Shown here: positions 1 through 64,000 of the stretch, piece after piece | Position numbering within the stretch: position 1 is the first letter of the stretch | How the letters are laid out: every line of letters begins with the position of its first letter | Source of the DNA: Paracoccus hibiscisoli | Lineage (GTDB): Bacteria > Pseudomonadota > Alphaproteobacteria > Rhodobacterales > Rhodobacteraceae | Assembly: GCF_005048265.1 (NCBI RefSeq) | Contig: NZ_SUNH01000007.1 | Coordinates: forward strand, 1-64,000 | Direction: 5' to 3' | Length of the DNA: 64,000 nt | Translations under genes and position numbers: made by a program | The notes under the pieces: generated by a model | What the model was told of the DNA's origin: nothing | The model's input: the letters and a program-made list of their open reading frames with translations, nothing else | The model's database searches: none

Positions 1-268
1 CGCGGGCGAGGATCTGGCTCTGGCGATACAATGGCAGGTGATCGGCATACTTGCTGACGAGGACATGCGCGAGGGCGCCCTCAGTGGGCAGGCCGCCCTC
101 GATCAGGTGTGCGGGTGCCGGGGCCTGAGACACACCCTCGGCACACCGGCGGCACGCATATTTGGGGCGCACGGTCACGATGACCCGCAGTTGCGCGGGC
201 ACGATGTCCAGCCGCTCGGTCCGGTCTTCGCCGATGCGGTGCATCTCACCGCAGCCACACGGACATCC
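1..268 (-). pseudogene. IS66-family transposase (TnpC) fragment, cut at both ends
   Basis: Minus-strand reading gives a typical IS66 TnpC stretch: a paired-cysteine zinc-binding region (CPCGCGEMHRIGED, later YACRRC) followed by the family signature SKYADHLPLYRQ. The product of the intact family is the DDE transposase of IS66 elements. The left side leaves the window. On the right the similarity stops near 268 and the 5' part of the gene is missing, so this copy cannot be functional unless the rest lies elsewhere. The break falls directly against a truncated helicase tail on the plus strand, so two remnants abut. Family assignment is confident from the motifs; the exact breakpoint is estimated. 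Confidence 0.85.
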
Positions 269-495
269 CACTGGAAGCCTATGACTATGTGGTGAACGGA
301 AAATCGGCACTGGACTGGGTGATGGAGCGCTACGCTGTGACTGTTCACAAAGAAAGCGGCATTAGGAACGACCCGAACGACTGGTCCGACGACCCCCGCT
401 ACATCTTCGACCTAGTGAAGCGGATTGTACGCGTAAGCTTAGAGACGGTGCGGATCGTGGCGTCTTTGCCACCAGTGAACGAACAGTCCGATTAG
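265..495 (+). pseudogene. C-terminal remnant of a helicase / type ISP-like restriction enzyme
   Basis: An open frame beginning without a proper start at about 265 (IPLEAYDYVVNG) runs to the TAG at 493-495. Motifs NGKSALDWVMERY, KESGIRNDPNDW and VSLETVRIVASLP are those I know from the extreme C-terminus of large DEAD/DEAH helicase-type restriction enzymes (type ISP or type III-like). Only about 75 residues remain, with no helicase or nuclease motif, so this is a dead tail. Its 5' side is joined to the truncated IS66 transposase, which suggests an IS-mediated deletion. Family naming is from memory of conserved tails and is moderately sure. Confidence 0.7.
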
Positions 496-694
496 CCTAC
501 CGTCAGGGCGCATGCGCAACCGATGCAAATGCGCCCTGCATGATCCGGCTAACACAGGAAACGTCGGTGGACTTTGGCCTTTGCAATCAGCCGCCGCATA
601 CCCCCAACAGGCCTGCGTGAGGCCCGTGGGGTAGTCCCCTTGCGAAGGGACAACCTGTTCCTGTTCCTGTTCCTCCACTTCAATCCGTGTGAAT

Positions 695-1393
695 TCATCC
701 TTTCACAGCCAGCCGCACCTTCAACCGTGCCACAGCCATAGGCGTCCACGTCCCGCGTCCGCTAGGCGTAGGAACGCCCTTATCATTGAAGCATCTGGCA
801 ATGGCAGACAACGACGCAGTGCTTTCAGGATCGGCGTCTAGCAGCGCTGGCTGTATATCTCGCGCAAACGCATCTGCACGCCGGGTACGGCCCTGTGTGG
901 CGCGCTGGGCGTCCTCTTTCGTCCCTATGCGTCCAACGAACCGCCCATCCCGATAGGGCCCTAGCTGCGTGCCCTTGGCCTTAGCAGCTGCTAGTGCTGC
1001 CTTTGTCCGCTGAGAAATGGCTTCACGTTCCTGCTCCGCAACTAGGGCCATGATCCCCACAGTTAGCCGATTGGCATCCGGCATATCCGCAGCAACGAAG
1101 TCGATCCCGGCATCACGCAGGTTCAGCAGGAAGGCAGCGTCTCGCGTAAGGCGATCGATCTTTGCCACCACTAGCTTGGCCCCATAGGCACGGCACTTCT
1201 CGATTGCGGCCTGCAGCTGTGGCCTGTCGTTCTTCCCGCCGCTTTCGACCTCGATAACTTCTTGAACTAGTTTCCAACTTCCACCGTTCAAGTAGTCAGC
1301 CACGGCCTGGCGCTGGGCATCTAGCCCTAGTCCTGACCGACCCTGGCGATCTGTCGAGACACGTAGGTATGAAACAAACCTAATCTTACCCAT
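695..1393 (-). CDS. Serine recombinase (resolvase/invertase family)
   Basis: The 232-residue protein starts MGKIRFVSYLRVSTDRQ. The YLRVSTDRQ motif carries the catalytic serine at residue 13 that attacks DNA in resolvases and invertases. It is followed by the conserved KIDRLTRD arginine motif and by EREAISQRTKAAL, which leads into the long E helix. A short C-terminal region about 100 residues long probably holds the helix-turn-helix that reads the recombination site. The size fits small serine recombinases rather than large integrases. A 10-bp inverted repeat lies 16 bp upstream of the start (1409-1448) and could be its crossover site or autoregulatory operator. It probably belongs to the island or a transposon, not to the phage. 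Confidence 0.9.
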   Translation of the reverse strand: MGKIRFVSYLRVSTDRQGRSGLGLDAQRQAVADYLNGGSWKLVQEVIEVESGGKNDRPQLQAAIEKCRAYGAKLVVAKIDRLTRDAAFLLNLRDAGIDFVAADMPDANRLTVGIMALVAEQEREAISQRTKAALAAAKAKGTQLGPYRDGRFVGRIGTKEDAQRATQGRTRRADAFARDIQPALLDADPESTASLSAIARCFNDKGVPTPSGRGTWTPMAVARLKVRLAVKG

Positions 1394-1408
1394 TACCTCA
1401 CCCGGTAC

Positions 1409-1448
1409 CTTATCATTTTATCAAACGGTGGTATCATGAAATGATAAG
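1409..1448. repeat. Inverted repeat upstream of the serine recombinase
   Basis: CTTATCATTT (1409-1418) and AAATGATAAG (1439-1448) form a perfect 10-bp inverted repeat separated by 20 bp. Additional TATCA copies lie in the spacer. It sits just upstream of the minus-strand serine recombinase. Resolvase genes usually have their res subsites and autoregulatory operator at this location, so this is a candidate res/operator site. Confidence 0.5.
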
Positions 1449-1639
1449 GCGGCCGAACAGCTGTGTGGGCTTGTAGTTAACAACGATGGCCTGCACAGGG
1501 CGCTCGTATAAGCCCACTGACAGTCGTAACGGTCATAAGCTCCCCCGCGGGACCGTAGGCGGTAAGATTGATGGCCTGTATGGGCTTCCTATAGCCTCCT
1601 ACGGCAGGCATGGTCACGGAATGTGAATCCATACGCGCA

Positions 1640-1816
1640 CTAAGACGATCTTTGGGCGCCCATCTGATCCAGCAGCTGGCCCATCCTGATAATCTCGGCC
1701 TGTGCGTCCGATTGTCCCTTGAGCGTCCCATCGCGCAACACCACGCATAGCATGACGGCGTTTTGTTCCCAGTTAGGAGCAATGCAGACTTTCATGGATT
1801 GGTCGTCATCGGTCAT
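1640..1816 (-). CDS. Small hypothetical protein (58 aa)
   Basis: Minus-strand ATG at 1816 with AGGA about ten bases upstream opens a 58-residue frame ending at TAG 1640-1642. The product begins MTDDDQSMKVCIAPNWEQ and ends LDQMGAQRSS. It reads as a soluble acidic protein with sensible codon use. A longer frame overlapping it on the same strand has Cys/Trp/Arg-rich shadow-like composition. I do not recognise a family. The location between a recombinase and a VanZ-like gene says nothing specific about function. Confidence 0.4.
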   Translation of the reverse strand: MTDDDQSMKVCIAPNWEQNAVMLCVVLRDGTLKGQSDAQAEIIRMGQLLDQMGAQRSS

Positions 1817-2076
1817 TTGATCAGATCCTCGTCAGGTTGCATCTGAATTTTCACCGCCTCCCAGCAGCGCCAGGAAGCCCCTACCACCGTCAGGCTATCC
1901 AACCCCTATGGAAAGCCCTTTCGCGGCCTGTACGGGCACTACAGAACGCCTGAAGGCCATACCAATCACCGACCGGGGGCAGGTGCCAAGGGGTACCCTT
2001 TCAGATACCGTATACAACCCTGACCCGAGCTGGGCGAAATCCATTGTCAAGCTCGGGCGTACCTGCAGCTGTTGGG

Positions 2077-2433
2077 CTATGGGCGGAACGCCTTGGGAAG
2101 GGCTACCGTCGCAGCACGGCCACAAACGACACCTAGTACGATACCAACAAGATCGGCAAACCAATCGTAAAAGCTGCACTCCCGCCCGACATACGGCTGG
2201 ATGATTTCAATCATCCCGCCAAAGCCCGCAAAAGCAGGAACTGCAACCAGCAGCCAGCTAGGCCGGAAGAAGCTGATCGGGAAGGCTAGAGCTGCAAATG
2301 CAAGGGCGTGGTAAATCTTGTCCGACTGTTCGACAGGTGCGGGAACATTGATGATTGGTGTCAGGGTAAGTGCCGCTATGCCCACCGCCAACAGGAAGGT
2401 CAGGCCAAGAGCAAGTTTGGATTGTAAGAGCAT
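2077..2433 (-). CDS. VanZ-like family membrane protein
   Basis: The 118-residue protein has about four hydrophobic segments (residues 7-26, 43-62, 63-76 and 89-110) and the VanZ-like signature EIIQPYVGRECSFYDWFADL, in which an ExxQ is followed by a serine, acidic residues and a glycine-rich last helix. VanZ-like proteins are small inner-membrane proteins. The namesake gives low teicoplanin resistance by an unknown mechanism, and most homologues have no known role. The start at 2433 is ATG. A second VanZ-like topology appears in the phage lysis region at 62 kb. Confidence 0.75.
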   Translation of the reverse strand: MLLQSKLALGLTFLLAVGIAALTLTPIINVPAPVEQSDKIYHALAFAALAFPISFFRPSWLLVAVPAFAGFGGMIEIIQPYVGRECSFYDWFADLVGIVLGVVCGRAATVALPKAFRP

Positions 2434-2506
2434 CGAAATCCTTGAGCAGGTCGCATACCCTTGTTAGGGGAACATCTAGGGTAATTTTCATTATGATATC
2501 AGTCAG

Positions 2507-2534
2507 TTGACTCATTTATAGACTTAGTTATAAT
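2507..2534 (+). promoter_or_regulatory. Sigma-70-type promoter for the polymerase-like pseudogene
   Basis: TTGACT at 2507-2512 and TATAAT at 2529-2534 are separated by 16 bp. The GTG start of the following gene is 33 bp beyond the -10 box. The -35 box is part of AGTCAGTTGACT, a near-palindrome that could be an operator. This is one of the best promoter matches in the window. Confidence 0.6.
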
Positions 2535-2567
2535 AGGTGCCTTCCTTCTCCTTTCCTGCAGCAAGCC

Positions 2568-4000
2568 GTGTCCCATAATCCTGATCATGAACAACTAGTT
2601 GCCCTGTCTGGAGCAGACCCTGAAACACGCTTCTGGCACAGCGCAAATCCGGACAATTCAGTCCCCCTGTTCCAAGAAATCCAAGGGGACGTACCCTACA
2701 AGACCAGCCTCCGCAAAGCGGCCTATGACCTGTATGGCCTGCTCCAGAAGAATAGCCCTGCCGTAGCTGAATCCCCAGCGCTTCCCCGTAAGCCAACTGA
2801 TGACTTACTAATTTCCGTAATGTTGCTATTGCACAGCCTGTCCTATATTGCGTCCCATCCCCGCATCTTGCGAGACGGAAAGACTTTCGATCAGCAGTAT
2901 GTTGCGATCCCGCTGAACAAGAACGATTTCCGACCAAGTCAGAAGTACCAAGATCTGGCCTACAGCCCGTTTCGGAAAGCCGTGTCTGCTTTGAAGCATT
3001 TCGCGCTGGAAGGTGGCCGACCATGGATCGAGTACGTGCCAGGCTTCTTTGACCAGCAGACCAAGCAAGGCAGACGTACGCGCATCGCCCCTAGCAAAGA
3101 TCTCTGTAATTGGATGCTGCAGCAGGGGCTGATCTTTCCCAGGCGGACCATCAGCACGACCCCGTCTGATCTGACGGAAAAGCATGGCGTGCTGCAAGTT
3201 TCAGTTCCGGACCCTGCTGACCCCGATAAGAAAATCAAGTTGTTGCTCGACCGTCCCGCGGTAGGTGACGAACTTGTCCTGCCTTTGCTGAATAAATGGC
3301 TGGCCAAGCTCGATGTTGCCTGCACGTTGTCTGACTACGACACCTACACAGCCCACTACGACTATAACCACGGGCATTCGCGGCTTTTTCTGGGCGGGAA
3401 AGAGCACTTCCGGCCGTGTTCACGGAGAAAGATGGCCGTGGGGGAAGGCTGTATGGGCGCTGGGTACAGAACGTCCCAAGCAAATTGCGCCAGTACCTGA
3501 CCATCGAAGGGCAGCCCACCACCGAACTTGATTACCGGAACATGCAGCTGGTCCTGCACTATGCGATGTCTGGAAAGGTTGTGCCTGATGGCGACCTTTA
3601 TGAAATCGAGGGTCAGGACCGTGATTGGATGAAAGCTGTGCTGACTGCCTCGTTGGGCGTGGCAACTAGGGATGACGCGCTGGGCGCATTACGTAAAAAA
3701 CTTGTCGAAGCAAATCTGTCCCGTGCAGGCCGTGCAGAAGCACTGTACGACACCTTCTGGGGCCAACACAGCCGCGTCTATCCACATGGGGAAGGCGCAG
3801 AAGCGTTGTGGGGGAAGCTGCAGTACGCAGACAGCCAAATTGCCCTTAGGGTCTTGCGCTATATGCTGGAACAGAACGTCCCTGCCATCCCGATCCACGA
3901 CAGTTTCATCGTTCAGGAACAGCACTGGGAAAAGCTGCACATGGCCATGAGGACGGCTTGGCGGGATTTCTGGCCCCTTACACGGATTAGGATTAAATAA
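2568..4000 (+). pseudogene. Polymerase-like island protein, split by a frameshift
   Basis: Two overlapping frames make one protein. The first runs from GTG 2568 and loses sense after KEHFR at about 3413. The second resumes at about 3416 with VFTEKDGRGGRLYGRWVQN and ends at TAA 4000. Losing one base near 3414-3415 explains the break, because both sides then read through continuously. The second half holds TTELDYRNMQLVLHYA and PAIPIHDSFIV. These resemble motif A (an Asp on a beta strand) and motif C (His-Asp turn) of family A/T7-like polymerases, so a templated polymerase is my inference. Family members I remember are uncharacterised proteins of proteobacterial islands. A sequencing error or programmed frameshift is also possible. 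Confidence 0.6.
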
Positions 4001-4103
4001 CGTTTGCCATATGGTCTTTAAGGTTACCCCGCCCGCCGCTGCTGCGAAATTGTCAAGTTAGCGGATTTGTGTGCTGTCTTTCCGAATGACTGCCGCTACG
4101 GCG

Positions 4104-5480
4104 TCAGGAATTCTTAAGGAATCCTAGGTCCACAGCATTCATGGCCGTGGCTTTAACTGATAGGGATGGACCGCTACCGTAACGACTGCCTTCGTTTGAG
4201 CCAGTGTGGCCCATGATAAACTCTTGAACGTCAATCGGCACGGCCGCATCCCGCAGCAAGTCCTTGTAGGTGTGACGAAGGCTATGCACGGTTACGCGAG
4301 AATCAGCTTGATCCTCACGGATCTTGCGAACGTGCCGCATCAGGGACTTGGACGCGGCATTTTGTGCCTTACCATCCACATCTGTGCGGTAGCTGAACAG
4401 CCGTCCTTTGCCTGCAGGCCCAAGTTTAAGCATGTTCGGGACTGGGATTTCCCGCTGGGACCGGAAGTTCTTCACTATCTTGTTAACCCGGCTCAAGTCG
4501 AAGTACTGGATGCCGCCTTCGACCTTGATGTCGTCCCACTCGAGCAGGGCGGCTTCATCCAAGCGCATACCCGTGGACGCCAAGATACCCAAGCAAAGTC
4601 GATCCTGTTCCGGCATGAACAAGCTGAACAACTTTTCTAGGTCGGACCGCTTAATGCTCTTGCGGGCAACTGGAGCCCTGCCCTTATTTGCCAACCTTAG
4701 TCCAAGGAAGGGGTTGGACTGCAGCCAGCCCTGTTCGGCCGCATGACCCAGCACAAGACGTACTGCGCCGACATCCCGCTGCAGCGTATTACGTGATGCC
4801 GTCTTGCCCAAGTCTGCCGCGAAACTACTGCCCTGTTGCGCAGTGATGCTGGCGATATCAACATCACCAGCGAATGCCTCGAACTTCTTAACGCCCCGCT
4901 CATAGTCATGCCGCGTCCGCTGCCGCTTGAAGGTCTGCGACGCAAAATACGCCGCAGCTGCTTCGGTCAGCTTCATGCCACCTGTTTCCTTTGCTGTCGC
5001 GCGATGCGCTTCCAGCTGTTCCTCAAACTCCTCGTACGCCGGTTGAACGTCATCTTGCATACGGGCGATCACCATACCTTCTTCAGGATCACGCATTCCG
5101 GGGTTTGGCAGATGAAGAACCATCATGGCCCGCCCCCTTACATCGTCGATCTGTTCACGAAGATCGTCATCCTGCCACTGGTGAGGGTCCCAATTCAGTC
5201 CACCGGGCAACACAGCTTGGAGACGTGCCGCAGCCACGGCGAGAGGGGTATAGACTTTCCCCTTTTCGTCGAACTGCGCGTAAATCTGGCCAGCGATCCC
5301 ATGTAAACGCCGTTCCGCTTCCGCACGATCCGCCGTGCCCGCGCTGCGTCGTTCCTGCTTACGCTCGTTGAACGCTGGACGAAGGTCCGGGTGTATCGTC
5401 ACTTGGACGTACCACTTGCCTTTAACCTGGACGAGTTTTGCGGCTGGGTAGGTCATCGTAATGTCCGAAATAATGTCCAC
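4104..5480 (-). CDS. Tyrosine site-specific integrase
   Basis: The 458-residue protein has an N-terminal DNA-binding region, a SAM-like core-binding domain (about residues 170-265) and a C-terminal catalytic domain with the full set R306 (STGMRLDEA), K334/K337, H399 and R402 (HSLRHTY), H425 (MGHTG) and Y434. These catalyse strand exchange through a 3'-phosphotyrosine. It reads leftward, away from the prophage body. It is probably the integrase of the prophage or of the island that surrounds it. The start could be 5480 or the internal ATG at 5456. A structured inverted repeat at 5539-5582 behind its 5' end is a candidate attachment region. Confidence 0.93.
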   Translation of the reverse strand: MDIISDITMTYPAAKLVQVKGKWYVQVTIHPDLRPAFNERKQERRSAGTADRAEAERRLHGIAGQIYAQFDEKGKVYTPLAVAAARLQAVLPGGLNWDPHQWQDDDLREQIDDVRGRAMMVLHLPNPGMRDPEEGMVIARMQDDVQPAYEEFEEQLEAHRATAKETGGMKLTEAAAAYFASQTFKRQRTRHDYERGVKKFEAFAGDVDIASITAQQGSSFAADLGKTASRNTLQRDVGAVRLVLGHAAEQGWLQSNPFLGLRLANKGRAPVARKSIKRSDLEKLFSLFMPEQDRLCLGILASTGMRLDEAALLEWDDIKVEGGIQYFDLSRVNKIVKNFRSQREIPVPNMLKLGPAGKGRLFSYRTDVDGKAQNAASKSLMRHVRKIREDQADSRVTVHSLRHTYKDLLRDAAVPIDVQEFIMGHTGSNEGSRYGSGPSLSVKATAMNAVDLGFLKNS

Positions 5481-5538
5481 CGCAATGTCGTGCGGGCATG
5501 AACATTCAACCAGACAAGGGAATCAAGGGCAATAGGTG

Positions 5539-5582
5539 TGGGTGGCGGAGACGAAGTTATCTAAACTTGCCGCTCAAACCCA
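5539..5582. other. Nested inverted-repeat structure in the integrase upstream region (possible att site)
   Basis: In the 316-bp gap between the integrase and the next gene (5481-5796), three arms nest: TGGGT (5539) with ACCCA (5578), GCGG (5545) with CCGC (5570), and AAGTT (5554) with AACTT (5564) around the loop ATCTA. The first half, GGTGGCGGAGACGAAG, also resembles the reverse complement of a tRNA or tmRNA acceptor end, but no T-arm follows, so no RNA gene is called. It could be an attachment core or an integrase operator. I see nothing else certain in this gap. Confidence 0.35.
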
Positions 5583-5796
5583 GCAATTGCTAGGGGTAAT
5601 CGCCAAACTGTGCCGCAAATTGTGAACCATAATGTGAACCAAATCTAGTACTATTTCTTAGCCTGATCAGGTGATGATGCGCCTTTGTAGGCGCGTAAGA
5701 TAGCGTGAAGCCACGCGCGGTCGGGCGGGCGACATACGCAGACCATTGCAGAATCAAAGGCGCTTTGTAGGATTGAGACTTTAGCGGGGCGCAGCT

Positions 5797-6438
5797 TTGA
5801 ACAACGTGGTTTTCCAAGGCATTGACATTGGAACGGGGGGGGCGGGCGTTCCTGTCTTCGCAGAGTGCCCCAATTGCGGCCCGACGGTTGCCTTAGCACC
5901 CAGAATGCCAGGTAGAATTGTTTTACAAGACGTGCTGCTGGAGTGTCAGTCGTGTGGAGGCGGTGCTGAACCGATCCCTGGCAAGTATACCTTTGAAATG
6001 TCCGTATTTCCTATGCTGGCGTCGGCAAGTTTAACCCGACAGCAGGCCCGGCGTTTCCTGAAGAAGGCCGAAAAATCGAAATCACTGGAATCTCTGGAAC
6101 AAGTCAGCGAAACAATCAACCCGGCCTTGGCTCAAGCGGTCAGTCTCGCCAAAGCAGACAGTAACCCTTTTTCGTCAATCAAAAAGCTATGCAGGATGGT
6201 TGCTTTTTTGGGTTCTATTTCCGTTAGGACTTTAGGTGGAATTGGATCTGCGGCTGGCGGTATGTACGCACTTGATGAAGCATGGAAACGGTACAATACT
6301 TGGTCTGAATCCTCAACGATTGACCAAGGTCCGAAGTCACAAGCTCATCCAAATCTTCCCGACACTAATGCCAGCCCCAAACGCAAACCCGACCTGAAAC
6401 CATCGAGCGCCAAGAGCAGAGAACAGAAGGGCTACTAG
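5797..6438 (+). CDS. Zinc-ribbon hypothetical protein with a hydrophobic segment
   Basis: A TTG at 5797 opens a 213-residue frame. An N-terminal CPNC and a later CQSC about 30 residues on form a probable zinc ribbon (residues 25-60). A Lys-rich helical middle follows, then a Gly-rich hydrophobic stretch (about 140-165) and a hydrophilic Ser/Pro/Lys tail. The gene is more A/T-rich than the neighbouring phage genes and stands alone on the plus strand between the integrase and the leftward operon. That is the usual place for a lysogenic-conversion (moron) gene. I do not recognise the family. The rare start codon is uncertain. Confidence 0.6.
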   Translation: MNNVVFQGIDIGTGGAGVPVFAECPNCGPTVALAPRMPGRIVLQDVLLECQSCGGGAEPIPGKYTFEMSVFPMLASASLTRQQARRFLKKAEKSKSLESLEQVSETINPALAQAVSLAKADSNPFSSIKKLCRMVAFLGSISVRTLGGIGSAAGGMYALDEAWKRYNTWSESSTIDQGPKSQAHPNLPDTNASPKRKPDLKPSSAKSREQKGY

Positions 6439-6491
6439 CGGGAAGTGCAGGATGGATGACATCATTGCCTCCTGGGTCTCGTTATGAACCT

Positions 6492-6510
6492 ACATCTATC
6501 TAATAGATGT
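6492..6510. repeat. Short perfect palindrome between convergent genes
   Basis: ACATCTAT and ATAGATGT form an 8-bp perfect inverted repeat around CTA in the 227-bp gap (6439-6665) between the zinc-ribbon gene and the end of the leftward operon. It is A/T-rich, with no clear T-run, so it is a weak terminator or a protein-binding site. Nothing else in the gap looks coding. Confidence 0.3.
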
Positions 6511-6665
6511 CCTAACAACCCGTTAATTACAACATGAGCAATTTCAGCGTACGCAGTGTTGCGCGAACCTTGCGGCCACCACGACTACGGGGTCGCCATG
6601 AATGGCCTGTAACCTCGAGACAATGTTTTGGATATCGGACACCTTTCTCTGGGCAGATGAGCATG

Positions 6666-6887
6666 TCAGGCTATCCGTCCCTTCAACAGAGCCCGAGCCC
6701 GCTCGACAGGGCTATTCATTTCTCGGGCGGCCACCATCAGCCGCGCCGCCTCAAGCTCGCGGTCGATCCGCTCGAAGATCGGCAGCGCCTGCGCGTCGTG
6801 GTCGACGGCGCGGGCCGCGATCATCAGCGCGCGTTCGAGGCGCGCGACAAAGGCCGGGCTGATGGCCTGGCGGGCGTGCGCGGTCAC
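6666..6887 (-). CDS. Small hypothetical phage protein, last gene of the leftward operon
   Basis: This 73-residue, mostly helical protein (MTAHARQAISPAFVARLERA) overlaps the previous gene by an ATGA junction. It closes the leftward early operon. The predicted helices are amphipathic and rich in Ala/Arg/Glu. No family recognised. Support is the translational coupling and codon use typical of the operon. Confidence 0.6.
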   Translation of the reverse strand: MTAHARQAISPAFVARLERALMIAARAVDHDAQALPIFERIDRELEAARLMVAAREMNSPVERARALLKGRIA

Positions 6888-7222
6888 GGGGCGGGCTCCT
6901 TGGCGATCTTGGCGAGGGCGGCGTCGGCTGCGAGGCGGGCGCGCTGGAGGTCCGCAAACATCCCTTTCGTGTTCACCTTGTCCGACTTGAGGATATGTTC
7001 AGCAAGGCCAGCCATGACGTCCCGCGCATCCGTCAGCGCCGCATACAGATCGTCGGCAGGGGCGACGCGGCGGTGGGTGTATAGCGGGGTCACGCGCCAC
7101 GCCGTCGCATAGGCAGCTCGCCGCTCGGCGTGCGCCTTGTCGGTGGTCACGCTGGTTTCGCCCTCCCATGCCAGATCCTCGCAGAGCCAGGCGGCGGGAT
7201 CGTCGGTCAGTCGTTCGGTCAT
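6884..7222 (-). CDS. Hypothetical phage protein (112 aa)
   Basis: The start was set at 7222 because its ATG overlaps the upstream stop in an ATGA; a start six codons earlier is possible. The protein begins MTERLTDDPAAWLCEDLAWE and is helical, with a charged C-terminus. No family recognised. It sits in a tightly coupled run of small early genes that phages of this type use for host takeover or recombination accessories. Confidence 0.65.
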   Translation of the reverse strand: MTERLTDDPAAWLCEDLAWEGETSVTTDKAHAERRAAYATAWRVTPLYTHRRVAPADDLYAALTDARDVMAGLAEHILKSDKVNTKGMFADLQRARLAADAALAKIAKEPAP

Positions 7223-7482
7223 ACCCCTGCCCTCCCCCACGGCGACGGCGCCCGGCGGCTTTCCAGCATCTCGGGCCCCAGGTTCTTGCGCACCGCCAGA
7301 TCGGCCGGCACCAGCGCGATGTGGTGCGGCTTGACCTCGGCGCGGTCGGGGATCGTCACGGCGGCCTTGTCCAGCCAGACGCCATCCTGCCCATGCGGGC
7401 GCTGCGTGACCAGGTAGCCGGTGTCCGTCTCATTCAGGATCCGGCACGGGATCGGGACGATGTGAGGGGTCAGGTCAGGCAT
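7219..7482 (-). CDS. Hypothetical phage protein (87 aa)
   Basis: Beta-rich small protein (MPDLTPHIVPIPCRILNETD) containing TQRPHGQDGVWLDKAAV. It overlaps both neighbours by a few bases, which supports co-translation within the leftward operon. The strand-rich pattern with conserved-looking Gly and Trp suggests a small barrel, but no named family is evident. Confidence 0.65.
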   Translation of the reverse strand: MPDLTPHIVPIPCRILNETDTGYLVTQRPHGQDGVWLDKAAVTIPDRAEVKPHHIALVPADLAVRKNLGPEMLESRRAPSPWGRAGV

Positions 7483-7768
7483 GGTGGGCTCCGATCCGCA
7501 TCATTTCAGAAAAATGCGCCCCGTAGACAGCTCGCAGGTACTTCTGGCCCTTGACCGTCAGAACCCATTGGTTGCCCATCTTCCGATCCTGCCGGATTAG
7601 ATGATGCCAATGCAGTATCTCGATAGCTGTGCTGCCGTGGCTATATCCAAAGGCGGTTTTCAGAACGCCCTGATTGACCACAGTGCGAGGGGAAATATCC
7701 CCAAAATTGGCAGACCCGTGGCCTCGCTCAATTTCATGATCCGAAATGATCTCAGTAGGGTTACCCAT
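7475..7768 (-). CDS. Hypothetical protein, possible winged-helix fold
   Basis: A 97-residue protein starting MGNPTEIISDHEIERGHG. The C-terminal half (AIEILHWHHLIRQDRK, then WVLTVKGQKYLR) alternates helix and strand like a small winged-helix domain, which would suit a transcription factor, but this is inference. It is less GC-rich in places than its neighbours. The 67-bp gap to the upstream gene holds no obvious signal. Confidence 0.6.
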   Translation of the reverse strand: MGNPTEIISDHEIERGHGSANFGDISPRTVVNQGVLKTAFGYSHGSTAIEILHWHHLIRQDRKMGNQWVLTVKGQKYLRAVYGAHFSEMMRIGAHHA

Positions 7769-7835
7769 TGCTAGTCCCTTTCGCTACGGTCGCTCGGGAT
7801 GGGGGCGGTCGCGCCGCCCCGCACCAGAACGGCCC

Positions 7836-8819
7836 TTATCGATTGCCGATTTCGGGGATGCCCATCATCAGCGGCACGCCGGTGTGCTGCGCGGCCTCGT
7901 CAAGCGCCTCGCGGGCGGCATCCCGCAGCGCGGCGTCGGGGTTGTAGAGGGTCGCGAAGAACCGCACGTCCTGGCCTGCCTTGCGGTACCGGAACCGGAC
8001 GGCAAGGCGGTAAAGCGCGCCTTCCTCGAACACCGGGATCGCGATCATGAACAGGTTGGGCAGGCGCAGGGGCTGACCGTCAGGCGTCCGATGCTCATCC
8101 AGGAACTGCACTTGGGTTTCGCCCGTGTCGCGGTTCGTCGTGACGTTCAGGTGCCCCGTCTCGTGGACGGCAAAGCTGCGGGACAGCTGGACCAGGGTGG
8201 AATACTGGCCGAACCGGCCCTGGAGCTGCGCGGCCACCTCGATCATGCGCTGTTCCCAAGGCTCGGCCCCGTCGATGTTGCCGCTCAAGAGCTTCGGCGT
8301 CGGATCGAGCAAGTCCTTGGCGTTCTCCTCGATGAACTCGCCAAACTCGTCCTTGGTCAGGGCCTTGCCGCTGATGCCGGTCCACCGCTTCCATTCATCG
8401 GACACCGGAAACTGATAGAGGGCGGTGTGGCGACCATAGTTGGCGCTCGGATCGCCCTGCCCCTGCTTCAGGTCCGGGGCACCTTCGCCGTGATAGTCGA
8501 TGATCGAAACCAGCTGGGGCCGAGGCTGCAGCTGCCCGAACAGCACCGTGTCATCGCCCTTGAAGCGATTGGTCCACTCGATCAGGCTGGGCAGATCGGA
8601 CAGGACCGCCTTGCCGGTGCGCTGCAGCGGCTTGAACTGTTCCAGGATGGCCTGATGCTTCTGGGTCAGATCATGCAGCACCATGCCTTTCGGCGCAGCG
8701 ACGATGAACGGCACCTCGGCGTCGTCAGAGCTGGGCGTGCTGACCGTCTGGACGGTTCCAAAGTCGCCCAGGTGTTCGAGGATGGTTTCAGCCACGTTCT
8801 TGCAGGGTTCTTGGCTCAC
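7836..8819 (-). CDS. DUF2303 (YfdQ-like) family protein
   Basis: The 327-residue protein shows the order I associate with DUF2303: an N-terminal region ending FIVAAPKGMVLHDLT, a middle with SIIDYHGEGAPDLKQGQG, a W-rich motif EWKRWTGISGKALTKDEFGEF, and a C-terminal strand-rich part with FMIAIPVFEEGALYRLAVRF. The family occurs in prophages (E. coli YfdQ) and has no known biochemical function. It usually lies beside phage recombination genes, as here. The downstream of the next gene pairs closely with it (11-bp gap), so the two may work together. Confidence 0.85.
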   Translation of the reverse strand: MSQEPCKNVAETILEHLGDFGTVQTVSTPSSDDAEVPFIVAAPKGMVLHDLTQKHQAILEQFKPLQRTGKAVLSDLPSLIEWTNRFKGDDTVLFGQLQPRPQLVSIIDYHGEGAPDLKQGQGDPSANYGRHTALYQFPVSDEWKRWTGISGKALTKDEFGEFIEENAKDLLDPTPKLLSGNIDGAEPWEQRMIEVAAQLQGRFGQYSTLVQLSRSFAVHETGHLNVTTNRDTGETQVQFLDEHRTPDGQPLRLPNLFMIAIPVFEEGALYRLAVRFRYRKAGQDVRFFATLYNPDAALRDAAREALDEAAQHTGVPLMMGIPEIGNR

Positions 8820-8830
8820 AGGTTCTCTCC

Positions 8831-9190
8831 TTATTCAGCGGTGCGCAGTTCACGGCGGCCGCCGACATCGCGGACCTCCATGCGGGACTGTGCGGGGTTG
8901 TGGGTGGTCAGGGCGCCGTCGCCGGTGATCCAGCCGATGGCCTTGTGCTTCGGCGGCTTGGGGCCGACGATCTTGTCCTCGATCGCCATTTCCATCTGGC
9001 CGTGCCGGTCCAGCTTCATGTCGATGGTGATGGTGATCTTGCCCTTGGCGGCGGTGCCGAAGTCGTGGGCGAATTGCTTCATCTCGACGTTGTTTGTCTC
9101 GATGCGCGCCAGCAGGTCGGGCAGGTAATCGCCGTTGTCGGCAAGCGATAGCAGCTGGTCGATGCTGCGCAATTCGGGGGCTTTGTTCAC
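8831..9190 (-). CDS. Hypothetical protein paired with DUF2303 gene
   Basis: A 119-residue protein (MNKAPELRSIDQLLSLADNG) with a helical N-terminus and a strand-rich middle (GKITITIDMKLDRHGQMEMA). It ends 11 bp before the DUF2303 gene on the same transcript. The pairing of a small beta protein with DUF2303 recurs in phages I know of, but its role is unknown. The upstream sequence carries a good purine-rich ribosome site. Confidence 0.7.
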   Translation of the reverse strand: MNKAPELRSIDQLLSLADNGDYLPDLLARIETNNVEMKQFAHDFGTAAKGKITITIDMKLDRHGQMEMAIEDKIVGPKPPKHKAIGWITGDGALTTHNPAQSRMEVRDVGGRRELRTAE

Positions 9191-9205
9191 ATCAGTCTCC
9201 TTGGG

Positions 9206-9517
9206 TTAAAAGTTGAGGGCCGCGGGTTCGGGCGTCAGGTCAAACCCGCGCCCGCCGTCCAGCTGGGCCAGCTCCTGATCCATGCTGTAGGCCTTGGGCG
9301 TGCCCTGCATGACGGGGGTGCCCGCGCCGCGCAGACGGTTGCTCCAGCCCTTCTCGCGGGCTGTGCGGGCGACGTGCCGGGCGGTCACACCCCATTCCCG
9401 GCAGGCGGGATAGCGGGACACCAGATCGTCCGCGATTTGTGCGCTGGTGCGTTCCCAGGTGAACTCGGTGCAGTCGTGGTGCAGGATCGCCGCAAGGGCC
9501 ATGGTGCGCGGGGTCAT
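9206..9517 (-). CDS. Hypothetical phage protein with an HTH-like N-terminus
   Basis: 103 residues. The first 65 (MTPRTMALAAILHHDCTEFT, then AQIADDLVSRYPACREWGVTARHVART) read as three helices with a possible helix-turn-helix. The tail is polar. Its ATG overlaps the stop of the upstream gene. No family recognised; a DNA-binding role is only a guess from the helix pattern. Confidence 0.6.
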   Translation of the reverse strand: MTPRTMALAAILHHDCTEFTWERTSAQIADDLVSRYPACREWGVTARHVARTAREKGWSNRLRGAGTPVMQGTPKAYSMDQELAQLDGGRGFDLTPEPAALNF

Positions 9518-9804
9518 GCGACACCGCCTTTCGGCTCATAGGCGGTCCCGTCCCGGAACATCACCTTGACCAGATTGCCGTCCTCCTGGTGCAGGGACCG
9601 GATCAAGGGGTGCCCACCGAAGATAGCACCGGGTTCCCCCGCCTCGTGACGTGCGATCAGATCGTCCTTTGTCTCGAAAGACATAAGCCCGGCACGCAGC
9701 AGGATGCGGACGGCGTCAACTTCTGACCTAGTGCGGACCTTGGCGCGGAATGCCTCGATCTGCCCCAGCAGCCCGTCGCCCAACTCATAGACACGCCGGG
9801 TCAT
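9514..9804 (-). CDS. Hypothetical phage protein, N-terminal ribbon-helix-helix-like
   Basis: 96 residues. The start RRVYELGDGLLGQIEAFRAK, followed by RSEVDAVRILLRAGLM, looks like a strand plus two helices as in ribbon-helix-helix regulators. The C-terminus is strand-rich (LVKVMFRDGTAYEP). ATGA overlaps join it to both neighbours. The fold reading is inference. Confidence 0.6.
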   Translation of the reverse strand: MTRRVYELGDGLLGQIEAFRAKVRTRSEVDAVRILLRAGLMSFETKDDLIARHEAGEPGAIFGGHPLIRSLHQEDGNLVKVMFRDGTAYEPKGGVA

Positions 9805-9977
9805 GCGGCACCGCCTGACTGCGCCGCGAACTCCCCCGCAGCGGTGATGACCAGCCCGCGCTTGCCCCTTGTGGCGAACCCAGCACTGACCAGTTCCGCG
9901 ACCGGGTTCTTCGCCTTGGCAGGCGCGCTGCCCGTGCTGGCGAGCTGATCCAGCAGCTTCTTGGCCTCGGGGCTCAT
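9801..9977 (-). CDS. Very small hypothetical protein (58 aa)
   Basis: An ATG at 9977 opens a 58-codon frame that ends in a TGA overlapping the next ATG at 9804, and its own start overlaps the upstream stop at 9974. The product begins MSPEAKKLLDQLASTGSAPA and ends GEFAAQSGGAA, with GFATRGKRGLVITAAG in the middle resembling the wing of a small winged-helix protein. Perfect coupling on both sides is the main support. Confidence 0.65.
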   Translation of the reverse strand: MSPEAKKLLDQLASTGSAPAKAKNPVAELVSAGFATRGKRGLVITAAGEFAAQSGGAA

Positions 9978-10201
9978 GCCGTCACCTCGGCCAGCTCATA
10001 GCCGCGCATGAACCCGGCCACGTCGCCCAGGTAATAGTCGGCGCCCATCTGCATCGGGTCAGAGCCCTCGCAGTAGAAGTAATCGCCAAGGCGCGTGGCC
10101 ATGACCGGGTTGCGGTGGATCAGGTTCGCATCCGCAGGGTGCAGGATGATGCGCGAGAAATCGGGGATTGCCTCGAAGTCGTGGCGGAGGGGGCCGGTCA
10201 T
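9974..10201 (-). CDS. Hypothetical phage protein (75 aa)
   Basis: MTGPLRHDFEAIPDFSRIIL starts a small acidic protein with a Tyr-rich C-terminal part (YFYCEGSDPMQMGADYYLGD). Coupled by ATGA to the genes on both sides. No family recognised. Codon use and coupling support it as real. Confidence 0.6.
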   Translation of the reverse strand: MTGPLRHDFEAIPDFSRIILHPADANLIHRNPVMATRLGDYFYCEGSDPMQMGADYYLGDVAGFMRGYELAEVTA

Positions 10202-10485
10202 TGAACCAGCCCTGCATTGCGCAGTGCCAGCTCGCCAGCACCTTCCCCATTGTCCCGGTCGAACAGGCGCGTGTCGATTTCGTCGCGGGCGAAGTTGAGC
10301 TTCATCACCCGGCCCTTGAGATAGTCGAAATAGGGGCGTTCCCCCCGGTCGGCCAGCAATTGGGCCGCCTCGTCCTCGGTCATGGGCTCGGGGGTGAAAT
10401 GTATGAACCCCATGCCTAGGGGCTGCGATGCGTTGTAGAGGGCTGCAAGTGCCTTCGGCTTATCGGCGTCTGCGATCTTGAACAT
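10198..10485 (-). CDS. Hypothetical phage protein (95 aa)
   Basis: The start was placed at 10485 (MFKIADADKPKALAALYNAS) because GAGGATCAACCG lies directly before it, while the longer open frame upstream has shadow-like composition. The body holds GMGFIHFTPEPMTEDEAAQL and LKGRVMKLNF, with a compact alpha/beta look. It follows recT by about 100 bp, a gap in which I see no other gene. Confidence 0.65.
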   Translation of the reverse strand: MFKIADADKPKALAALYNASQPLGMGFIHFTPEPMTEDEAAQLLADRGERPYFDYLKGRVMKLNFARDEIDTRLFDRDNGEGAGELALRNAGLVQ

Positions 10486-10588
10486 CGGTTGATCCTCGAT
10501 CTGTTGAAAAGGGCGGGCCGGTGCGGTTCGCTTCCCGGCCCGCCAGTTCTCCCCGCGCGCCACAGGCGACGGGCGGCGGGGAATGGGG

Positions 10589-11803
10589 TCAGGCGCGGTC
10601 GGCGGCGTATTTCCGCAGGTATTCGACCAGGGCGTCATGTTCGCTGGCGTCGGCCTTCTTGATCGTCTCCAGACGCGCGGCGAACATTTCGAGGGTGGCT
10701 TCAATGTCCTCGCCATCATCCAGGCTGAACTTGATTTCATCCTCGGTGCGCTGCAGCAGGTCGGTCAGGCTTTCCGTGCCACCAGCAGGCTGCGACAGGT
10801 CGAGGCCGGTCTGTTCCTGTTGCGCGGGCTCGTTGCTCGCCTGGCGGCGCGGCGCGGGCTTGTCCTCGACCTTGGCGCGGGTCTGGCGGCGGGCCGGTTC
10901 CCGTTCCCGCTCGGGTTCGATGGTCTGCTGCGTGGCCCGCTGGTCCTCGATCACCGGATCGCCGCCGACCTCGCCTGTCTCGGGGTCGTGTTCCTCGGCC
11001 TCGCCTTCGACCTCGTAGCCGCCCTCCGGGTTCTGGGCGAATTGCGAGAAATCCACCTGCTGATCGTCGATCGACAACGCATCGCCCAGCTTGCCGCCGT
11101 CCATTTCGATGCTGATGGGCAGATACTTGAACAGCGCGCGCACGGCGGTCTTGGCCGCCATCTCGTGCTGGTGCGCGATCCAGGGGCTGTCCTTCTTGTT
11201 GTATTTGACCGCCGTCTTGTAGCCCTGCGACCCGTCGCGGATCGCCATGACTTCATCCCAAGGCAGCACAACAAACGCCTCGCCGTCCGTGAGCTTGGCG
11301 TGGCAATAGGCATAGATCGGGTTGACGCGCTTGCCCTTCGGGCGATGCTTCAGGTGCTGTTCGGACCCATACTCAAAGCTGAACTCGTCGCCTTCATAGA
11401 CCACATCACCGTGGATATTGACGATGTGGCCGGAGCGGCGGGCCAGGTCGATCATGCCCTTGTAGCCAAGGATCAGCTGGACCTCGGTGATGTTCTTCCG
11501 GTTGTTCTTGAACGGGATCAGGTAGGCATGGCCGAGAGGCGTGTTTGCCTCAACGCCAAGGCTCGCGCAGGTCATCATGGCCCCTAGCAAGGACAGCGGG
11601 TCACACTCGCCCAGCTGGGGCGTGGTCCGCATAGCGTTCGCCATCAGGCGCAGCATCCGTTCCGGGCGCATATGGCCCGCAGCGACGGCGGCCAGCTGCT
11701 GCTTGGCCTGATCGTTCACCAGCAACTCGCGGACGTTCGCGACCTGACGGAGGGGTTTGGCGGAAATGGACGTTCCGGCAGATGGGCGGGCAATCTGGTT
11801 CAT
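10589..11803 (-). CDS. recT: RecT single-strand annealing recombinase
   Basis: The first ~235 residues carry RecT hallmarks: GHMRPERMLRLMANAMRTTP, SLLGAMMTCASLGVEANT, HAYLIPFKN, QLILGYKGMIDLARRSG and AAKTAVRALFKYLPIS. RecT-type proteins anneal complementary single strands and promote phage recombination in the cytoplasm. At 404 residues it is longer than the usual 270-330. The extra C-terminal ~165 residues are acidic and low-complexity, rich in Glu/Gln/Arg, like the tails that recruit SSB or an exonuclease. No YqaJ or RecE exonuclease lies next to it; the upstream neighbour is a coiled-coil protein. The start at 11803 has a clean ribosome site. Confidence 0.93.
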   Translation of the reverse strand: MNQIARPSAGTSISAKPLRQVANVRELLVNDQAKQQLAAVAAGHMRPERMLRLMANAMRTTPQLGECDPLSLLGAMMTCASLGVEANTPLGHAYLIPFKNNRKNITEVQLILGYKGMIDLARRSGHIVNIHGDVVYEGDEFSFEYGSEQHLKHRPKGKRVNPIYAYCHAKLTDGEAFVVLPWDEVMAIRDGSQGYKTAVKYNKKDSPWIAHQHEMAAKTAVRALFKYLPISIEMDGGKLGDALSIDDQQVDFSQFAQNPEGGYEVEGEAEEHDPETGEVGGDPVIEDQRATQQTIEPEREREPARRQTRAKVEDKPAPRRQASNEPAQQEQTGLDLSQPAGGTESLTDLLQRTEDEIKFSLDDGEDIEATLEMFAARLETIKKADASEHDALVEYLRKYAADRA

Positions 11804-11829
11804 GGTTCGGTTCTCCTATCGACCGCGGG

Positions 11830-12804
11830 TCAGGCGACGGTCTGGGTTTCGATAAAGGTCACGCCCGGGATCTCGGCGGGCCCGCCCTTACGGCGGCGCG
11901 CGGCGGTGCAGAGGCGTTCCATCTCCGCGATTAGCGCATCCCGGCTGTCGGCATCGGCCAGCAGGAAACCGAAGGCGCGGCGGGCGTTGCTGTCGCCGTC
12001 GATCTTGGCGGTGTGGACGGTGCGCGTGGCCATAGTGCGGCCCCCGCCGGTGGCGCTGGCGATCTGGGCGCGAACGGGTTTGGCCGCTGCCTTGGTGGCC
12101 TTCGCGGCATCCTTGGCGGCTTCCTCGGCCGCAGCCTGCGCGATCACGTCATTTCGGGCCGCTGCCTCGCGGGCCAGACGGTCGGCCTCGTCCTGCTTGC
12201 GCTTGGCCTCGGCCTGCGCAGCGCGGCGTTCCTCATCCAGCTTGCGCTGCTTCTCGGCAGCGAAGGCGGCCAGGATTTTCTTGAGGGACTCGCCCAGCTT
12301 CGTCAGCGGCCCGGTCAGCGTCTTGAACTTGGTGTCGACGGCGGTGGCCGCGTCCATATGCGGCTGCTTGGCAGCCTTGCGGGCGGCCTCGATGTCGGTG
12401 TGGCACTTGCGGGCTTGGGTCAGAAAGTCGTTCAGCTTTCCGGCCTGCTCGTCGTCCTCGACCGTGCCCTTGTCGAGCCACGCGCCGCCAGCGTCGGCCA
12501 GCTCGCGAACGCGGACCTCCAAGGCAGCGGCAATCTCGGGGTCATAGGGCGGCGGATTATTGTGCCCGACACGGGCAAACTGCTTATTCTGAGCTTCTTC
12601 GAGGAAAGCCAGCGTTTCGAGGCGCAGCTTTTCAAGCTCCGGTGCCCGATCGCCCGTGTTGGCGATGTCTGGCAGAACCTTTGTCTCCAGCTCGTGCATC
12701 AGGATGCCGACCGGCTGCAGCGATCCACCGATGAAGCCGCGTCCGCATTCCACGATATGCCGATGCAGGCTGTCGGCAAAGCTGCTCTGCTGTTGGTCGT
12801 TCAT
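11830..12804 (-). CDS. Long coiled-coil protein in the RecT operon
   Basis: 324 residues. An N-terminal segment contains FARVGHNNPPPYDPEIAAAL, a motif I have seen at the start of proteins accompanying phage recombinases. It is followed by a long Ala/Lys/Glu-rich coiled coil (about residues 120-250, KQRKLDEERRAAQAEAKRKQ) and a compact C-terminal region ending GVTFIETQTVA. The position directly upstream of recT is where a partner exonuclease would be expected, but I see no PD-(D/E)xK motif. It could be a structural or annealing cofactor. Function unknown. Confidence 0.7.
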   Translation of the reverse strand: MNDQQQSSFADSLHRHIVECGRGFIGGSLQPVGILMHELETKVLPDIANTGDRAPELEKLRLETLAFLEEAQNKQFARVGHNNPPPYDPEIAAALEVRVRELADAGGAWLDKGTVEDDEQAGKLNDFLTQARKCHTDIEAARKAAKQPHMDAATAVDTKFKTLTGPLTKLGESLKKILAAFAAEKQRKLDEERRAAQAEAKRKQDEADRLAREAAARNDVIAQAAAEEAAKDAAKATKAAAKPVRAQIASATGGGRTMATRTVHTAKIDGDSNARRAFGFLLADADSRDALIAEMERLCTAARRRKGGPAEIPGVTFIETQTVA

Positions 12805-12818
12805 GGTCGTGTCCTCTC

Positions 12819-13199
12819 TCAGGGTCTGATTGCGGCCATCTGGCCGAGGTCGATGGCGACGTGCGTGGCCGCCATGTCGGGGATCGAAGCGTGGGCGCCG
12901 GTCAGCCCGTCATATTCGCTGGCGCTGATCGGTCGGCAGTACGTCCAGACCGTCTCCGGACGGCACAGGTTGCCATTGCAGATCGCGCGCAGACGCTCGG
13001 GGGCGGTCAGCTCGCCCGTCTCCGGGTCGATGTCCTGTTCCATCCAGATTTCCACCGGGACGAACGGGCCGCCGCGCACCATCCGGCGCTTGAAATACCC
13101 GCATTGCGGTTTATCCTCGACGCGCGACACGCGCTCGCCTGCCACCGATCGACGCCAGAAGTCGTAAAGCGCGGCGTGGCTGCTGGGCTGGCGGATCAT
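12819..13199 (-). CDS. Hypothetical phage protein (126 aa)
   Basis: The start was set at 13199 (MIRQPSSHAALYDFWRRSVA), where ATG overlaps the upstream TGA. The central part WMEQDIDPETGELTAPERLR and ICNGNLCRPETVWTYCRPIS resembles small phage proteins of alphaproteobacteria that precede recombination genes. Cysteines are scattered rather than arranged as a metal site. No function assigned. Confidence 0.6.
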   Translation of the reverse strand: MIRQPSSHAALYDFWRRSVAGERVSRVEDKPQCGYFKRRMVRGGPFVPVEIWMEQDIDPETGELTAPERLRAICNGNLCRPETVWTYCRPISASEYDGLTGAHASIPDMAATHVAIDLGQMAAIRP

Positions 13200-13369
13200 G
13201 CGGGCACACGCGCCGGCAGGGCGTCCACCATGGCGTCGGTGCGCTTTGCGAGCCGGGACCATTCGTCCGCGGCCGCGGCATCACCGGCCCGGCGCGCGGC
13301 GCGCGCGGCATCCCATGCCGCGTCATTGAGTGCGCGAAGGGTCGCATCGACGGAAAGCAGCTTGCTCAT
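13196..13369 (-). CDS. Small helical hypothetical protein (57 aa)
   Basis: ATG at 13369 (MSKLLSVDATLRALNDAAWD) to TGA at 13196, overlapping its neighbours by ATGA on both sides. The 57 residues form two Ala/Arg-rich helices. A longer open frame runs upstream but has Arg/Pro-rich shadow composition, so the internal start is preferred. Confidence 0.55.
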   Translation of the reverse strand: MSKLLSVDATLRALNDAAWDAARAARRAGDAAAADEWSRLAKRTDAMVDALPARVPA

Positions 13370-13623
13370 GTCGCCACCGCCTTCGCTTCCAGGTCTTTCA
13401 TCGCCAGCCGTTCCCAGGCCTCGACGTGCTGGTCGAGGATGGCGGCATCGCGTCGGCCGAAGCTGGCGGTGCCCATGCGGACTCGGACCAGCCGCACGGC
13501 GAGCGGGGTTTGATCGTCCCAAGCAGCTACGAAGCTTGCCAGCGCGGGCCGAGGCTCGGCGCGTGGCATCTGCCACATAACCTGAAGCTGGATTTCGTCC
13601 TGGCGGATCATGGCGGCGCTCAT
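13366..13623 (-). CDS. Small hypothetical protein (85 aa)
   Basis: ATG at 13623 (MSAAMIRQDEIQLQVMWQMP), coupled by ATGA to both neighbours. The C-terminal half (RRDAAILDQHVEAWERLAMK) is helical, the N-terminal half strand-rich. No family recognised. Confidence 0.55.
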   Translation of the reverse strand: MSAAMIRQDEIQLQVMWQMPRAEPRPALASFVAAWDDQTPLAVRLVRVRMGTASFGRRDAAILDQHVEAWERLAMKDLEAKAVAT

Positions 13624-13901
13624 ACGTTCGCACGCGGGAATGAGGTGTTCGCCAGCCCGTGCTCGACCAGGCACACCACATCGCCCGGATGGACCCGGAA
13701 CATCGACCATCCGCCGCCAGGCGACGTGAAGATCAGGATGTCACCGTCCCGCCCGCCGGATGCGCCGAACCAAGTGGGCTTTTCGCCATACTCGGCCTCG
13801 TAGTAGGCCTGCGTTGCGGCCATCGACATACAATCGGGCGGGACGGCGGCGGCGGGGATGGGTGCCAGCGCGCAGGCGGCACAGATCAGGGCGCGGATCA
13901 T
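13620..13901 (-). CDS. Small secreted hypothetical protein
   Basis: 93 residues with a probable signal peptide (MIRALICAACALAPIPAAA, cleavage after about residue 19) and a mature part with YYEAEYGEKPTWFGASGGRD and MFRVHPGDVVCLVEHG. Export to the periplasm is inferred from the N-terminus. Being in an early phage operon, it could act in superinfection exclusion. It resembles small secreted proteins often called hypothetical in Rhodobacteraceae. Confidence 0.6.
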   Translation of the reverse strand: MIRALICAACALAPIPAAAVPPDCMSMAATQAYYEAEYGEKPTWFGASGGRDGDILIFTSPGGGWSMFRVHPGDVVCLVEHGLANTSFPRANV

Positions 13902-14350
13902 TTCAGAATCCTCCTCATGATGTAGGCCAGTGGCAGTGCCGCGAAGGCGCTGGCGAGAAACAGGCCGGAGCCAGACAGCGGCACAGCGGCGATGGGCGGC
14001 AGCTCGTGGTCGGGCGTACCCTCGCCGGGCTGTGGCAGCAGGCCGGGCCGCGTGATCGCGCAGCAGTCGATCAGACCGCCGCCGCCGACAAAGATGGGCA
14101 GGCCGCCATGCGAGGGGCCGATGCCACCGGGGGTTGCCAGCAGCGTGCCGACCGGATCGAATGTGGGCAGATCGAGAACAAATGCCTCGGCGGTCAGCGG
14201 ATGCGTCAGCGACGGCGCGTCAAAGTCGAATTTGGAGAGATAGGCCACGTCCGGTTCAGGTGTGACGTGCAGGCGGTCGGACTCGTCAGAGCGGTGATGC
14301 ACTAGGACCGGGATGCGGAACCCGATGAGGTCGAACCAGACGGCAGCCAT
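13898..14350 (-). CDS. Hypothetical protein with a C-terminal membrane anchor resembling a sorting tail
   Basis: 150 residues from ATG 14350 (MAAVWFDLIGFRIPVLVHHR). The body is strand-rich with Gly/Pro loops. The C-terminus reads VPLSGSG, then a hydrophobic helix (LFLASAFAALPLAYI), then MRRILK. This is the order found in VPLPA-CTERM/PEP-CTERM sorting signals. However, no signal peptide is visible at the N-terminus, so an ordinary tail anchor is equally likely. It is coupled to the genes on both sides. Confidence 0.6.
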   Translation of the reverse strand: MAAVWFDLIGFRIPVLVHHRSDESDRLHVTPEPDVAYLSKFDFDAPSLTHPLTAEAFVLDLPTFDPVGTLLATPGGIGPSHGGLPIFVGGGGLIDCCAITRPGLLPQPGEGTPDHELPPIAAVPLSGSGLFLASAFAALPLAYIMRRILK

Positions 14351-14484
14351 CACAGATCCCCCCGGAGCAGGGCGATGCGGCGCTCGATGTCCATGATCCA
14401 CTCCGGCACGTTCTGCCAGCGGGCAACGGCCAGAGCGATGCGGAGCGCGCCCAGCTTGGCGCGGCGTTTCACGTCGCGGATCAT
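14350..14484 (-). CDS. Very small basic protein (44 aa)
   Basis: ATG at 14484 (MIRDVKRRAKLGALRIALAV) to TGA at 14350-14352. It shares one base with the next ATG, and its start overlaps the previous stop. It is a basic amphipathic helix protein of 44 residues. Support is the coupling and Arg/Lys-rich helical sequence. Confidence 0.5.
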   Translation of the reverse strand: MIRDVKRRAKLGALRIALAVARWQNVPEWIMDIERRIALLRGDL

Positions 14485-14774
14485 TGGGCACCGCCTTCCG
14501 ACATCAGCGCCTGACAGGCTGACTCGGTCAGCCCGTTGCAACCTGCCGGGCGGGCGTCGGCGCGGGCCAGACCTTCGAGAAAGGTCGCAGCGATGAAGAG
14601 CACGATGGCGATGGCGGCCAGGGCGACAGCGAGCCGCGCGGGCCAGGACAGCGGCTTGATCGCGCACTCCTTGGCAGGCTGCGCAGCCTTCTCCTGCAGG
14701 AAGGCAAACAGCTCGTCGTGATCGGGATCGCCGCTGCTGCGCGGCGCAGAAGGATGGAAGGGGTCAGCGTGCAT
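14481..14774 (-). CDS. Single-pass membrane protein, first gene of the leftward operon
   Basis: ATG at 14774 preceded by TGGAGGCACCGCCG, a clear ribosome site. The 97 residues have a polar N-terminus (MHADPFHPSAPRSSGDPDHD), one transmembrane segment (about residues 46-66, ARLAVALAAIAIVLFIAATF) and a short outer part with two Cys. It begins the leftward operon about 60 bp downstream of the twin operator palindromes. Function unknown. Confidence 0.65.
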   Translation of the reverse strand: MHADPFHPSAPRSSGDPDHDELFAFLQEKAAQPAKECAIKPLSWPARLAVALAAIAIVLFIAATFLEGLARADARPAGCNGLTESACQALMSEGGAQ

Positions 14775-14834
14775 CGGCGGTGCCTCCAGTCTCGGCGGCA
14801 GCGATTGTCGCGGCCTGTGAGATGAAGGTGACAT

Positions 14835-14874
14835 GGACAATTGTCCGCGTCAACTATAAAAAGGACAATTGTCC
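14835..14874 (-). promoter_or_regulatory. Twin operator palindromes in the leftward early promoter region
   Basis: GGACAATTGTCC occurs at 14835-14846 and again at 14863-14874, 28 bp apart. The sequence between them is A/T-rich, as expected of a promoter. On the minus strand TTGTCC (in the distal copy) and GACAAT (in the proximal copy) are spaced 17 bp apart, so the operators themselves may form the -35 and -10 region. The same palindrome recurs at 21408, and a variant flanks the repressor gene at 16365 and 16390. Confidence 0.7.
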
Positions 14875-14942
14875 GCATAGATCGGGACAGAGTAGCACTC
14901 AGCCGCTATCCTACCGTGGCTAGCGTCAAGTAGTAGCGCATG

Positions 14943-14968
14943 AAAAAGCCCGCCGGTTGGGGCGGGCT
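14943..14968 (-). terminator. Rho-independent terminator of the repressor transcript
   Basis: Read on the minus strand, AGCCCGCC and GGCGGGCT form an 8-bp stem around a 6-base loop, followed by TTTTT. It lies 22 bp past the last gene of the repressor unit (14990) and separates it from the leftward early operon. Confidence 0.85.
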
Positions 14969-14989
14969 GGGTTCAATCTGGTGGCGAGA

Positions 14990-15319
14990 TCAGGAGAACA
15001 GGCTTGCTATTTCCTCACGGAGGATAACCGCAACTATCCCGAGGACATATACCGTAAGCCACTTGTAGTCGATCTTGCTGTCCAGCTTGCCTTCCATCCT
15101 GGCGAGCTGGATCTTGATAGCGGACATGTCCTCGCGATACGAACGCAGGTCCGCTTTCACTTCTTTCATGTCCTCTACCAAGCGATCTACGCGCGCGTCC
15201 ATGCCGCCTCCTGTTGGGCCACCCCCACCATGTGGGATGTTTGGTCCGAAAGGCAAGCGCGAGACGAAGTCCACGACCCGCGGGTCTGGAGGCGGATCCG
15301 GTCTATCTGAGTTTGCCAT
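14990..15319 (-). CDS. Coiled-coil protein with C-terminal membrane segment
   Basis: 109 residues. A Pro/Gly-rich N-terminus (DRPDPPPDPRVVDFVSRLPF) is followed by a heptad-like coiled coil (about 40-85, VDRLVEDMKEVKADLRSYRE) and a C-terminal hydrophobic segment (WLTVYVLGIVAVIL). It lies downstream of the repressor on the lysogenic transcript, a typical place for membrane-bound superinfection-exclusion proteins. That role is inferred from position and topology only. Confidence 0.65.
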   Translation of the reverse strand: MANSDRPDPPPDPRVVDFVSRLPFGPNIPHGGGGPTGGGMDARVDRLVEDMKEVKADLRSYREDMSAIKIQLARMEGKLDSKIDYKWLTVYVLGIVAVILREEIASLFS

Positions 15320-15572
15320 CTTCCCCCCAAATACAATCGTGTGCGGCTGTCATTGCTTCCTGTAGTTGTTGCGCACGCTCTCTAAGGGATTGTGCCTGCT
15401 CCTCCGTGATTTGTTGGCCAGAGATTGTGCGAGAGTTAGTTGCGCTCAGTTCAAACGACAGGGTGCCCACCGTCTGAATCGCATTATATAGATGCGCCAT
15501 AGCGGTCTGTGCGTACAGAACGTCTTTTTGCAATCGGTCGAATTCGTCCCTGCTGACCAAGCCGCTGCTCAT
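15303..15572 (-). CDS. Helical hypothetical protein on the lysogeny transcript
   Basis: 89 residues (MSSGLVSRDEFDRLQKDVLY), almost entirely helical with Gln/Glu-rich heptads near the C-terminus. It overlaps the following gene by 17 bp. It is expressed with the repressor and may act with the two small membrane proteins beside it. No family recognised. Confidence 0.6.
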   Translation of the reverse strand: MSSGLVSRDEFDRLQKDVLYAQTAMAHLYNAIQTVGTLSFELSATNSRTISGQQITEEQAQSLRERAQQLQEAMTAAHDCIWGEDGKLR

Positions 15573-15582
15573 GTTGATCCTC

Positions 15583-15834
15583 TCATTCCCGACCGCTACG
15601 AATTGAGTCGTGCTTCGCCTGCATCTCGGCGCGCTTAAGGTCGATCCATGTGCCGACCAAGGAGCGCCCAGGGCGGATCGAAGACAGACCCGCGTATGCT
15701 AACACGCAGCCTGAGACGGCGAGGATCGCGATCACCATCAGCCAGCCCTCTAGGTTGAGATCGTCCACATAGGCGACCATCGTGCCGAACGACATCCCGC
15801 CAAAGCCAGCCAGTGCGGTGATCACTCTCAACAT
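15583..15834 (-). CDS. Two-pass small membrane protein
   Basis: 83 residues with two hydrophobic segments (about 3-22 and 29-50, LEGWLMVIAILAVSGCVLAY) and a basic cytoplasmic tail. It is the first gene after the repressor, across a 157-bp gap (15835-15991) in which I see no gene. Membrane proteins next to an immunity repressor often block superinfection; this is inference. Confidence 0.6.
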   Translation of the reverse strand: MLRVITALAGFGGMSFGTMVAYVDDLNLEGWLMVIAILAVSGCVLAYAGLSSIRPGRSLVGTWIDLKRAEMQAKHDSIRSGRE

Positions 15835-15991
15835 CTAGTTATCCCCTGATTCTTCCTCAAGAAAATGTGGTCAACCTATCTTTAGGGCAGTTGCGCACTA
15901 CGCAATGTTCCGCTTACGTTCTTATGTGTACAATGGGGTGGGGGTTGGATGTCAGATGATCTTGTCGGATTCGTTTCATCCCTGCGGCGCA

Positions 15992-16327
15992 TCATTGCGG
16001 AGCCGTGCCCGCGTCGTCGCGCCGTCCTCGTGCAGCGGCTCGCAGAATGTCCCGCTCTTCTGGCGTCAGTGAGCGCCACAGATCTACGGCTTCGGATCGA
16101 AGATCAGCGGTCTGGTCATGGAGCATCTCGTCGAGAGTGAAGCCCAGCGCGTTTGCGAGCTTCACGGCGTCGTCGACATTGGTCGAGGCGCGCTCGCCCT
16201 TGCCCGCCCGCTGCATGAATTTCGTCACTTGGTCGGTTGATACGCCCGCCTCTTGGCACAGGCGCGAGATCGACCAGCCAGAGCTGGTCAGGGCTTCTTT
16301 AAGGGCGTCGTAGAAGCGTCTAGGCAT
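15992..16327 (-). CDS. XRE-type HTH repressor (prophage immunity)
   Basis: 111 residues. The N-terminal domain has the lambda-repressor-like HTH (about residues 17-40: WSISRLCQEAGVSTDQVTKF) and a following helix (DDAVKLANALGFTLDEML). A short C-terminal helical part replaces the usual LexA-like peptidase domain, so RecA-driven self-cleavage is not expected. It reads away from the two GGACAAAAGTCC sites and the divergent Cro-position gene, the classic genetic switch layout. The ATG at 16327 lies 38 bp from the nearest operator. It probably binds all five palindromes noted in this window, keeping lytic genes off. Confidence 0.85.
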   Translation of the reverse strand: MPRRFYDALKEALTSSGWSISRLCQEAGVSTDQVTKFMQRAGKGERASTNVDDAVKLANALGFTLDEMLHDQTADLRSEAVDLWRSLTPEERDILRAAARGRRDDAGTAPQ

Positions 16328-16364
16328 GTGGGTATTTAGCTGGATAGCTGGCTAGCAAGCTAGC

Positions 16365-16401
16365 GGACAAAAGTCCATTGACATGATCAGGACAAAAGTC
16401 C
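16365..16401. promoter_or_regulatory. Immunity operators between repressor and Cro-position gene
   Basis: GGACAAAAGTCC at 16365-16376 and 16390-16401, 25 bp apart. The half-site GGACA/TGTCC-like arms match the GGACAATTGTCC palindromes elsewhere, with only the central bases changed. The second copy fills the spacer between the -35 and -10 of the rightward promoter, so binding would block it. The first would sit over the divergent repressor promoter. Confidence 0.7.
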
Positions 16402-16406
16402 ATGTT
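16378..16406 (+). promoter_or_regulatory. Rightward early promoter, probably giving a leaderless mRNA
   Basis: TTGACA (16378-16383, perfect -35), a 17-bp spacer and CATGTT (16401-16406, weak -10). The expected start of transcription is about 7 bp further, at 16413, which is the A of the ATG of the next gene. No Shine-Dalgarno site precedes that ATG. Confidence 0.6.
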
Positions 16407-16412
16407 CGCTGC

Positions 16413-16631
16413 ATGGACCGAGAAAAACTCATCACCCTCATCAAGGAACACGCCGAGAATTTCGGCCTTGCTCCTGCAACCATCACTGGGAAGGCGGTCG
16501 ATAATAGCCGCCTTTACAGCCGATTGGTCAGCGGCGGTGACTGCACCACATCGATCGCCGCAAAGGTGAGCGATTGGGTTGATGCAGATCGTGCCCGCCG
16601 CTCCGAAGCAATGAAAGGGGCGGCAGAATGA
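16413..16631 (+). CDS. Small regulator in the Cro position
   Basis: 72 residues from ATG 16413 (MDREKLITLIKEHAENFGLA). An earlier in-frame ATG at 16383 overlaps the -35 box and is unlikely. The helical N-terminus followed by PATITGKAVDNSRLYSRLVS is compatible with a small helix-turn-helix, and similar short proteins in this position act as Cro-like antirepressors. It has an ATGA overlap with the next gene. Assignment rests on location across the operators from the repressor. Confidence 0.65.
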   Translation: MDREKLITLIKEHAENFGLAPATITGKAVDNSRLYSRLVSGGDCTTSIAAKVSDWVDADRARRSEAMKGAAE

Positions 16632-16963
16632 CCGCCCCTTCAACCCACTGTTTTGATGACTTCTCCGCACAGGGAAACATCAACACAGGAGCCTACCCAA
16701 TGTCCTCTGGAAAGAATTCCGGCCTATCCGGCCGCCGGTCGGTCATGAGCTATCGCCAGCACTTCGCGATCGTCTGGCAACGGTTCATCACCGAGAACTT
16801 CGACAGCCCAGCCCACGCGGCCCATGTGTTCCAGGTCGATGCCTCGACAGCCGCGAACTGGTGGACCGGGCAGAACGCCCCGTCCGGCTGGGTGGTCGGT
16901 CGAGCGATTGCCGATCCCCTCCTGCGCGATGCCGCGCTTCACCTTCTGACGGGGCAACCATGA
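16628..16963 (+). CDS. Hypothetical early regulator, possible HTH
   Basis: 111 residues. The C-terminal 70 (YRQHFAIVWQRFITENFDSP, then AAHVFQVDASTAANWWTGQN) look like a helix-turn-helix with a DASTAANWW recognition helix, as in small CII-like or DNA-binding proteins of phage early operons. The N-terminal 40 residues are polar and may be a mis-set start; ATGs at 16700 and 16745 are alternatives. Coupled to both neighbours by ATGA. Confidence 0.6.
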   Translation: MTAPSTHCFDDFSAQGNINTGAYPMSSGKNSGLSGRRSVMSYRQHFAIVWQRFITENFDSPAHAAHVFQVDASTAANWWTGQNAPSGWVVGRAIADPLLRDAALHLLTGQP

Positions 16964-17094
16964 GAAGAATTCTCATCACCTTCTACAGCGCGCAGATCAT
17001 GGCGGCGCTGCGCCTCGGCACGTTCGGGGAATGGTGGGCTGCTCGCGCAGCGCATCGTTTGGGAAAACTTTCGGGGGAAGATTCCTCAAAATGA
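16960..17094 (+). CDS. Very small protein (44 aa)
   Basis: ATG at 16960 overlaps the upstream stop (ATGA). It encodes MRRILITFYSAQIMAALRLG and ends LGKLSGEDSSK. It is basic and amphipathic, and its end overlaps the start of the methyltransferase-like gene by four bases. Coupling is the main evidence. Confidence 0.5.
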   Translation: MRRILITFYSAQIMAALRLGTFGEWWAARAAHRLGKLSGEDSSK

Positions 17095-17747
17095 ATATCC
17101 TGATCGCCTGCGAAACCTCTGGCGTCATGCGCCGCGCCTTCGCCGCCCGCGGCCATGATGTCTGGTCCTGCGACCTGCTTGCGGCCGAGGACGGCAGCAA
17201 CCGCCATATCCGGGGCGACGTGCGCGACATCCTGGACGATGGGTGGGATCTGATGGCTGTGCTTCATCCGCCCTGCACGCGCCTCTGCAACAGCGGCGTC
17301 CGGTGGCTGCACACCCCACCGCCGGGCAAGACCCGCGACCAGATGTGGGCCGAGCTGGCCGAGGGCGTGGACCTGTTCGCGGCCTGCTGGAACGCACCGA
17401 TCCCGCGCGTGGCTGTCGAGAACCCTGTGATGCACAAGCACGCCCGCGACCGGATGCCGGCCAGCCTGCCCAAGCCCCAGATCGTTCAGCCGTGGTGGTT
17501 TGGGGAACCGTTTTTCAAGGCGACGGGGTTCTATCTCCGTGGTTTGCCGGAACTGACCCCCACCAACCGCCTGACGCCTCCCAAGCCTGGCGCCGATGAC
17601 CACAAAGCATGGTCTGCCATCCACCGCGCACCGCCCGGCCCAGATCGCTGGAAGGTCCGGAGCCGCACGTTTCAGGGCGTGGCCGAGGCCTGCGCCGACC
17701 AATGGGGGAATGAGGCAGTCAGCGCCGCAAAGGTGGTGGCGACATGA
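17091..17747 (+). CDS. Compact cytosine-5 DNA methyltransferase-like protein
   Basis: 218 residues from ATG 17091, with GGGGGAAGATTCC just upstream. Motif I-like ILIACETSGVMRRAFAARGH binds S-adenosylmethionine, VLHPPCTRLCNSG matches the Pro-Cys motif IV that carries the catalytic cysteine, and PRVAVENPVM matches the ENV motif VI. It is far shorter than typical C5 methyltransferases and lacks an obvious target-recognition domain, so it may have relaxed specificity or modify phage DNA differently. Phages use such enzymes against host restriction. It is followed by an N6-type methyltransferase-like gene with ATGA overlap. Confidence 0.75.
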   Translation: MNILIACETSGVMRRAFAARGHDVWSCDLLAAEDGSNRHIRGDVRDILDDGWDLMAVLHPPCTRLCNSGVRWLHTPPPGKTRDQMWAELAEGVDLFAACWNAPIPRVAVENPVMHKHARDRMPASLPKPQIVQPWWFGEPFFKATGFYLRGLPELTPTNRLTPPKPGADDHKAWSAIHRAPPGPDRWKVRSRTFQGVAEACADQWGNEAVSAAKVVAT

Positions 17748-18457
17748 CCGTCAACGCCTCTGCCAGCAGCTATTTTGAAGCCATCAGCGGGCAAGGGAAT
17801 CGACCCGAAGCCGCCGTGCCGCTGCTGCCCGACGCCCCGGTAGCACGGAAGCCAAAGCGTGACGCTGCTCGCCGCGCCGAGGACTTCTACCCGACAGCCC
17901 AGCCCGAGGCGATCCGCGCGCTGTTCGCCCGCGACGGCGCGCGAATCCGCGAGTGCGGCACGGTCTGGGAGCCCGCCTGTGGCGACGGTGCGCTTGTGCG
18001 CGAGATCCGCGCGATGGGCATGCCCTGCTGCGCGTCTGACCTGATCGACCGAGGATGCCCCGACAGCTGGACCGCCGATTTCTATACCTGCTTTCGCAGC
18101 CGGGGCCGGGCCATCATCACCAACCCCCCGTTCAGCGAGATAACCGCCCGCGACGGGCACGGGCGCTGGTTGCGGCACACGCTAGACATGCCGGGCTGGG
18201 ACTATCTGGCGCTTTTGCTAGGCTGGGAGTGGCCTGCCGGGAAGATCAATGGCCTTGGCAAGCTGATGGATGAACAGCCGTTCTCCTACTGCTACCTGAT
18301 GCGGTGGAAGCTGGACTTCACCGGCCAAGGTCAAGCACCGCAGCGCAATGCCTGGTTCGTGTGGGACCGGCGCGACCCGCGCGGCAATGGCCTGGGCGAT
18401 CCTGGGTTCCGATGGCTCGATCGAGTGGACGGGCGCCAAGGGGAGATGCCCCTATGA
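17744..18457 (+). CDS. Adenine-type DNA methyltransferase-like protein
   Basis: 237 residues. FYPTAQPEAIRALF leads into motif I (VWEPACGDGALVREI), an acidic ribose-binding strand (CCASDLID) and motif IV NPPF (IITNPPFSEI), which together mark the amino-methyltransferase fold acting on adenine or N4-cytosine. The region after NPPF contains a Trp-rich stretch (LALLLGWEWPAGKINGLGKL). It is coupled to the cytosine-type enzyme, and the two form an anti-restriction or epigenetic pair in the early operon. The target sequence cannot be told from the protein. Confidence 0.75.
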   Translation: MTVNASASSYFEAISGQGNRPEAAVPLLPDAPVARKPKRDAARRAEDFYPTAQPEAIRALFARDGARIRECGTVWEPACGDGALVREIRAMGMPCCASDLIDRGCPDSWTADFYTCFRSRGRAIITNPPFSEITARDGHGRWLRHTLDMPGWDYLALLLGWEWPAGKINGLGKLMDEQPFSYCYLMRWKLDFTGQGQAPQRNAWFVWDRRDPRGNGLGDPGFRWLDRVDGRQGEMPL

Positions 18458-18756
18458 CCACCCCCAACCGCTGCTATTGGGTTCGCGACACCGCCGATCC
18501 GGGTTTCGAAATCCTCATACCGATGTGCTGGGCAACCGTTACGGCAGGGCCGGAATTCTGCACCTGTGCTGTTCCTGCCAGCCGAATTGAAGCCGCCGAG
18601 CGCGGCCGATCCATTGCGGAGCAGCATGTGCTTCGGATGCGCGACAGGCGCGTCTCAGACCTCGATCATCAGCAGCAGCATTGGAACCAGGTTCGACGCC
18701 TGCGCGCGCGGATCGCAGAGCTGGAAGCGGCATTGGCCGAGCGGGTGGAGCCATGA
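18454..18756 (+). CDS. Small hypothetical protein with C-terminal coiled coil
   Basis: 100 residues from ATG 18454 (MTTPNRCYWVRDTADPGFEI). It has four Cys in the first half (PMCW, FCTCAV) and a C-terminal coiled coil (HWNQVRRLRARIAELEAALA). ATGA overlaps join it to both neighbours. A small metal-binding protein is possible but the spacing matches no known finger. Confidence 0.6.
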   Translation: MTTPNRCYWVRDTADPGFEILIPMCWATVTAGPEFCTCAVPASRIEAAERGRSIAEQHVLRMRDRRVSDLDHQQQHWNQVRRLRARIAELEAALAERVEP

Positions 18757-19055
18757 GCGACACCGCGAGCGTCAAACTTGAAGCAGGATGGGCCGTCATA
18801 CGCTTGCCCGAGGCTGACCGCGATCAGCTCTTGGCCGACCTGGCCGAGTGCCCATGCCGGGCCCCCAAATCCGCCGCCACAGCCGAGGAACGCGCCTGGC
18901 TGTGCGAGCAGCTGGCGGAGCTGCCCGTGCGCGTGCCGCTGCATCGCATCCACGGGCTGCGCGTGGCGCTGAATTCGTGCCCATGCACCGGGCCGACCGC
19001 CGCGGGCGATACCATCAGAGAGCGCCTGAACAGGGCGCTGGGAAGGCTGAAATGA
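18753..19055 (+). CDS. Small hypothetical protein with four cysteines
   Basis: 100 residues from ATG 18753 (MSDTASVKLEAGWAVIRLPE). CPCRAP near residue 32 and CPCTGP near 82 repeat the same Cys-Pro-Cys pattern around a helical core (EERAWLCEQLAELPVRVPLH), suggesting an internal duplication. Coupled by ATGA on both sides. Family unknown. Confidence 0.6.
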   Translation: MSDTASVKLEAGWAVIRLPEADRDQLLADLAECPCRAPKSAATAEERAWLCEQLAELPVRVPLHRIHGLRVALNSCPCTGPTAAGDTIRERLNRALGRLK

Positions 19056-19525
19056 CAGCGCACCGCATGACAGCCGCGCAGCTGATCGAGATGCAGAAGC
19101 CGAAGGCGAAGCCGCGCGTGGACCGCGAGGGCCCGATCCATAGGGCGATCCTGGACCATCTGCGCATCGTGCTGCCGCCCCAGACCGTGATCCATCACAG
19201 CCCGAATGCCATTGGCCTATCCGGCCAGCAGATCATGCGCCAGATCGCCCTGAACGAGGCCATGGGCACCGTCAAAGGGTTCCCCGATCTGACCTGCATC
19301 CTGCCGGGCCCTCGCTTCTGGCTGTTCGAGGTGAAGGCCGAGGGCAACTATCCCGACAAGGACCAGCGCGCCCTGCATGACCGCCTGCGCGGCCTGGGAT
19401 GCGCCGTGGCCGTGGTGCGCGACACCTTCGATGTGGACGAGGCGATCGCCTCTTGGGGCGGCGTCGATGGCCCGCTGACCGATAGGCAGCTCCGCGACAT
19501 GATCGTGGGAGGATCGGAGGAATGA
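19052..19525 (+). CDS. VRR-NUC domain nuclease
   Basis: 157 residues. The PD-(D/E)xK core is clear: KGFPDLTCI (PD at 78-79), FWLFEVKAE (E93-x-K95) and a following Q105 helix, with the VRR-NUC features of a helix GQQIMRQIALNEAMG before the strand. VRR-NUC nucleases cut branched or flap DNA and often accompany phage replication genes; here it immediately precedes the replication initiator. As there is no exonuclease beside recT, it could be the recombination nuclease of the phage, though this is speculative. Confidence 0.85.
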   Translation: MTAHRMTAAQLIEMQKPKAKPRVDREGPIHRAILDHLRIVLPPQTVIHHSPNAIGLSGQQIMRQIALNEAMGTVKGFPDLTCILPGPRFWLFEVKAEGNYPDKDQRALHDRLRGLGCAVAVVRDTFDVDEAIASWGGVDGPLTDRQLRDMIVGGSEE

Positions 19526-20415
19526 GCTATCGCCTCGTTGACATGGTGCTGGAGTCTAGCCTGACGGACGCGACGGAGACCGCCGTGATGATCGCCTTGG
19601 CGTCCCATGCCGACAAATACTGCTCGTGCTATCCCTCGATCGCACGCTTGGCCAAGCTGTCACGCTACAAGGACAGGGCCGTTCAGAGCGCCCTCAAGCG
19701 GCTGTCTGCGCGTGGCGTGATCTCGGTTAAGGTCGGCGGCGGGCGTGGCGGGGCCAGTTTCTACACCATCAATCCGGCCGCATTGAAGCCCGCAGCAGAT
19801 GCGCCTTTTCAGCCGGAAAACCCCGCAGCAGATGCACCCTTTCTCGGTAAAAAACCCCGCAGCAGAAACACCGTTTCAGACGACAAAACCCCGCATCTAA
19901 AACCAGAAACCCCGCATCTGACGACAGAAAACCCCGCAGCAGATGCACCCGAACCTGTCATAGAACCGATCAAGAAGAAGCAGCCGCCGCCGGAATCGCC
20001 CGCGCAGCTTGTCGATTTTCAGCTTGTCCCGAAGCTGACGCAGGCCCTCGGTTTCGACCTGCACGGGGTCATCCCGAAATACTGGATAACACCCGATGCG
20101 GCGCTGATCGCGGCACGATGGCAGACCGATCTGGGCCTGACAGCCGAGGAAGTAATCCACGTCGCTGTGCAGAGCATGAAGGTCCACGGCACCCCCGCCG
20201 AAGGCCCGAAGGCATTGGTCCGCGCCATGCAGGACTATGCCGCCGCGAAGAACGCCCCCCCGCTAGAACCCACCCAAGGAGGCCACCATGCCCAAGGACG
20301 CCAACCTGCCCGCCCAGATCGCGGCGCCGCTGCCGCCGACGACGCCCTACGCGATCGCATCGAGGGAGCCGTTCGAAATCGCAGCCCATCGAAGCGCGGT
20401 ATCTGCTTTGACTGA
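19522..20415 (+). CDS. Replication initiator-like HTH protein (lambda O position)
   Basis: 297 residues. The N-terminal winged helix (ASHADKYCSCYPSIARLAKL, then VQSALKRLSARGVISVKVGG) matches the DNA-binding domain of phage O/RepA-like initiators. A central low-complexity region with repeated PAADAP units (about 90-150) coincides at DNA level with iterons, and a C-terminal domain (PKYWITPDAALIAARWQTDL) follows. The next gene starts at 20288 inside this one. The last 43 residues read like out-of-frame sequence (HHAQGRQPARPDRGAAAADD), so the functional protein may end near residue 255. By analogy with lambda O it would bind its own gene to load the helicase. Confidence 0.75.
   Translation: MSYRLVDMVLESSLTDATETAVMIALASHADKYCSCYPSIARLAKLSRYKDRAVQSALKRLSARGVISVKVGGGRGGASFYTINPAALKPAADAPFQPENPAADAPFLGKKPRSRNTVSDDKTPHLKPETPHLTTENPAADAPEPVIEPIKKKQPPPESPAQLVDFQLVPKLTQALGFDLHGVIPKYWITPDAALIAARWQTDLGLTAEEVIHVAVQSMKVHGTPAEGPKALVRAMQDYAAAKNAPPLEPTQGGHHAQGRQPARPDRGAAAADDALRDRIEGAVRNRSPSKRGICFD
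19788..19938 (+). repeat. Iteron cluster inside the initiator gene, candidate replication origin
   Basis: Six copies of a CCCGCA core occur; five share AACCCCGCA. The CCCCGCA starts are at 19821, 19855, 19889, 19910 and 19932, with a degenerate copy near 19788. Spacings are about 33, 34, 34, 21 and 22 bp. Short A-tracts precede each copy. Three copies continue as AGCAGATGC. Iterons within the initiator coding sequence, as in lambdoid ori, suggest the phage origin. Confidence 0.55.
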
Positions 20416-20818
20416 AGTGATCATGGACGGCTACTGGCGCGATGATCTGAGCCAGGCCAAGCGATCCGCCATCTTGGCAGACTGGTGCGACGAACTGGAG
20501 GACTGGCCGCTGAACAGCATCCAGGCCGCGTTTCGCAAGCACCGGCGTGATCGCCCCGACAAGAAGCCCAATCCTGGTCATATCCTGCAGCTGCTGAACA
20601 AGGCATGGGGCGAACACAATGCGCCGGCCGTGCGCGCTGCCATGGCCGCCACGCAGGAGGCGCCGCGCGAACCGATCAGTGCCGAACGCGCCAGCGCGAT
20701 CCTTGAGGAGCTGGGCTTTGCCGTGAAGCGCGTCGAGCCCACGCAAGACCGCGCCACCAACGCCGAGGTCAAGCGGCAGGTCCAGGAGCTGCAGGCCACA
20801 CCGGAGGGAGAGCCGTGA
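20288..20818 (+). CDS. Putative replication accessory protein (helicase-loader position)
   Basis: 176 residues. ATG 20288 is preceded by AAGGAGGCCACC, a very strong ribosome site, although it lies 128 bp inside the initiator gene in another frame. The protein is helical (MDGYWRDDLSQAKRSAILAD, then NSIQAAFRKHRRDRPDKKPN) and resembles the small proteins that follow initiators in phages, the place of lambda P or DnaT-like loaders. No ATPase motif is present, so it is not a DnaC-type loader. Assignment rests on location and fold impression. Confidence 0.6.
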   Translation: MPKDANLPAQIAAPLPPTTPYAIASREPFEIAAHRSAVSALTEVIMDGYWRDDLSQAKRSAILADWCDELEDWPLNSIQAAFRKHRRDRPDKKPNPGHILQLLNKAWGEHNAPAVRAAMAATQEAPREPISAERASAILEELGFAVKRVEPTQDRATNAEVKRQVQELQATPEGEP

Positions 20819-21117
20819 CCGCCGAATATCAGATCCTGCGCGGCCTTTTCATCCGCGTGATCCACCTGGCGTTCGATGACGCCCGCAAGGAGGTTCTCGA
20901 TGCTCGTCGCAAGCTGCGCAACGAGGTCAGCCGGGCCAAACCGCAAAGCCGCCAGAAGGTCGAGGCGTTCTACCAGGCGCGTGTCGACCAGGCCATCGCA
21001 GCCCATCGCCGCTACTTCGAGAGCAAGGATTACCGGATCGTCTGCAGCTGGGCCGATCTGTTCATCCGCCCCGATGACATGATGCGCGCGATCGAAGCCC
21101 CGGAAGTCGAGACATGA
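20815..21117 (+). CDS. Hypothetical early phage protein (100 aa)
   Basis: GTG start at 20815 overlaps the upstream TGA (GTGA). The protein is helical and basic (MTAEYQILRGLFIRVIHLAF, then ARRKLRNEVSRAKPQSRQKV), ending in an acidic helix. Ribosome site GGAGGGAGAGCC lies upstream. No family recognised. Confidence 0.6.
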   Translation: MTAEYQILRGLFIRVIHLAFDDARKEVLDARRKLRNEVSRAKPQSRQKVEAFYQARVDQAIAAHRRYFESKDYRIVCSWADLFIRPDDMMRAIEAPEVET

Positions 21118-21389
21118 GCCGGTTCCGCCTGACAGCAAAGGTCCGCAAGAACGCCGACTACATTGCCCTGTCGCGGTTTCTGGATGATCTGGGCCTGCCC
21201 CACGAGGTCGTGCAGCCCAACGCCAAGGGGCACCCTGCCCTGCGCATCACCCTGCCCACCGGCACGCTCATGGATCACCACATCGCCTGCACGCCGCGCG
21301 GCTGGTGCAACGCCCCGGCAAGGGTCGCAGCCCTGCGGCGCAAGCTGATCGAGGCAGGCGCACTGGCCAAGCCGCACAGCATCGTCTGA
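21114..21389 (+). CDS. Hypothetical early phage protein (91 aa)
   Basis: 91 residues (MSRFRLTAKVRKNADYIALS) with an alpha/beta pattern: ALRITLPTGTLMDHHIACTP in the centre. ATGA overlap with the upstream gene. It is the last gene before the operator at 21408 and probably ends the early transcript, though I see no terminator hairpin. Confidence 0.6.
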   Translation: MSRFRLTAKVRKNADYIALSRFLDDLGLPHEVVQPNAKGHPALRITLPTGTLMDHHIACTPRGWCNAPARVAALRRKLIEAGALAKPHSIV

Positions 21390-21406
21390 GTTTACAGCCG
21401 CAGATT

Positions 21407-21420
21407 CGGACAATTGTCCG
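21407..21420 (+). promoter_or_regulatory. Third GGACAATTGTCC operator, before the packaging genes
   Basis: CGGACAATTGTCCG is a perfect 14-bp palindrome identical in its core to the two early leftward operators. It lies 82 bp before the small terminase start. Downstream, TTGTGA and GATTAT spaced 16 bp (about 21450-21477) are a weak promoter candidate for the structural genes. It suggests direct repressor control of the late transcript. Confidence 0.6.
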
Positions 21421-21501
21421 TTGATTGCGCCCACTGTTCGTGAGATTTGTGAACCAATCACAGCCGTCGATTATCCGTCATTACCCCGTCATTCGGAAGC
21501 C

Positions 21502-22083
21502 ATGCTCAAAAGCCCCCGCCAACAAGCCTTTTGCGAACAGTACGTTATCCTTCGGGATGGCGCGAAAGCGGCTGTCGCAGCGGGCTACAGCCCCAAGCGC
21601 GCAGCCGTGACGGCCTACGAGTTCATGCAGCGGGATGACATCCAGGCGGAGCTGACGCGCCTGCGCGAAATTCGCGACAAAGACTTTGGGATGACCGCAG
21701 GCGACGTGCTGCGCGAGATTGCCCAGATCGCCCTGGCCGACATTGGCGACGTGCTGGAATGGGGGCTGGAGGAGGTTCTGGGCGACGATGGCCTGCCCAT
21801 GACCCTGCCCGATGGCAACCCGATCATGCGGCCCGTTATTACCCCGGTCAATTCACGCGACATCGCGCCCGGCAAGCGCCGCGCGATCAAGTCCGTCAGC
21901 ATGTCCGAGAAGGGCACCTTCAAGCTGGAGCTGGCCGACCGCAGCAAGGCCCTCGAAATGCTCGGCCGCCACTTCGGCCTGTTCGAGAAGGACAACGAGC
22001 AGGCGGGCAAAGCCGCCGCCGGGTCCGTCGCAGCCCTCATTGCCGCGTGCCAGGGCAAGCCCCTGATGCCCGGCGCAGATTGA
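21502..22083 (+). CDS. terS: Terminase small subunit
   Basis: 193 residues from ATG 21502 (MLKSPRQQAFCEQYVILRDG), chosen over an upstream in-frame TTG because it begins at the conserved domain and has a GGAAG ribosome site. The motif AFCEQYVILRDGAKAAVAAGYSPKRAA-like helix-turn-helix recognises the pac/cos site. A C-terminal part (ADIGDVLEWGLEEVLGDDGL) matches the family's oligomerisation region. It forms rings that guide DNA to the large terminase. Confidence 0.9.
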   Translation: MLKSPRQQAFCEQYVILRDGAKAAVAAGYSPKRAAVTAYEFMQRDDIQAELTRLREIRDKDFGMTAGDVLREIAQIALADIGDVLEWGLEEVLGDDGLPMTLPDGNPIMRPVITPVNSRDIAPGKRRAIKSVSMSEKGTFKLELADRSKALEMLGRHFGLFEKDNEQAGKAAAGSVAALIAACQGKPLMPGAD

Positions 22084-22142
22084 CCGGCGCCATGGATTAC
22101 CACCGCGCCCAACCCAAGCCTCACAGCGTCCAGGAGGGACAG

Positions 22143-23315
22143 ATGAGCGATACCACCCCTAAGACCGCCGCCATCGTTGAGCTTTTCGATGTCGATTCAC
22201 CGTTTGAAGGGCCTGCGGTCCGCTGCCGCATCAAGCCTACCGGCCTGATGGTAACCGAAGGTGGCCGCGATGCCTCGGGTCGGGTTTCGCCCGACATCGC
22301 AGAAGCCATCGCCAATCTGGCGCTTGCGATCCGGCTGAAGAACGAGGGACGGTCCCAAGCGCATCTGCGCGATGCGATCAGCGAGGCGGGGCCGGGCCAC
22401 TTCATCACGATCAAGACACGCGAGACTAACACCATCTCCAAAGTCCTGACCGATGGGAACGTCCTGCTGATCGAGGGTAGGCTGATCGACGACAAGCACA
22501 TCTACGAGCCGGGGGACGTGGTTCCGCGCAGGGTCTGGCATCGCCTCACTGGCAACCCGCCTACCCCCATTGTCGACCCCGACATGACGCCCGAGGAAGC
22601 ACGCGAGCTGCTGCGCCGCGCGGGGCCTGGGCCGATTAGCTTCACCAAAGACGACACCGCAGCGTCAGGGTTTTACAAGGTCAACGTGCCTAACATAGGC
22701 AAGCTGGACGCCAGCAAGATCACGATTAAGGGCGAGGAACAGAAAGCCCCCCCGCTGTTCACCATCCAGAGCAAGCGCGGCGTGGTCGAGATTACCGAAT
22801 CCGGCGTCCGCGCAAACGATGGCGACCATGATGGCACGCTGATGAAGCACGCCATGGCCGCCCTGCCCCTGATCCTCGAACGCGAGCGCGACCGGCAGCT
22901 GTATGGGCCCCATAAGGTGATCAGCCTGCAGGACGCCGTGACGGCGATACGCGAGGCCATCGAGGATGGTGACGACGCGACGGTGGACGCCGCAGGTGAT
23001 GCCATCGCGGAGCTGGTCCGGTTCATCGGGCGCGCGGATGACGACGACACGGAGCTGGCCGAGGCCATCGCTCACGAGCGCAAGCGGGCGCAGGCCGAGG
23101 AAGCAGAGCGCGGCAGCGCAGAGACGATCACCGACGCCGAGGCCCACACGGGCGTTGCCGAGGGGCTGGCCGCAGCAGGACGGCTGACCTTTCGCGGCGA
23201 GCCGGTAAAAAAGGACCATCATTTCACAACCAAGGAACACAGGTCGGTCGATCCGGTCACGGGCCGCGTCACGGAAACCACCACGACCACCCATAGCTGG
23301 ACGCCGCGGCGCTGA
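22143..23315 (+). CDS. Hypothetical protein between terminase subunits
   Basis: 390 residues from ATG 22143 with CAGGAGGGACAG as ribosome site; an ATG at 22092 is an alternative. It has an N-terminal strand-rich region, a middle with TPEEARELLRRAGPGPISFT and DASKITIKGEEQKAPPLF, an acidic helical part (TELAEAIAHERKRAQAEEAE) and a Thr-rich end. No family recognised. Its size and position between small and large terminase are unusual; it may regulate packaging or be a minor virion protein. Confidence 0.65.
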   Translation: MSDTTPKTAAIVELFDVDSPFEGPAVRCRIKPTGLMVTEGGRDASGRVSPDIAEAIANLALAIRLKNEGRSQAHLRDAISEAGPGHFITIKTRETNTISKVLTDGNVLLIEGRLIDDKHIYEPGDVVPRRVWHRLTGNPPTPIVDPDMTPEEARELLRRAGPGPISFTKDDTAASGFYKVNVPNIGKLDASKITIKGEEQKAPPLFTIQSKRGVVEITESGVRANDGDHDGTLMKHAMAALPLILERERDRQLYGPHKVISLQDAVTAIREAIEDGDDATVDAAGDAIAELVRFIGRADDDDTELAEAIAHERKRAQAEEAERGSAETITDAEAHTGVAEGLAAAGRLTFRGEPVKKDHHFTTKEHRSVDPVTGRVTETTTTTHSWTPRR

Positions 23316-23386
23316 TGGCCCAGCCCCGCGCCATAGCAACGACATGGGCCGCCACGCGCGGCCCCTTTCGCATGGCGCGGCGATGA

Positions 23387-24982
23387 ATGAGCCGCGATTG
23401 GTCCCAGCCCCTGACCGAACCCCTGCCGGCGCCCAGCACGCCGGAAGAATGGGCCGCCTGCCTGGCAGACCCCTGGTGGCGGATATGCTCGGGCGTCCTC
23501 TACAAGATCATGGTCAAGGGCGACGACCAGGACGACACGGAGATAGGTCAGCTGGAGCCGTTCTTGCCGAACGTCAACCAGCTGCGGTTCCTGCATCGGT
23601 TCCACTATCGCAACACCATCCTGAAAGCCCGGCAGTTGGGCTTCACGACCTTTGCCGCCATCTGGGGGCTGGATCGTGCTTTGTGGACGAAAAACCAACG
23701 CTGCGGGATCATCGCGCAGGATCAGGACACGGCATCCGCCATCCTGAAGGACAAGGTGCTGCTGGCCTACGAGAACATGCCGCAGCACATCACCGACGCG
23801 ATGGGGTTCAAGAACCGCACCGCGAAGGAGCTGCACTTCGCCCACAACAACAGCTCGATGCGCGTGGCCACGTCGATGCGGGGCGGCACCATCCATTTCC
23901 TGCACGTCTCGGAGCTGGGCAAGATCAGCGCCACCTATCCGGCCAAGGCCAAGGAGGTCCAGACGGGATCGCTGCCAGCGGTGCCCGCAGCAGGTATCGC
24001 CACGATCGAGTCCACCGCCGAGGGCGCAGAGGGGCTGTTCTTTGACATGACCAGCCGCGCCGAAGCCCTCGCCATCTCGAACACGCCCCTGAACAAGGGC
24101 GATTACAAGTTCCATTTCTTCCCGTGGTTCATGGAGCCCGGCTATCGGGCCGACCCTGCGCGCGTGCGGATCAGCCTCAAGCAGCACGAGTACTTCGACA
24201 AGCTGGAGGCCGAGACAGGCCACTCGATCGATATGCACCAGCGCGCCTGGTATGTGATCAAGCTGGAAGCCGATTTCAGCGGCGACCAGCAGATGATGCA
24301 GCAGGAGATGCCCAGCACGCCCGCCGAGGCGTGGTCGCGCAGCACCGCCGGCACATTCCTGACACCCCAGATCACCGCAGCCCGCGCCGCAGGCCGTATC
24401 GGGAAAGTGCCGCACGTCGCATCCCTGCCCGTCCACACCTTCTGGGACATTGGCGGCAGCGACGGCACCGGCATCTGGATGGGCCAGCAGGTCGGCCTGT
24501 CTATGCACATGATCCGCTACCTGGAGGACTGGAGCAAAGGCTACGCCCACTTCATCAACCAGATCGAGAGCCACGGCTATGTTCTGGGCGATCACTACCT
24601 GCCGCACGATGCCGCGGCAGAGCGCCAGGGCAAGGATGGCCTCTATTCGCCCCTGTCCATGCTGCAAGACCTGCGCCCGCGCTGGCGGTTCCACATCGTG
24701 CCCCGCATCCACGACTTCACCGCAGGCATCACCATCCTGCGCGAGCGGTTCAACGAGCTGTGGATCGACGCCGAGGGCTGCAAGGAGGGCATCACCCACC
24801 TGGAGCTGTACCGCAAGCGGTTTAACACCAGCACCAAGACCTTCGCAGACGAGCCGCAGAAGCATGACGGCCACTCCGAAGCCCCCGACGCCCTGCGCCA
24901 GTGGGCGCAAGGGTTCACCCCCTCCCACGCAACAGGCGAGCGGAAGAAGCCCGTGCGCCGCAGATCAGGACTGACAGCATGA
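23387..24982 (+). CDS. terL: Terminase large subunit
   Basis: 531 residues. The ATPase domain has a Walker A-like KARQLGFTT (residues 80-88), which is the variant form seen in many phage motors, and a Walker B-like HFLHVSELG. The C-terminal RNase H-like nuclease domain begins near HTFWDIGGSDGTGIWMGQ and contains a later acidic DALRQWAQ-type helix. It pumps DNA into the procapsid and cuts it. The start at 23387 follows a stop directly. The 71 bp between it and the preceding gene hold only a 23-codon frame of doubtful meaning. Confidence 0.95.
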   Translation: MSRDWSQPLTEPLPAPSTPEEWAACLADPWWRICSGVLYKIMVKGDDQDDTEIGQLEPFLPNVNQLRFLHRFHYRNTILKARQLGFTTFAAIWGLDRALWTKNQRCGIIAQDQDTASAILKDKVLLAYENMPQHITDAMGFKNRTAKELHFAHNNSSMRVATSMRGGTIHFLHVSELGKISATYPAKAKEVQTGSLPAVPAAGIATIESTAEGAEGLFFDMTSRAEALAISNTPLNKGDYKFHFFPWFMEPGYRADPARVRISLKQHEYFDKLEAETGHSIDMHQRAWYVIKLEADFSGDQQMMQQEMPSTPAEAWSRSTAGTFLTPQITAARAAGRIGKVPHVASLPVHTFWDIGGSDGTGIWMGQQVGLSMHMIRYLEDWSKGYAHFINQIESHGYVLGDHYLPHDAAAERQGKDGLYSPLSMLQDLRPRWRFHIVPRIHDFTAGITILRERFNELWIDAEGCKEGITHLELYRKRFNTSTKTFADEPQKHDGHSEAPDALRQWAQGFTPSHATGERKKPVRRRSGLTA

Positions 24983-25194
24983 GCAACCAAGCCCCCACCC
25001 CGAGCCTGACCGATCTGGAAGCGCGCCTTGAGATGTCGATGCGTGCCACGCTGAAAGCCGCCGCCGATGTCGTCGCGGCAGGCGGCAGCGTCGAGGAAAC
25101 CGCCAGCACCAGCAAGCTGAAGGACGGCCTCCTCGTCCAGGGCATTGTCATGGTGTCGATGACCGGCTTCAAGCAAGAGCCGGTGACGCCGTGA
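24979..25194 (+). CDS. Small hypothetical protein (71 aa)
   Basis: ATG 24979 overlaps the terL stop. The product (MSNQAPTPSLTDLEARLEMS) has two helices, the first amphipathic, ending in VQGIVMVSMTGFKQEPVTP. Coupled by GTGA to the next gene. Small proteins between terL and the portal are common; function unknown. Confidence 0.6.
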   Translation: MSNQAPTPSLTDLEARLEMSMRATLKAAADVVAAGGSVEETASTSKLKDGLLVQGIVMVSMTGFKQEPVTP

Positions 25195-25397
25195 GCTCGC
25201 CGCAATCCCCCCGCACCTCGGTGCTGCAATTCGCGGCGCAGGTCGCAGCCCAGCAGACCACAGCAGCCCTGACCGTCATCGCCCTCCGCGAGGATGGCAG
25301 CGTCACCATCCAGACCGAGGGCGACGTTGCGATGTTCCTGCTGGCGGTTGAGCAAGCCAAGCACTCCATGCTGGCGAACCTTGGCAAGGAGGGCTGA
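25191..25397 (+). CDS. Small hypothetical protein (68 aa)
   Basis: GTG start at 25191 overlapping the upstream stop. The product (MSSPQSPRTSVLQFAAQVAA) is mixed alpha/beta with ALTVIALREDGSVTIQTEGD. No recognisable family. Position and coupling support it. Confidence 0.55.
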   Translation: MSSPQSPRTSVLQFAAQVAAQQTTAALTVIALREDGSVTIQTEGDVAMFLLAVEQAKHSMLANLGKEG

Positions 25398-25400
25398 CCA

Positions 25401-25916
25401 GTGAATCCGCGCTTCAAGCTCGCCCGCATGTCCCTGGACGCCCGCCCGGTGGTCGACCTTGCCATGCGACATTTCGAGACGGTCAGCGGCAATATCCGCG
25501 TGACCGGGACATGGTTCATGGACCCGGATACGCGCCGCAGCCAGCCGTGCCTGGTGCTGACCGATGCAACCAAGCCCCTGCGGACCGATCGCGTGGTGCC
25601 CTGCATCGTCACCCTGGATCAGGCGTGGCGCTGGACGGTCGAGATGGGCGAGCCCCAGCACGTCTGGCCCATCATCGCAGGATGGATTCGGGAAGGCGTC
25701 CTGCCTGGCCAGCCCACGAACAAGCAGGACATGTGGGCTGTTTTTGACGCGATTCAGTGCCGCCTGACTGATATGATGATGATGCCGCCGATGCCTGCCG
25801 CCCCGGCCGCGAAATATGGCACGCCCCCCGAAACTGTCGGGGAGCTGGTCATCACGGATCGAAACACCGGGGCGGTGTTGCAAGAGGTGGAGCTGACCAA
25901 GCATGTTCGACATTGA
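25401..25916 (+). CDS. Hypothetical protein upstream of the portal
   Basis: 171 residues (GTG at 25401, MNPRFKLARMSLDARPVVDL), alpha/beta, containing VTLDQAWRWTVEMGEPQHVW and a Met/Pro-rich loop (DMMMMPPMPAAPAAKYGTPP). It overlaps the portal gene by 14 bp. I cannot assign a function; a head-assembly accessory is possible. Confidence 0.6.
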   Translation: MNPRFKLARMSLDARPVVDLAMRHFETVSGNIRVTGTWFMDPDTRRSQPCLVLTDATKPLRTDRVVPCIVTLDQAWRWTVEMGEPQHVWPIIAGWIREGVLPGQPTNKQDMWAVFDAIQCRLTDMMMMPPMPAAPAAKYGTPPETVGELVITDRNTGAVLQEVELTKHVRH

Positions 25917-28179
25917 TTTTTCGGGTGGCCGCATCCTCACGGTGAACGGCCACCCCTACAATTCGCGGCCCGGCGAGGTGCCGTTCATCGACAGCGCGGC
26001 TGCGCAAATCCAGAGCGACCAAGGCCGGTCCGTAGGCGAGGCCAAGGTCGACAAGCTAGACCAGCCGAAGGCCCAAGAGCTGTTCAAGCGCCTTCTGGCC
26101 ATCTATCGCTACGAGTTGGAGCGACAGGCGCAGAACCGCTACGAAATGCGGGTCGATGAGGATTTCTACGATCATATCCAGTGGACGCTGGAGGAGGTCG
26201 CAGAGCTTGAAGGCCGTGGGCAAGCGCCGCTGGTGTTCAACCTGATCCAGACCACGATCAACTGGCTGCTGGGCACGCAGCGCCGCGCGCCGCAGGATTA
26301 CAAGATCCTGCCCCGCACGAAATACGGGCTGCAGTCTGCCGAGTCCAAGACGGAGCTGCTCCGCCACGTCCGCGACGTGAACCACTCGAACCACCATGTC
26401 AGCCTGGCATTTGCGGATGCGGTCAAGGCGGGCATCGGCTGGCTTGAGACGGGCGAAGGCGACCCCGCCGAGGGCGTGCGCGTGTTCGATCGGCGCGAGC
26501 CCTGGGCCAATATGCTGTGGGACAGCCGCGCGCAGGAGATGGACCTGTCCGACTGTCGCTATGTCACCCGCATGAAATGGCTCGATCTGGACATTGCGGC
26601 GGCCCTGTTCCCCAAGCGCATCGGCATCCTCGAAAAGTCCAGGGAAAACCGCCTCTATATGGTCGGCCAGTCGGACTATGGCGACGACGCCAGCGACAGC
26701 CACGAGGAAGACACCAACACCAACGTGGGCCACGAGGTCACGTCCGGTGGCGCCTATATCCGCGACCGCATCCGCTGCATCGAGATGTGGTTCAAGATGC
26801 CTGCCACAGTGCCGGTTATCTCGGGCGGTCAGTTCCGCGGCGAGGTCTTCGATGAATGGTCGCGCGGCCACTGGGATGAGATGGTCCACGAGCGCGCAAC
26901 CCTGGTGATGCGCCCCCGCATGGTGATCCATGTGGCCGTGATGACCGAGTTCGGCTTGCTGGACCTGCGCCAGTCGCCCTATCGCCACAACCGCTTCCCC
27001 TTCACCCCCATGTGGGGCTATCGCCGCGCGCGCGACGGGATGCCCTATGGCGCGATCCGAGGCCTGCGCGGCCCGCAGCGCGACCTGAACAAGCGCGCGT
27101 CCAAGGCCCTGCACCACCTGTCAACGGTTCAGGTGACGGTCGAGGACGGCGCGGTGGATGACATCGAGGAACTGCGCGATGAGGCGGGCCGCCCCGACAG
27201 CGTGATCGTCTACAAGGCAGGCAAGCAGCCCCCGAGGATCGACAAGAACACCGAGGTCGCAGCCGCCCATCTGCAGCTGATGGACAAGGACGCGCAGATG
27301 ATCCAGTCGGTCGGCGGCGTGACCGACGAAAACCTGGGGCGCAGGTCCAACGCCACCAGCGGCAAGGCCATCATGGCCCGGCAGGATCAGGGTTCGCTGG
27401 CGACCAGCACCTTCTTTGACAACCTGCGCTATGCGGCCATGCTGCACGGCGAGAAGCAGATCATCAACGTCGAACAGTTCTACACCGAGCAGGATGAAAT
27501 CCGCATTCTGGACAGCCGGGGCAAGCCTGACTTCAAGCAGGTCAACGACCCCGAGCATCCCGAGAACGCGATCGACATGTTCAAGGCCGACTTCATCATC
27601 GAGGAGGAAGATTGGCGGGCCAGCACGCGACAGGCGCAGGCCGAGCAGCTGCTGCAGCTCATGGAACGCCTGGCGGCCACAGCGCCCGAGATCGTTATTC
27701 AGACCCTCGATCTGACCATCGAGGCGCTGGACGTGCCGAAGCGGGACGAGATCGTGAAGCGCATCCGGCAGATCACCGGTGCCGCTGACCCCGACGAGGA
27801 TCCGAACAACCCGAGCGAGGAGACGATCCAGCGTCAGCAGGCCGCCAATGCCGCCGCAGCGATGCAGCAGCGCGCCCAGGAGGCCGAGATTGCCGGTCTG
27901 GAGGCCAAGACCGCCAAGACGCAGGTCGAGGCACAGAAGGTCAGCGCAAGCCTGCGTGGGACAAGCCTGGACGATCTGAAGAAGGCCGTCGAGGCCGCGA
28001 TGCAGATTGCCGGTGCGCCGGCCATCGGTGCCGCCGTCGATCAGATCATGGCCGCCGCGATGGAGGACGCCCAAGCCGAAGGCCAAGCGCCCGCAATGGC
28101 CCCCGAGATTGACCCCGCAATGGGCGCTGAACCGCCCATGCCCGACCCGGCAGCACCCCCCGCTGCCCTGCCCATGTGA
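25903..28179 (+). CDS. Portal protein, P22 type
   Basis: 758 residues, the large size of P22-like portals. Characteristic segments include QNRYEMRVDEDFYDHIQWTL, PLVFNLIQTTINWLLGTQRR, the HVSLAFADAVKAGIGWLETG helix, MWGYRRARDGMPYGAIRGLR and NATSGKAIMARQDQGSLATS. A long Ala/Gln/Glu-rich helix near the C-terminus (about 640-700) corresponds to the barrel of P22-type portals. It forms the dodecameric DNA gate at one capsid vertex. With an N4 gp56-type capsid protein downstream, this is a short-tailed phage head module. Confidence 0.92.
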   Translation: MFDIDFSGGRILTVNGHPYNSRPGEVPFIDSAAAQIQSDQGRSVGEAKVDKLDQPKAQELFKRLLAIYRYELERQAQNRYEMRVDEDFYDHIQWTLEEVAELEGRGQAPLVFNLIQTTINWLLGTQRRAPQDYKILPRTKYGLQSAESKTELLRHVRDVNHSNHHVSLAFADAVKAGIGWLETGEGDPAEGVRVFDRREPWANMLWDSRAQEMDLSDCRYVTRMKWLDLDIAAALFPKRIGILEKSRENRLYMVGQSDYGDDASDSHEEDTNTNVGHEVTSGGAYIRDRIRCIEMWFKMPATVPVISGGQFRGEVFDEWSRGHWDEMVHERATLVMRPRMVIHVAVMTEFGLLDLRQSPYRHNRFPFTPMWGYRRARDGMPYGAIRGLRGPQRDLNKRASKALHHLSTVQVTVEDGAVDDIEELRDEAGRPDSVIVYKAGKQPPRIDKNTEVAAAHLQLMDKDAQMIQSVGGVTDENLGRRSNATSGKAIMARQDQGSLATSTFFDNLRYAAMLHGEKQIINVEQFYTEQDEIRILDSRGKPDFKQVNDPEHPENAIDMFKADFIIEEEDWRASTRQAQAEQLLQLMERLAATAPEIVIQTLDLTIEALDVPKRDEIVKRIRQITGAADPDEDPNNPSEETIQRQQAANAAAAMQQRAQEAEIAGLEAKTAKTQVEAQKVSASLRGTSLDDLKKAVEAAMQIAGAPAIGAAVDQIMAAAMEDAQAEGQAPAMAPEIDPAMGAEPPMPDPAAPPAALPM

Positions 28180-28190
28180 GAGGAAACACC

Positions 28191-29318
28191 GTGTCCAAGA
28201 GCAACCTGAACACCGCCGCCGAGGATGATCTGCGCGCCATGGGCTTGCCCGCGGCGTTCACGATGGATGACCTGCGCGCGGCCTTCGATCCCGCCGAGAT
28301 CGCCGCAATGTCCGAGGGCGATGACCCGCTGGTCACTGACCTGCCCGAAGATCTGCGCGCCGCAGGCGTCAAGTCCAAGTCCGCATATGACGAACTGAAC
28401 GAAACCGCAGAGGAAGGCGACGGCGATGATGGCGATGATGATCCTGATGGCAATGGCGATGCCGATGCAGACGAGGACGATCAGGACGGCGACGAGGGCG
28501 ACGATCCCGACGCCGAGGGTGACGGCGAAGGCGACGAGGATGCTGGCGACCAGGCCGACGATGGCGCGGACGCGGATGCACCGGGCGATCAGCAGCCGCC
28601 CAAAGCGGACACGACGCCCGATCCGGTCCTGACCCTCAAGGACACGGCCGAGCTGGAAACCAAGGTCAACACCTTCGATTCCAAGCTGGAGGACTTGCAG
28701 GCGCTATACGACGATGGCGAGCTGACCAACGCCGAGTTCAAGGCCAAGCTGAAGGAGCTGACCACCGAACAGTCGAAGGCCACTGTCGAGCTGGAGCGGG
28801 CCCAGGAGGCCAACCAGCGCGTCCAGCAGGAGTATGCGCAGTCCTGGTATGGCAAGGTGGCATCCTACACCGCCGCGCGCCCCGAGCTGATGGACCAGAC
28901 CCCCATTCCGGGTCTGCCCGAGGGTGCCAGTGCCTTCAAGGTGTTCGACAACGCCCTGCGTCACGTCACCAGCGAGGCCGGGCGTGAAGCGTTCGGGCAT
29001 CTGACCATGGCCCAGAAGATCGACGCCGCGGCCAAGATCAGCAATGCCTACATCGAACAGACCGCAGGCAAGCCCCTCAAGGCCACCGATCCCAAGCCGA
29101 AGCCCAAGGGTGACGGCAAGAAGGCCGAGAAGCCCGGGCCGCGCACCGACAAGCGCCCGGATCGCGTGCAGACCCTGGGCGACGTGCCCGCCGCATCGGA
29201 CATGGACGTGCAGAACAGCCGCTTTGCAGCCCTGGACAGCATGGACCCGATGGAGGCCGAGGACGCCATCGCCCGCATGAGCAAGTCCGAGCGCGAGAAG
29301 TACCTGGCGGGCCAGTAA
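28191..29318 (+). CDS. Scaffold-like acidic protein
   Basis: 375 residues from GTG 28191, chosen because GAGGAAACACC precedes it; an upstream ATG at 28176 is possible. A very acidic Asp/Glu tract (about 65-130, repeats of GDGDDGDD type) is followed by a long coiled coil (LETKVNTFDSKLEDLQALYD and onward) and a basic C-terminal tail with KPKPKGDGKKAEKPG. Acidic-coil-basic layout and the place between portal and capsid gene are typical of scaffolding proteins that shape the procapsid. Assignment is by layout, not by a named domain. Confidence 0.7.
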   Translation: MSKSNLNTAAEDDLRAMGLPAAFTMDDLRAAFDPAEIAAMSEGDDPLVTDLPEDLRAAGVKSKSAYDELNETAEEGDGDDGDDDPDGNGDADADEDDQDGDEGDDPDAEGDGEGDEDAGDQADDGADADAPGDQQPPKADTTPDPVLTLKDTAELETKVNTFDSKLEDLQALYDDGELTNAEFKAKLKELTTEQSKATVELERAQEANQRVQQEYAQSWYGKVASYTAARPELMDQTPIPGLPEGASAFKVFDNALRHVTSEAGREAFGHLTMAQKIDAAAKISNAYIEQTAGKPLKATDPKPKPKGDGKKAEKPGPRTDKRPDRVQTLGDVPAASDMDVQNSRFAALDSMDPMEAEDAIARMSKSEREKYLAGQ

Positions 29319-29372
29319 CACGACCGGCGCCCGGCAACGACCGGGCGTCACCACACACACGAGGGACGGACG

Positions 29373-29603
29373 ATGACGAAATCACGCGGCGGATATGGGC
29401 TGATGCGAACCTGTAGTGTCGCAAGCGGGCCCGTGTCCATCAGGATCGGTGAAATCACCGTCACCATCGCCCGTCTGCGGGACCAGACAGCCGATATCGG
29501 CGTCAAGGCACCACCCGAGATGTCCATCACGTTCGAGGATGGCCGCTCCGTCCATGATACTGTTGAGAACGCTATTCGATCCGTGTTAAAAGACGAGCAC
29601 TGA
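29373..29603 (+). CDS. CsrA-like translational regulator in the head module
   Basis: 76 residues with GAGGGACGGACG as ribosome site. VSIRIGEITVTIARLRDQ followed by ADIGVKAPPEMSI aligns over the CsrA core (pattern IGdeVTVtVl...vrIGVnAPkeVsV), giving the five-strand CsrA fold. The N-terminal strand and the Arg of the VHREE motif, both used for RNA contact, are not conserved, so binding may be altered. CsrA dimers bind GGA in mRNA leaders and block or stabilise translation. Lying directly before the major capsid gene, it could time capsid production or divert host Csr control. Family assignment is by eye. Confidence 0.7.
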   Translation: MTKSRGGYGLMRTCSVASGPVSIRIGEITVTIARLRDQTADIGVKAPPEMSITFEDGRSVHDTVENAIRSVLKDEH

Positions 29604-29666
29604 CCTCAAAGCACAGGATGTGTCGCGAAGTCGCAAACCCAACGGTCTGTGACAGGAGCCACATCC

Positions 29667-30785
29667 ATGAAGACCACCTTTGGAATCAATTCGCCCCAAG
29701 CCGTGAAGCGGTGGGCGAACGACCTTGCCACCCAAACCAGCAAAGAGATGTATTTCACCAAGTTCATCGGAACGGGTGAGAACAACATCATCGAGCGCAA
29801 GGTCGACCTCGAACAGGCGGCTGGCGACGAGATCATCTTCGACCTGAACATGAGCCTGCGCGGCGACATGACCGAGGGCGACGATGTTGTCGAGGGCCGT
29901 GAGGAAAACCTGACCTTCCTGCAGGACCGCGTTCGGATCGACCAGGCACGCAAGGGCACCGACGCCGGTGGCCGCATGACGCGCAAGCGCACGCTGCACA
30001 ACCTGCGCACCATCGCCCGCGACCGCACCGCCGAGTTCACCGCCGAGTGGACCGACGAGCTGATGATCGTCTATCTGTCCGGCGCGCAGCCCGGCCAGTA
30101 TGTGAACGAGGACGCCAAGGTTCGTCGGCCCTTCGCCAGCAACCCGATCGAGGCGCCCGACAGCTATCACATGGTCTATGGCGGTTCCGCCGTGTCGAAA
30201 GCCACGCTGGAAGTCACCCACACCATGTCGCGCGAGCTGATCGAGCGCACCTCCGTCATGCCCAAGATGATGACGGCCATCGACCCCACCGGCCAGACCG
30301 TCAAGATGAGCCCGGTTCGGCTGGAGGAAGGCGGCAAGCACTTCCTGATGCTGATGTCGCCGTTCCAGATGCACGACCTGCGCAACGGCGCGGGCGACCT
30401 GGGCTGGGCCGCCATCCAGAAGTCGGCCGCCGCCGCCGAAGGCAAGAACAACCCGCTGTTCAAGGGTGGTTCGGGCATGATCAACAACACGGTGCTGCAC
30501 GAGCATGAGAACGTGCGCCGCTTCCGCGACTATGGCGCCGGCCAGAACGTCGAGGCACACCGCGCGCTGTTCATGGGCCGTCAGGCGGGCGTGCTGGCCT
30601 ACGGCAACGGTGGCAGCGGCAGCCGCTTCCAGTGGGTCGAGGAAAGCAAGGACGCGGGCAACCGTGTCGCCATCTACTGCGGCGCGATCTTGGGCTTCAA
30701 GAAGTCCCGCTTCGGTGGCCGCGACTTCGGCGTCATCACCGTGGACACCGCGTCCAAGAACCCGAACCCGGCCATCGCGGCCTGA
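29667..30785 (+). CDS. Major capsid protein, N4 gp56 family
   Basis: 372 residues from ATG 29667 with ACAGGAGCCACATCC upstream. The family is recognised by FGINSPQAVKRWANDLATQT, EMYFTKFIGTGENNIIERKV, LQDRVRIDQARKG, the RTLHNLRTIARDRTA segment and GVLAYGNGGSGSRFQWVEES near the C-terminus. N4 gp56-type proteins have the HK97 fold and build the icosahedral shell. A terminator-like hairpin follows at 30795, which would allow the strong capsid transcript to end early. Confidence 0.95.
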   Translation: MKTTFGINSPQAVKRWANDLATQTSKEMYFTKFIGTGENNIIERKVDLEQAAGDEIIFDLNMSLRGDMTEGDDVVEGREENLTFLQDRVRIDQARKGTDAGGRMTRKRTLHNLRTIARDRTAEFTAEWTDELMIVYLSGAQPGQYVNEDAKVRRPFASNPIEAPDSYHMVYGGSAVSKATLEVTHTMSRELIERTSVMPKMMTAIDPTGQTVKMSPVRLEEGGKHFLMLMSPFQMHDLRNGAGDLGWAAIQKSAAAAEGKNNPLFKGGSGMINNTVLHEHENVRRFRDYGAGQNVEAHRALFMGRQAGVLAYGNGGSGSRFQWVEESKDAGNRVAIYCGAILGFKKSRFGGRDFGVITVDTASKNPNPAIAA

Positions 30786-30794
30786 TAAGCGCCC

Positions 30795-30822
30795 GACCGG
30801 TCCCAGCACGGGGCCGGTCTTT
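30795..30822 (+). terminator. Terminator-like hairpin after the capsid gene
   Basis: GACCGG (30795) and CCGGTC (30814) plus inner CCC/GGG pairs, with one bulged T, form a stem around AGCACG, followed by TTT and C-run. Moderately strong. It sits 10 bp after the capsid stop and may attenuate read-through. Confidence 0.6.
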
Positions 30823-30848
30823 CCCCCATACGCCAGCAGGAGACACCG

Positions 30849-31295
30849 ATGGCTATCAAGACCTCCAAGTACACGGGCGGGAACGGGCGCAAACAGCTTC
30901 CGTCGCCCTATGTCGCTCACGTCGCCACCACCGAGATTGTGGAACACGTCTTCACCGAGGCCGTGGCCGCCGCCGACATTCTCGAACTGTGCTACCTGCC
31001 CCCGAACTGCCGGATCACCGATCTGCGCATCCAGACGGTCGGCACAGGTGCGGCAACCCTGACCATGGGCCTCATGTCGGGCGATGTCGGCAGTCTCAGC
31101 GCCGCCCGCACGATCGGAACCGAGCTGTTCAACGCCCAGGCCACGCCGACCACGGTTCAGGCCGCGACCCTCGCCAACCTGGCCGCGCTGATGTCCTCGC
31201 CCATGCCGCGTTCGATCGGCGTGCAGTTCTCGGCCAACGTCGCCGCGAACCCCGTCAACAAGATCATGGCGATCATCACCTACGCCTCGACCTGA
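30849..31295 (+). CDS. Putative head decoration or minor capsid protein
   Basis: 148 residues, strand-rich (MAIKTSKYTGGNGRKQLPSP, then VFTEAVAAADILELCYLPPN, ATLTMGLMSGDVGSLSAA). It sits alone between two terminators directly after the capsid gene, with GCAGGAGACACCG before the ATG. That is the usual place for a decoration or head-fiber protein. Family not recognised. Confidence 0.6.
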   Translation: MAIKTSKYTGGNGRKQLPSPYVAHVATTEIVEHVFTEAVAAADILELCYLPPNCRITDLRIQTVGTGAATLTMGLMSGDVGSLSAARTIGTELFNAQATPTTVQAATLANLAALMSSPMPRSIGVQFSANVAANPVNKIMAIITYAST

Positions 31296-31321
31296 TCCGG
31301 CGACGGATAGGACGATAACCC

Positions 31322-31353
31322 AGCCCCGGCCATTCCCCCGGCCGGGGCTTTTT
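31322..31353 (+). terminator. Strong rho-independent terminator
   Basis: AGCCCCGGCC (31322-31331) and GGCCGGGGCT (31340-31349) make a perfect 10-bp stem around an 8-base loop, followed by TTTTT to 31353. It ends the capsid/decoration transcript. The next gene starts 18 bp later. Confidence 0.92.
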
Positions 31354-31370
31354 CCCAAGGAGAGAGGCCC

Positions 31371-31904
31371 ATGCATATCGAACGCACCCTGCGCGACACC
31401 GGCGGGACGAAAGTCCGCCTGGGCGCGACCGAATACCATTTCAAGGAGCTGTGGGCCGATGGGCCGCATGTCGTCCCGGTCGAGGACGAGGACCATCAGG
31501 CCACGTTCCTGGCAGTGCCCGAGGGCTACCGCAAATATGCCGGCCCGCTGCCCGAGACGCTGACCCTTGGCGCCATCCCGGTCCTGACGCCCGCGCTGAC
31601 CGCACCCGTCCAGCAGGAGCCCGCGCCGGTCCCGACGCAGCAGGATGCCAAGCCCGAGCAAGGCCAGAACGACCAGCAGCAGGCGCCCGATCCGGGTGCG
31701 ATCAGCGGCGACAAGAACGGTGATGGCGTGGTCGACGGCAGCGAGGCCGCGGCGATCCTGGCCGCCCTGCCCGAGGGCGAGCTGCGCGCCCTGTTTGAAT
31801 CCGAGATCGGCCGGAAGGCCCATCACAACGCCAAGCCCGAAACCATGATCGCTCAGATCGTCGCCGCGCGCGAAGAAGCTGCCGGTTCGAAGAAGGAAGC
31901 CTGA
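31371..31904 (+). CDS. Hypothetical virion protein with an EF-hand-like loop
   Basis: 177 residues (MHIERTLRDTGGTKVRLGAT). A beta-rich N-terminal 80 residues are followed by a Gln/Pro-rich linker and then DKNGDGVVDGSEA, a complete 12-residue calcium-binding EF-hand loop, in a helical C-terminus. Ca2+ could stabilise the head-tail joint. It follows the terminator with GGAGAGAGGCCC as ribosome site. Confidence 0.65.
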   Translation: MHIERTLRDTGGTKVRLGATEYHFKELWADGPHVVPVEDEDHQATFLAVPEGYRKYAGPLPETLTLGAIPVLTPALTAPVQQEPAPVPTQQDAKPEQGQNDQQQAPDPGAISGDKNGDGVVDGSEAAAILAALPEGELRALFESEIGRKAHHNAKPETMIAQIVAAREEAAGSKKEA

Positions 31905-31907
31905 TCC

Positions 31908-32609
31908 ATGGCCGTCGCCGCATCCGTCATCATGAAGCGAGCCTCCACCATCCTGCAGGATGCGGATGCGGTGCGCTGGACCCCCATGGAGCTGCTGGAC
32001 TGGCTGAACGAGGCGCAGCGCGCCGTTGTGATCGCCAAGCCGAACGCAAAGAGCGGAACCGCCGTGTTCAACCTTGTGTCGGGCACGCGCCAGACCCTGC
32101 CCGAGCAATACACCATCCTGTCGCGCATCATCCGCAACGGCGGCGCGACGGGCAAGGCCATCCGGCAGCTGGCCAGGCGCGAGATCCTCGATGCGCAACT
32201 GCCCGGCTGGCATAACACCGCCGTCCTGCCCTTCAACGCGCAAGCAGACTATGCCTTCCAGGACATGATGAACCCGCGCGAATTCTATGTGGCGCCCGGC
32301 AATACCGGGACCGGCAGCATCGAGGCGGTTGTCGGCATGGTCCCCGCCAACGTCGCGGCCCCGTCGAGCGGGTCGCAGCTGGACATCGCGGCCTATACGG
32401 GGACCGTGGACCTGCCCGACATCTATCAGTCGATCCTGCTGGACTTCCTGCTGTTCCGGGCCTTCTCAAAGGACAGCGCCGCGCCCGACGCCGCGCAGCG
32501 CGCCCAGACCCATCTGGGGCTTGCCACCGCTGCCCTGGGCGGCATGGGCGCGTCCGAGATGGCGATGAGCATGGCGACGGCCTTCCTGACCCAGCCCGCA
32601 GCGGGGTAA
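31908..32609 (+). CDS. Putative head-tail adaptor protein
   Basis: 233 residues, helical, with VIMKRASTILQDADAVRWTP and ELLDWLNEAQRAVVIAKPNA at the start. This pattern recurs in adaptor proteins after N4-type capsid genes. A long C-terminal helix (YQSILLDFLLFRAFSKDSAA) probably lies against the portal. It starts 4 bp after the previous stop. Assignment is by position and helix pattern. Confidence 0.6.
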   Translation: MAVAASVIMKRASTILQDADAVRWTPMELLDWLNEAQRAVVIAKPNAKSGTAVFNLVSGTRQTLPEQYTILSRIIRNGGATGKAIRQLARREILDAQLPGWHNTAVLPFNAQADYAFQDMMNPREFYVAPGNTGTGSIEAVVGMVPANVAAPSSGSQLDIAAYTGTVDLPDIYQSILLDFLLFRAFSKDSAAPDAAQRAQTHLGLATAALGGMGASEMAMSMATAFLTQPAAG

Positions 32610-32613
32610 GGCC

Positions 32614-33261
32614 ATGGCCGTCCAGCTGGTCAGCACCGCCACGCTTCTACCCCAGATCGCGCCGTTCGCGCCAACCTGCCCGGCCTTCGTGGCCGAGCAG
32701 CAAATCCGCATGGCAGCGATCGAGCTGGCCGAGGTCAGCCGGTCCTGGCGGCACGTCACCACCATCAGCGCCGTCGCAGCCGATGAGACGCTGGTGGCGC
32801 CGCCCTTCACCGCGATCCATGAAATCGAGTTCGCGGAGTTCGAGGGCCAGCCCCTGACGCCGATCCAGTTCAGCACGTTCGAGCAGGGGGGCGAGGGCCG
32901 CCCGACGCACATCAGCCAGATCAGCCCCGGCGGCATCTGCCTTTCCCCCTTCATGCCGGGCACCCTGCGCGTGAGCCTGTTCCTCAAGCCCCGCGCCGAC
33001 AACGCCATGGGCGGCAACCCCGTCAAGCCGTTCGAGGACGCCCACAACGTGATCCCCGACTTCTTCGTCTATCTGCACGGCAGCACCCTCACCATGGGCG
33101 CACTGGCCCGCATCTATGCCATCCCCGACGAGCCCTGGACCGACGAGGGCCGGGCCGCCTTCTACAACGCCGAGTTCATCCGCAAGCGTGACAGCACGTT
33201 CCGCGCCAACCTGCGCGGCCAGCAGCGGGCCAAGCTGCGCACTCGTTTCAGGGATATGTGA
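32614..33261 (+). CDS. Putative head completion or tail-joining protein
   Basis: 215 residues, beta-rich (MAVQLVSTATLLPQIAPFAP, then VAEQQIRMAAIELAEVSRSW). Between adaptor and nozzle candidates, a stopper/head-completion role is likely by gene order. It has three Cys and no known motif. Confidence 0.6.
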   Translation: MAVQLVSTATLLPQIAPFAPTCPAFVAEQQIRMAAIELAEVSRSWRHVTTISAVAADETLVAPPFTAIHEIEFAEFEGQPLTPIQFSTFEQGGEGRPTHISQISPGGICLSPFMPGTLRVSLFLKPRADNAMGGNPVKPFEDAHNVIPDFFVYLHGSTLTMGALARIYAIPDEPWTDEGRAAFYNAEFIRKRDSTFRANLRGQQRAKLRTRFRDM

Positions 33262-33263
33262 CC

Positions 33264-34841
33264 ATGGCCCGGATCGCGCTGCGCGGGTTCACCGGCGAAA
33301 GCCCGCGGACCGAACCCTATTACCTGCCCGAGCAAGCCGCGACGGTGGCGCTGGACGCGGCCATGCGCGGCGGGAGCCTGACGCCGTTCCGCGCCAACAG
33401 CGACCCGGTGGTGGTGTTCGAGACGAACCGGCAGACGATCTACCTGCACGGCGCCGAGTGGCTGGCATGGAACACCGATGCCGACCCCGTGCCCGGGCCG
33501 GTCGCGCAGGACCGCCTTTACATCAGCTTCGCCAACACCGCGCCCATCATCCGCGTGGATGGGGCTGAATACCCCCTGCATCTGGGGCGCCCTGGCGCAA
33601 AGCCGACCCTAACGCGGCAAGGCACCTTCGACGCCGACACAGCGGAGTTGGTGGCCTATGCCTTCACCTGGGTAACGTCTCTGGGCGAGGAAAGCGGCCC
33701 CAGCCCGGTATCGGCACCGATCCTGTGGTCACCCGGCACAACAATCACTGTGGGCAGTCTACCGGCCACCCCGCCTGCTGGGCGGCTGGTCACGCAAAAG
33801 CGCATCTATCGCAGCGTGACCAGCACCAGCGGGGCGACGGAGCTGTTCTTCGTGGCAGAGATCCCGGCAACCGATGTGACCTATATCCATGACATCGCGA
33901 CGGCGCCGATTGCCGAGGCGATCCCAACCGCCGATTTCAACGCCGCGCCCACCAACCTGCGCGGCCTGACCGGGCTGCCCAATGGGTTCATGGCGGGCTT
34001 CGCGGGCAAGGAGCTGTTTTTCAGCGAGCCCTTTCAGCCGCACGCCTGGCCGAACAAGTATCGCCAGACGATGAATGACACGATCATCGGGCTGGCGGCC
34101 TTCGGCACCGTGCTGGCCGTGCTGACCACCGGCAATCCGGTCACGCTGCAGGGGATGCACCCCGACCAGCTGACCGCCGAGAAGGTCGAGCAGCCGTTCC
34201 CCTGCATGTCCAAGCGCGGCATCGTGGATATGGGCTATTCGGCGGTGTTCCCGTCCAGCGATGGGCTTGTGTCGATCAGCAGCCAGGGCGGTCAGCTCAT
34301 TTCGGATTCGATCTGGACCCGTGAACAGTGGCTGGCGTTGCAGCCGACCACCTTCATCGCGGCCCGCATCGGCACCTTCTATGCGTTCAGCTACATCCCC
34401 TTGGGTGGAGGCGCGCGGAAGATGGCGATGATCGACCCCGCGTCGCCGCAGCCGACCCTTCTGCCCGTCTCGGATGGGTCCAGCGCGGTCTATACCCAGA
34501 TCAGCAGCGGCAACAGCTTCATCCTCGGGACTGACATGCGCAGCGTGCGCCGGTTCGACAACCCGTCGAGCGCCAAGCGCAGCTTCACCTGGCGGTCAAA
34601 GCCGTTCCGCCTGCCCTTCGCCCGGTCCATGGGCGCGATCCGCGTGGATGCCCGCGCGGCGGCCGGCGAGACGATGACCACGCGCATCTATGCCGATGGC
34701 GTGCTGCGCCACACCACCACCAGGATCAATGAGCCCGTGCGCCTGCCCGCAGGCGAGTTCACCGACTGGCAGATCGAGATGACCGGCACCGCCACCGTGA
34801 TGCAGCTCGCCATGGCGCAATCGCTGGCGGAGCTGGGATGA
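33264..34841 (+). CDS. Putative tail tube/nozzle protein
   Basis: 525 residues (ATG 33264; a GTG at 33258 overlaps the upstream stop). It is beta-rich throughout, with YAFTWVTSLGEESGPSPVSA, a fibronectin-like strand pattern, PNGFMAGFAGKELFFSEPFQ and MSKRGIVDMGYSAVFPSSDG, a WD/Kelch-like repeat flavour that I associate with nozzle proteins of short-tailed phages. It would form the tail tube below the adaptor. A named domain was not identified with certainty. Confidence 0.65.
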   Translation: MARIALRGFTGESPRTEPYYLPEQAATVALDAAMRGGSLTPFRANSDPVVVFETNRQTIYLHGAEWLAWNTDADPVPGPVAQDRLYISFANTAPIIRVDGAEYPLHLGRPGAKPTLTRQGTFDADTAELVAYAFTWVTSLGEESGPSPVSAPILWSPGTTITVGSLPATPPAGRLVTQKRIYRSVTSTSGATELFFVAEIPATDVTYIHDIATAPIAEAIPTADFNAAPTNLRGLTGLPNGFMAGFAGKELFFSEPFQPHAWPNKYRQTMNDTIIGLAAFGTVLAVLTTGNPVTLQGMHPDQLTAEKVEQPFPCMSKRGIVDMGYSAVFPSSDGLVSISSQGGQLISDSIWTREQWLALQPTTFIAARIGTFYAFSYIPLGGGARKMAMIDPASPQPTLLPVSDGSSAVYTQISSGNSFILGTDMRSVRRFDNPSSAKRSFTWRSKPFRLPFARSMGAIRVDARAAAGETMTTRIYADGVLRHTTTRINEPVRLPAGEFTDWQIEMTGTATVMQLAMAQSLAELG

Positions 34842-37800
34842 TGGATGCCCGCCTCAAGACCCAGATCGAGGAATTGCTTGGCCTGCGCCCCGGCGCGGTG
34901 GCCAAGCGCGCCGTGCGGTTCTCGGACCTGAAGAACGGGCTGGCCGGGGTCGGCGGTGGATTTGACGCGGCAGCGGTAAAGCGGATCGCGGAGACGGTCG
35001 CGCGGGAGGTGGCAGAGGGCTATGACGGCGCGAACGTCGATCTGGGACAGCTGCAGGCCGATATTGACGCCGCAGCAGCCGAGGCCGCAGCGGCCCGCGC
35101 CGAGGTCATCAACGCGGTCAGCGCGGCCAATGACGCACAAGCCTATGCGGATGCGCTGGTCAACGCCGTGCGTTCCGATCTGGCCGCCGACTTCACGCAG
35201 GCCCAAGAGGCCGCCACCGTCGCGGCACAGCAGATACAGACAGCCGCCGACGCCGTGCTGGCCGAGGCCGTGCGGGTCCAGGACTGGAGCGCAGAGGCGC
35301 AGGTAGGGGCCACACAGGCGCAGGCCGCGCGTGATCTGGCCGTCATTGCCCGGCAAGGCGCGCAGGGGCATGAGGCCGCGGCAGAGCTGGCCGCAGGCGT
35401 GGCCGCGACCGCCCGCGATCAGGCCGGGGCCCAGGCTGACGCAGCGGCTACGTCGCGCACGCAGGCTGCGGGGTTCGCGTCGGATTCTTCGGCCAGCGCC
35501 ATCGCCAGCGAGCAATCGCGGCTGGCGGCAGATGCGGCGCGCGGCGGGGCCGAGAATGCCGAGGCCGGGGCGCAGGCCGCCCGCGACACCAGTGTCAGCG
35601 CCAAGAACGACGCAGAGGGCGCCAGCTCGCAGGCGCAGACCAGCGCCAACCTGGCCGCGCAATCGCGCACCGATGCAGCCGGGTTCGCTGACGCGGCGGG
35701 CACCGCCCGCACGCAGGCCCAGAACAGCGCGTCGGCGGCGGCTGGCAGCGCCAGCACGGCGGCCACACAAGCCACGAATGCAGGCAGCAGTGCCACGGCG
35801 GCTAACAGTTCGCGCATTGCGGCCGAGGCCGCGCGCGACGGGGCCAACGCCGCCAATGCCAGCGCGGGCATCAACCGCGACCAGGCGGTGACCGCGCGCC
35901 AGAACGCCGAGACGGCGGCAGCGGGCGCACAGGAAAGCCTGCGGCTGACGGCAGAGGTCAGTGGGCGTGATATGTCCGTCATCAATGATACCTTCCTGCA
36001 GTCGTCGGACTGGATACGCTGGAACAGCGGCGGTTCTTTGCTGAACCTGCCGAACAGCGTCTATCCTATCGGGCGCGATTGGCGGTTCACGGTCGGCGCC
36101 ACCCAAGACGATGGCATGGCTATCATTGGAAGCCCTCCGACAATCTGGACCGGCCAGCTGAACGCGGACGCCTATGCCATCGAGGTGGAGTTTACCCTGA
36201 ACAGCGGCACGCTTACAGGCGCGGGGATTGGCTTGTGGTGGATCAATACGGCAGGGACAGAATGGGCGCCACGCCTTAACCTGGCGGATATGGTTTCAGG
36301 GCCGCGCACCAACGCGCAGACCACCCAAACCGCGCGCGGTATCATTGTGCGGCCCGCAGGCTTCACCGGCACACTCGCCAGCCATCGCCTCTATGCTTTC
36401 GCCAACTGGATCGGCCTGGGCCTTCGGGCGGCCAAGACGATCACGTTCCATCGAATCCGCATCCGCCCTGCGACCGCCGAGGAATTGGGGCGCGGAGAGG
36501 TCGCGGCGGGCGTCCAGGCGAACCTGCTGGTCAACTATCTGACCAGCGCGCAGACGAACCAGGCCGTCGCAGACCTTGAGGAACGCCTGACGGCGGCCAT
36601 GGGCGGCAGTCTCGCCGCCGTGCGCCGGTCGGCTACCGCCATTGCCAACCTGTCAGGCAGCGTTGCGCGGATCGTGAATATTGCGACCGTCAATGGACAG
36701 CCGGTGGGCGCAGGCATCGAGGCAGTGGCCTTCAACAACACCGGGGGCTCCAGCGGTACGCTACTGAAGCTGGTCGGGGATAACGTGGTGGCCAAGGGCA
36801 CGTTGTCTGCCAGCGCCCTTGTCGTCGGCCTGGGCAAGAACCTGATCCCCGATCCGCAGTTCCTGAACGGGTTGCAGGACATCGGACAGTTTGTCGGCGG
36901 CGGGCAGACAGCCACCTTTGGTTTGCGGAAGGCCCCCCAGACATGGGGTGGTGCTCAATATCCCAGCCTTGAGATATTCCAGGGCAACACCTTCAGCGGC
37001 GGATTTGCTGACGCGGTGTTCAGGCCCGTGCAAAACGAGGCAGGAGACGGGGGGTTCATCCCCTGCGAGGGCAACGCTTGGTATATGGCATCGGGCAAAG
37101 TCTCGAACCACCGGGCCAATGGGCAGCTGATCTTTTCGTGGTTCACCGCAGACGGAACGCCGATTAGTTCGGTGAACAGCCCGCAGTTCGATTATGGCTC
37201 GCAATCGTCCACGAACCCCGAGACGTGGCAGCGCGCGCAGTTTCTAGCGCGAGCCCCTGCCAACGCCGCCCTGATGCGGGTCCACTTCCGCAAGCTGGGC
37301 ACCAAGAGCGGCACGAACAGCTTCATGTTCATCTACAAGCCACAGGTCGAGGAAACCCACGAGGACGCAACTGCTCCGACCGCCTGGGATGCCGGGGGCT
37401 CGACCTACATCAACGGCAGCCGGATGATCACCGACACGTTCGATGCGACCCGGCTTATCAGAACGCCCGACATTCGAGCGATCATGGGCCGCTTCGGGAG
37501 CCTGACGGCTGCGAACATCAGTGTGGGCGTCGGAGAAGTCGGCACGATCATGCTGAACGGCAATGCCGTCACGGTAGGGGCCGGTCAGGAGCTGGGCAAT
37601 TTCGTGCCCGGAAACGGGGCGTGGCAGGTCGCCAACAGCGTCTCATACACCCTCCCCTTCTCCGGGGCCGTGACGATCCAGTGGTTCGCATCTCAAAACT
37701 ACCTGGTGCGCCAGAGCCAAGCTATCGGGATACGCCTACGGATCAACGGGACTGTTCAGTGGTCGCGGATCGCGGGCGACCCGAACGGGGGGGCCACGAT

Positions 37801-37939
37801 CGAACAGGACTGGCTGGTCATGGGATGGCGGCGGCTTCTGGGCGCGGGCACGCATAACATCGTGGTCGACTGGTGGTCGAACAACGCCAACCTGCGGCTA
37901 GAAACGAGATCGCTGATGATAAATGGGGCGATGCGATGA
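34838..37939 (+). CDS. Tail fiber with Ala-rich coiled coil and gpJ-like C-terminal region
   Basis: 1033 residues. After a short N-terminal attachment part comes an Ala-rich trimeric coiled-coil stretch (about 70-385, many QAAxDA and SAxxA repeats). The middle is a beta-sandwich-like part (about 390-560). Then ATAIANLSGSVARIVNIATV, with FNNTGGSSGTLLKLVGDNVV, matches the DUF1983-like region at the end of lambda host-specificity protein J. The end (about 660-1033) is a carbohydrate-binding-like and tip part. It is likely a receptor-binding or side fiber. ATGA overlap with the upstream gene and with its chaperone downstream. Confidence 0.8.
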   Translation: MMDARLKTQIEELLGLRPGAVAKRAVRFSDLKNGLAGVGGGFDAAAVKRIAETVAREVAEGYDGANVDLGQLQADIDAAAAEAAAARAEVINAVSAANDAQAYADALVNAVRSDLAADFTQAQEAATVAAQQIQTAADAVLAEAVRVQDWSAEAQVGATQAQAARDLAVIARQGAQGHEAAAELAAGVAATARDQAGAQADAAATSRTQAAGFASDSSASAIASEQSRLAADAARGGAENAEAGAQAARDTSVSAKNDAEGASSQAQTSANLAAQSRTDAAGFADAAGTARTQAQNSASAAAGSASTAATQATNAGSSATAANSSRIAAEAARDGANAANASAGINRDQAVTARQNAETAAAGAQESLRLTAEVSGRDMSVINDTFLQSSDWIRWNSGGSLLNLPNSVYPIGRDWRFTVGATQDDGMAIIGSPPTIWTGQLNADAYAIEVEFTLNSGTLTGAGIGLWWINTAGTEWAPRLNLADMVSGPRTNAQTTQTARGIIVRPAGFTGTLASHRLYAFANWIGLGLRAAKTITFHRIRIRPATAEELGRGEVAAGVQANLLVNYLTSAQTNQAVADLEERLTAAMGGSLAAVRRSATAIANLSGSVARIVNIATVNGQPVGAGIEAVAFNNTGGSSGTLLKLVGDNVVAKGTLSASALVVGLGKNLIPDPQFLNGLQDIGQFVGGGQTATFGLRKAPQTWGGAQYPSLEIFQGNTFSGGFADAVFRPVQNEAGDGGFIPCEGNAWYMASGKVSNHRANGQLIFSWFTADGTPISSVNSPQFDYGSQSSTNPETWQRAQFLARAPANAALMRVHFRKLGTKSGTNSFMFIYKPQVEETHEDATAPTAWDAGGSTYINGSRMITDTFDATRLIRTPDIRAIMGRFGSLTAANISVGVGEVGTIMLNGNAVTVGAGQELGNFVPGNGAWQVANSVSYTLPFSGAVTIQWFASQNYLVRQSQAIGIRLRINGTVQWSRIAGDPNGGATIEQDWLVMGWRRLLGAGTHNIVVDWWSNNANLRLETRSLMINGAMR

Positions 37940-38490
37940 GCGGCTATGCGATTATCGACCCAACAGGGCTGGTCATTGGCCGCGAGGAAGGATCGTCCTT
38001 CCTGAACGCCGTGAATGGGGGCGGGGCCTTCGGAACCGTGGTGCTGTTGAAAGATGGCGAGACAGTCGCGGTCAACCAAACCGCGTTCATCGACAACGAG
38101 TTCGTTTCCATCCCCCCGCGGCCTGCGCCTTGGGCAACCTGGTCGGGATCGGAATGGATCGACCCGCGCACGCCAGCGGACATGCAGGCGGCGCTTTATG
38201 CCGCGCGGGATGCCGCAACCCGCGAGAAGTCGGATTTACTCATGACGATGATGGCCGTGGGCGCACTTTCCCAGGAAGATGCGCGGGCCGCAGCGCGAGG
38301 CGAAGTGCCTCCGTCCTACCAAGCCGCTTTCGATCAACTGCCGCTGGAAGCGCAAACCTATGCCCTGGTGAAGTGGCCTTCGGATCAGGTCATCAGCCGG
38401 AACAACCCTATGGTGCTGCTATTCGCCCATGAGGCGAACATCACGCCCGAGCAGCTGGACGAGTTTTTCGGCGTCCAGACACCGACCTGA
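37936..38490 (+). CDS. Tail fiber assembly chaperone-like protein
   Basis: 184 residues from ATG 37936 overlapping the fiber stop. The N-terminal FGTVVLLKDGETVAVNQTAF and the later WATWSGSEWIDPRTPADMQA with a helical C-terminus are characteristic of small proteins that follow fiber genes and help trimerise them. Placement right after the fiber supports this. Confidence 0.65.
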   Translation: MSGYAIIDPTGLVIGREEGSSFLNAVNGGGAFGTVVLLKDGETVAVNQTAFIDNEFVSIPPRPAPWATWSGSEWIDPRTPADMQAALYAARDAATREKSDLLMTMMAVGALSQEDARAAARGEVPPSYQAAFDQLPLEAQTYALVKWPSDQVISRNNPMVLLFAHEANITPEQLDEFFGVQTPT

Positions 38491-38506
38491 GAGAGAGGAA
38501 AAGACC

Positions 38507-38998
38507 ATGGCGACCAAGATCACCTTCATGACCAACCAGCAGGCGCATCACCTGGAGGTCGCAAAGCAGCTGACCGGATCGGATGGGTTCATGTCCGACG
38601 CCCGCGCCATCGCAGCCTATCTGCCGGGCGACACCGGCATGGACCTGCTGGCCGTGGCCGTGTTCGAGTGTTTCCGGGGTGGCCGTGCCGAGCTGCACCT
38701 TGGCTGCGCGCCGGGCAAGCGCCTGACGCCGGAGATCATCACCACCGTCAGCACGCTTGCCTTCCATCCCAAGTTCTTCGGGGTGGACACGCTGGTCTGC
38801 CGGGTTCCGACGCAGAACGTGAACGCGATCTGCACGCTCCTGAAGATCGGTTTCGAGGTCGAATACCGTGACCGCTCTAGCGTTGTCGGCGGCGGGGATG
38901 GTATCGTGCTGTCACTGTCCAAAGAGACGGTATTGGCCTCTGCCGGGCCTGTCGATGAAGATTACCGGGCCCAGATGGCACCGGTCGAACAGGAGTAA
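38507..38998 (+). CDS. GNAT-fold-like phage protein
   Basis: 163 residues from ATG 38507. MDLLAVAVFECFRGGRAELH, then RLTPEIITTVSTLAFHPKFF, VCRVPTQNVNAICTLLKIGF and EVEYRD follow the strand-helix order of GNAT acetyltransferases, with the usual N-x-x-A...GF near the end. The acetyl-CoA pyrophosphate loop (Q/RxxGxG/A) is degenerate (CAPGKRLT). Short-tailed phages carry GNAT-like internal virion or accessory proteins, so it may be structural rather than enzymatic. Fold assignment by eye. Confidence 0.6.
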   Translation: MATKITFMTNQQAHHLEVAKQLTGSDGFMSDARAIAAYLPGDTGMDLLAVAVFECFRGGRAELHLGCAPGKRLTPEIITTVSTLAFHPKFFGVDTLVCRVPTQNVNAICTLLKIGFEVEYRDRSSVVGGGDGIVLSLSKETVLASAGPVDEDYRAQMAPVEQE

Positions 38999-39003
38999 GG
39001 CAG

Positions 39004-39939
39004 ATGGGCGGCGGTGGCGCACCGAAAGCAGACCCCAATATCGGTATCGCGGCCCTCAAAAGCGCGGAAATCGGTGAGAAATACCTTGGCTGGATGCAGG
39101 AGCAGGCCAAGGTCACGAATGAATGGGCAGCGGAGGACCGCGCCCGGTGGTCGGACACGTTCAAGCCCCTGCAGGACAGCTATATCGCGGACGCGAAGGC
39201 ATGGGACACGCCCGGCCGCCGCCAGTCGGCATCCCGCGAGGCCATCGCAGATGTGCGCCTGCAAGGGCGCGTTGCGGATGGATCGCGGACCCGGCAAGCG
39301 ATGGCGATGGGGATAAACCCGAACAGCGGACGGTTCCTTGCTAGCCAGCGCGACGGCGCGAATGACATGGCACTGGCGGCGGTCGGCGCCGGGAACATGG
39401 CCCGCGACCGGATCGAGGCCCAGGGCGAACAGAAGATGGCGAACGCGATCAATCTGGGTTCCGGGTTGGGCGTGAACCCTGCGACCAGCATGGGGCTATC
39501 CAACAGTGCCATCAGCGCGGGCGCGAACGGCGCGATGAGCGGATATGGTCAGCAGGGCCAAATGCTGAACACGCAATTCCAGCAGCAAATGCAGGGCTAT
39601 CAGGCCAAGCAGGCAAATATCGGGGCCATGTTCGGCGCAGCAGGATCGGTGGCGGGCATGATGCTGTCTTCCAAGGACGCCAAGACCAACAAGAAGCCGG
39701 TCAAGGACGGCATGGGCATCGAGGCCGTGCGCAAGATGCCGGTCGAGGAATGGGACTACAAGCCGGGCATGGGCGACGGCGGCCACCATGTCGGGGCCTA
39801 TGCCGAGGACTTCCAGAAGGCCACCGGCAAGGGCGACGGCAAGACCATCGACATTGCGTCCTACCTGGGCACGCTCACCAAGGCCGTGCAGGATCTGGAC
39901 AACCGGATGCGCGGCAAGGGCGGGAGGGCGGCAGCATGA
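39004..39939 (+). CDS. Virion protein with S74-like intramolecular chaperone domain
   Basis: 311 residues. A helical N-terminus (SAEIGEKYLGWMQEQAKVTN), a Gly/Ala/Asn-rich middle, and a C-terminal 85 residues beginning MLSSKDAKTNKKPVKDGM, then VEEWDYKPGMGDGGHHVGAYAEDF-like and IASYLGTLTKAVQDLDNRMR. This resembles peptidase S74 chaperones (Ser-Asp near a Lys, then YxYK and GxxAQE). These normally trim fibers; here the protein precedes a muramidase and is probably an internal/ejection protein. Whether it still cleaves itself is unclear. Confidence 0.65.
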   Translation: MGGGGAPKADPNIGIAALKSAEIGEKYLGWMQEQAKVTNEWAAEDRARWSDTFKPLQDSYIADAKAWDTPGRRQSASREAIADVRLQGRVADGSRTRQAMAMGINPNSGRFLASQRDGANDMALAAVGAGNMARDRIEAQGEQKMANAINLGSGLGVNPATSMGLSNSAISAGANGAMSGYGQQGQMLNTQFQQQMQGYQAKQANIGAMFGAAGSVAGMMLSSKDAKTNKKPVKDGMGIEAVRKMPVEEWDYKPGMGDGGHHVGAYAEDFQKATGKGDGKTIDIASYLGTLTKAVQDLDNRMRGKGGRAAA

Positions 39940-40703
39940 GCCTCGCCAATTCCATCGGCAGCTTCGCGCAGGGTTTTGCAAACGGGGCAACCGCCAAAAA
40001 GGACCGGGCCGAGCGCGCCGCCGTCATGGCGCAGAACGACAGACTGATCGACATGATGGGCCAGCAGATGCAGAGAGGCGGCGCGCAGGGCGGATTCGGT
40101 GCCATGCCGCCCGCTGGCGGTCTGGGCTATGGCGGGGCGGCCCCGGCCAATGACGGCGCACCCCCGGCCACCGGATCAGCCGGCGCATCTGCAGGCGACT
40201 TCAAGCCCGGCCAGACGATCGACCTGTGGTCCCTCATGGATAAGCACGAGGGCGCAGGGGATTACGATACCTTGTTCGGGCACAGCCAGCGCGACGGCCA
40301 GTTCAAGGGCACGCGCATCAGCAACATGACCATCGGTCAGGCCATCGACTTCGCCAACCCCCGCGGCGCCTATGGGCAGTGGGTGGCGGGCAAGAACGGC
40401 GGGACCGTGGCAACCCCGATGGGCCGTCACCAGATCGTCGGCAGCACCTTGAAGCGGGCGGCTGAACAGATGGGGCTGGACCCCTCGACGCCGTTTAACC
40501 GTGACACGCAAGACGCCGTTGCCCGGCACCTGGCCGCCAACCGGCTGCGCGGGGCATCATCGCCCGAGGCCGCCCGCGCGGCGATCCGTTCCGAATGGGT
40601 GGGGTTCCGCAAGGTGCCCGACGCCCAACTTGACCAGGCCATCAGCGGCTTTCGAGAGCAATACATGGGCGGTGGCGTCGGCGCCCGGCCCCCGGTTTCG
40701 TAA
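39936..40703 (+). CDS. Virion-associated muramidase-like protein
   Basis: 255 residues from ATG 39936 (ATGA overlap). An Ala/Gly-rich N-terminal helix (about 1-95) is followed by LWSLMDKHEGAGDYDTLFGH, GQAIDFANPRGAYGQWVAGK, TPMGRHQIVGSTLKRAAEQM and FNRDTQDAVARHLAANRLRG. Together they form a lysozyme-like domain in which the Glu of KHEGA would be catalytic. It is likely ejected to open the cell wall during DNA entry. Confidence 0.75.
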   Translation: MSLANSIGSFAQGFANGATAKKDRAERAAVMAQNDRLIDMMGQQMQRGGAQGGFGAMPPAGGLGYGGAAPANDGAPPATGSAGASAGDFKPGQTIDLWSLMDKHEGAGDYDTLFGHSQRDGQFKGTRISNMTIGQAIDFANPRGAYGQWVAGKNGGTVATPMGRHQIVGSTLKRAAEQMGLDPSTPFNRDTQDAVARHLAANRLRGASSPEAARAAIRSEWVGFRKVPDAQLDQAISGFREQYMGGGVGARPPVS

Positions 40704-40714
40704 AGGAGGCCCCG

Positions 40715-42595
40715 ATGAGCTTGGGTAATGGATTCGCCAGCTTCGTGAACGGCTTTGTCGGCGGGCGCGACACGCGCGACCGCTGGGAGGATCGCAAGGA
40801 CAGCAAAGAGCGGCAGAAGGTGCTGGACGAATATGAGGCCGAGCGTCAGAAGCGCTTGGGCGACATGCACGGCTGGGCGGGCGAACAGCACCAGTGGGCG
40901 GGGCAGACGCACCGGTCGCAGATGACCGATGCGCAGCAGCGCCAGCGCCTTGCAGACTTGGGCTGGGAGGACACGCAGGCCACCCGGGCCGCGCTGGCCG
41001 AGGCCGACGCCGCGGCCTTCGGCGGGATGGGCGGCGGGATGGGGGCAACCCCGCCCCCGGCGAACCAGCCCGGCCCGATCCAGACCGCAGCGATATCAAC
41101 GCAAGGCTCGCCCCCCACGCAGGGCGGGACGCCGCAGCTGGGCTATGGGGCCGCAGCCGAGGGCATCCCCCGCCCGGCCATGCCGCTGCGCGATCCGGCC
41201 ACGCAGCCGCAATACAGCCATGGTACCGCCGCCCCCGTGGTTGCGCCGCAGCGCGCCGCACAGGAGGGCATGGGGGCTGCGCCCGAGGCCGAGGCCGATC
41301 CCCTGCTGGTCGAGAACCCCGATGGCACGTTCACGCCCCTGCGCGGTCCGCGCGATGCCACCGAGCAGATGGCACTGGCCGAGGCCGCCAAGGCTGGCCG
41401 CCTCAAGCAGGGCGATGCGTCCGCAGATCGTCAGGCGCAGGTCGATGCCGCTGGTATGTCCCGGGCGACCGAGAACCCCGTGGCCCGCGCGCTCCGCCTC
41501 GATGAAGGCAATGAGCTGGGCGGCGATGGCATGGCGACCCGCAACGTCGCGCAGGCCGGAAAGCACCTGAACCGCACGGCAGTGAAGGCTTATGATGCGG
41601 TGGGCAATCAGGCGGTGCGCGGCGGCGAGACGATCGCGGCGGGCGTCAACGCCATCAGCAGGTGGATGACCGGCGAGGATGCGGTGAGTGCCCCGGAGCG
41701 GTTCGACACGCTCAACCGCAATGCCCCCGCCTTCCCCGACGCGCCTGCGACGGTGCCGAAGGATGCCGACGAGGGCCAGGCCGCAGCGGCGACCGGCGCG
41801 GAATCGGCACTAGAGGCCGCCACCAGCACGCCCGCCGGAGCCGCGGCGATAGAGGCCATGCCGTCCCTGGGCGTCAAGCCGGGCCAGCCCATGACGCCCG
41901 CGCAGATCGACCGCGCCGCGCAGACTCACATGCAGAGCTATCGCGACAACGGCCTGCCCATCATCACGCGCGAGCTGATGCGCCAGGGCAAGTTCGCGGA
42001 GGCCGAGACGCTGCGGACCTTCGTGAACGATGCCGCCGCGCAGGACGGGATGAAAGCATGGTCGGGCGCGGTGTTTGCGGCTCTGTCGGGCGACGTGGAC
42101 ACCGCCGCCGCGCGCATGATCGACGCCTATAACAGCAGCGGCTATTTCGATGATGGATTCGAGATCGTCAAAGACAAGACGGACCTGATCCGCGACGACG
42201 ATGGCACGGTCATGGGCCTGCGGCTGACGCGGCGCAACCAGTCCACAGGTGAGGAAACGACCGAGGAAGGCACCATTGGCGACGTGATCGAGCGTGGCCT
42301 GTGGCTGCTGTCGCCCGAGCAGGCGGCGCAGCAGTATATGGCCCAGCAGCAGGCCATTGCAGTGCGCCTGGCCGAGATGGACGCCGAGCGGCGCGAGCTG
42401 GGTGGCGACATTATCAAGGAGCAGGCCAAGCAGGCGGATGCTAACGCCCTCAAGCTCATCGAGTTGACCGCTGATAGCCTTGGTCAGCCGACGATGACCC
42501 TGGAGGAAGCGCGGGCGGCCATAGCGGGCCAGGGCGCGCCGGAAGAAGGCTCGGCAGAGGACGATGTGCCGATGCTGCGCCGCCCCGAACGGTGA
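40715..42595 (+). CDS. Putative internal virion / ejection protein
   Basis: 626 residues after AAAGGAGGCCCCG. It begins MSLGNGFASFVNGFVGGRDT, very like the start of the preceding muramidase-like gene (MSLANSIGSFAQGFANGATA), so the two share an N-terminal packaging or membrane signal. The rest is low-complexity Gln/Pro/Ala-rich to about residue 220, then helical with ALRLDEGNELGGDGMATRNV and an acidic C-terminus. Position before the giant gene and length suit an internal virion protein. No enzyme motif seen. Confidence 0.65.
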   Translation: MSLGNGFASFVNGFVGGRDTRDRWEDRKDSKERQKVLDEYEAERQKRLGDMHGWAGEQHQWAGQTHRSQMTDAQQRQRLADLGWEDTQATRAALAEADAAAFGGMGGGMGATPPPANQPGPIQTAAISTQGSPPTQGGTPQLGYGAAAEGIPRPAMPLRDPATQPQYSHGTAAPVVAPQRAAQEGMGAAPEAEADPLLVENPDGTFTPLRGPRDATEQMALAEAAKAGRLKQGDASADRQAQVDAAGMSRATENPVARALRLDEGNELGGDGMATRNVAQAGKHLNRTAVKAYDAVGNQAVRGGETIAAGVNAISRWMTGEDAVSAPERFDTLNRNAPAFPDAPATVPKDADEGQAAAATGAESALEAATSTPAGAAAIEAMPSLGVKPGQPMTPAQIDRAAQTHMQSYRDNGLPIITRELMRQGKFAEAETLRTFVNDAAAQDGMKAWSGAVFAALSGDVDTAAARMIDAYNSSGYFDDGFEIVKDKTDLIRDDDGTVMGLRLTRRNQSTGEETTEEGTIGDVIERGLWLLSPEQAAQQYMAQQQAIAVRLAEMDAERRELGGDIIKEQAKQADANALKLIELTADSLGQPTMTLEEARAAIAGQGAPEEGSAEDDVPMLRRPER

Positions 42596-42613
42596 TCCTG
42601 CTTGAGTGAAAGC

Positions 42614-42643
42614 CCCCGCCCATGTCATAACGGCAGGGCGGGG
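42614..42643 (+). other. G/C hairpin in the leader of the giant gene
   Basis: CCCCGCCC (42614-42621) and GGGCGGGG (42636-42643) make an 8-bp stem around 14 bases. No T-run follows, so it is not a standard terminator. It lies 45 bp before the ATG of the giant gene in the only sizeable gap of this region, and could be an attenuator or mRNA stabiliser. Confidence 0.4.
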
Positions 42644-42687
42644 ACATAGGACATGGGCTCGCTGATCCACACCCTCGGAGAAGCCCC

Positions 42688-45600
42688 ATGTCCGGCAATA
42701 CGCCCGCTGCCCGCGCAATTGCGCAGATCGACGCCCTCTATGGTGCGCAGACCGCCCCCCAATCTACCGACATCAAGGCGATTTCGCGCAAGACGCGCGT
42801 GCCGGTCAATGTGCTGGTGGCGCTGGACGAGGGCCGCGGCGATCTGAAGGCGGTCGAGGCTCATGCCACCCGGATCGCGCAGGCGGTCGAGGCGGGCAAG
42901 CCGATCGAGGATGCCATCTATGAGGTTGCGGGCGACGAGGGGCGCGGGCGGGCTATCCTGGACACCGCCTATGATCTGGCAGACCGGATGGAGCCCCCTG
43001 CCCCCGCCGCCGCCGACAGCGGCAATGATGGGCGCGTGGGTATCGCGGAAGGCGTGGCCGGGATCGCGCGGGATTTCGGATCGGGGATGCTGCGCGCGGG
43101 CGGTGGTGCGCTGGAAGCGGCCGGCGTGGTGGCCGACGAGGCCGTACGCGGCGCGTTCAGCGATGATCCGTCCCAGGCAACGCCCCTGCGCGGAGCAGGC
43201 CGGGCGGCGGGCGACGTGGCGCGCGGCGCGGGCGAAGGCATCGCGGCGGGGCGCAGCGAGGATTACCAGCGTGTGCGCGAGGGCACGCAGCCGGGCGGCA
43301 GTCTGGCGGACCCGTCCAGTTGGTCCCTTGGCGACGATCCGTCAATGCTGGGCCTTGCGGGCCTGACTGCCGAGGGTCTGGGTTCCATGGCCCCCGTGGT
43401 GGCCGCTGGCGTCCTGACCAAGAGCCCGGCGCTGGCCGGTTCGATCGTCGGCGGCCTGATGGGCGGCGGCGAGGGCGTCGAGACGGGCCGCCAGTTCGTC
43501 CAGGACGCGGCCAAGACCCTGGATGAGAACGGGCGCCCGGTCATCGAGGGACTGCCGGAATACCAGAAGTTGCGCGAGGCGGGCACCAGCCACGACCGCG
43601 CCGTGGCCGATCTGACGCGCCGGGCCGAGAACGAGGCCGGGTTCCGGCAGGGCATGGTGGCGGGCCTGGGCGGCGCTGCGACCAACCGCATCCTGATGGG
43701 CGCTGACGGCTGGCTTGGGCGCGGCGGGCGGCTGGCGCGCGCTGGCAAGAAGGGCGCGGCGTCGGCGCTGGAGGAGGGCGCGCAGGAAACCGCAGAGGGC
43801 GTGGCCGGGGGCCTGGGCATCGAGGCGGCCACCGGGGCCAATGTCGACCTGATGGAGGACAGCTTCGGTGATTTCGTCGCGGGCTCGCTGGCCGGTGGCG
43901 CAATGGGCGCAGGCGCGGGCGCATTGGGGCGCGGAACGGATCGACCGGACCCGCAGCCCGACACCCCGCCTGCCCCGCCCGAGCGGCTGGCCCTGCCCGC
44001 GCCCGAGAACGGCGGCACGATCTTTGGCCGCCCACCTTCCGCCGACATCAACCCGGCGATGCCCTTGGGCCTGCCGTCTCCCACCAACGGCGGAACCATT
44101 ATCCCCCCGGCACCGGCCCCGCGCCAGCCGGGCGAGCCAGAGCCGATCACGGTTCGGCAGACCCCCGATTTAGCCGGGCCGTCTCCTGACGCGCCCGCAC
44201 CCTTGGTCCCGGCTGGCGGCAGCAGCCTGGATCAGACCGCCGCGCCTACCCTTTCCTCCTCCCTCGGGGCGGGCGCGGCGGTTCCTGATGCCGGAATGGG
44301 TATCATGCCCGTTCCCCCGGTTGCCCCGCCTGCCGGGCCAGTCGAAGCGATCGCACAGAGCCTTGCGGCGTCGATTCCGGCGCCGGTGGCCGAACCCGCC
44401 CCCCGGTTCCCCGATCAGAAGCCGGGCGCTACGGTCCTGCTGGGAAGCCCGGAAGGCGCGAACGAGAATGCGGTGTTCCTGCGCGAGACGCCCGAGGGCG
44501 CGCTGGTGCGGATTCAGGGCCAGGAGGTCGAGCTGACGCCCGAGGCGTTCGACGCGGCCCGCAATCAGGCCGAGGTGAACCAGAACCGCGAGGAAACCCC
44601 GCGGGGCGATCTGGGCGGCAACTCGGTGGCGGCATCGGTCGGCGCCAAGAAGCGCACCCCCATTGCCCTGTCGGTCGAGGAAGAATTTGCCCGGCTGAAC
44701 CCGGAGCAGGCCCGCAAGCGCCTCGACGGGCTGACGGCACAAGCCAAGCAGCGCGGCTGGGATGCCCGCCGCCGGAACCTGCGCACCATCCTGGAGGGGC
44801 GCATTGCACTCGGAGGACCGGCCAATGTGGAACCCACAAGCGCAGAAGATGGGCCCGAGGGCGGGCCTGCCCCCGCTGGGGTGGATGATGTGCGCGCGGA
44901 CAGCGGCGAAGGAGCTGCAGCGCGCGGGGTTCCTGACCAGGAAGGAGCGCAAGCGCCTGGTGGCATGGATCGAGAACCCGGAGAGGGAGCAACCCGACCC
45001 GAGCCTGACGGCGGTGCTGTGGGCGGTCTGGATGTGGCAGGCGACACCGGGAAGCTGGGCGGTTCACTGACCGCAGCCCGCGCGGCCGGGCTGATCACGC
45101 ACACCACCAAGAAGGGCAAGGCCAAGACCGGCTATGTGCTGCAAGGCGTGACCAAGGCCGAGGCCGACGCGATCGACCCCTATTCGTTCAAGAAGGACGG
45201 CGGCGTGTTCGTAAACGCCGAGCGGGCCGATGCGTTCGCGCCTGCTGAAAACGCAGCCAAATCCAACCCGGAGGTTCTCACAGTTGGTGTAGACAAACAG
45301 AAGCCCCCCCGTGTAAAAAGGGACACGCGGGAGGCCTCGAATGACAACGCACCGAATGTCGAAAACGGTCGAGTACGGAACCTGGCAACGGATGAAAGCC
45401 AGATGCCTACGGCCGACGCACAAGGATTATCCGACATACGGAGGGGCGGGGATAACGATAGCCCCGGAATGGGTGGACGACTTTCCGGCCTTCCTAGCGG
45501 AGGTCGGGCTGAAGCCGAGCCCAATCCACTCGATCGACCGGATCAAGCCGGAACTGGGCTATCGTCCAGGCAACGTTCGATGGGCGACGCCTCAGCAGCA

Positions 45601-48600
45601 AGCGGAGAACAGGCCGGGGTTCGTCAAAGACTTGGCGGGCAAAACGGCGATGGAAACAGCCAAAGCGGCGGGGATCGTTCCATCGACCCTGTATCGCAGG
45701 CTGGCAGTCGGGATGCCGATGGAGAAGGTGTTGAGCAACCAGCGCCTTCCAACCGGTCCATATCGGAGGATGCTGACCCACAACGGCGAGTCGCTTCCGC
45801 TGAAGGTATGGGCGCGGAAGGTGGGGTTGAAGCCAACGACACTTCGCGAGAGGCTACGGCGCGGCTGGACGGTCAATCAGGCACTGACGACGCGGGTGTA
45901 ACAGCCCCCGCCGCTGCCCCACCCCCGACCGGCGTGGCCGCGGCACTGTCCGACGCCGACCAGGCGCGCATGGCAGAGCTGAAGAATAAGCTGGCCGACC
46001 GGCTGCGGAACCAGGCCAACAGCGGCCTCGATCCCGAATTGCTGGGCATGGCCGTCGAGCTGACCGGCCTCTATGTGAAAGGCGGCATCCGCAAGTTCGG
46101 CGCCATGCTGCGCGATTTCATGGCCGACACAGGCCTGACGGCGCGCGAATCCCAACGCTACATGCGCGCGGCCTACAATGACGTGCGCGACAATGCCGAT
46201 CTGAACGGCGAGGACGTGAGCGCGTTCGACACCGCCGATCAGGTCATGGCCGAAGTCCGCGCCGCGCTGGCCGAGCCCGAGACGGCACCTGTCGAAACAG
46301 CCACATCGCAAGAATCGCCCGAAGGTGATAGCATCGGGCAGGACACTCAACCGGAGGGCGCGCCCGATGATCGAAACAGCACTGATGAAGGCGATGGTCG
46401 AGCAAGCCCCGACCGAGGCCCGCAAGATCCAGAAACGCGGCCCGAACGCGCTGAAGGATCACGTCAGCGCCGTGGTCGAGCGGACGCGGGCCAATCTGGA
46501 CCCGAACCCGACGCAGGACGATCCGGCGGGCGACGTGATGATGCGCGAGATGGTGATGGCCGAAGCGATGGCCGAGCTGTCGATGGGCAACGACTAGAGC
46601 CAGGCCGAAACCACGTTATCCCCGAGGGCGGCCTTGCCCTAAAAGGCGGCGACAAGACCCGCGCCCGTGCTGCCGTGAAGGCCATCGAGATCGTGCGCGA
46701 TCTGGAGCGCGAGGGGCGGCCTGCCACCTATAATGAACGTCAGCAGCTCGCCCAATACGGCGGTGCGGGCGTCCTCGCCCCTGCCCTGCCCAACAGCGCG
46801 GGCAAGATCAGGATGGAGGACATCGCCGCCGATCTGGACCACCTGCTGACGCCCGAGGAACGGGCGACCATCGAAAAGACCAGCCAATATGCCTTCTATA
46901 CGGCTGAACCCGTCCTGCGGAATATGTGGGCGCTGGCGCAGCGCCTTGGCTTCACCGGCGGCCAGGTGTTCGAGCCCGGTATGGGTGTGGGCGGTTTCGC
47001 GGGTACCATGCCCAAGAGCGTGTTCGGCCAGTATTCCGGCATCGAGCTGGATCATGTCACGGCCAAGATCGCCGCGGCGCTTTACCCGCAGTCGCACATC
47101 AAGCACGGCGATTTCATCCAGACCCCCATGCCGCGGGACTTCTACGACCTAGTGATCGGCAACCCGCCCTTCTCGCAGACCAAGATCACCGCCGACCCCG
47201 CCTATCCGCAGGGGTTCATGATCCACGACTATTTCTTCGCCAAGAGCCTCGACAGCGTGCGGCCGGGCGGCCTGCTGATGTTCGTGACCAGCGCCGGCAC
47301 GATGAACAAGCGCAACACCAAGGCCCGCGACTATCTGGCCGACCGGGCCGACTTGGTGGGCGCGGTCCGCCTGCCCAACACCGCCTTTGCGGAGAACGGC
47401 ACGCAGGTCACGACCGACATCATCGTGCTGCGCAAGCGTCTGGAGGGCGAGGCCGAGGCCAACCCGGCATGGCGCGAATCCACGCTGGTCACATACCCGG
47501 ATGGCAAGGGTGGCACGGTCGATCTGGCCGTGAACCGCTATTTCCAGGAGAACCCCGAGATGATCCTTGGGGAGCAGGGTGCATTCGACACGCTGGTCGG
47601 CGCCCCCCGGATCGGCGTGCGCCCGCGCGAGGGTGCGAACCTGGCGCGCGACCTGCGCACCGCCTTGGAGAGCTTTCCCGAGCGCATCATGTCGGCCCCG
47701 TCTGCCCTGCAGATGATGGACGGCCCCCGCGATGCCACCAGCGCCGAGACGAAAACCGGCAGCTATTACCTGAAGGATGGCGAGCTGTGGCAGTTCGACG
47801 GACGCGAGGGCAAGCCGGTCCAGCGCAAGGGCAAGAGCGGCGGCGGGATGACCAAGGGGGATTACGAGCTGATTACCCAGCTGGTGCCCATCAGGAACGC
47901 CCTGCGCGCCGTCTATACCGCCGATCTGGCCGAGACGGATGCCACCGCCGCCCGAGCGGAGCTGAACCGCCTCTATGACGCCTTCGTGGAAAAGAACGGC
48001 CCCCTGAACAAGGTCGAGGAAAGCTATCGCCGCCCGTCCGCTGTTGAGCTGGAAGGGCTGCGCCAGCGTGCGGCCGAGGACGCGCGGTCTGCCGGGCTGG
48101 ATTTCGACACCGGCAGCTTCGATGCCGGGCCGCTGATCGAGGCAGAGGCCAGCATGGCCGCCATCGCCCGCGCGCGGCGCGAGGCCTCCCATGAGCCGGG
48201 ATACCGGGAAGGCACGTTCAACCCCGATGCCGTGCCCGACAAGGTGATCGAGAAGTTCCCGAACATGGACCCCTTCCGGGGCGATCCCGAATCCTTCCGG
48301 CTGCGCGCCATCGAGAAGTTCGACCGGGCAACCGGCCAGGCCCGCAAGACCCGCGTGTTCACCGAGAACGCGGTGAAGAAGGCCACCGCGCCCAAGATTA
48401 ATTCCCCCGAGGATGCACTCCTGCACCAGCTGGCCGATACCGGGCGGATCGACATCGACCGGATCGCGGAGGCATCGGGATCGACGCCTGAGCGCGTCCG
48501 CGCCGAGTTGAAGGGCAAGGTGTTCGAGAACCCGGCCACGGGCGAGATGGAGACGCGGACCCGCTACCTTTCGGGCAATGTGCGGCGCAAGCTGGCCGAG

Positions 48601-51600
48601 GCGCAGGCCGCCATCGCACGCGACATCCGCTTTGCCGAGAACGTGGCCGAGTTGGAGAAGGTCATCCCCGACCCGATCCCGCGCAGCGGCATTGTCGTAC
48701 CCCTGGGCGCGCATTGGTTCGATCATGGCCTCTATGCTGAGTTCGCCAAGTCGAAAGGGCTGACCCTCAAGGCCGAGTTCAAGCGCGCCCTGGGCCAGTG
48801 GATTGTCGATGGCGATAAGAGCAGCGCACCGGCCAAGAACGAATGGGGCACCGAGGACGTGCCGTTCGCGGAGATGATGCGCCGCGCCATGAACAACAAG
48901 CCCATGCGCGTGTCGCGGACGGTGAAGAACGCGGATGGCAGCACCACGACCTTTGTGGACGAGGAAGCCACCCAGGCCGCCGCCGACAAGGCAGCCGAGC
49001 TGCGCACCGCCTTTGCCGACTGGCTGTGGTCCGACGAGGCCCGGGCCGAGATGCTGGAGGAACGCTATAACGAGGCGTTTAATGCCGAGGTGGCGCCCGT
49101 CTATGATGGTGCCTACCTGACCACGCCGGGTATCAACGCAGGCTGGACCTGGCGGCCCCACCAGACCGCTGTTGTCGCGCGCATCCTGCAGTCGGGCAGC
49201 ACCTACATGGCCCATGCGGTCGGCGCCGGTAAAACCAGCGCCATGATCGGCGCAGGCATGGAGGCCCGCCGCCTCGGGCTGGCACAGCGCCCGTGGTATT
49301 CGGTCCCGAACCACATGCTTGTGCAGTTCGCCACCGAGTTCCAGGAGCAATACCCGCTGGCGAATATCCTGGTTGCGGACGAGAACAACTTCCAGGGCGA
49401 CCGTCGCCGCCAGTTCGTCGCGGACGCGGCCAGCGGCGATTACGATGCCGTCATCATCACGCACAGCGCGTTCGAGCTGATCCCGTCCAGCCCCGCCGCC
49501 AAGGCCGCTGTGGTCGAGGGGATGCTTGCCGACCTGCGCGAGCTGATCCAGGACCAGAGCGACAACCCACGCGATCGAGTGCCCGGCCAGGATCAGGCCA
49601 CCCTGGGCGCGCTGAAATCCGTCGCTGCGGCCTTGGGCATCAAGGAAGGCAAGAAGGACGCAGGCGATAAGGTCAGCACCGCCAAGAAGATCGCGCAGAT
49701 GATGGAGCAGGCCGAACAGCGCCTGACCGCCATGACGCAGGACACCGGCAAGGACGAGGTGTTCACCTTCGATGAGATCGGCGTCGACATGCTGTTCGTG
49801 GACGAGGCCCATCTGTTCCGCAAGCTGTCCTTCGCCACGACCAACGGCAGCATCAAAGGCATCGACCCCAAGGGGTCCAGCATGTCGATGGACCTCTACA
49901 TCAAATCTCGATCGGTGGACCGGCGCAATCCGGGCCGCGGGCTGGTGTTCGCCTCGGGAACGCCGATCACCAACACCATGGCCGAGCTGTTCAGCCTGCA
50001 GCGTTTCATGCAGCCGCAGGCGTTGGACGAGCGCAACATCAGCGCCTTCGATGCCTGGGCGGCAACCTTTGGCGAGGTGGCGAGTGAATTGGAGCAGACC
50101 CCGGATGGGGGCTACAAGGAGGTCAGCCGGTTCAGCAAGTTCGTGAACACGCCCGAGCTGTCGTTGATGGTGCGGCAGGTCATGGACATCGTGACCAGCG
50201 CCGACCTTGAGAAATACGTCACCCGCCCGCAGCTGCGCGGCGGCGGGCGCAACCTGGTCGTGATCGAGTCCAGCCCGGAGCAGAAGGCGTTCCAGCGCGA
50301 CCTGGCCGCTCGCATGAGGGCCATGCAGCAGCGCAAGGGCAAGCCGAAGCCCGGCGATGACATCATGCTGAACGTGGTGAACGATGGCCGCCTGGCTGCG
50401 ATCGACATGCGGCTTGTGGACCCCACCGCCAGCGGCGAGGGCTCGAAGCTTGAGCGGATGATCCAGAATGTCTATCAGGGCTGGAAGGCCGGGGCCGATG
50501 CGCCCCTGCATGGCGTGAAGCCGGAAGGCGGCTATACCGCCAAGCCGGTGATGCGCGGCGCCACCACGCAGATCATCTTTTCCACGCTTGGCGTGAACCC
50601 CTCGAAGCACAATCCGAGCTTTTCGGTGCATCGCCATATCAAGGCATCACTGATCCGCATGGGCGTGCCCGAGAGCGACATCATCATGGCGGGCGACCTG
50701 AAATCGCACCTGGCCAAGCAGCGCGCGTTCAACGACATGAACGAGGGCAAGCGCCGAATCCTGATCGGGTCCAAGTCGATCTTCACGGGCGTCAACGCGC
50801 AGCGCCGCCTGGCGCAAATCCACAACCTCGACCCGCTATGGTTCCCCGCCGACGATGAGCAGCGCAACGGGCGCGGCATCCGGCAGGGGAACATGAACCC
50901 CGAGATCGCGATCAACGACTATTCGACCAAAGGCACCTATGACGCGACCATGTGGCAGATGATGGGCCGCAAGGCCGCATTCATCGAGGGCTTCTATCGC
51001 GGCGACCCGACCATGCGGGACATGGAGGATCTGGGCGAGGCCAGCGCGTTCGAGCAGGCCAAGGCCATGACCACGAGCGACCCGCGCATCCTGCAGCTGA
51101 CCGAGCTGAAAACCGAGCGCGACAAGCTGCGCCGCCGGGCGGGGGCCGTGGATACGCAGCGATCCAAGCTGCGCGCGCAGATCAGGTCGGCCATGCGCGG
51201 AATCGAGTTCAACCGCGACGAGGCGCGCAAAGTCGAACCCATCACGGGGGTGATCCCCGATCTTTCGGGCGACAAGTTCAAGATGCGCGTCGGCGCCACC
51301 GAGTTCGACAGCCGCAAGGAGGCTGGCGAGGCGATCATGGCGCGCGTCGAGGCGCTGGCCGAGGCTGGCAAGTCGGTGAGCGAGATTGTCGTCGGCAACA
51401 TCGGCGGGTTCCCCGTCGAGGCTGACTGGTCGGAGCTCATGAAAAGCGCCCGCGTGGGCGTCCGTCACAGCCCGGTCATGGACCTGGCCGATGCCGAGTT
51501 CAGCGACGATCCCGTGGGCCTTGTCCGCAAGCTGGAACACGCCCTGAAGAAGCCGGAACGCTATCTGGAGTTCTATCAGGCCGAGGGGGCCAAGGCCGAG

Positions 51601-54600
51601 CGCCAGGCCGCCGCGCTGCGCGCCCAGCTGGAGGGCGTGAAGGAGTTTGCCGACCAGGCTAAGCTGGATGGCCTGGAAACCGAGATTGACACGCTGCAGG
51701 CGGCGCTGGTCGCGGATGCGGCGGCGGCCGAGGCCGAAGGCAATCAGGACGGACAGGTGGATGCCCCGCAGGAGTCCCGCTTCACAGCCGAGCCGGTTGT
51801 GAGCCTCACGGGCGACGAGCTGGGGGATTGGTCGGATATGCGCGACCTAGGCATGAAAGCCGAGGCTTGGTATCGGGAGAACCTTGTCGGCACGACCGTC
51901 ACGATGGGCCAAACAGGCTGGAAGGTGCAGTTTGGCCGCGTGGGCTCGAAGAAGTTGGGCGGCCGGAAAGGTGATTTCCTGCTGCGGGCCGTGCCAGCCC
52001 TCGCGGCAATGATCGAGCAAGGAACGCTCGTTTCGAGCCAAGGCGACAGGAAGCGCGGCAACGAACGTCTGAAGTTCCATACCGTCCGGGCGCGTGTCTC
52101 GGTCGGCGGAGAGACGCATAATCTGTTCATCACCATCCGAGAGGACGGTAATGGCCACTATCACTATGATCTGTCGATGGAGAACGGTGCCGAGGTCAGA
52201 AATTCAGGCGCGGCTGGTCGGGTAACTGAAGCCCGGAGCGGCGGTCTGAACGACCTCGGCACAATCAACATGGAGATCGCGGACAACTCTGTCAACGGCG
52301 CTGATCCTGAAATGACCCCTGCTTTTGCGCGTGCGATCAACGCTGCGGCCCGCGCGGAGCTGGAGAAGATCGGGATTGCCGGTCGTGTCCGGGCCGAGGC
52401 CGGGGGCGAGGGCCGCGCGGCTGGCACCTATCAGCGCGGCGTCATCCGCATCCTTCGCACCCGCGCAGGCAAGTGGCGGCACACGCTCGATCACGAGATA
52501 CTGCACGCTCTGCGCGACCCCGAGGCCTGGAGCGGCGAGGCGGGCCTGTTCACCCGGGCGGAATGGAGCGCCCTGGCGCGGGCGGCGCGGGCCGACAAGG
52601 CCGTGCGCGAGCGCGTCGAGGCGGCCTATCCTGATCTGACCGAGGCCGGGCGCACCGAGGAGATGGTGGCGGAGTTCTATGCCGATTGGGCACAGGGCAA
52701 CCGTGAGGCCCCTGCCGGGCCGATGGCAAATGCCCTGGGCCGCATCCGATCCTTCTTCAATGCCGTGGCGTCCGCGCTGCGCGGCGAGGGGTTCCAGGAC
52801 GCGGCCACGATCATGCGGCGGATCGCCGGGGGCGAGGTCGGCGGGCGCGGGCCGGATGGGCCCGGTACCGGGCGCGGCGCGGCGCGCGAGCAGCGTAACA
52901 TGGATGGCCTGACCAGTGCCCTGCGCGAGGGTGCCGCCCGGACCCGGAAACGGAGCGGGGTGGCCGCCCGCGCGCTGTTCAGCCGCGAGGCATGGAGCAA
53001 TTCGCCCGAGGTGTTCAGCAATTTCCTGACCGACGCCATGGGCCGCAACCAGCAGTTCAACCTGCTGGGCGCGGTGCCGGGCTATTCCCTGTTCAAGGAG
53101 CTGGGCAAGAACCTGTCGGCGGCCCAGACCTATCTGGGGCTCAAGCAGTCGATGGATGCCGAACGCAACGACTGGCAGGCCCGCGCCGCCGCAGCGGTGG
53201 ACGAGTGGACCAAGATCGGCCGCAAGGACCAGGAGGCCAACACCCGCCTCATGGACCTGATGCACGAAAGCACGCTGGCTGGTATCGACCCGAGCAAGAC
53301 CGACGACTGGCGGCACCCGCACCTGGACAGCGCGCGGCGCATCGACCGCGCCGATGTTGCCAGCCCCGAGGATCGCGCCTTTGCCGCCCGCGTGGCGCAG
53401 GAGATCGCGGACCATGAGGCAACCTATGACCGCCTCAAGCGGCAGTTCGACGCGCTGCCGGCCGATTTCCAGTCCCTCTATGGCAAGGTCCGCGACGAAT
53501 ACGCGACTATGGCCGACGCGACCGATCAGGCCGTGCTGGACAACGTGAAGGTGGCGAACGAGCTGGCACTGAAGCGTGCCCAGAAGAAGCACAAGGACGA
53601 GATGCAGCGCATCAAGGACGAGGGGCTGACCGGGGCTGCGCGCGACGAGGCCGTCGACCAGGCCGACCGTCGCCTGGCCGCCACCCAGAAGCGGGCGCGG
53701 GACAACGGCGCGGCCAGGATGGCAAGTCTGCGCGCAGCCTTCGAGACGAACCGCCTCAAGGGCCCGTATTTCCCGCTCGCTCGCTTCGGCAGCTATTTCG
53801 TCTCCGTGCGGGATGCCGATGGCGCTGTCATTTCGTTCAGCCGGTTCGAGAAGAAAGCCCAGCAGGAGGACGAGGTGGCCCGCGCCGAAAAAGAGGGCGC
53901 GGCGGAAGGCTGGACCGTCACCCGTGGCGTCCTGGGCGGCGATGCCGACCTGAAAGGCATGGTGGACCCGCGCTTTGTGAGCGAGGTCGAGGGCATTCTG
54001 TCGGAATCGGACGCCAGCCCGGAGACGATGGACGCGATCTGGCAGCATTGGCTGGAGAGCCTGCCTGACCTGTCGGTGCGCAAGAGCCGGATCCACCGCA
54101 AGGGCCGGTCAGGATTCAACAAGGATGCGGTGCGGGCCTTTTCGTCGGCGATGTTCCACGGCGCGCACAACCTGGCGCGGCTGCGGTATGGCCTGCGCAT
54201 GGATGATGCCCTGAACGAGGCCGAGGCGCAGGCCGGGCGTCAGGCTGATCCCGAGCGGGCCGGGTTCGTGGTGCGTGAGATGCGCCAGCGGCACAATTTC
54301 ACCATGAAGCCGACGAACAACCCGTTGGTGACGGCGGGCACGTCGCTCGCCTTCGTCTGGTATCTGGGCATGTCGCCTGCCTCTGCGCTGGTCAACATCA
54401 GCCAGACCACCATCTTCGGCGTGCCGATCCTGCGCACAGCCTTCCCCAAGGCGGGCGTGACGGGAGCCACAAAAGCCCTGGGCAAGGCCGCCGCTGATTT
54501 CGGGCGCGGCAAGGGCTGGACCGAGCGCAGCAAGAACCTGACCGAGGATGAGCGGGCCGCGATCCAGGAAGGCTATCGCCGGGGCACGATCGACAAGACG

Positions 54601-55872
54601 CAGGCGCATGATCTGGCCGCCGTCGCGGAGTCGGGCGTAGCCTACAACCCGACCCGCGAGAAGGTGATGCGGACCATCGGGTTCATGTTCCACCATGCCG
54701 AGCGCCTGAACCGTGAGGTGACGTTCCTGGCAGCCTACCGGCTGGCGCGGGCGGATGGTCGCGATCATGATGCCTCGATCAACGATGCCGCCGACCTGAC
54801 CTGGCGCACGCATTTCGATTACCAGAACACCGCGCGCCCGCGGATGATGCAGGGGGATTTCGAGAAGATCATCTTCACCTTCCGCAATTTCACGGTGAAC
54901 GCGCTGTATCGCCTATTCCGCGACACGCACCAAGCGTTCGCGGGCGCCACGGCAGAGGAACGGCGCGAGGCACGCGGCCAGCTGGTCGGCGTCAGCCTGT
55001 CGATGATGGCCCATGCCGGGATCAAGGGCGTCTGGGGCTATGGCCTGTTGATGGCCCTGCTGGGCGCGGTGATGCCGGGCGGCGATGGCGACGACATCGA
55101 GGACTGGATTCAGGACGCGCTTCTGATGGAGGGCGATGATCTGGGCACGGCCGCATGGAATTGGGCGATGGGCATGGTCCTGCACGGCGTTCCCGGAACG
55201 GTCACAGGTACCAGCCTGACGGAACGGCTTGGGATGCCAAACCTGTGGTTCCGCCCCCCTCGCGAGGGCACCGAAGGCCAGGACGTTTGGGCGCACTACC
55301 TGGAGCAGTTTGCGGGGCCTGTCGTGGGTATCGGCGGGCAGTTCATGTCGGGCCTGTCGATGATCGGGGATGCCTGGTCGGAAGGGAACGGCGACAACCT
55401 GATGCGCGGCGCTGAGAAGCTGGTGCCCAATTTCGTGAGCAACGGCGTCATCAAGCCCGCCCGGTTCATGACCTATGGAGCGAACAGCTATTATGGCGAT
55501 CCGCTGATGGAGGTTGGGCCCCTCGATGCGGTGCGTACCGCCATGGGGTTCACGCCTGCCGAGCTGGCCGAGCGGTATCAGATCAACGCGCGCCTCAAGG
55601 CCCGCGAGCGGGAGATTACGGGCCGCCGCGCCCGCATCCACCGGCTGATCGGAAAGGCCATGCAGGATGGGGGCGAGATCCCGGCGCGCGTCATGCGCGA
55701 CATGCAGGAGTTCAACCGCGAGTTCCCCGAATACCCGATCACCCGCGACACGATCCGGCAGTCGATCCGCAGCCGAGCGCGGGCGAAGGAGCGCAACGAA
55801 TTCGGCGTGACGCTTAACAGCAAGCTGAATGACCGCCTGCGCGGCGAGATGCCCACGCCGGTCTATAACTGA
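42688..55872 (+). CDS. Giant polyvalent protein (4394 aa): DarB-like methylase-helicase with zincin, PLxRFG and LPD38
   Basis: Domains by residue: 1-105 helical head; 130-425 Gly/Ala-rich, membrane-like; Pro-rich linker; 713-795, 885-1071 and 1227-1303 low-complexity linkers that each contain a +1-frame ORF; 1310-1700 adenine methylase (FEPGMGVGGFAG near 1430, IGNPPFSQ near 1491); 2130-2800 SNF2-like helicase (HAVGAGKTSAM near 2175, DEAH 2372-2375); about 3050-3150 LPD3-like region; HEILH zincin 3269-3273 with a downstream Glu; PLARFG 3696-3701; LPD38-like from 3873; hydrophobic tail near 4100. DarB of phage P1 is packaged and injected to shield DNA from restriction. I infer the same here. 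The start has GGAGAAGCCCC. Confidence 0.92.
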   Translation: MSGNTPAARAIAQIDALYGAQTAPQSTDIKAISRKTRVPVNVLVALDEGRGDLKAVEAHATRIAQAVEAGKPIEDAIYEVAGDEGRGRAILDTAYDLADRMEPPAPAAADSGNDGRVGIAEGVAGIARDFGSGMLRAGGGALEAAGVVADEAVRGAFSDDPSQATPLRGAGRAAGDVARGAGEGIAAGRSEDYQRVREGTQPGGSLADPSSWSLGDDPSMLGLAGLTAEGLGSMAPVVAAGVLTKSPALAGSIVGGLMGGGEGVETGRQFVQDAAKTLDENGRPVIEGLPEYQKLREAGTSHDRAVADLTRRAENEAGFRQGMVAGLGGAATNRILMGADGWLGRGGRLARAGKKGAASALEEGAQETAEGVAGGLGIEAATGANVDLMEDSFGDFVAGSLAGGAMGAGAGALGRGTDRPDPQPDTPPAPPERLALPAPENGGTIFGRPPSADINPAMPLGLPSPTNGGTIIPPAPAPRQPGEPEPITVRQTPDLAGPSPDAPAPLVPAGGSSLDQTAAPTLSSSLGAGAAVPDAGMGIMPVPPVAPPAGPVEAIAQSLAASIPAPVAEPAPRFPDQKPGATVLLGSPEGANENAVFLRETPEGALVRIQGQEVELTPEAFDAARNQAEVNQNREETPRGDLGGNSVAASVGAKKRTPIALSVEEEFARLNPEQARKRLDGLTAQAKQRGWDARRRNLRTILEGRIALGGPANVEPTSAEDGPEGGPAPAGVDDVRADSGEGAAARGVPDQEGAQAPGGMDREPGEGATRPEPDGGAVGGLDVAGDTGKLGGSLTAARAAGLITHTTKKGKAKTGYVLQGVTKAEADAIDPYSFKKDGGVFVNAERADAFAPAENAAKSNPEVLTVGVDKQKPPRVKRDTREASNDNAPNVENGRVRNLATDESQMPTADAQGLSDIRRGGDNDSPGMGGRLSGLPSGGRAEAEPNPLDRPDQAGTGLSSRQRSMGDASAASGEQAGVRQRLGGQNGDGNSQSGGDRSIDPVSQAGSRDADGEGVEQPAPSNRSISEDADPQRRVASAEGMGAEGGVEANDTSREATARLDGQSGTDDAGVTAPAAAPPPTGVAAALSDADQARMAELKNKLADRLRNQANSGLDPELLGMAVELTGLYVKGGIRKFGAMLRDFMADTGLTARESQRYMRAAYNDVRDNADLNGEDVSAFDTADQVMAEVRAALAEPETAPVETATSQESPEGDSIGQDTQPEGAPDDRNSTDEGDGRASPDRGPQDPETRPERAEGSRQRRGRADAGQSGPEPDAGRSGGRRDDARDGDGRSDGRAVDGQRLEPGRNHVIPEGGLALKGGDKTRARAAVKAIEIVRDLEREGRPATYNERQQLAQYGGAGVLAPALPNSAGKIRMEDIAADLDHLLTPEERATIEKTSQYAFYTAEPVLRNMWALAQRLGFTGGQVFEPGMGVGGFAGTMPKSVFGQYSGIELDHVTAKIAAALYPQSHIKHGDFIQTPMPRDFYDLVIGNPPFSQTKITADPAYPQGFMIHDYFFAKSLDSVRPGGLLMFVTSAGTMNKRNTKARDYLADRADLVGAVRLPNTAFAENGTQVTTDIIVLRKRLEGEAEANPAWRESTLVTYPDGKGGTVDLAVNRYFQENPEMILGEQGAFDTLVGAPRIGVRPREGANLARDLRTALESFPERIMSAPSALQMMDGPRDATSAETKTGSYYLKDGELWQFDGREGKPVQRKGKSGGGMTKGDYELITQLVPIRNALRAVYTADLAETDATAARAELNRLYDAFVEKNGPLNKVEESYRRPSAVELEGLRQRAAEDARSAGLDFDTGSFDAGPLIEAEASMAAIARARREASHEPGYREGTFNPDAVPDKVIEKFPNMDPFRGDPESFRLRAIEKFDRATGQARKTRVFTENAVKKATAPKINSPEDALLHQLADTGRIDIDRIAEASGSTPERVRAELKGKVFENPATGEMETRTRYLSGNVRRKLAEAQAAIARDIRFAENVAELEKVIPDPIPRSGIVVPLGAHWFDHGLYAEFAKSKGLTLKAEFKRALGQWIVDGDKSSAPAKNEWGTEDVPFAEMMRRAMNNKPMRVSRTVKNADGSTTTFVDEEATQAAADKAAELRTAFADWLWSDEARAEMLEERYNEAFNAEVAPVYDGAYLTTPGINAGWTWRPHQTAVVARILQSGSTYMAHAVGAGKTSAMIGAGMEARRLGLAQRPWYSVPNHMLVQFATEFQEQYPLANILVADENNFQGDRRRQFVADAASGDYDAVIITHSAFELIPSSPAAKAAVVEGMLADLRELIQDQSDNPRDRVPGQDQATLGALKSVAAALGIKEGKKDAGDKVSTAKKIAQMMEQAEQRLTAMTQDTGKDEVFTFDEIGVDMLFVDEAHLFRKLSFATTNGSIKGIDPKGSSMSMDLYIKSRSVDRRNPGRGLVFASGTPITNTMAELFSLQRFMQPQALDERNISAFDAWAATFGEVASELEQTPDGGYKEVSRFSKFVNTPELSLMVRQVMDIVTSADLEKYVTRPQLRGGGRNLVVIESSPEQKAFQRDLAARMRAMQQRKGKPKPGDDIMLNVVNDGRLAAIDMRLVDPTASGEGSKLERMIQNVYQGWKAGADAPLHGVKPEGGYTAKPVMRGATTQIIFSTLGVNPSKHNPSFSVHRHIKASLIRMGVPESDIIMAGDLKSHLAKQRAFNDMNEGKRRILIGSKSIFTGVNAQRRLAQIHNLDPLWFPADDEQRNGRGIRQGNMNPEIAINDYSTKGTYDATMWQMMGRKAAFIEGFYRGDPTMRDMEDLGEASAFEQAKAMTTSDPRILQLTELKTERDKLRRRAGAVDTQRSKLRAQIRSAMRGIEFNRDEARKVEPITGVIPDLSGDKFKMRVGATEFDSRKEAGEAIMARVEALAEAGKSVSEIVVGNIGGFPVEADWSELMKSARVGVRHSPVMDLADAEFSDDPVGLVRKLEHALKKPERYLEFYQAEGAKAERQAAALRAQLEGVKEFADQAKLDGLETEIDTLQAALVADAAAAEAEGNQDGQVDAPQESRFTAEPVVSLTGDELGDWSDMRDLGMKAEAWYRENLVGTTVTMGQTGWKVQFGRVGSKKLGGRKGDFLLRAVPALAAMIEQGTLVSSQGDRKRGNERLKFHTVRARVSVGGETHNLFITIREDGNGHYHYDLSMENGAEVRNSGAAGRVTEARSGGLNDLGTINMEIADNSVNGADPEMTPAFARAINAAARAELEKIGIAGRVRAEAGGEGRAAGTYQRGVIRILRTRAGKWRHTLDHEILHALRDPEAWSGEAGLFTRAEWSALARAARADKAVRERVEAAYPDLTEAGRTEEMVAEFYADWAQGNREAPAGPMANALGRIRSFFNAVASALRGEGFQDAATIMRRIAGGEVGGRGPDGPGTGRGAAREQRNMDGLTSALREGAARTRKRSGVAARALFSREAWSNSPEVFSNFLTDAMGRNQQFNLLGAVPGYSLFKELGKNLSAAQTYLGLKQSMDAERNDWQARAAAAVDEWTKIGRKDQEANTRLMDLMHESTLAGIDPSKTDDWRHPHLDSARRIDRADVASPEDRAFAARVAQEIADHEATYDRLKRQFDALPADFQSLYGKVRDEYATMADATDQAVLDNVKVANELALKRAQKKHKDEMQRIKDEGLTGAARDEAVDQADRRLAATQKRARDNGAARMASLRAAFETNRLKGPYFPLARFGSYFVSVRDADGAVISFSRFEKKAQQEDEVARAEKEGAAEGWTVTRGVLGGDADLKGMVDPRFVSEVEGILSESDASPETMDAIWQHWLESLPDLSVRKSRIHRKGRSGFNKDAVRAFSSAMFHGAHNLARLRYGLRMDDALNEAEAQAGRQADPERAGFVVREMRQRHNFTMKPTNNPLVTAGTSLAFVWYLGMSPASALVNISQTTIFGVPILRTAFPKAGVTGATKALGKAAADFGRGKGWTERSKNLTEDERAAIQEGYRRGTIDKTQAHDLAAVAESGVAYNPTREKVMRTIGFMFHHAERLNREVTFLAAYRLARADGRDHDASINDAADLTWRTHFDYQNTARPRMMQGDFEKIIFTFRNFTVNALYRLFRDTHQAFAGATAEERREARGQLVGVSLSMMAHAGIKGVWGYGLLMALLGAVMPGGDGDDIEDWIQDALLMEGDDLGTAAWNWAMGMVLHGVPGTVTGTSLTERLGMPNLWFRPPREGTEGQDVWAHYLEQFAGPVVGIGGQFMSGLSMIGDAWSEGNGDNLMRGAEKLVPNFVSNGVIKPARFMTYGANSYYGDPLMEVGPLDAVRTAMGFTPAELAERYQINARLKAREREITGRRARIHRLIGKAMQDGGEIPARVMRDMQEFNREFPEYPITRDTIRQSIRSRARAKERNEFGVTLNSKLNDRLRGEMPTPVYN
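44825..45070 (+). CDS. Nested ORF 1 inside the giant gene (+1 frame), Trp-rich protein
   Basis: 81 residues (MWNPQAQKMGPRAGLPPLGW, then KELQRAGFLTRKERKRLVAW) in the frame one base after the giant frame. CGGAGGACCGGCCA precedes the ATG, a near-ideal ribosome site. My count of its first 40 codons gives 37/40 with G or C at the third position, against 23/40 in the giant frame over the same bases. The giant frame here is a Gly/Ala/Glu/Pro-rich linker. Family unknown. It reads as a folded helical protein rather than a shadow. Confidence 0.55.
   Translation: MWNPQAQKMGPRAGLPPLGWMMCARTAAKELQRAGFLTRKERKRLVAWIENPEREQPDPSLTAVLWAVWMWQATPGSWAVH
45341..45901 (+). CDS. Nested ORF 2: HNH/HTH homing-endonuclease-like protein inside the giant gene
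   Basis: 186 residues in the +1 frame. ATG 45341 is preceded by GGGAGGCCTCGA. N-terminal YGTWQRMKARCLRPTHKDYP, TYGGAGITIAPEWVDDFPAF and HSIDRIKPELGYRPGNVRWA are the signature of a phage HNH-type family (His63, Asn78, Asn90 as likely metal/active residues). Two helix-turn-helix units follow (AKAAGIVPSTLYRRLAVG at 108-125; VWARKVGLKPTTLRERLRRG at 156-175), as in homing-endonuclease DNA-binding tails. Codons such as ATA, CTA and AGA are unlike its neighbours, a sign of transfer. The surrounding giant frame stays open throughout. It may cut phage DNA lacking the insert, spreading itself. Confidence 0.75.
   Translation: MTTHRMSKTVEYGTWQRMKARCLRPTHKDYPTYGGAGITIAPEWVDDFPAFLAEVGLKPSPIHSIDRIKPELGYRPGNVRWATPQQQAENRPGFVKDLAGKTAMETAKAAGIVPSTLYRRLAVGMPMEKVLSNQRLPTGPYRRMLTHNGESLPLKVWARKVGLKPTTLRERLRRGWTVNQALTTRV
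46367..46597 (+). CDS. Nested ORF 3 inside the giant gene (+1 frame), helical protein
   Basis: 76 residues (MIETALMKAMVEQAPTEARK, then DHVSAVVERTRANLDPNPTQ) in the +1 frame. CGGAGGGCGCGCCCG precedes the ATG. Third-position G/C counted over the first 40 codons is 34/40, against 16/40 for the giant frame, whose product here is an Asp/Gly/Arg-rich repeat-like linker. It lies directly before the methylase domain. Family unknown; the helix pattern suggests a small dimeric protein. Confidence 0.6.
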   Translation: MIETALMKAMVEQAPTEARKIQKRGPNALKDHVSAVVERTRANLDPNPTQDDPAGDVMMREMVMAEAMAELSMGND

Positions 55873-55884
55873 CGCTGGCGCGAC

Positions 55885-55913
55885 ATGGGGGTGATCTGTT
55901 AGATTGCCCCCAT
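55885..55913 (+). other. Hairpin between giant gene and adhesion module
   Basis: ATGGGGG (55885-55891) and CCCCCAT (55907-55913) form a 7-bp stem around a 15-base A/T-richer loop containing TGTTAGATT. No T-run follows. Located 13 bp after the giant gene stop; possible transcription attenuator or RNA end. Confidence 0.4.
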
Positions 55914-55963
55914 CCGCTCGCACAGGACGTGACGAGGCCCCACCGATCAGGAGCCCCACGTCC

Positions 55964-56203
55964 ATGGCCGATTACCCCGATATCCTCGTTGGTCCCGATT
56001 ACGTCGATCTGCCCGTGGCAGACGAGCCGACCGTCATCTACGTGGACGGCGATGCGCGCATCACGTCACACAGCGCGCCCGCAGGAGCGACCCAGGGCAT
56101 CCCGCTCAAGGCGGGCAATCTCTATCCACTGAGCGCCGACAACGCCTTCAAGATTAAATCCGACCAGGGCACCCCTGTCACCGTGGTTCGGGCCACGGCC
56201 TGA
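55964..56203 (+). CDS. Small tail-associated protein (79 aa)
   Basis: ATG 55964 with CAGGAGCCCCACGTCC upstream. A 79-residue strand-rich protein (MADYPDILVGPDYVDLPVAD, then VIYVDGDARITSHSAPAGAT). Its stop overlaps the next ATG (TGATG). It opens a four-gene coupled run that ends with the tailspike, so it is probably a small adaptor of the adhesion apparatus. No family recognised. Confidence 0.65.
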   Translation: MADYPDILVGPDYVDLPVADEPTVIYVDGDARITSHSAPAGATQGIPLKAGNLYPLSADNAFKIKSDQGTPVTVVRATA

Positions 56204-56994
56204 TGCGTTGGGCGTTCGCTGACAGGCGATGGCAGCTGGGCTACAGCCCCATCTTCAAAAGGGGCACCTTCCTGTCGTTGGCCCCGCGCTTTGCCGTGCA
56301 GCCCGCCCTGACGGCGGCGTTGGCGATGGCAGGCGAACCCATCGGCGTTTTGCTGGGCGAACCGGCAGACCCATCGGTCAATCTGACCTATGCGCTGGAC
56401 CTGGGCGGTGAGGACGTGTCCGAGCTGCTATCCGGGGGCACCATCACGCCACCGGCCAACCTGACTGCGCCCGCGATCCTTTACCTGACCGTGACCCTGA
56501 CAGACGCGGAGAACCGGACCCGCGTGCGCGTCATCGCGCTGCAGATCGCCCCGCGCCCCGTCATCACCCCGCCCTTCTTCGATCCCGAGCCTCGGTTCCA
56601 TCCTGCCACCGCGCGGGCAGGCGAGCAAATCCGAGTCCTCTGGGGCGAGTATGGCGGGACGGAGCCCATCGAGGTCGAGTTCTTCCTCGATCTGAACGAT
56701 GTCGACATGCTGCCTGACCTTCTGCCGGGCGATCTGCTGGACCTTCCTGCAGCTGGCACGCTCACGGCGCGCGTGCGCCTGACCGGGCCGGGCGATGTGG
56801 TGGTCGAGGCCACCGCTGTCGCGACAATCGAGGCCGCACTGGTGCCGCCGCCTGATCCAGACCCCGATCCCGAGCCGGTGCAGACCGTCATCATCCCGAC
56901 CCGCCTTGGCTACATCGTCGTGAGCCTGGCGCCGGTCCCCGATTTCACATTCGAGCCGACCACGAGCGGCTACATCGTAAAGGAACCTGTCTGA
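56203..56994 (+). CDS. Ig-like tail protein
   Basis: 263 residues, nearly all beta. Two similar sections (LGEPADPSVNLTYALDLGGE and WGEYGGTEPIEVEFFLDLND) look like a duplicated Ig-like domain, followed by an acidic Pro-Asp hinge (DPDPDPEP) and a short end repeated in the next gene's neighbourhood. It has TGATG coupling at both ends. Likely a virion surface or tailspike-connecting protein. Confidence 0.6.
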   Translation: MRWAFADRRWQLGYSPIFKRGTFLSLAPRFAVQPALTAALAMAGEPIGVLLGEPADPSVNLTYALDLGGEDVSELLSGGTITPPANLTAPAILYLTVTLTDAENRTRVRVIALQIAPRPVITPPFFDPEPRFHPATARAGEQIRVLWGEYGGTEPIEVEFFLDLNDVDMLPDLLPGDLLDLPAAGTLTARVRLTGPGDVVVEATAVATIEAALVPPPDPDPDPEPVQTVIIPTRLGYIVVSLAPVPDFTFEPTTSGYIVKEPV

Positions 56995-58607
56995 TGGCTG
57001 TCGCAATTGGAACCATGGCCCGCCTGAAGAACGGCGGTGCCTGGTCGTTCTTCCCTGGTGGGCCTGAGACTGCCGTTGAGGCGTTCGGCCCCGGCGTTGA
57101 GATCGAGATCAGGACGGTTGGCGAGGTCTTCGACCTTGAAACTCTGCCGGCTGTCTCGGCGCCAACGATCAACCAGCCTGACCCGATCGTCGTGCCTTTC
57201 GGAACCGGCTTCACCGACAACATGGCCCACCGCGTTTCTGGCGGCGTGCCGCCCTATACCTTCTCGCAGGTTCAGGCGGCCCCCCTGCCCCTGGGCGTGA
57301 CCATCACGGCAGGCGGGAACCTGACGGGTAGCAACCAGTTCCCGGTCGGCGGCTATGGGTGGTCTGTGCGCGTGACCGATAGCCGGGTCACGGATGGCGA
57401 GCCCGATCCGCAATCCGCAACGATCAACTATCTGCTGACGGTAGAGGCGCTGCCGCAGGTCACGCCGCACTGGGTCGTCACATCTGACCAGCGCGCGATT
57501 ATCGACGGGGTGACCGCAGAAAGCGGCATCATCAGCTTCACGCTGACCGAGCCCGAAGCCTATGCCGGAACCCACACCGTGAACACGGCGCTGCTTGCCG
57601 CTGGCCCCGTCTGCCTCGTCCCGCCAAGGGTGGTCGAGGCAACGCAAAATCCGGGTTTTCTGGTGATGATCCCCGGCCTGTGGGTCAGCCTGTCGGAGAC
57701 AATTACGATCGATCCGCGATTTGTCCGAGATAACGATGTGCTGCCCGATACGGGCCTGTCGTTCGACATCTATCCTGCATATGAGTTTAGCGTGGCTGTG
57801 GACGGTGGTAAGACAATTTACCCGCGAGAGACGGTGACGGACGCCAATGGGGCGCGGTCTGCGCAGCCGGAGGCAGGGTATTTCGTTGAGCCTACGCCGG
57901 TTGTCACACCCGGCAACTCGTTCGAACCGACTGACGCGCGAATTGCTCGCACCAGCGGAGCGTCTGTCTCGTCGTTCACACTGACTTCGGTGAACCTCGG
58001 AGCGCCTGACCCCAACCGTGTCATTGAGATTGACATGGGCGGACGGATCGGCACGACCGCAGGGACTGCGATCACTGCTGTGACCATCGGCGGCGTGGCG
58101 GCGACCCCCTTATCCCCGCAGTCTGCGAAGGTCGAGCATCCTTCGTCTGGCGACGTTTTCGGCGCGGTGTGGTCAGCCCCTGTCCCCGAAGGCACTTCCG
58201 GTAATGTGGTTATATCCTTCAGTCAACCGGAAGCGCCGGTATTTGCCGTGCAGGTATGGCGCAGGGTTGGACTTGTTAGCGATGCACCCGTTTTCGTGAC
58301 TGACAACGTTAGCGGCAACGGCACTGTGTCCCGGACTGTTTCGATGCTGGGAGGAGAGCGGGTTGTTTTCGGCATCGCGTCCCGGCGCGGCATGGGCGAG
58401 GGCGTCGAGCTTTTCACGCCCTCTGCGAACCTGACTCAGATTGCCGACATCAGCCCCGGCACGGTCAGCGGCGCAGCCGCTGTCCAACTCTTCATCGGCA
58501 CCGACTTTGCGGAAGCCGAAGGGCCGCAGACATACAGCGCAACCAGCGCATCGTCTGGTTCGTCAAACATCGTCACTTGGACGCGCAAATTGCGCGCAGC
58601 GGGATAA
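56994..58607 (+). CDS. Beta-sandwich tail protein with putative Ig domain
   Basis: 537 residues. FTDNMAHRVSGGVPPYTFSQ, followed by PLPLGVTITAGGNLTGSNQF and VRVTDSRVTD, is the classic putative Ig (He_PIG-like) arrangement near residues 70-150. The rest is beta-rich (VVISFSQPEAPVFAVQVWRR). It lies before the tailspike by 10 bp. Probably a tail adhesin or spike base. Confidence 0.7.
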   Translation: MAVAIGTMARLKNGGAWSFFPGGPETAVEAFGPGVEIEIRTVGEVFDLETLPAVSAPTINQPDPIVVPFGTGFTDNMAHRVSGGVPPYTFSQVQAAPLPLGVTITAGGNLTGSNQFPVGGYGWSVRVTDSRVTDGEPDPQSATINYLLTVEALPQVTPHWVVTSDQRAIIDGVTAESGIISFTLTEPEAYAGTHTVNTALLAAGPVCLVPPRVVEATQNPGFLVMIPGLWVSLSETITIDPRFVRDNDVLPDTGLSFDIYPAYEFSVAVDGGKTIYPRETVTDANGARSAQPEAGYFVEPTPVVTPGNSFEPTDARIARTSGASVSSFTLTSVNLGAPDPNRVIEIDMGGRIGTTAGTAITAVTIGGVAATPLSPQSAKVEHPSSGDVFGAVWSAPVPEGTSGNVVISFSQPEAPVFAVQVWRRVGLVSDAPVFVTDNVSGNGTVSRTVSMLGGERVVFGIASRRGMGEGVELFTPSANLTQIADISPGTVSGAAAVQLFIGTDFAEAEGPQTYSATSASSGSSNIVTWTRKLRAAG

Positions 58608-58617
58608 GGAAGTCATC

Positions 58618-61269
58618 ATGCCCCTTTATTTTCACAGCCCGCTTCTGGCAGGCAACCCGTTCGAAGGAACCGCAGGCGATGGTATGGTGCCGGGGTCGGT
58701 TTCAGTTTCCGAATGGGGGGAGGTCGCAACCTCGGTTCCCGTCGCCGCCGCGCGCGACGGGCGCATGTCTATCGTGGACTATGATCTGGCGTCTGTTTCA
58801 CACGGCGATATATCGCCAGCGTCAGGAGGATCGACGTATGTGGACCTGAACGACCTTCCTCCCGGAAACGGGCTGACGCAGATCGCAGCGACGACCACCG
58901 ACGGCGGTAGCATTTCTATCGAGGTCAGGCCCCGAAACACGCTGCACAGTTTCTCAAACGGTCGCGGATGGATGCTGCCCATCGACCCGTCCACCGGGCG
59001 GCTGCAATTTGAGATCGGGCGCAACGGGCGGAAATACTACGCAACGGCGGGCGCGCACGGCTACACCAAGCAGATGATTGCTGACGAAACCGGGCTGTCT
59101 CTTTCCTCAATTTCGGACAGCTACATTCGGACAAGCACCGTTTATGGACGTTCGCCGGAAAAGGCTTTGGATATTGCAACGGTCCTGAATATCTGGGCTT
59201 CAGATACAAGAGGGCTGTTCAATTCTAACTGGCTTATTCTTCAGAGAGGGTATGATTACTCTAATGTTGAACAAGTTTTCATAAATAACCAAGGATGGGT
59301 TTCCAGGTCGGCGTCAGGCGAAAGTCCGCTGCATCCAATCCTTATTACCTCTTATGGAGACTTGGCCCTAGACACCCCTGTTCTTAAAGGTATCGAGGCC
59401 AACTTCCAGAATGAAGAGATTTACACTTGGCTTGCCTACCAAGATGTTGATTTTAAGCGTTACAAGGTTGCATCACGGTTTTCTTCGATTTTCAGCCATG
59501 TAAAAATTGTCAACAAGGATTTCAATTTTAAGGGCGGTCATCGGACCCTTTATATGTGCGCCGGAATTAATGCCACATGGTTCAAAGAAGAACTTTCCCC
59601 TCGTCTGTATTGGGGCGGCGACAGCCCAGGTGGAACGCCCCCGCATGACGGGGCTTGCGGAGTTTATCACTCGGGCACGCTTTCTTTGCTGATGCTCAAG
59701 TGCTTCATCGACCAAGCCGGGTGGAGCGATGGTTTTAGTCGCCTTGACCCGTCTATTGATTTCCCGCTTTACCCTACCGAACTTGTTCACAACGTTTATG
59801 GCCAATATGGTAGCCTGAACGTCATTATCCGCGAACTGTTCACGTCGCGCGCGGGGGCGCAGGGCATCCAGCAGCGCGGGGGCGGTGTGATCGAGGACGT
59901 ATTCTTTCTGGACAACAACATCGCGGGGAACAATTTCGGGGTCGGGGCATACAACATTCCCGGCGAGGGAAACACACCCGTTTATCGGCACACCGTCACC
60001 ACATCATGCGGTGGCCGACGCGGACCTAACCGCCCACCCGCGCGGAATTGGGGGCTTGAAGTGGGAAGCCGTGGCGGGGTTGCGCACAACACCATCTTCA
60101 TGCACGCGCGAAACCCTAATGATCCGGTCGAGATAGCGACCAGGATTGCAGGAAGAAACTCATTTGATCCGCGTCACCCTGACACTGAGCTGGGGTGGTG
60201 GGTTCGCTCATTCGTCCACAACTATGCGACCGAGTGGACCTCTCAAGAAAATGCTGTGGCTCTGGGTCGCGATCCTGCCATGCTGAACCAAGTCACTGTG
60301 CAGAATTTCATTTCAACGCGGATGGACACGACTGGCATTGAGGAGATCGACAAGATCCAGGCATATTGCATGTTCATGCGAACGCTGACCCCGGCGCAGC
60401 GCGTGGCGGAACTGCAAGCCGTTCTGGCCTATTTCCGCGCCCCGTGGGGCCTAAACATTCCCGCGCGCATCAACCCGACGACTGCGGTTTTCCAGCCCGC
60501 GACGGAGATCACGTCCGGAATCCTCTATGCCGACCGGGACAACTGGTCCACGCAGGACATTCCGGGCGTGCAGCACGTCGACACCGTGCAAGCGCGGGGC
60601 GTGGCGGTTCGGTTCGGCGAGAACACCGTCAACCTGGTCAGCTATGATAGCGAGGGCGGCAAGCTGGAACTGTCGTCGGGCAAGATGACTGTCGGCACCT
60701 TGGCGAACTGCCGACAGGTCACGACGATCATATCCGGGCAGGTCTTCATCACCAGCCAGGAGAACGTGGAGACCTATCGTGCAGAAAGCGGGCGCATCGT
60801 TTTGAACGGGGCGGCCACCGGCCACAACCTAATCGTGGACGGTCAAAGCCCCGAGGTCGCACTTGGCCCAAACCATATCATCGCCAGCGGCAAGGTCATG
60901 GACCTGCGGTGCGGGCGGCAGGGCGCGGTCGGCTGGATCGGCACCGGAACGGCAACGCTGACCATCGCGGCAGGCGGCACGCTGCGGTTCCGCCGCTTCA
61001 TGCTGGACAGCACCGTTACGGCCGCCGTCACGGCCGCAAGCCGCATGTCGATTTTGGAGAGGTTCCGGCTCACCGGAGACGATCCACAACCAACCGTCGC
61101 GGCCAGCCTTGTGCTGGCGGCCGGGTCGATTGTCGAGGTCGATACCACAGGCGTCGCACCCGGCACCTACGACCTGACCGGACCCGGCGTCACCGTCGTG
61201 AACCAAGGCGCGACCCTGCCCGCAGGCGTTGCCGTGGTCGGCGGCGTGCTGCGGCTGACGGTCAGCTAA
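58618..61269 (+). CDS. Tailspike-like receptor-binding protein
   Basis: 883 residues from ATG 58618 (GGAAGTCATC upstream). A short N-terminal anchoring part is followed by a long strand-and-turn region (about 170-620) of parallel-beta-helix type, including TLYMCAGINATWF, GGGVIEDVFFLDNNIAGNNF and GGVAHNTIFMHARN. The C-terminal 250 residues repeat the beta pattern of GRIVLNGAATGHNLIVDG and KVMDLRCGRQG. Such spikes bind or cut surface polysaccharide. The middle is A/T-rich: line 59221-59280 has 20/60 G+C against 37/60 at 58981-59040, by my count. Convergent with the next gene, overlapping it by 8 bp. Confidence 0.75.
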   Translation: MPLYFHSPLLAGNPFEGTAGDGMVPGSVSVSEWGEVATSVPVAAARDGRMSIVDYDLASVSHGDISPASGGSTYVDLNDLPPGNGLTQIAATTTDGGSISIEVRPRNTLHSFSNGRGWMLPIDPSTGRLQFEIGRNGRKYYATAGAHGYTKQMIADETGLSLSSISDSYIRTSTVYGRSPEKALDIATVLNIWASDTRGLFNSNWLILQRGYDYSNVEQVFINNQGWVSRSASGESPLHPILITSYGDLALDTPVLKGIEANFQNEEIYTWLAYQDVDFKRYKVASRFSSIFSHVKIVNKDFNFKGGHRTLYMCAGINATWFKEELSPRLYWGGDSPGGTPPHDGACGVYHSGTLSLLMLKCFIDQAGWSDGFSRLDPSIDFPLYPTELVHNVYGQYGSLNVIIRELFTSRAGAQGIQQRGGGVIEDVFFLDNNIAGNNFGVGAYNIPGEGNTPVYRHTVTTSCGGRRGPNRPPARNWGLEVGSRGGVAHNTIFMHARNPNDPVEIATRIAGRNSFDPRHPDTELGWWVRSFVHNYATEWTSQENAVALGRDPAMLNQVTVQNFISTRMDTTGIEEIDKIQAYCMFMRTLTPAQRVAELQAVLAYFRAPWGLNIPARINPTTAVFQPATEITSGILYADRDNWSTQDIPGVQHVDTVQARGVAVRFGENTVNLVSYDSEGGKLELSSGKMTVGTLANCRQVTTIISGQVFITSQENVETYRAESGRIVLNGAATGHNLIVDGQSPEVALGPNHIIASGKVMDLRCGRQGAVGWIGTGTATLTIAAGGTLRFRRFMLDSTVTAAVTAASRMSILERFRLTGDDPQPTVAASLVLAAGSIVEVDTTGVAPGTYDLTGPGVTVVNQGATLPAGVAVVGGVLRLTVS

Positions 61270-61819
61270 CCCGCCTGCGGCGCTTTCGCATCATCGCGAG
61301 AGCGCCGAATCCAAGAGGAAGAAGGGCGGCAGACGCGGGGAGCGGAACGGGCGCTATTTGTATGTTCTCGATAGCCAGATCTACATAGCTAACATTCTCT
61401 AGATTATTTGGCATTAGGGAGAGAATATTTTGCTCGCCATTCAGAAATGAAAATACAAAGCCGTCACCTAGGGGAGACGTTCCTATTGCCCAAAAACCGG
61501 AAATCCACGACTGATCCGTAATATTCCATTTTTCTCCACGTGAGGTTAACGTGATATCAGCGCAGTAATCAGCGGGCAGATAGGTGATTGATGCGCGCAT
61601 GGGGACGGAAACGTCTTTTGTATATGGTCCGTAAGACGTGATGCTTGATCCATCATAGGTTTCCGCCTCTTTGAAAAACAAATCAAAGCTGTATTTAACC
61701 TTCTGGCCAAAAATCGGCGGGTCATAAAAGTCCGAACGGTCACAAAACCCCGTCGCAGCCTCAGCCGCCGACCCAATACCTAGCGCTGCCACCGCAGCCA
61801 AAACCGCACTCTTAATCAT
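61262..61819 (-). CDS. VPLPA-CTERM secreted protein (lysogenic-conversion candidate)
   Basis: 185 residues from ATG 61819, chosen because GAGAGGTGGAAG precedes it and the signal peptide begins there (MIKSAVLAAVAALGIGSAAE, cleavage near 22-25). The mature part is beta-rich with few charges (YDPPIFGQKVKYSFDLFFKE). The C-terminus carries VPLPA, a hydrophobic helix and RKRRRR, the sorting signal processed by exosortase-type enzymes of the host. It is the only reverse-strand gene in the late region, with its own gap upstream and lower GC, fitting a moron expressed in lysogens. The signal's partner exosortase would be host-encoded. Confidence 0.85.
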   Translation of the reverse strand: MIKSAVLAAVAALGIGSAAEAATGFCDRSDFYDPPIFGQKVKYSFDLFFKEAETYDGSSITSYGPYTKDVSVPMRASITYLPADYCADITLTSRGEKWNITDQSWISGFWAIGTSPLGDGFVFSFLNGEQNILSLMPNNLENVSYVDLAIENIQIAPVPLPASAALLPLGFGALAMMRKRRRRVS

Positions 61820-62051
61820 CTTCCACCTCTCGCGCCGAATCGACGTTGGTTTCACCAGTGCGTGAATAGTCTGCGCAACGCGCAAAAGAGTCTCGGTGAA
61901 ACGTTTCCGCTTGCTGCAACCTTAGATTGCGCGAACACGGTCCCGCGCCCGATCCCGATGCATTCGGCCTAGCCCCGCCCCCTGCCCGTCTGGTATGATA
62001 CCAGCACGCACAGGACGTGCCCCTTCCCCCGCTACAGGAGAGGCACGTCTG
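61820..62051. other. Divergent intergenic region upstream of lysis genes
   Basis: The 232-bp gap between the VPLPA-CTERM gene and the lysis genes holds TGGTATGATACCA (61991-62003), a palindrome with a TATGAT -10-like core, and AGGAGAGG before the next ATG. It should contain promoters for both directions. I cannot place a -35 box for either with confidence. Confidence 0.35.
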
Positions 62052-62432
62052 ATGAGCGTTCCCCAATTGATCTACGAGATGTTCATGTCGCCCGGCACGC
62101 CGCAGGGTAACTATGAGCGCATGGCCGCGGCGTTCGGCCACGCCATGATCGGCGTGCTGCTGGCCGCCGCGCTGCTGCGGCCCATGGCACGCCGCCCTTG
62201 GCTAGCAAGTGGCCTGGCGCTGGCCATCTACCTGCCCTGGGAGATCGGCCAGCTGCTTATCGCCGGATCGTCACTGGCAGACAGCGCGATCGACGCGGGC
62301 GCGGTTCTGGCCGGCGCGCTGATCGCCGCATCCCTGTGGACCCGGCGCCTGCCGCTGGTCCTCGTCCTGGCCCCGGTGCTTGTGCTGCTGGGCCGTGCCA
62401 TCCCCGAGAAGCAGCGGGGCGGCGATGAGTGA
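62052..62432 (+). CDS. Four-pass membrane protein of the lysis module, VanZ-like/holin-like
   Basis: 126 residues from ATG 62052 (CAGGAGAGGCACGTCTG upstream). Four hydrophobic segments lie near residues 26-43, 53-72, 80-96 and 101-115. WEIGQLLIAGSSLADSAIDA followed by GAVLAGALIA recalls the VanZ signature of ExxQ, Ser, Asp and Gly-rich last helix. Its place before a TM protein and the endolysin suggests a holin role. Whether it forms holes or only resembles VanZ is open. Confidence 0.6.
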   Translation: MSVPQLIYEMFMSPGTPQGNYERMAAAFGHAMIGVLLAAALLRPMARRPWLASGLALAIYLPWEIGQLLIAGSSLADSAIDAGAVLAGALIAASLWTRRLPLVLVLAPVLVLLGRAIPEKQRGGDE

Positions 62433-63003
62433 GAAAACCCAAGCGTTCGGCGCATTCCTGCTGGACGAGGCGAAGAAGTGGGCCGCCCGAACCTTCATCA
62501 TGCTCATGGTGGCGGTGTTCGTCCTCCTGGTGACGCCGATGAAGGATCGCCTCGAACGCATCTGGAACAGCCCCGATTTACTGGCCGAGGTGCTGAACAA
62601 GCTGGACGAGCTGTCGGCAGAGGTCCAGCGTGCCACCGGCGAGGATCGCGTGATCTTCGAGGTGCCGGGCCAGTCCTTCGTGCGCGAGCCGGTTCACCTG
62701 GGCGAACAGATCACCCTGAACATGGTCCTGCGCCGTACCAAGCTGGGCACGCCCTGCACGCTCCTGAACCGGACAGCGATCTTCACCGACGAGACGGGCA
62801 TTGCCAATGCCGGGCTGACGATCCGCCCAGCCCGCCAGGTCGGCGCGGCTGATACCCTGATCCGGCTCATGCTCGATGTTCCCCAGCAGGTCCAGACGGG
62901 CCGCGTGACGGTCTATCTGTCGCTGGAGTTCGATTGCGGCGGCAAGCCGGTGTTCGATCAGACCCGCCCCGTCGCCTTCGCCCTGCTGGAGAAGCCGTCA
63001 TGA
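62425..63003 (+). CDS. Single-pass membrane protein of the lysis module
   Basis: 192 residues from ATG 62425, overlapping the upstream gene by 8 bp. One membrane segment (about 17-37, ARTFIMLMVAVFVLLV) is followed by a short coiled coil (NKLDELSAEVQRA) and a beta-rich domain (VIFEVPGQSFVREPVHLGEQ, TLNMVLRRTKLGTPCTLLNR). No family recognised. It may help lysis, as a spanin-like or regulator protein; position is the only evidence. Confidence 0.6.
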   Translation: MSEKTQAFGAFLLDEAKKWAARTFIMLMVAVFVLLVTPMKDRLERIWNSPDLLAEVLNKLDELSAEVQRATGEDRVIFEVPGQSFVREPVHLGEQITLNMVLRRTKLGTPCTLLNRTAIFTDETGIANAGLTIRPARQVGAADTLIRLMLDVPQQVQTGRVTVYLSLEFDCGGKPVFDQTRPVAFALLEKPS

Positions 63004-63212
63004 TGAGCCGCCGCAAGCGCCTGTCCATCGCTGCAAATCGCTGCATAGGCGGCCCTGTAGGAGAAACGCTTTGCGCACATGCCCATCGGTCAGGCTGGGC
63101 GCGCTTCGATGGCGCCATGCAGATCCTCTTTCGTGATCCAACCCACTGCGAGGGGGAACATCTCGACCGCCTCGCCTTGCCTGAAAATGTGAACCAAAGG
63201 ACTGATCCATGA
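63000..63212 (+). CDS. Small basic hypothetical protein (70 aa)
   Basis: ATG 63000 overlaps the upstream TGA, and its TGA overlaps the next ATG. MMSRRKRLSIAANRCIGGPV opens a basic protein with four Cys/His (CAHAHRSG, THCEGEH). Second Met at 63003 is an alternative start. Coupling supports expression; function unknown. Confidence 0.5.
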   Translation: MMSRRKRLSIAANRCIGGPVGETLCAHAHRSGWARFDGAMQILFRDPTHCEGEHLDRLALPENVNQRTDP

Positions 63213-63949
63213 TGAACCGCATCGCCAACCACCACACCGGGGGCGGTTACGAGCCTTCGGCGCTGGATTTGAGCCACTATCACAAGCTGATTTCCCTGGA
63301 CGGGACGGTTCACGATGGGCGGCACCCGATCGCCGCGAACGCGCCCGGCCGCCCGCTGGTCGCGGGGCGCTATGCGGCCCATACCCGCGCGCTGAACACC
63401 GGCACGATCGGCAACGCGCTTTGCGCCATGGCGAACGGCGACTGGCGCAGCCCCTTTGCCTGCCGAACCTTTCCCCTGCCCGCCCAGGTCGAGGCGCTGG
63501 TGCAGCTGAACGCGCGCCAGTGCGTCGAATATGGCATCCCCGTAACCCGGGCGACGGTTCTTTCACATGGCGAGGTCGAGCTGACGCTTGGCATCAAGCA
63601 GGCTGGCAAGTGGGATTTCGACTACGATTTCATGGACCGCACCGCCACGCGCGATCCCATCGCCATCGGTGACAAGTTCCGGGCCCGCGTGCTGGCCGCG
63701 ATCGAGGGCCTGGGCCAAGGGGCGCCGTGCGCCGCGCCCTCGCCGCGCCCGGTCCTCCGCCGCGGCGCATCGGGGGGCGACGTGCGCGAGCTCCAGTCCC
63801 TGCTGAACCGCCGGGGCGCAAATCTGGACATGGATGGAGGCTTTGGCCCCGCGACCTTCGCGGCGGTCGTGTCCTTCCAACGGCGTTCGCAGCTCCGGCA
63901 GGATGGCCTGGTCGGAGCTATTACCTGGGCGGCCCTGCTGCCCTGCTGA
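63209..63949 (+). CDS. Endolysin: amidase with peptidoglycan-binding domain
   Basis: 246 residues. N-terminal IANHHTGGGYEPSALDLSHY, LISLDGTVHDGRHPI and LNTGTIGNALCAMANG match the Amidase_2/PGRP fold. Zinc ligands are probably His8/His9 and a His near residue 119 (VLSHGEVELTLG), with GKWDFD giving the last ligand region. The C-terminal part (about 185-246: LRRGASGGDVRELQSLLNRR, then MDGGFGPATFAAVVSFQRRS) is a PG_binding_1 module. It cuts the MurNAc-L-Ala amide bond of host peptidoglycan at lysis. No signal peptide, so it needs the holin. Confidence 0.9.
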   Translation: MMNRIANHHTGGGYEPSALDLSHYHKLISLDGTVHDGRHPIAANAPGRPLVAGRYAAHTRALNTGTIGNALCAMANGDWRSPFACRTFPLPAQVEALVQLNARQCVEYGIPVTRATVLSHGEVELTLGIKQAGKWDFDYDFMDRTATRDPIAIGDKFRARVLAAIEGLGQGAPCAAPSPRPVLRRGASGGDVRELQSLLNRRGANLDMDGGFGPATFAAVVSFQRRSQLRQDGLVGAITWAALLPC

Positions 63950-63983
63950 TCTTCAACCGCGCCGAGGCGCAAGAGGGACTGAC

Positions 63984-64000
63984 ATGGATAGACTGATCGA
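63984..64000 (+). CDS. Start of the next gene (partial)
   Basis: ATG 63984 with AGAGGGACTGAC as ribosome site encodes MDRLI before the window ends. It follows the endolysin by 34 bp and probably continues the lysis module. Nothing can be said about function. Confidence 0.5.

What the first reader, a model, noticed from the sequence alone, without database searches (positions are those of the whole stretch)
44825..46597. Three separate genes hidden in the linkers of one giant phage gene
Seen: within the 4394-codon ORF, three intervals (44825-45070, 45341-45901, 46367-46597) contain an ATG ORF in the same +1 frame. Each has a GGAGG-type ribosome site 7-8 bases upstream (CGGAGGA, GGGAGG, CGGAGGG). 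In each, the giant-frame product is a charged, Gly/Asp/Glu-rich linker between structured blocks. Hand counts of G or C at third positions over the first 40 codons give nested versus giant 37 vs 23, 26 vs 22 and 34 vs 16. Elsewhere the giant frame looks normal (30/40 at the methylase start). Inference: small genes were inserted or evolved in-frame-neutral inside domain linkers, so the giant polypeptide stays unbroken while a second product is made. I know of no description of linkers in polyvalent proteins used as docking sites for overprinted genes.
Basis: partly seen in the sequence, partly recalled or inferred. Interest (0 to 1): 0.93.

Follow-up and report, generated by a model that had tools for sequence, protein, structure and literature searches.

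The report
Small genes nested in giant linkers
A giant phage gene carries three small genes in a second reading frame inside its spacer regions, the same arrangement recurs in dozens of related phages and in Clostridia genomes, and the small genes are predicted to make proteins of their own that genome annotations have missed.

Summary
The 4394-codon ORF is a DarB-like methylase/SNF2 polyvalent gene; three linkers hold +1-frame ORFs with ribosome sites: N1, an HNH endonuclease (phrog_3377, E 4e-47) and N3. N3 marks a conserved slot: 46 of 51 giants carry a +1 ORF there that passes a coding filter, and in 40 examined closely the host frame has no stop. Of 16 phage-collection records read, 14 have a slot ORF; none annotates it as its own gene. 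N3 is distantly TnpV-like; in Clostridia 26 of 91 TnpV genes lie inside long host ORFs, all at +1. The small protein is better conserved than the host reading of the same DNA in 24 of 24 pairs. Where a wobble T would make a host stop, T occurs 0 of 375 times in phage N3, against 23% elsewhere. So the small gene is the conserved layer, the linker a read-through kept open. N1 recurs in four relatives; a whole nested HNH was seen only here. Weak points: codon shuffles of the window's N1 and N3 often leave the host frame open anyway, and translation is untested.

The parts
42688..55872 (+). giant DarB-like polyvalent host ORF, 4394 codons
   Evidence: phrog_10089, N6_Mtase, Helicase_C, SNF2, LPD3, LPD39
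44812..44817 (+). Shine-Dalgarno-like site of N1 (ggagga)
   Evidence: sequence
44825..45070 (+). nested ORF N1, 81 aa, +1 frame; an in-frame TTG at 44804 and ATG at 44762 lie upstream
   Evidence: relatives L001, L003, L021, L075; database proteins P0122, P0123
45329..45334 (+). Shine-Dalgarno-like site of the HNH ORF (gggagg)
   Evidence: sequence
45341..45901 (+). nested ORF N2, 186 aa, HNH endonuclease family, +1 frame
   Evidence: phrog_3377, residues 1-185, E 4e-47
46353..46358 (+). Shine-Dalgarno-like site of N3 (ggaggg)
   Evidence: sequence
46367..46597 (+). nested ORF N3, 76 aa, slot just upstream of the methylase, distantly TnpV-like, +1 frame
46873..50889 (+). methylase to helicase C-terminal domains of the host (residues 1396-2734)

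Best explanation
The window's DarB-like giant phage gene holds three small genes (N1, an HNH endonuclease gene and a distantly TnpV-like gene, N3) in the +1 frame of its linkers; each is predicted to be translated from its own internal ribosome site, while the host frame, which has no stop there, would run through and make the giant protein with a likely disordered linker. Shown: the ORFs, their homologues and frame, the small gene's substitution pattern for N3 and TnpV, the absence of host stops. Inferred: internal initiation on the giant mRNA. Inferred too, why the frame is +1: the host codon's first base is then the small gene's wobble base, so each host stop begins with a wobble T, and NNT to NNC is always silent; any small gene can be made transparent to its host by silent changes alone. 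Likely origin (inferred): ordinary small mobile-element genes became enclosed, by insertion or by fusion of the genes on either side, and were kept. What N3 and N1 do is unknown; TnpV has been postulated in print to be excisionase-like, so a small DNA-transaction protein made together with the DNA-protecting giant is my best guess, held weakly.
For: HNH family match end to end. Slot ORF in 46 of 51 giants passing the filter; none of the same kind in 62,361 codons of methylase-helicase core. Host frame free of stops in 40 of 40 loci. 26 of 26 nested TnpV at +1, 23 of 26 hosts with methylase-helicase matches. Small protein better conserved than the host reading in 12 of 12 TnpV pairs and 12 of 12 N3 pairs. 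Wobble T in stop-making contexts 0 of 375 (phage N3) and 0 of 266 (nested TnpV) against 177 of 768 and 246 of 619 elsewhere. Nested TnpV starts have better ribosome sites than control starts (median -7.1 vs -4.3, p 2e-7). JC1's DarB-like giant is found in virions by mass spectrometry (PMC9144972, passages).
Against: No expression data. The 40 loci were picked as having an N3 ORF, and the nested TnpV class was defined by openness, so its zero stops are partly by definition. GC-rich DNA favours open +1 frames by itself; shuffles leave the window's N1 and N3 host frames open often. Ribosome sites of nested TnpV are weaker than those of free-standing TnpV (-10.1). Two of 16 phage-collection records and two of three plasmid records lack a slot ORF. 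N3 and TnpV are only distantly alike, and the window's N3 alone matches no family.
Confidence: 0.84

Rival explanations
1. Chance: in GC-rich DNA the +1 frame of a long gene is often open, and the ORFs mean nothing.
For: The filter also hits ordinary ORFs, 13 in 139,693 codons, all +1; codon shuffles leave N1 and N3 host frames open.
Against: Full-length HNH match; N3 profile hits across phages; TnpV nested in Clostridia giants where free-standing TnpV averages 8.7 stops in that frame; substitutions follow the small gene.
Confidence: 0.02
2. Programmed frameshifting: ribosomes translating the upstream half shift into the N3 frame and end at its stop, making a short form of the giant that ends in N3; N3 is not started on its own.
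For: In phage PBC5 the upstream ORF (orf33) runs in frame into N3 and the methylase is a separate gene.
Against: Start codons with ribosome sites at nested TnpV genes and at most N3 ORFs; TnpV exists as a free-standing gene. No slippery-site search was made.
Confidence: 0.07
3. The small genes are ordinary genes lying between two separate genes whose frames happen to be open and aligned; no full-length giant is made.
For: Downstream frames often stay open across an upstream neighbour in this GC-rich genome (by eye).
Against: No host stop in 40 of 40 loci; stop-making wobble T absent while other wobble T persists; long host ORFs on both sides of the slot; JC1 gp69, 4515 aa, identified in virions with 51 unique peptides, though where they lie in the protein was not seen.
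Confidence: 0.05
4. The nested genes are dead passengers, above all the HNH gene: remnants whose DNA now only serves as linker.
For: L029 keeps only a C-terminal HNH fragment in the corresponding linker; a whole nested HNH was seen only in the window.
Against: N3 and TnpV proteins are better conserved than the host reading of the same DNA. For HNH this stays open, as there is no whole nested relative to compare.
Confidence: 0.06

Closest known systems
Embedded Rz1 spanin genes inside Rz (named for phage JC1 in PMC9144972, passage)
   Same: One small phage gene wholly inside another on the same strand in another frame.
   Different: One pair with a shared task; here several unrelated small genes lie in linkers of a multidomain giant, with a conserved slot and different occupants.
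Pfam TnpV (PF14198), transposon-encoded protein
   Same: Clostridia nested genes are full members (L028, E 1.5e-31); phage N3 is distantly alike (8 of 29 members, best E 1.3e-4; profile comparison 93%).
   Different: The papers whose passages I saw treat TnpV as a gene of its own; here 26 of 91 lie inside another gene.
Phage HNH endonucleases of phrog_3377
   Same: Same family, matched end to end.
   Different: Relatives read are not inside another same-strand ORF of any length (13 of 13).
Polyvalent proteins with methylase-helicase dyad, DarB type (Iyer 2017, PMC5512222, passages)
   Same: The host gene has this architecture.
   Different: The words TnpV, overlapping and linker do not occur in that paper's main text, and 'nested' only for a hairpin.

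Membership tests
Same-strand nested overlapping genes | two complete ORFs, one inside the other, in different frames | tested here: met
Same-strand nested overlapping genes | both frames under selection | tested here: met
   for N3 and TnpV: small-gene conservation and absence of stop-making wobble T; not tested for N1 or HNH by pairs
Same-strand nested overlapping genes | both products made | not testable with these tools
   no expression data
Pfam TnpV (PF14198) | window N3 scores above the curated cut-off of 27 bits | tested here: not met
   0 families for window N3; so TnpV-like, not a member
Pfam TnpV (PF14198) | Clostridia nested genes score above the cut-off | tested here: met
   L028 109 bits
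phrog_3377 HNH endonuclease | full-length family match | tested here: met
   residues 1-185 to 4-188 of 196, E 4e-47
phrog_3377 HNH endonuclease | intact catalytic residues and cleavage | not tested
   no Pfam HNH match was found; no residue check or assay
DarB-like polyvalent protein | methylase and SNF2/SF2 helicase in one giant ORF with polyvalent domains | tested here: met

The most novel reading that the evidence does not exclude
Linkers of methylase-SNF2 giants in phages and mobile elements are standing nesting sites for small genes: a conserved slot beside the methylase with exchangeable occupants (TnpV-like, a MIPPLQ family, others), plus further sites along the gene, tuned by silent wobble changes so that the host reads straight through. 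Part of the charged, disordered linker sequence of these giants is then small genes read out of frame, and a hidden set of phage and element proteins has been missed.
Probability: 0.6. Interest if true: 0.92.

Novelty: new variant of a known kind. Interest (0 to 1): 0.87.

Why it matters
It would add families of unannotated small proteins to sequenced phages of Burkholderia, Erwinia, Klebsiella, Vibrio and others and to Clostridia genomes, and explain where some charged linkers of polyvalent proteins come from. It also offers a code-level rule that can be tested on any genome for when one gene can be swallowed by another without harm: nest it at +1, where every host stop can be removed silently. 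Existing virion proteomics could test it at once.

Tried and rejected
GC3 alone as proof: rejected after the ordinary-gene control. The result that all 67 scan hits are +1 and none +2 or antisense is therefore not used as independent proof of frame; the sets found by homology are.

Linker hydrophilicity as the reason for +1: only partly borne out. Disorder-promoting residues are commoner at +1 than at +2 (0.73 vs 0.60 nested TnpV, 0.75 vs 0.65 phage N3), but the hydropathy score is as low or lower at +2. I dropped it from the explanation.

N3 fold search: best E 4.4; PDB sequence search best E 0.12. The N1 model is poor (pLDDT 63) and was not searched.

N1 set: window, L001 and L003 were matched by eye; L021 was then found by their profile and P0122, P0123 by database search; VvAW1 was seen by eye and put into the later profile, which found no further relative. 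PEp14 L074:6374-6604 looks alike by eye but was not found, and is not counted.

An unfused three-gene ancestor in Clostridia: none among the free-standing loci.

Free-standing N3 in uncultured Ferrovibrio (P0052, P0067): listed as proteins on contigs up to 207 kb, but those contigs were not read. A class-wide genome search with the N3 profile rang in 2 of 385 genomes, one the window's own. Viral-contig scans with the N3 and N1 alignments returned only contigs already held.

Rows dropped: the 40 loci (window included) leave out duplicate contigs and four loci with profile hits but less certain starts (L040, L052, L066, L071). One search used loci and the 69 regions, not every place listed, and needed 70 profile positions; one of its 65 'free' genes has no stop in the equivalent frame (host ORF too short for my cut of 250 codons). 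Pairs share sequences. In one search two giants fell out because the match lay outside the longest ORF (L059, L068).
Full report
What is there. The window's 42688-55872 ORF (4394 codons) is a DarB-like polyvalent gene: phrog_10089, N6 methylase, SNF2/helicase, LPD3 and LPD39, in a region with terminase, portal and internal virion protein genes. Close named relatives are Paracoccus and other Rhodobacteraceae, so it is probably a prophage of that group (inference).

N2 is an HNH endonuclease gene. Its residues 1-185 of 186 match phrog_3377 (E 4e-47); 780 of 50,697 phage records hold a relative. A viral-contig scan gave 14 loci, one being the window's own contig; in the 13 others the equivalent frame is broken by 2 to 21 stops within the part compared. 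In the window it has none, with 11 in the remaining frame. L029 keeps only a C-terminal piece in the corresponding linker (181 bases, 79% identical), with the host frame open across it but stopped further upstream.

N3 is a conserved slot. Searches with the methylase module brought relatives from viral contigs and genomes. One search lists, for nearly every one, a +1 ORF ending close to the methylase match, and one profile recognises most of them. By filter (55 or more codons, ribosome site, GC3 swap), 46 of 51 giants have a slot ORF; of the five others, L065 begins at the match, L028 has its TnpV further upstream, and L046, L054 and L081 have ORFs that fail the filter. In 40 loci examined closely (window included, chosen for having the ORF, not for openness) the host frame has no stop in 40 of 40. 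Of 16 records from the phage collection, 14 carry a slot ORF: BcepIL02, PBC5, PEp14, VvAW1, Atu_ph08, LASTA, JC1, POI1126, Y7, Mwe-JY07, 8P, Itty13, DC1 and SopranoGao. Two do not: Bacteroides BKO1-TP3 and the Streptococcus element phi-SsuZKB4_rum. Of three plasmid records, Massilia has one; in Roseomonas and Aureimonas the methylase gene starts there as a gene of its own. None of the 14 annotates the ORF as a gene of its own; in PBC5 it is the tail of orf33. The occupants of L058, L060, L062, L063 and L081 show no likeness to the main family (0.1%), so the place is more conserved than the tenant.

N1 recurs in four relatives, L001, L003, L021 and phage VvAW1, nested at +1 each time, and in two more database proteins. 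It does not keep its neighbours: in the window it follows a block that in L001 it precedes (read from the translations).

The link to TnpV. Eight of 29 N3 members touch Pfam TnpV below its cut-off (best 1.3e-4); the window's own N3 does not. Profile comparison with free-standing TnpV gives 93% for the main N3 group, 46% and 23% for two phage groups, and 2% for the unrelated occupants. The Lachnospiraceae relative L028 has a full TnpV (E 1.5e-31) nested at +1 in its giant. TnpV rang in 76 of 196 Clostridia genomes. Of 91 distinct TnpV genes examined, 26 lie inside a long host ORF, all at +1, 23 with methylase-helicase matches in the stretch held; 65 do not, and these average 8.7 stops in the equivalent frame (range 0 to 16). 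In Clostridia the nested gene follows some 250-340 codons of host, not the methylase start, so the two nestings may be separate events.

Which frame is under selection. In 12 of 12 nested TnpV pairs and 12 of 12 phage N3 pairs the small protein is better conserved than the host reading of the same DNA (for window and L029, 0.76 against 0.55). Changes fall most on the small gene's third position in all 12 TnpV pairs and in 11 of 12 N3 pairs (L036-L059 is the exception). Where a T at the small gene's wobble position would make a host stop, T is found 0 of 375 times in phage N3 and 0 of 266 in nested TnpV, against 177 of 768 and 246 of 619 at other C/T wobble positions, and 538 of 993 in free-standing TnpV. 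The Clostridia zero is partly by definition, since nested genes were defined by an open host. Nested TnpV starts have better ribosome sites than control starts (median -7.1 vs -4.3), weaker than free-standing ones (-10.1).

Why +1 (inference). At +1 the host codon's first base is the small gene's wobble base. All stops begin with T, and NNT to NNC is always silent, so every host stop can be removed without touching the small protein. At +2 an ATG followed by A is a stop that cannot be removed silently; free-standing TnpV would have 2.0 of these per gene. The window's three linkers are 70%, 73% and 87% disorder-promoting residues against 55% for the whole giant.

Controls and limits. Filtered ORFs across 51 giants: 50 in the slot (2.40 per 1000 codons), 12 far upstream, 5 downstream, 0 in 62,361 codons of methylase-helicase core. 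In 277 ordinary ORFs of the same genome, 13 (0.09 per 1000), all +1. Codon shuffles of the window's own ORFs give an open host frame with probability 1.00 (N1), 0.03 (HNH) and 0.49 (N3). So GC-rich DNA favours +1 by itself, and the claim rests on homology, substitution pattern, the wobble test and the Clostridia set.

Function and origin. N3 is predicted to be four helices (pLDDT 83.6) without a fold match. TnpV of Tn4451 was postulated to act in excision by likeness to lambda Xis (PMC3158075, passage). In Streptococcus suis, cargoes carrying TnpV insert into snf2 genes (PMC9815147, passages), which suggests but does not show how TnpV came to live in such hosts.

Novelty. Searches (open-licence papers; listings, with passages read) showed no description of nested genes in polyvalent linkers or of TnpV inside another gene. 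Papers outside that library, among them the founding Bcep22/BcepIL02 paper (recalled), were not seen. Nested genes as such are known, so I call this a new variant of a known kind.

Noticed in passing
L049:17757-17966, L052:7893-8171, L054:15678-15860, L060:16035-16238, L066:4680-4874, L073:14696-14899: Further +1 nested ORFs far from the slot in other giants pass the coding filter; their families were not searched.
   Followed up: no
L029:8421-8675: C-terminal HNH remnant in the corresponding linker of a Paracoccus bogoriensis relative, host frame open across it, HNH front part absent.
   Followed up: partly
L092 and L125 (genome G433): A Clostridia giant gene has one TnpV nested inside it, and a second TnpV begins where a nearly identical giant's ORF ends.
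   Followed up: partly
L073 (phage PBC5), 1853-8446: The upstream half of the giant runs in frame into N3 as orf33, and the methylase is annotated as a separate gene; a real or sequencing frameshift.
   Followed up: partly
L205:5645-5917 (phage 8P): The slot holds a small ORF that by eye does not look TnpV-like.
   Followed up: no
L163 and L167 (genomes G519, G439): Clostridia giants with stops in the host frame in or shortly after the nested TnpV, close relatives of each other.
   Followed up: partly
L206 (phage Itty13): The public record annotates genes on the strand opposite to the DarB-like giant ORF.
   Followed up: no
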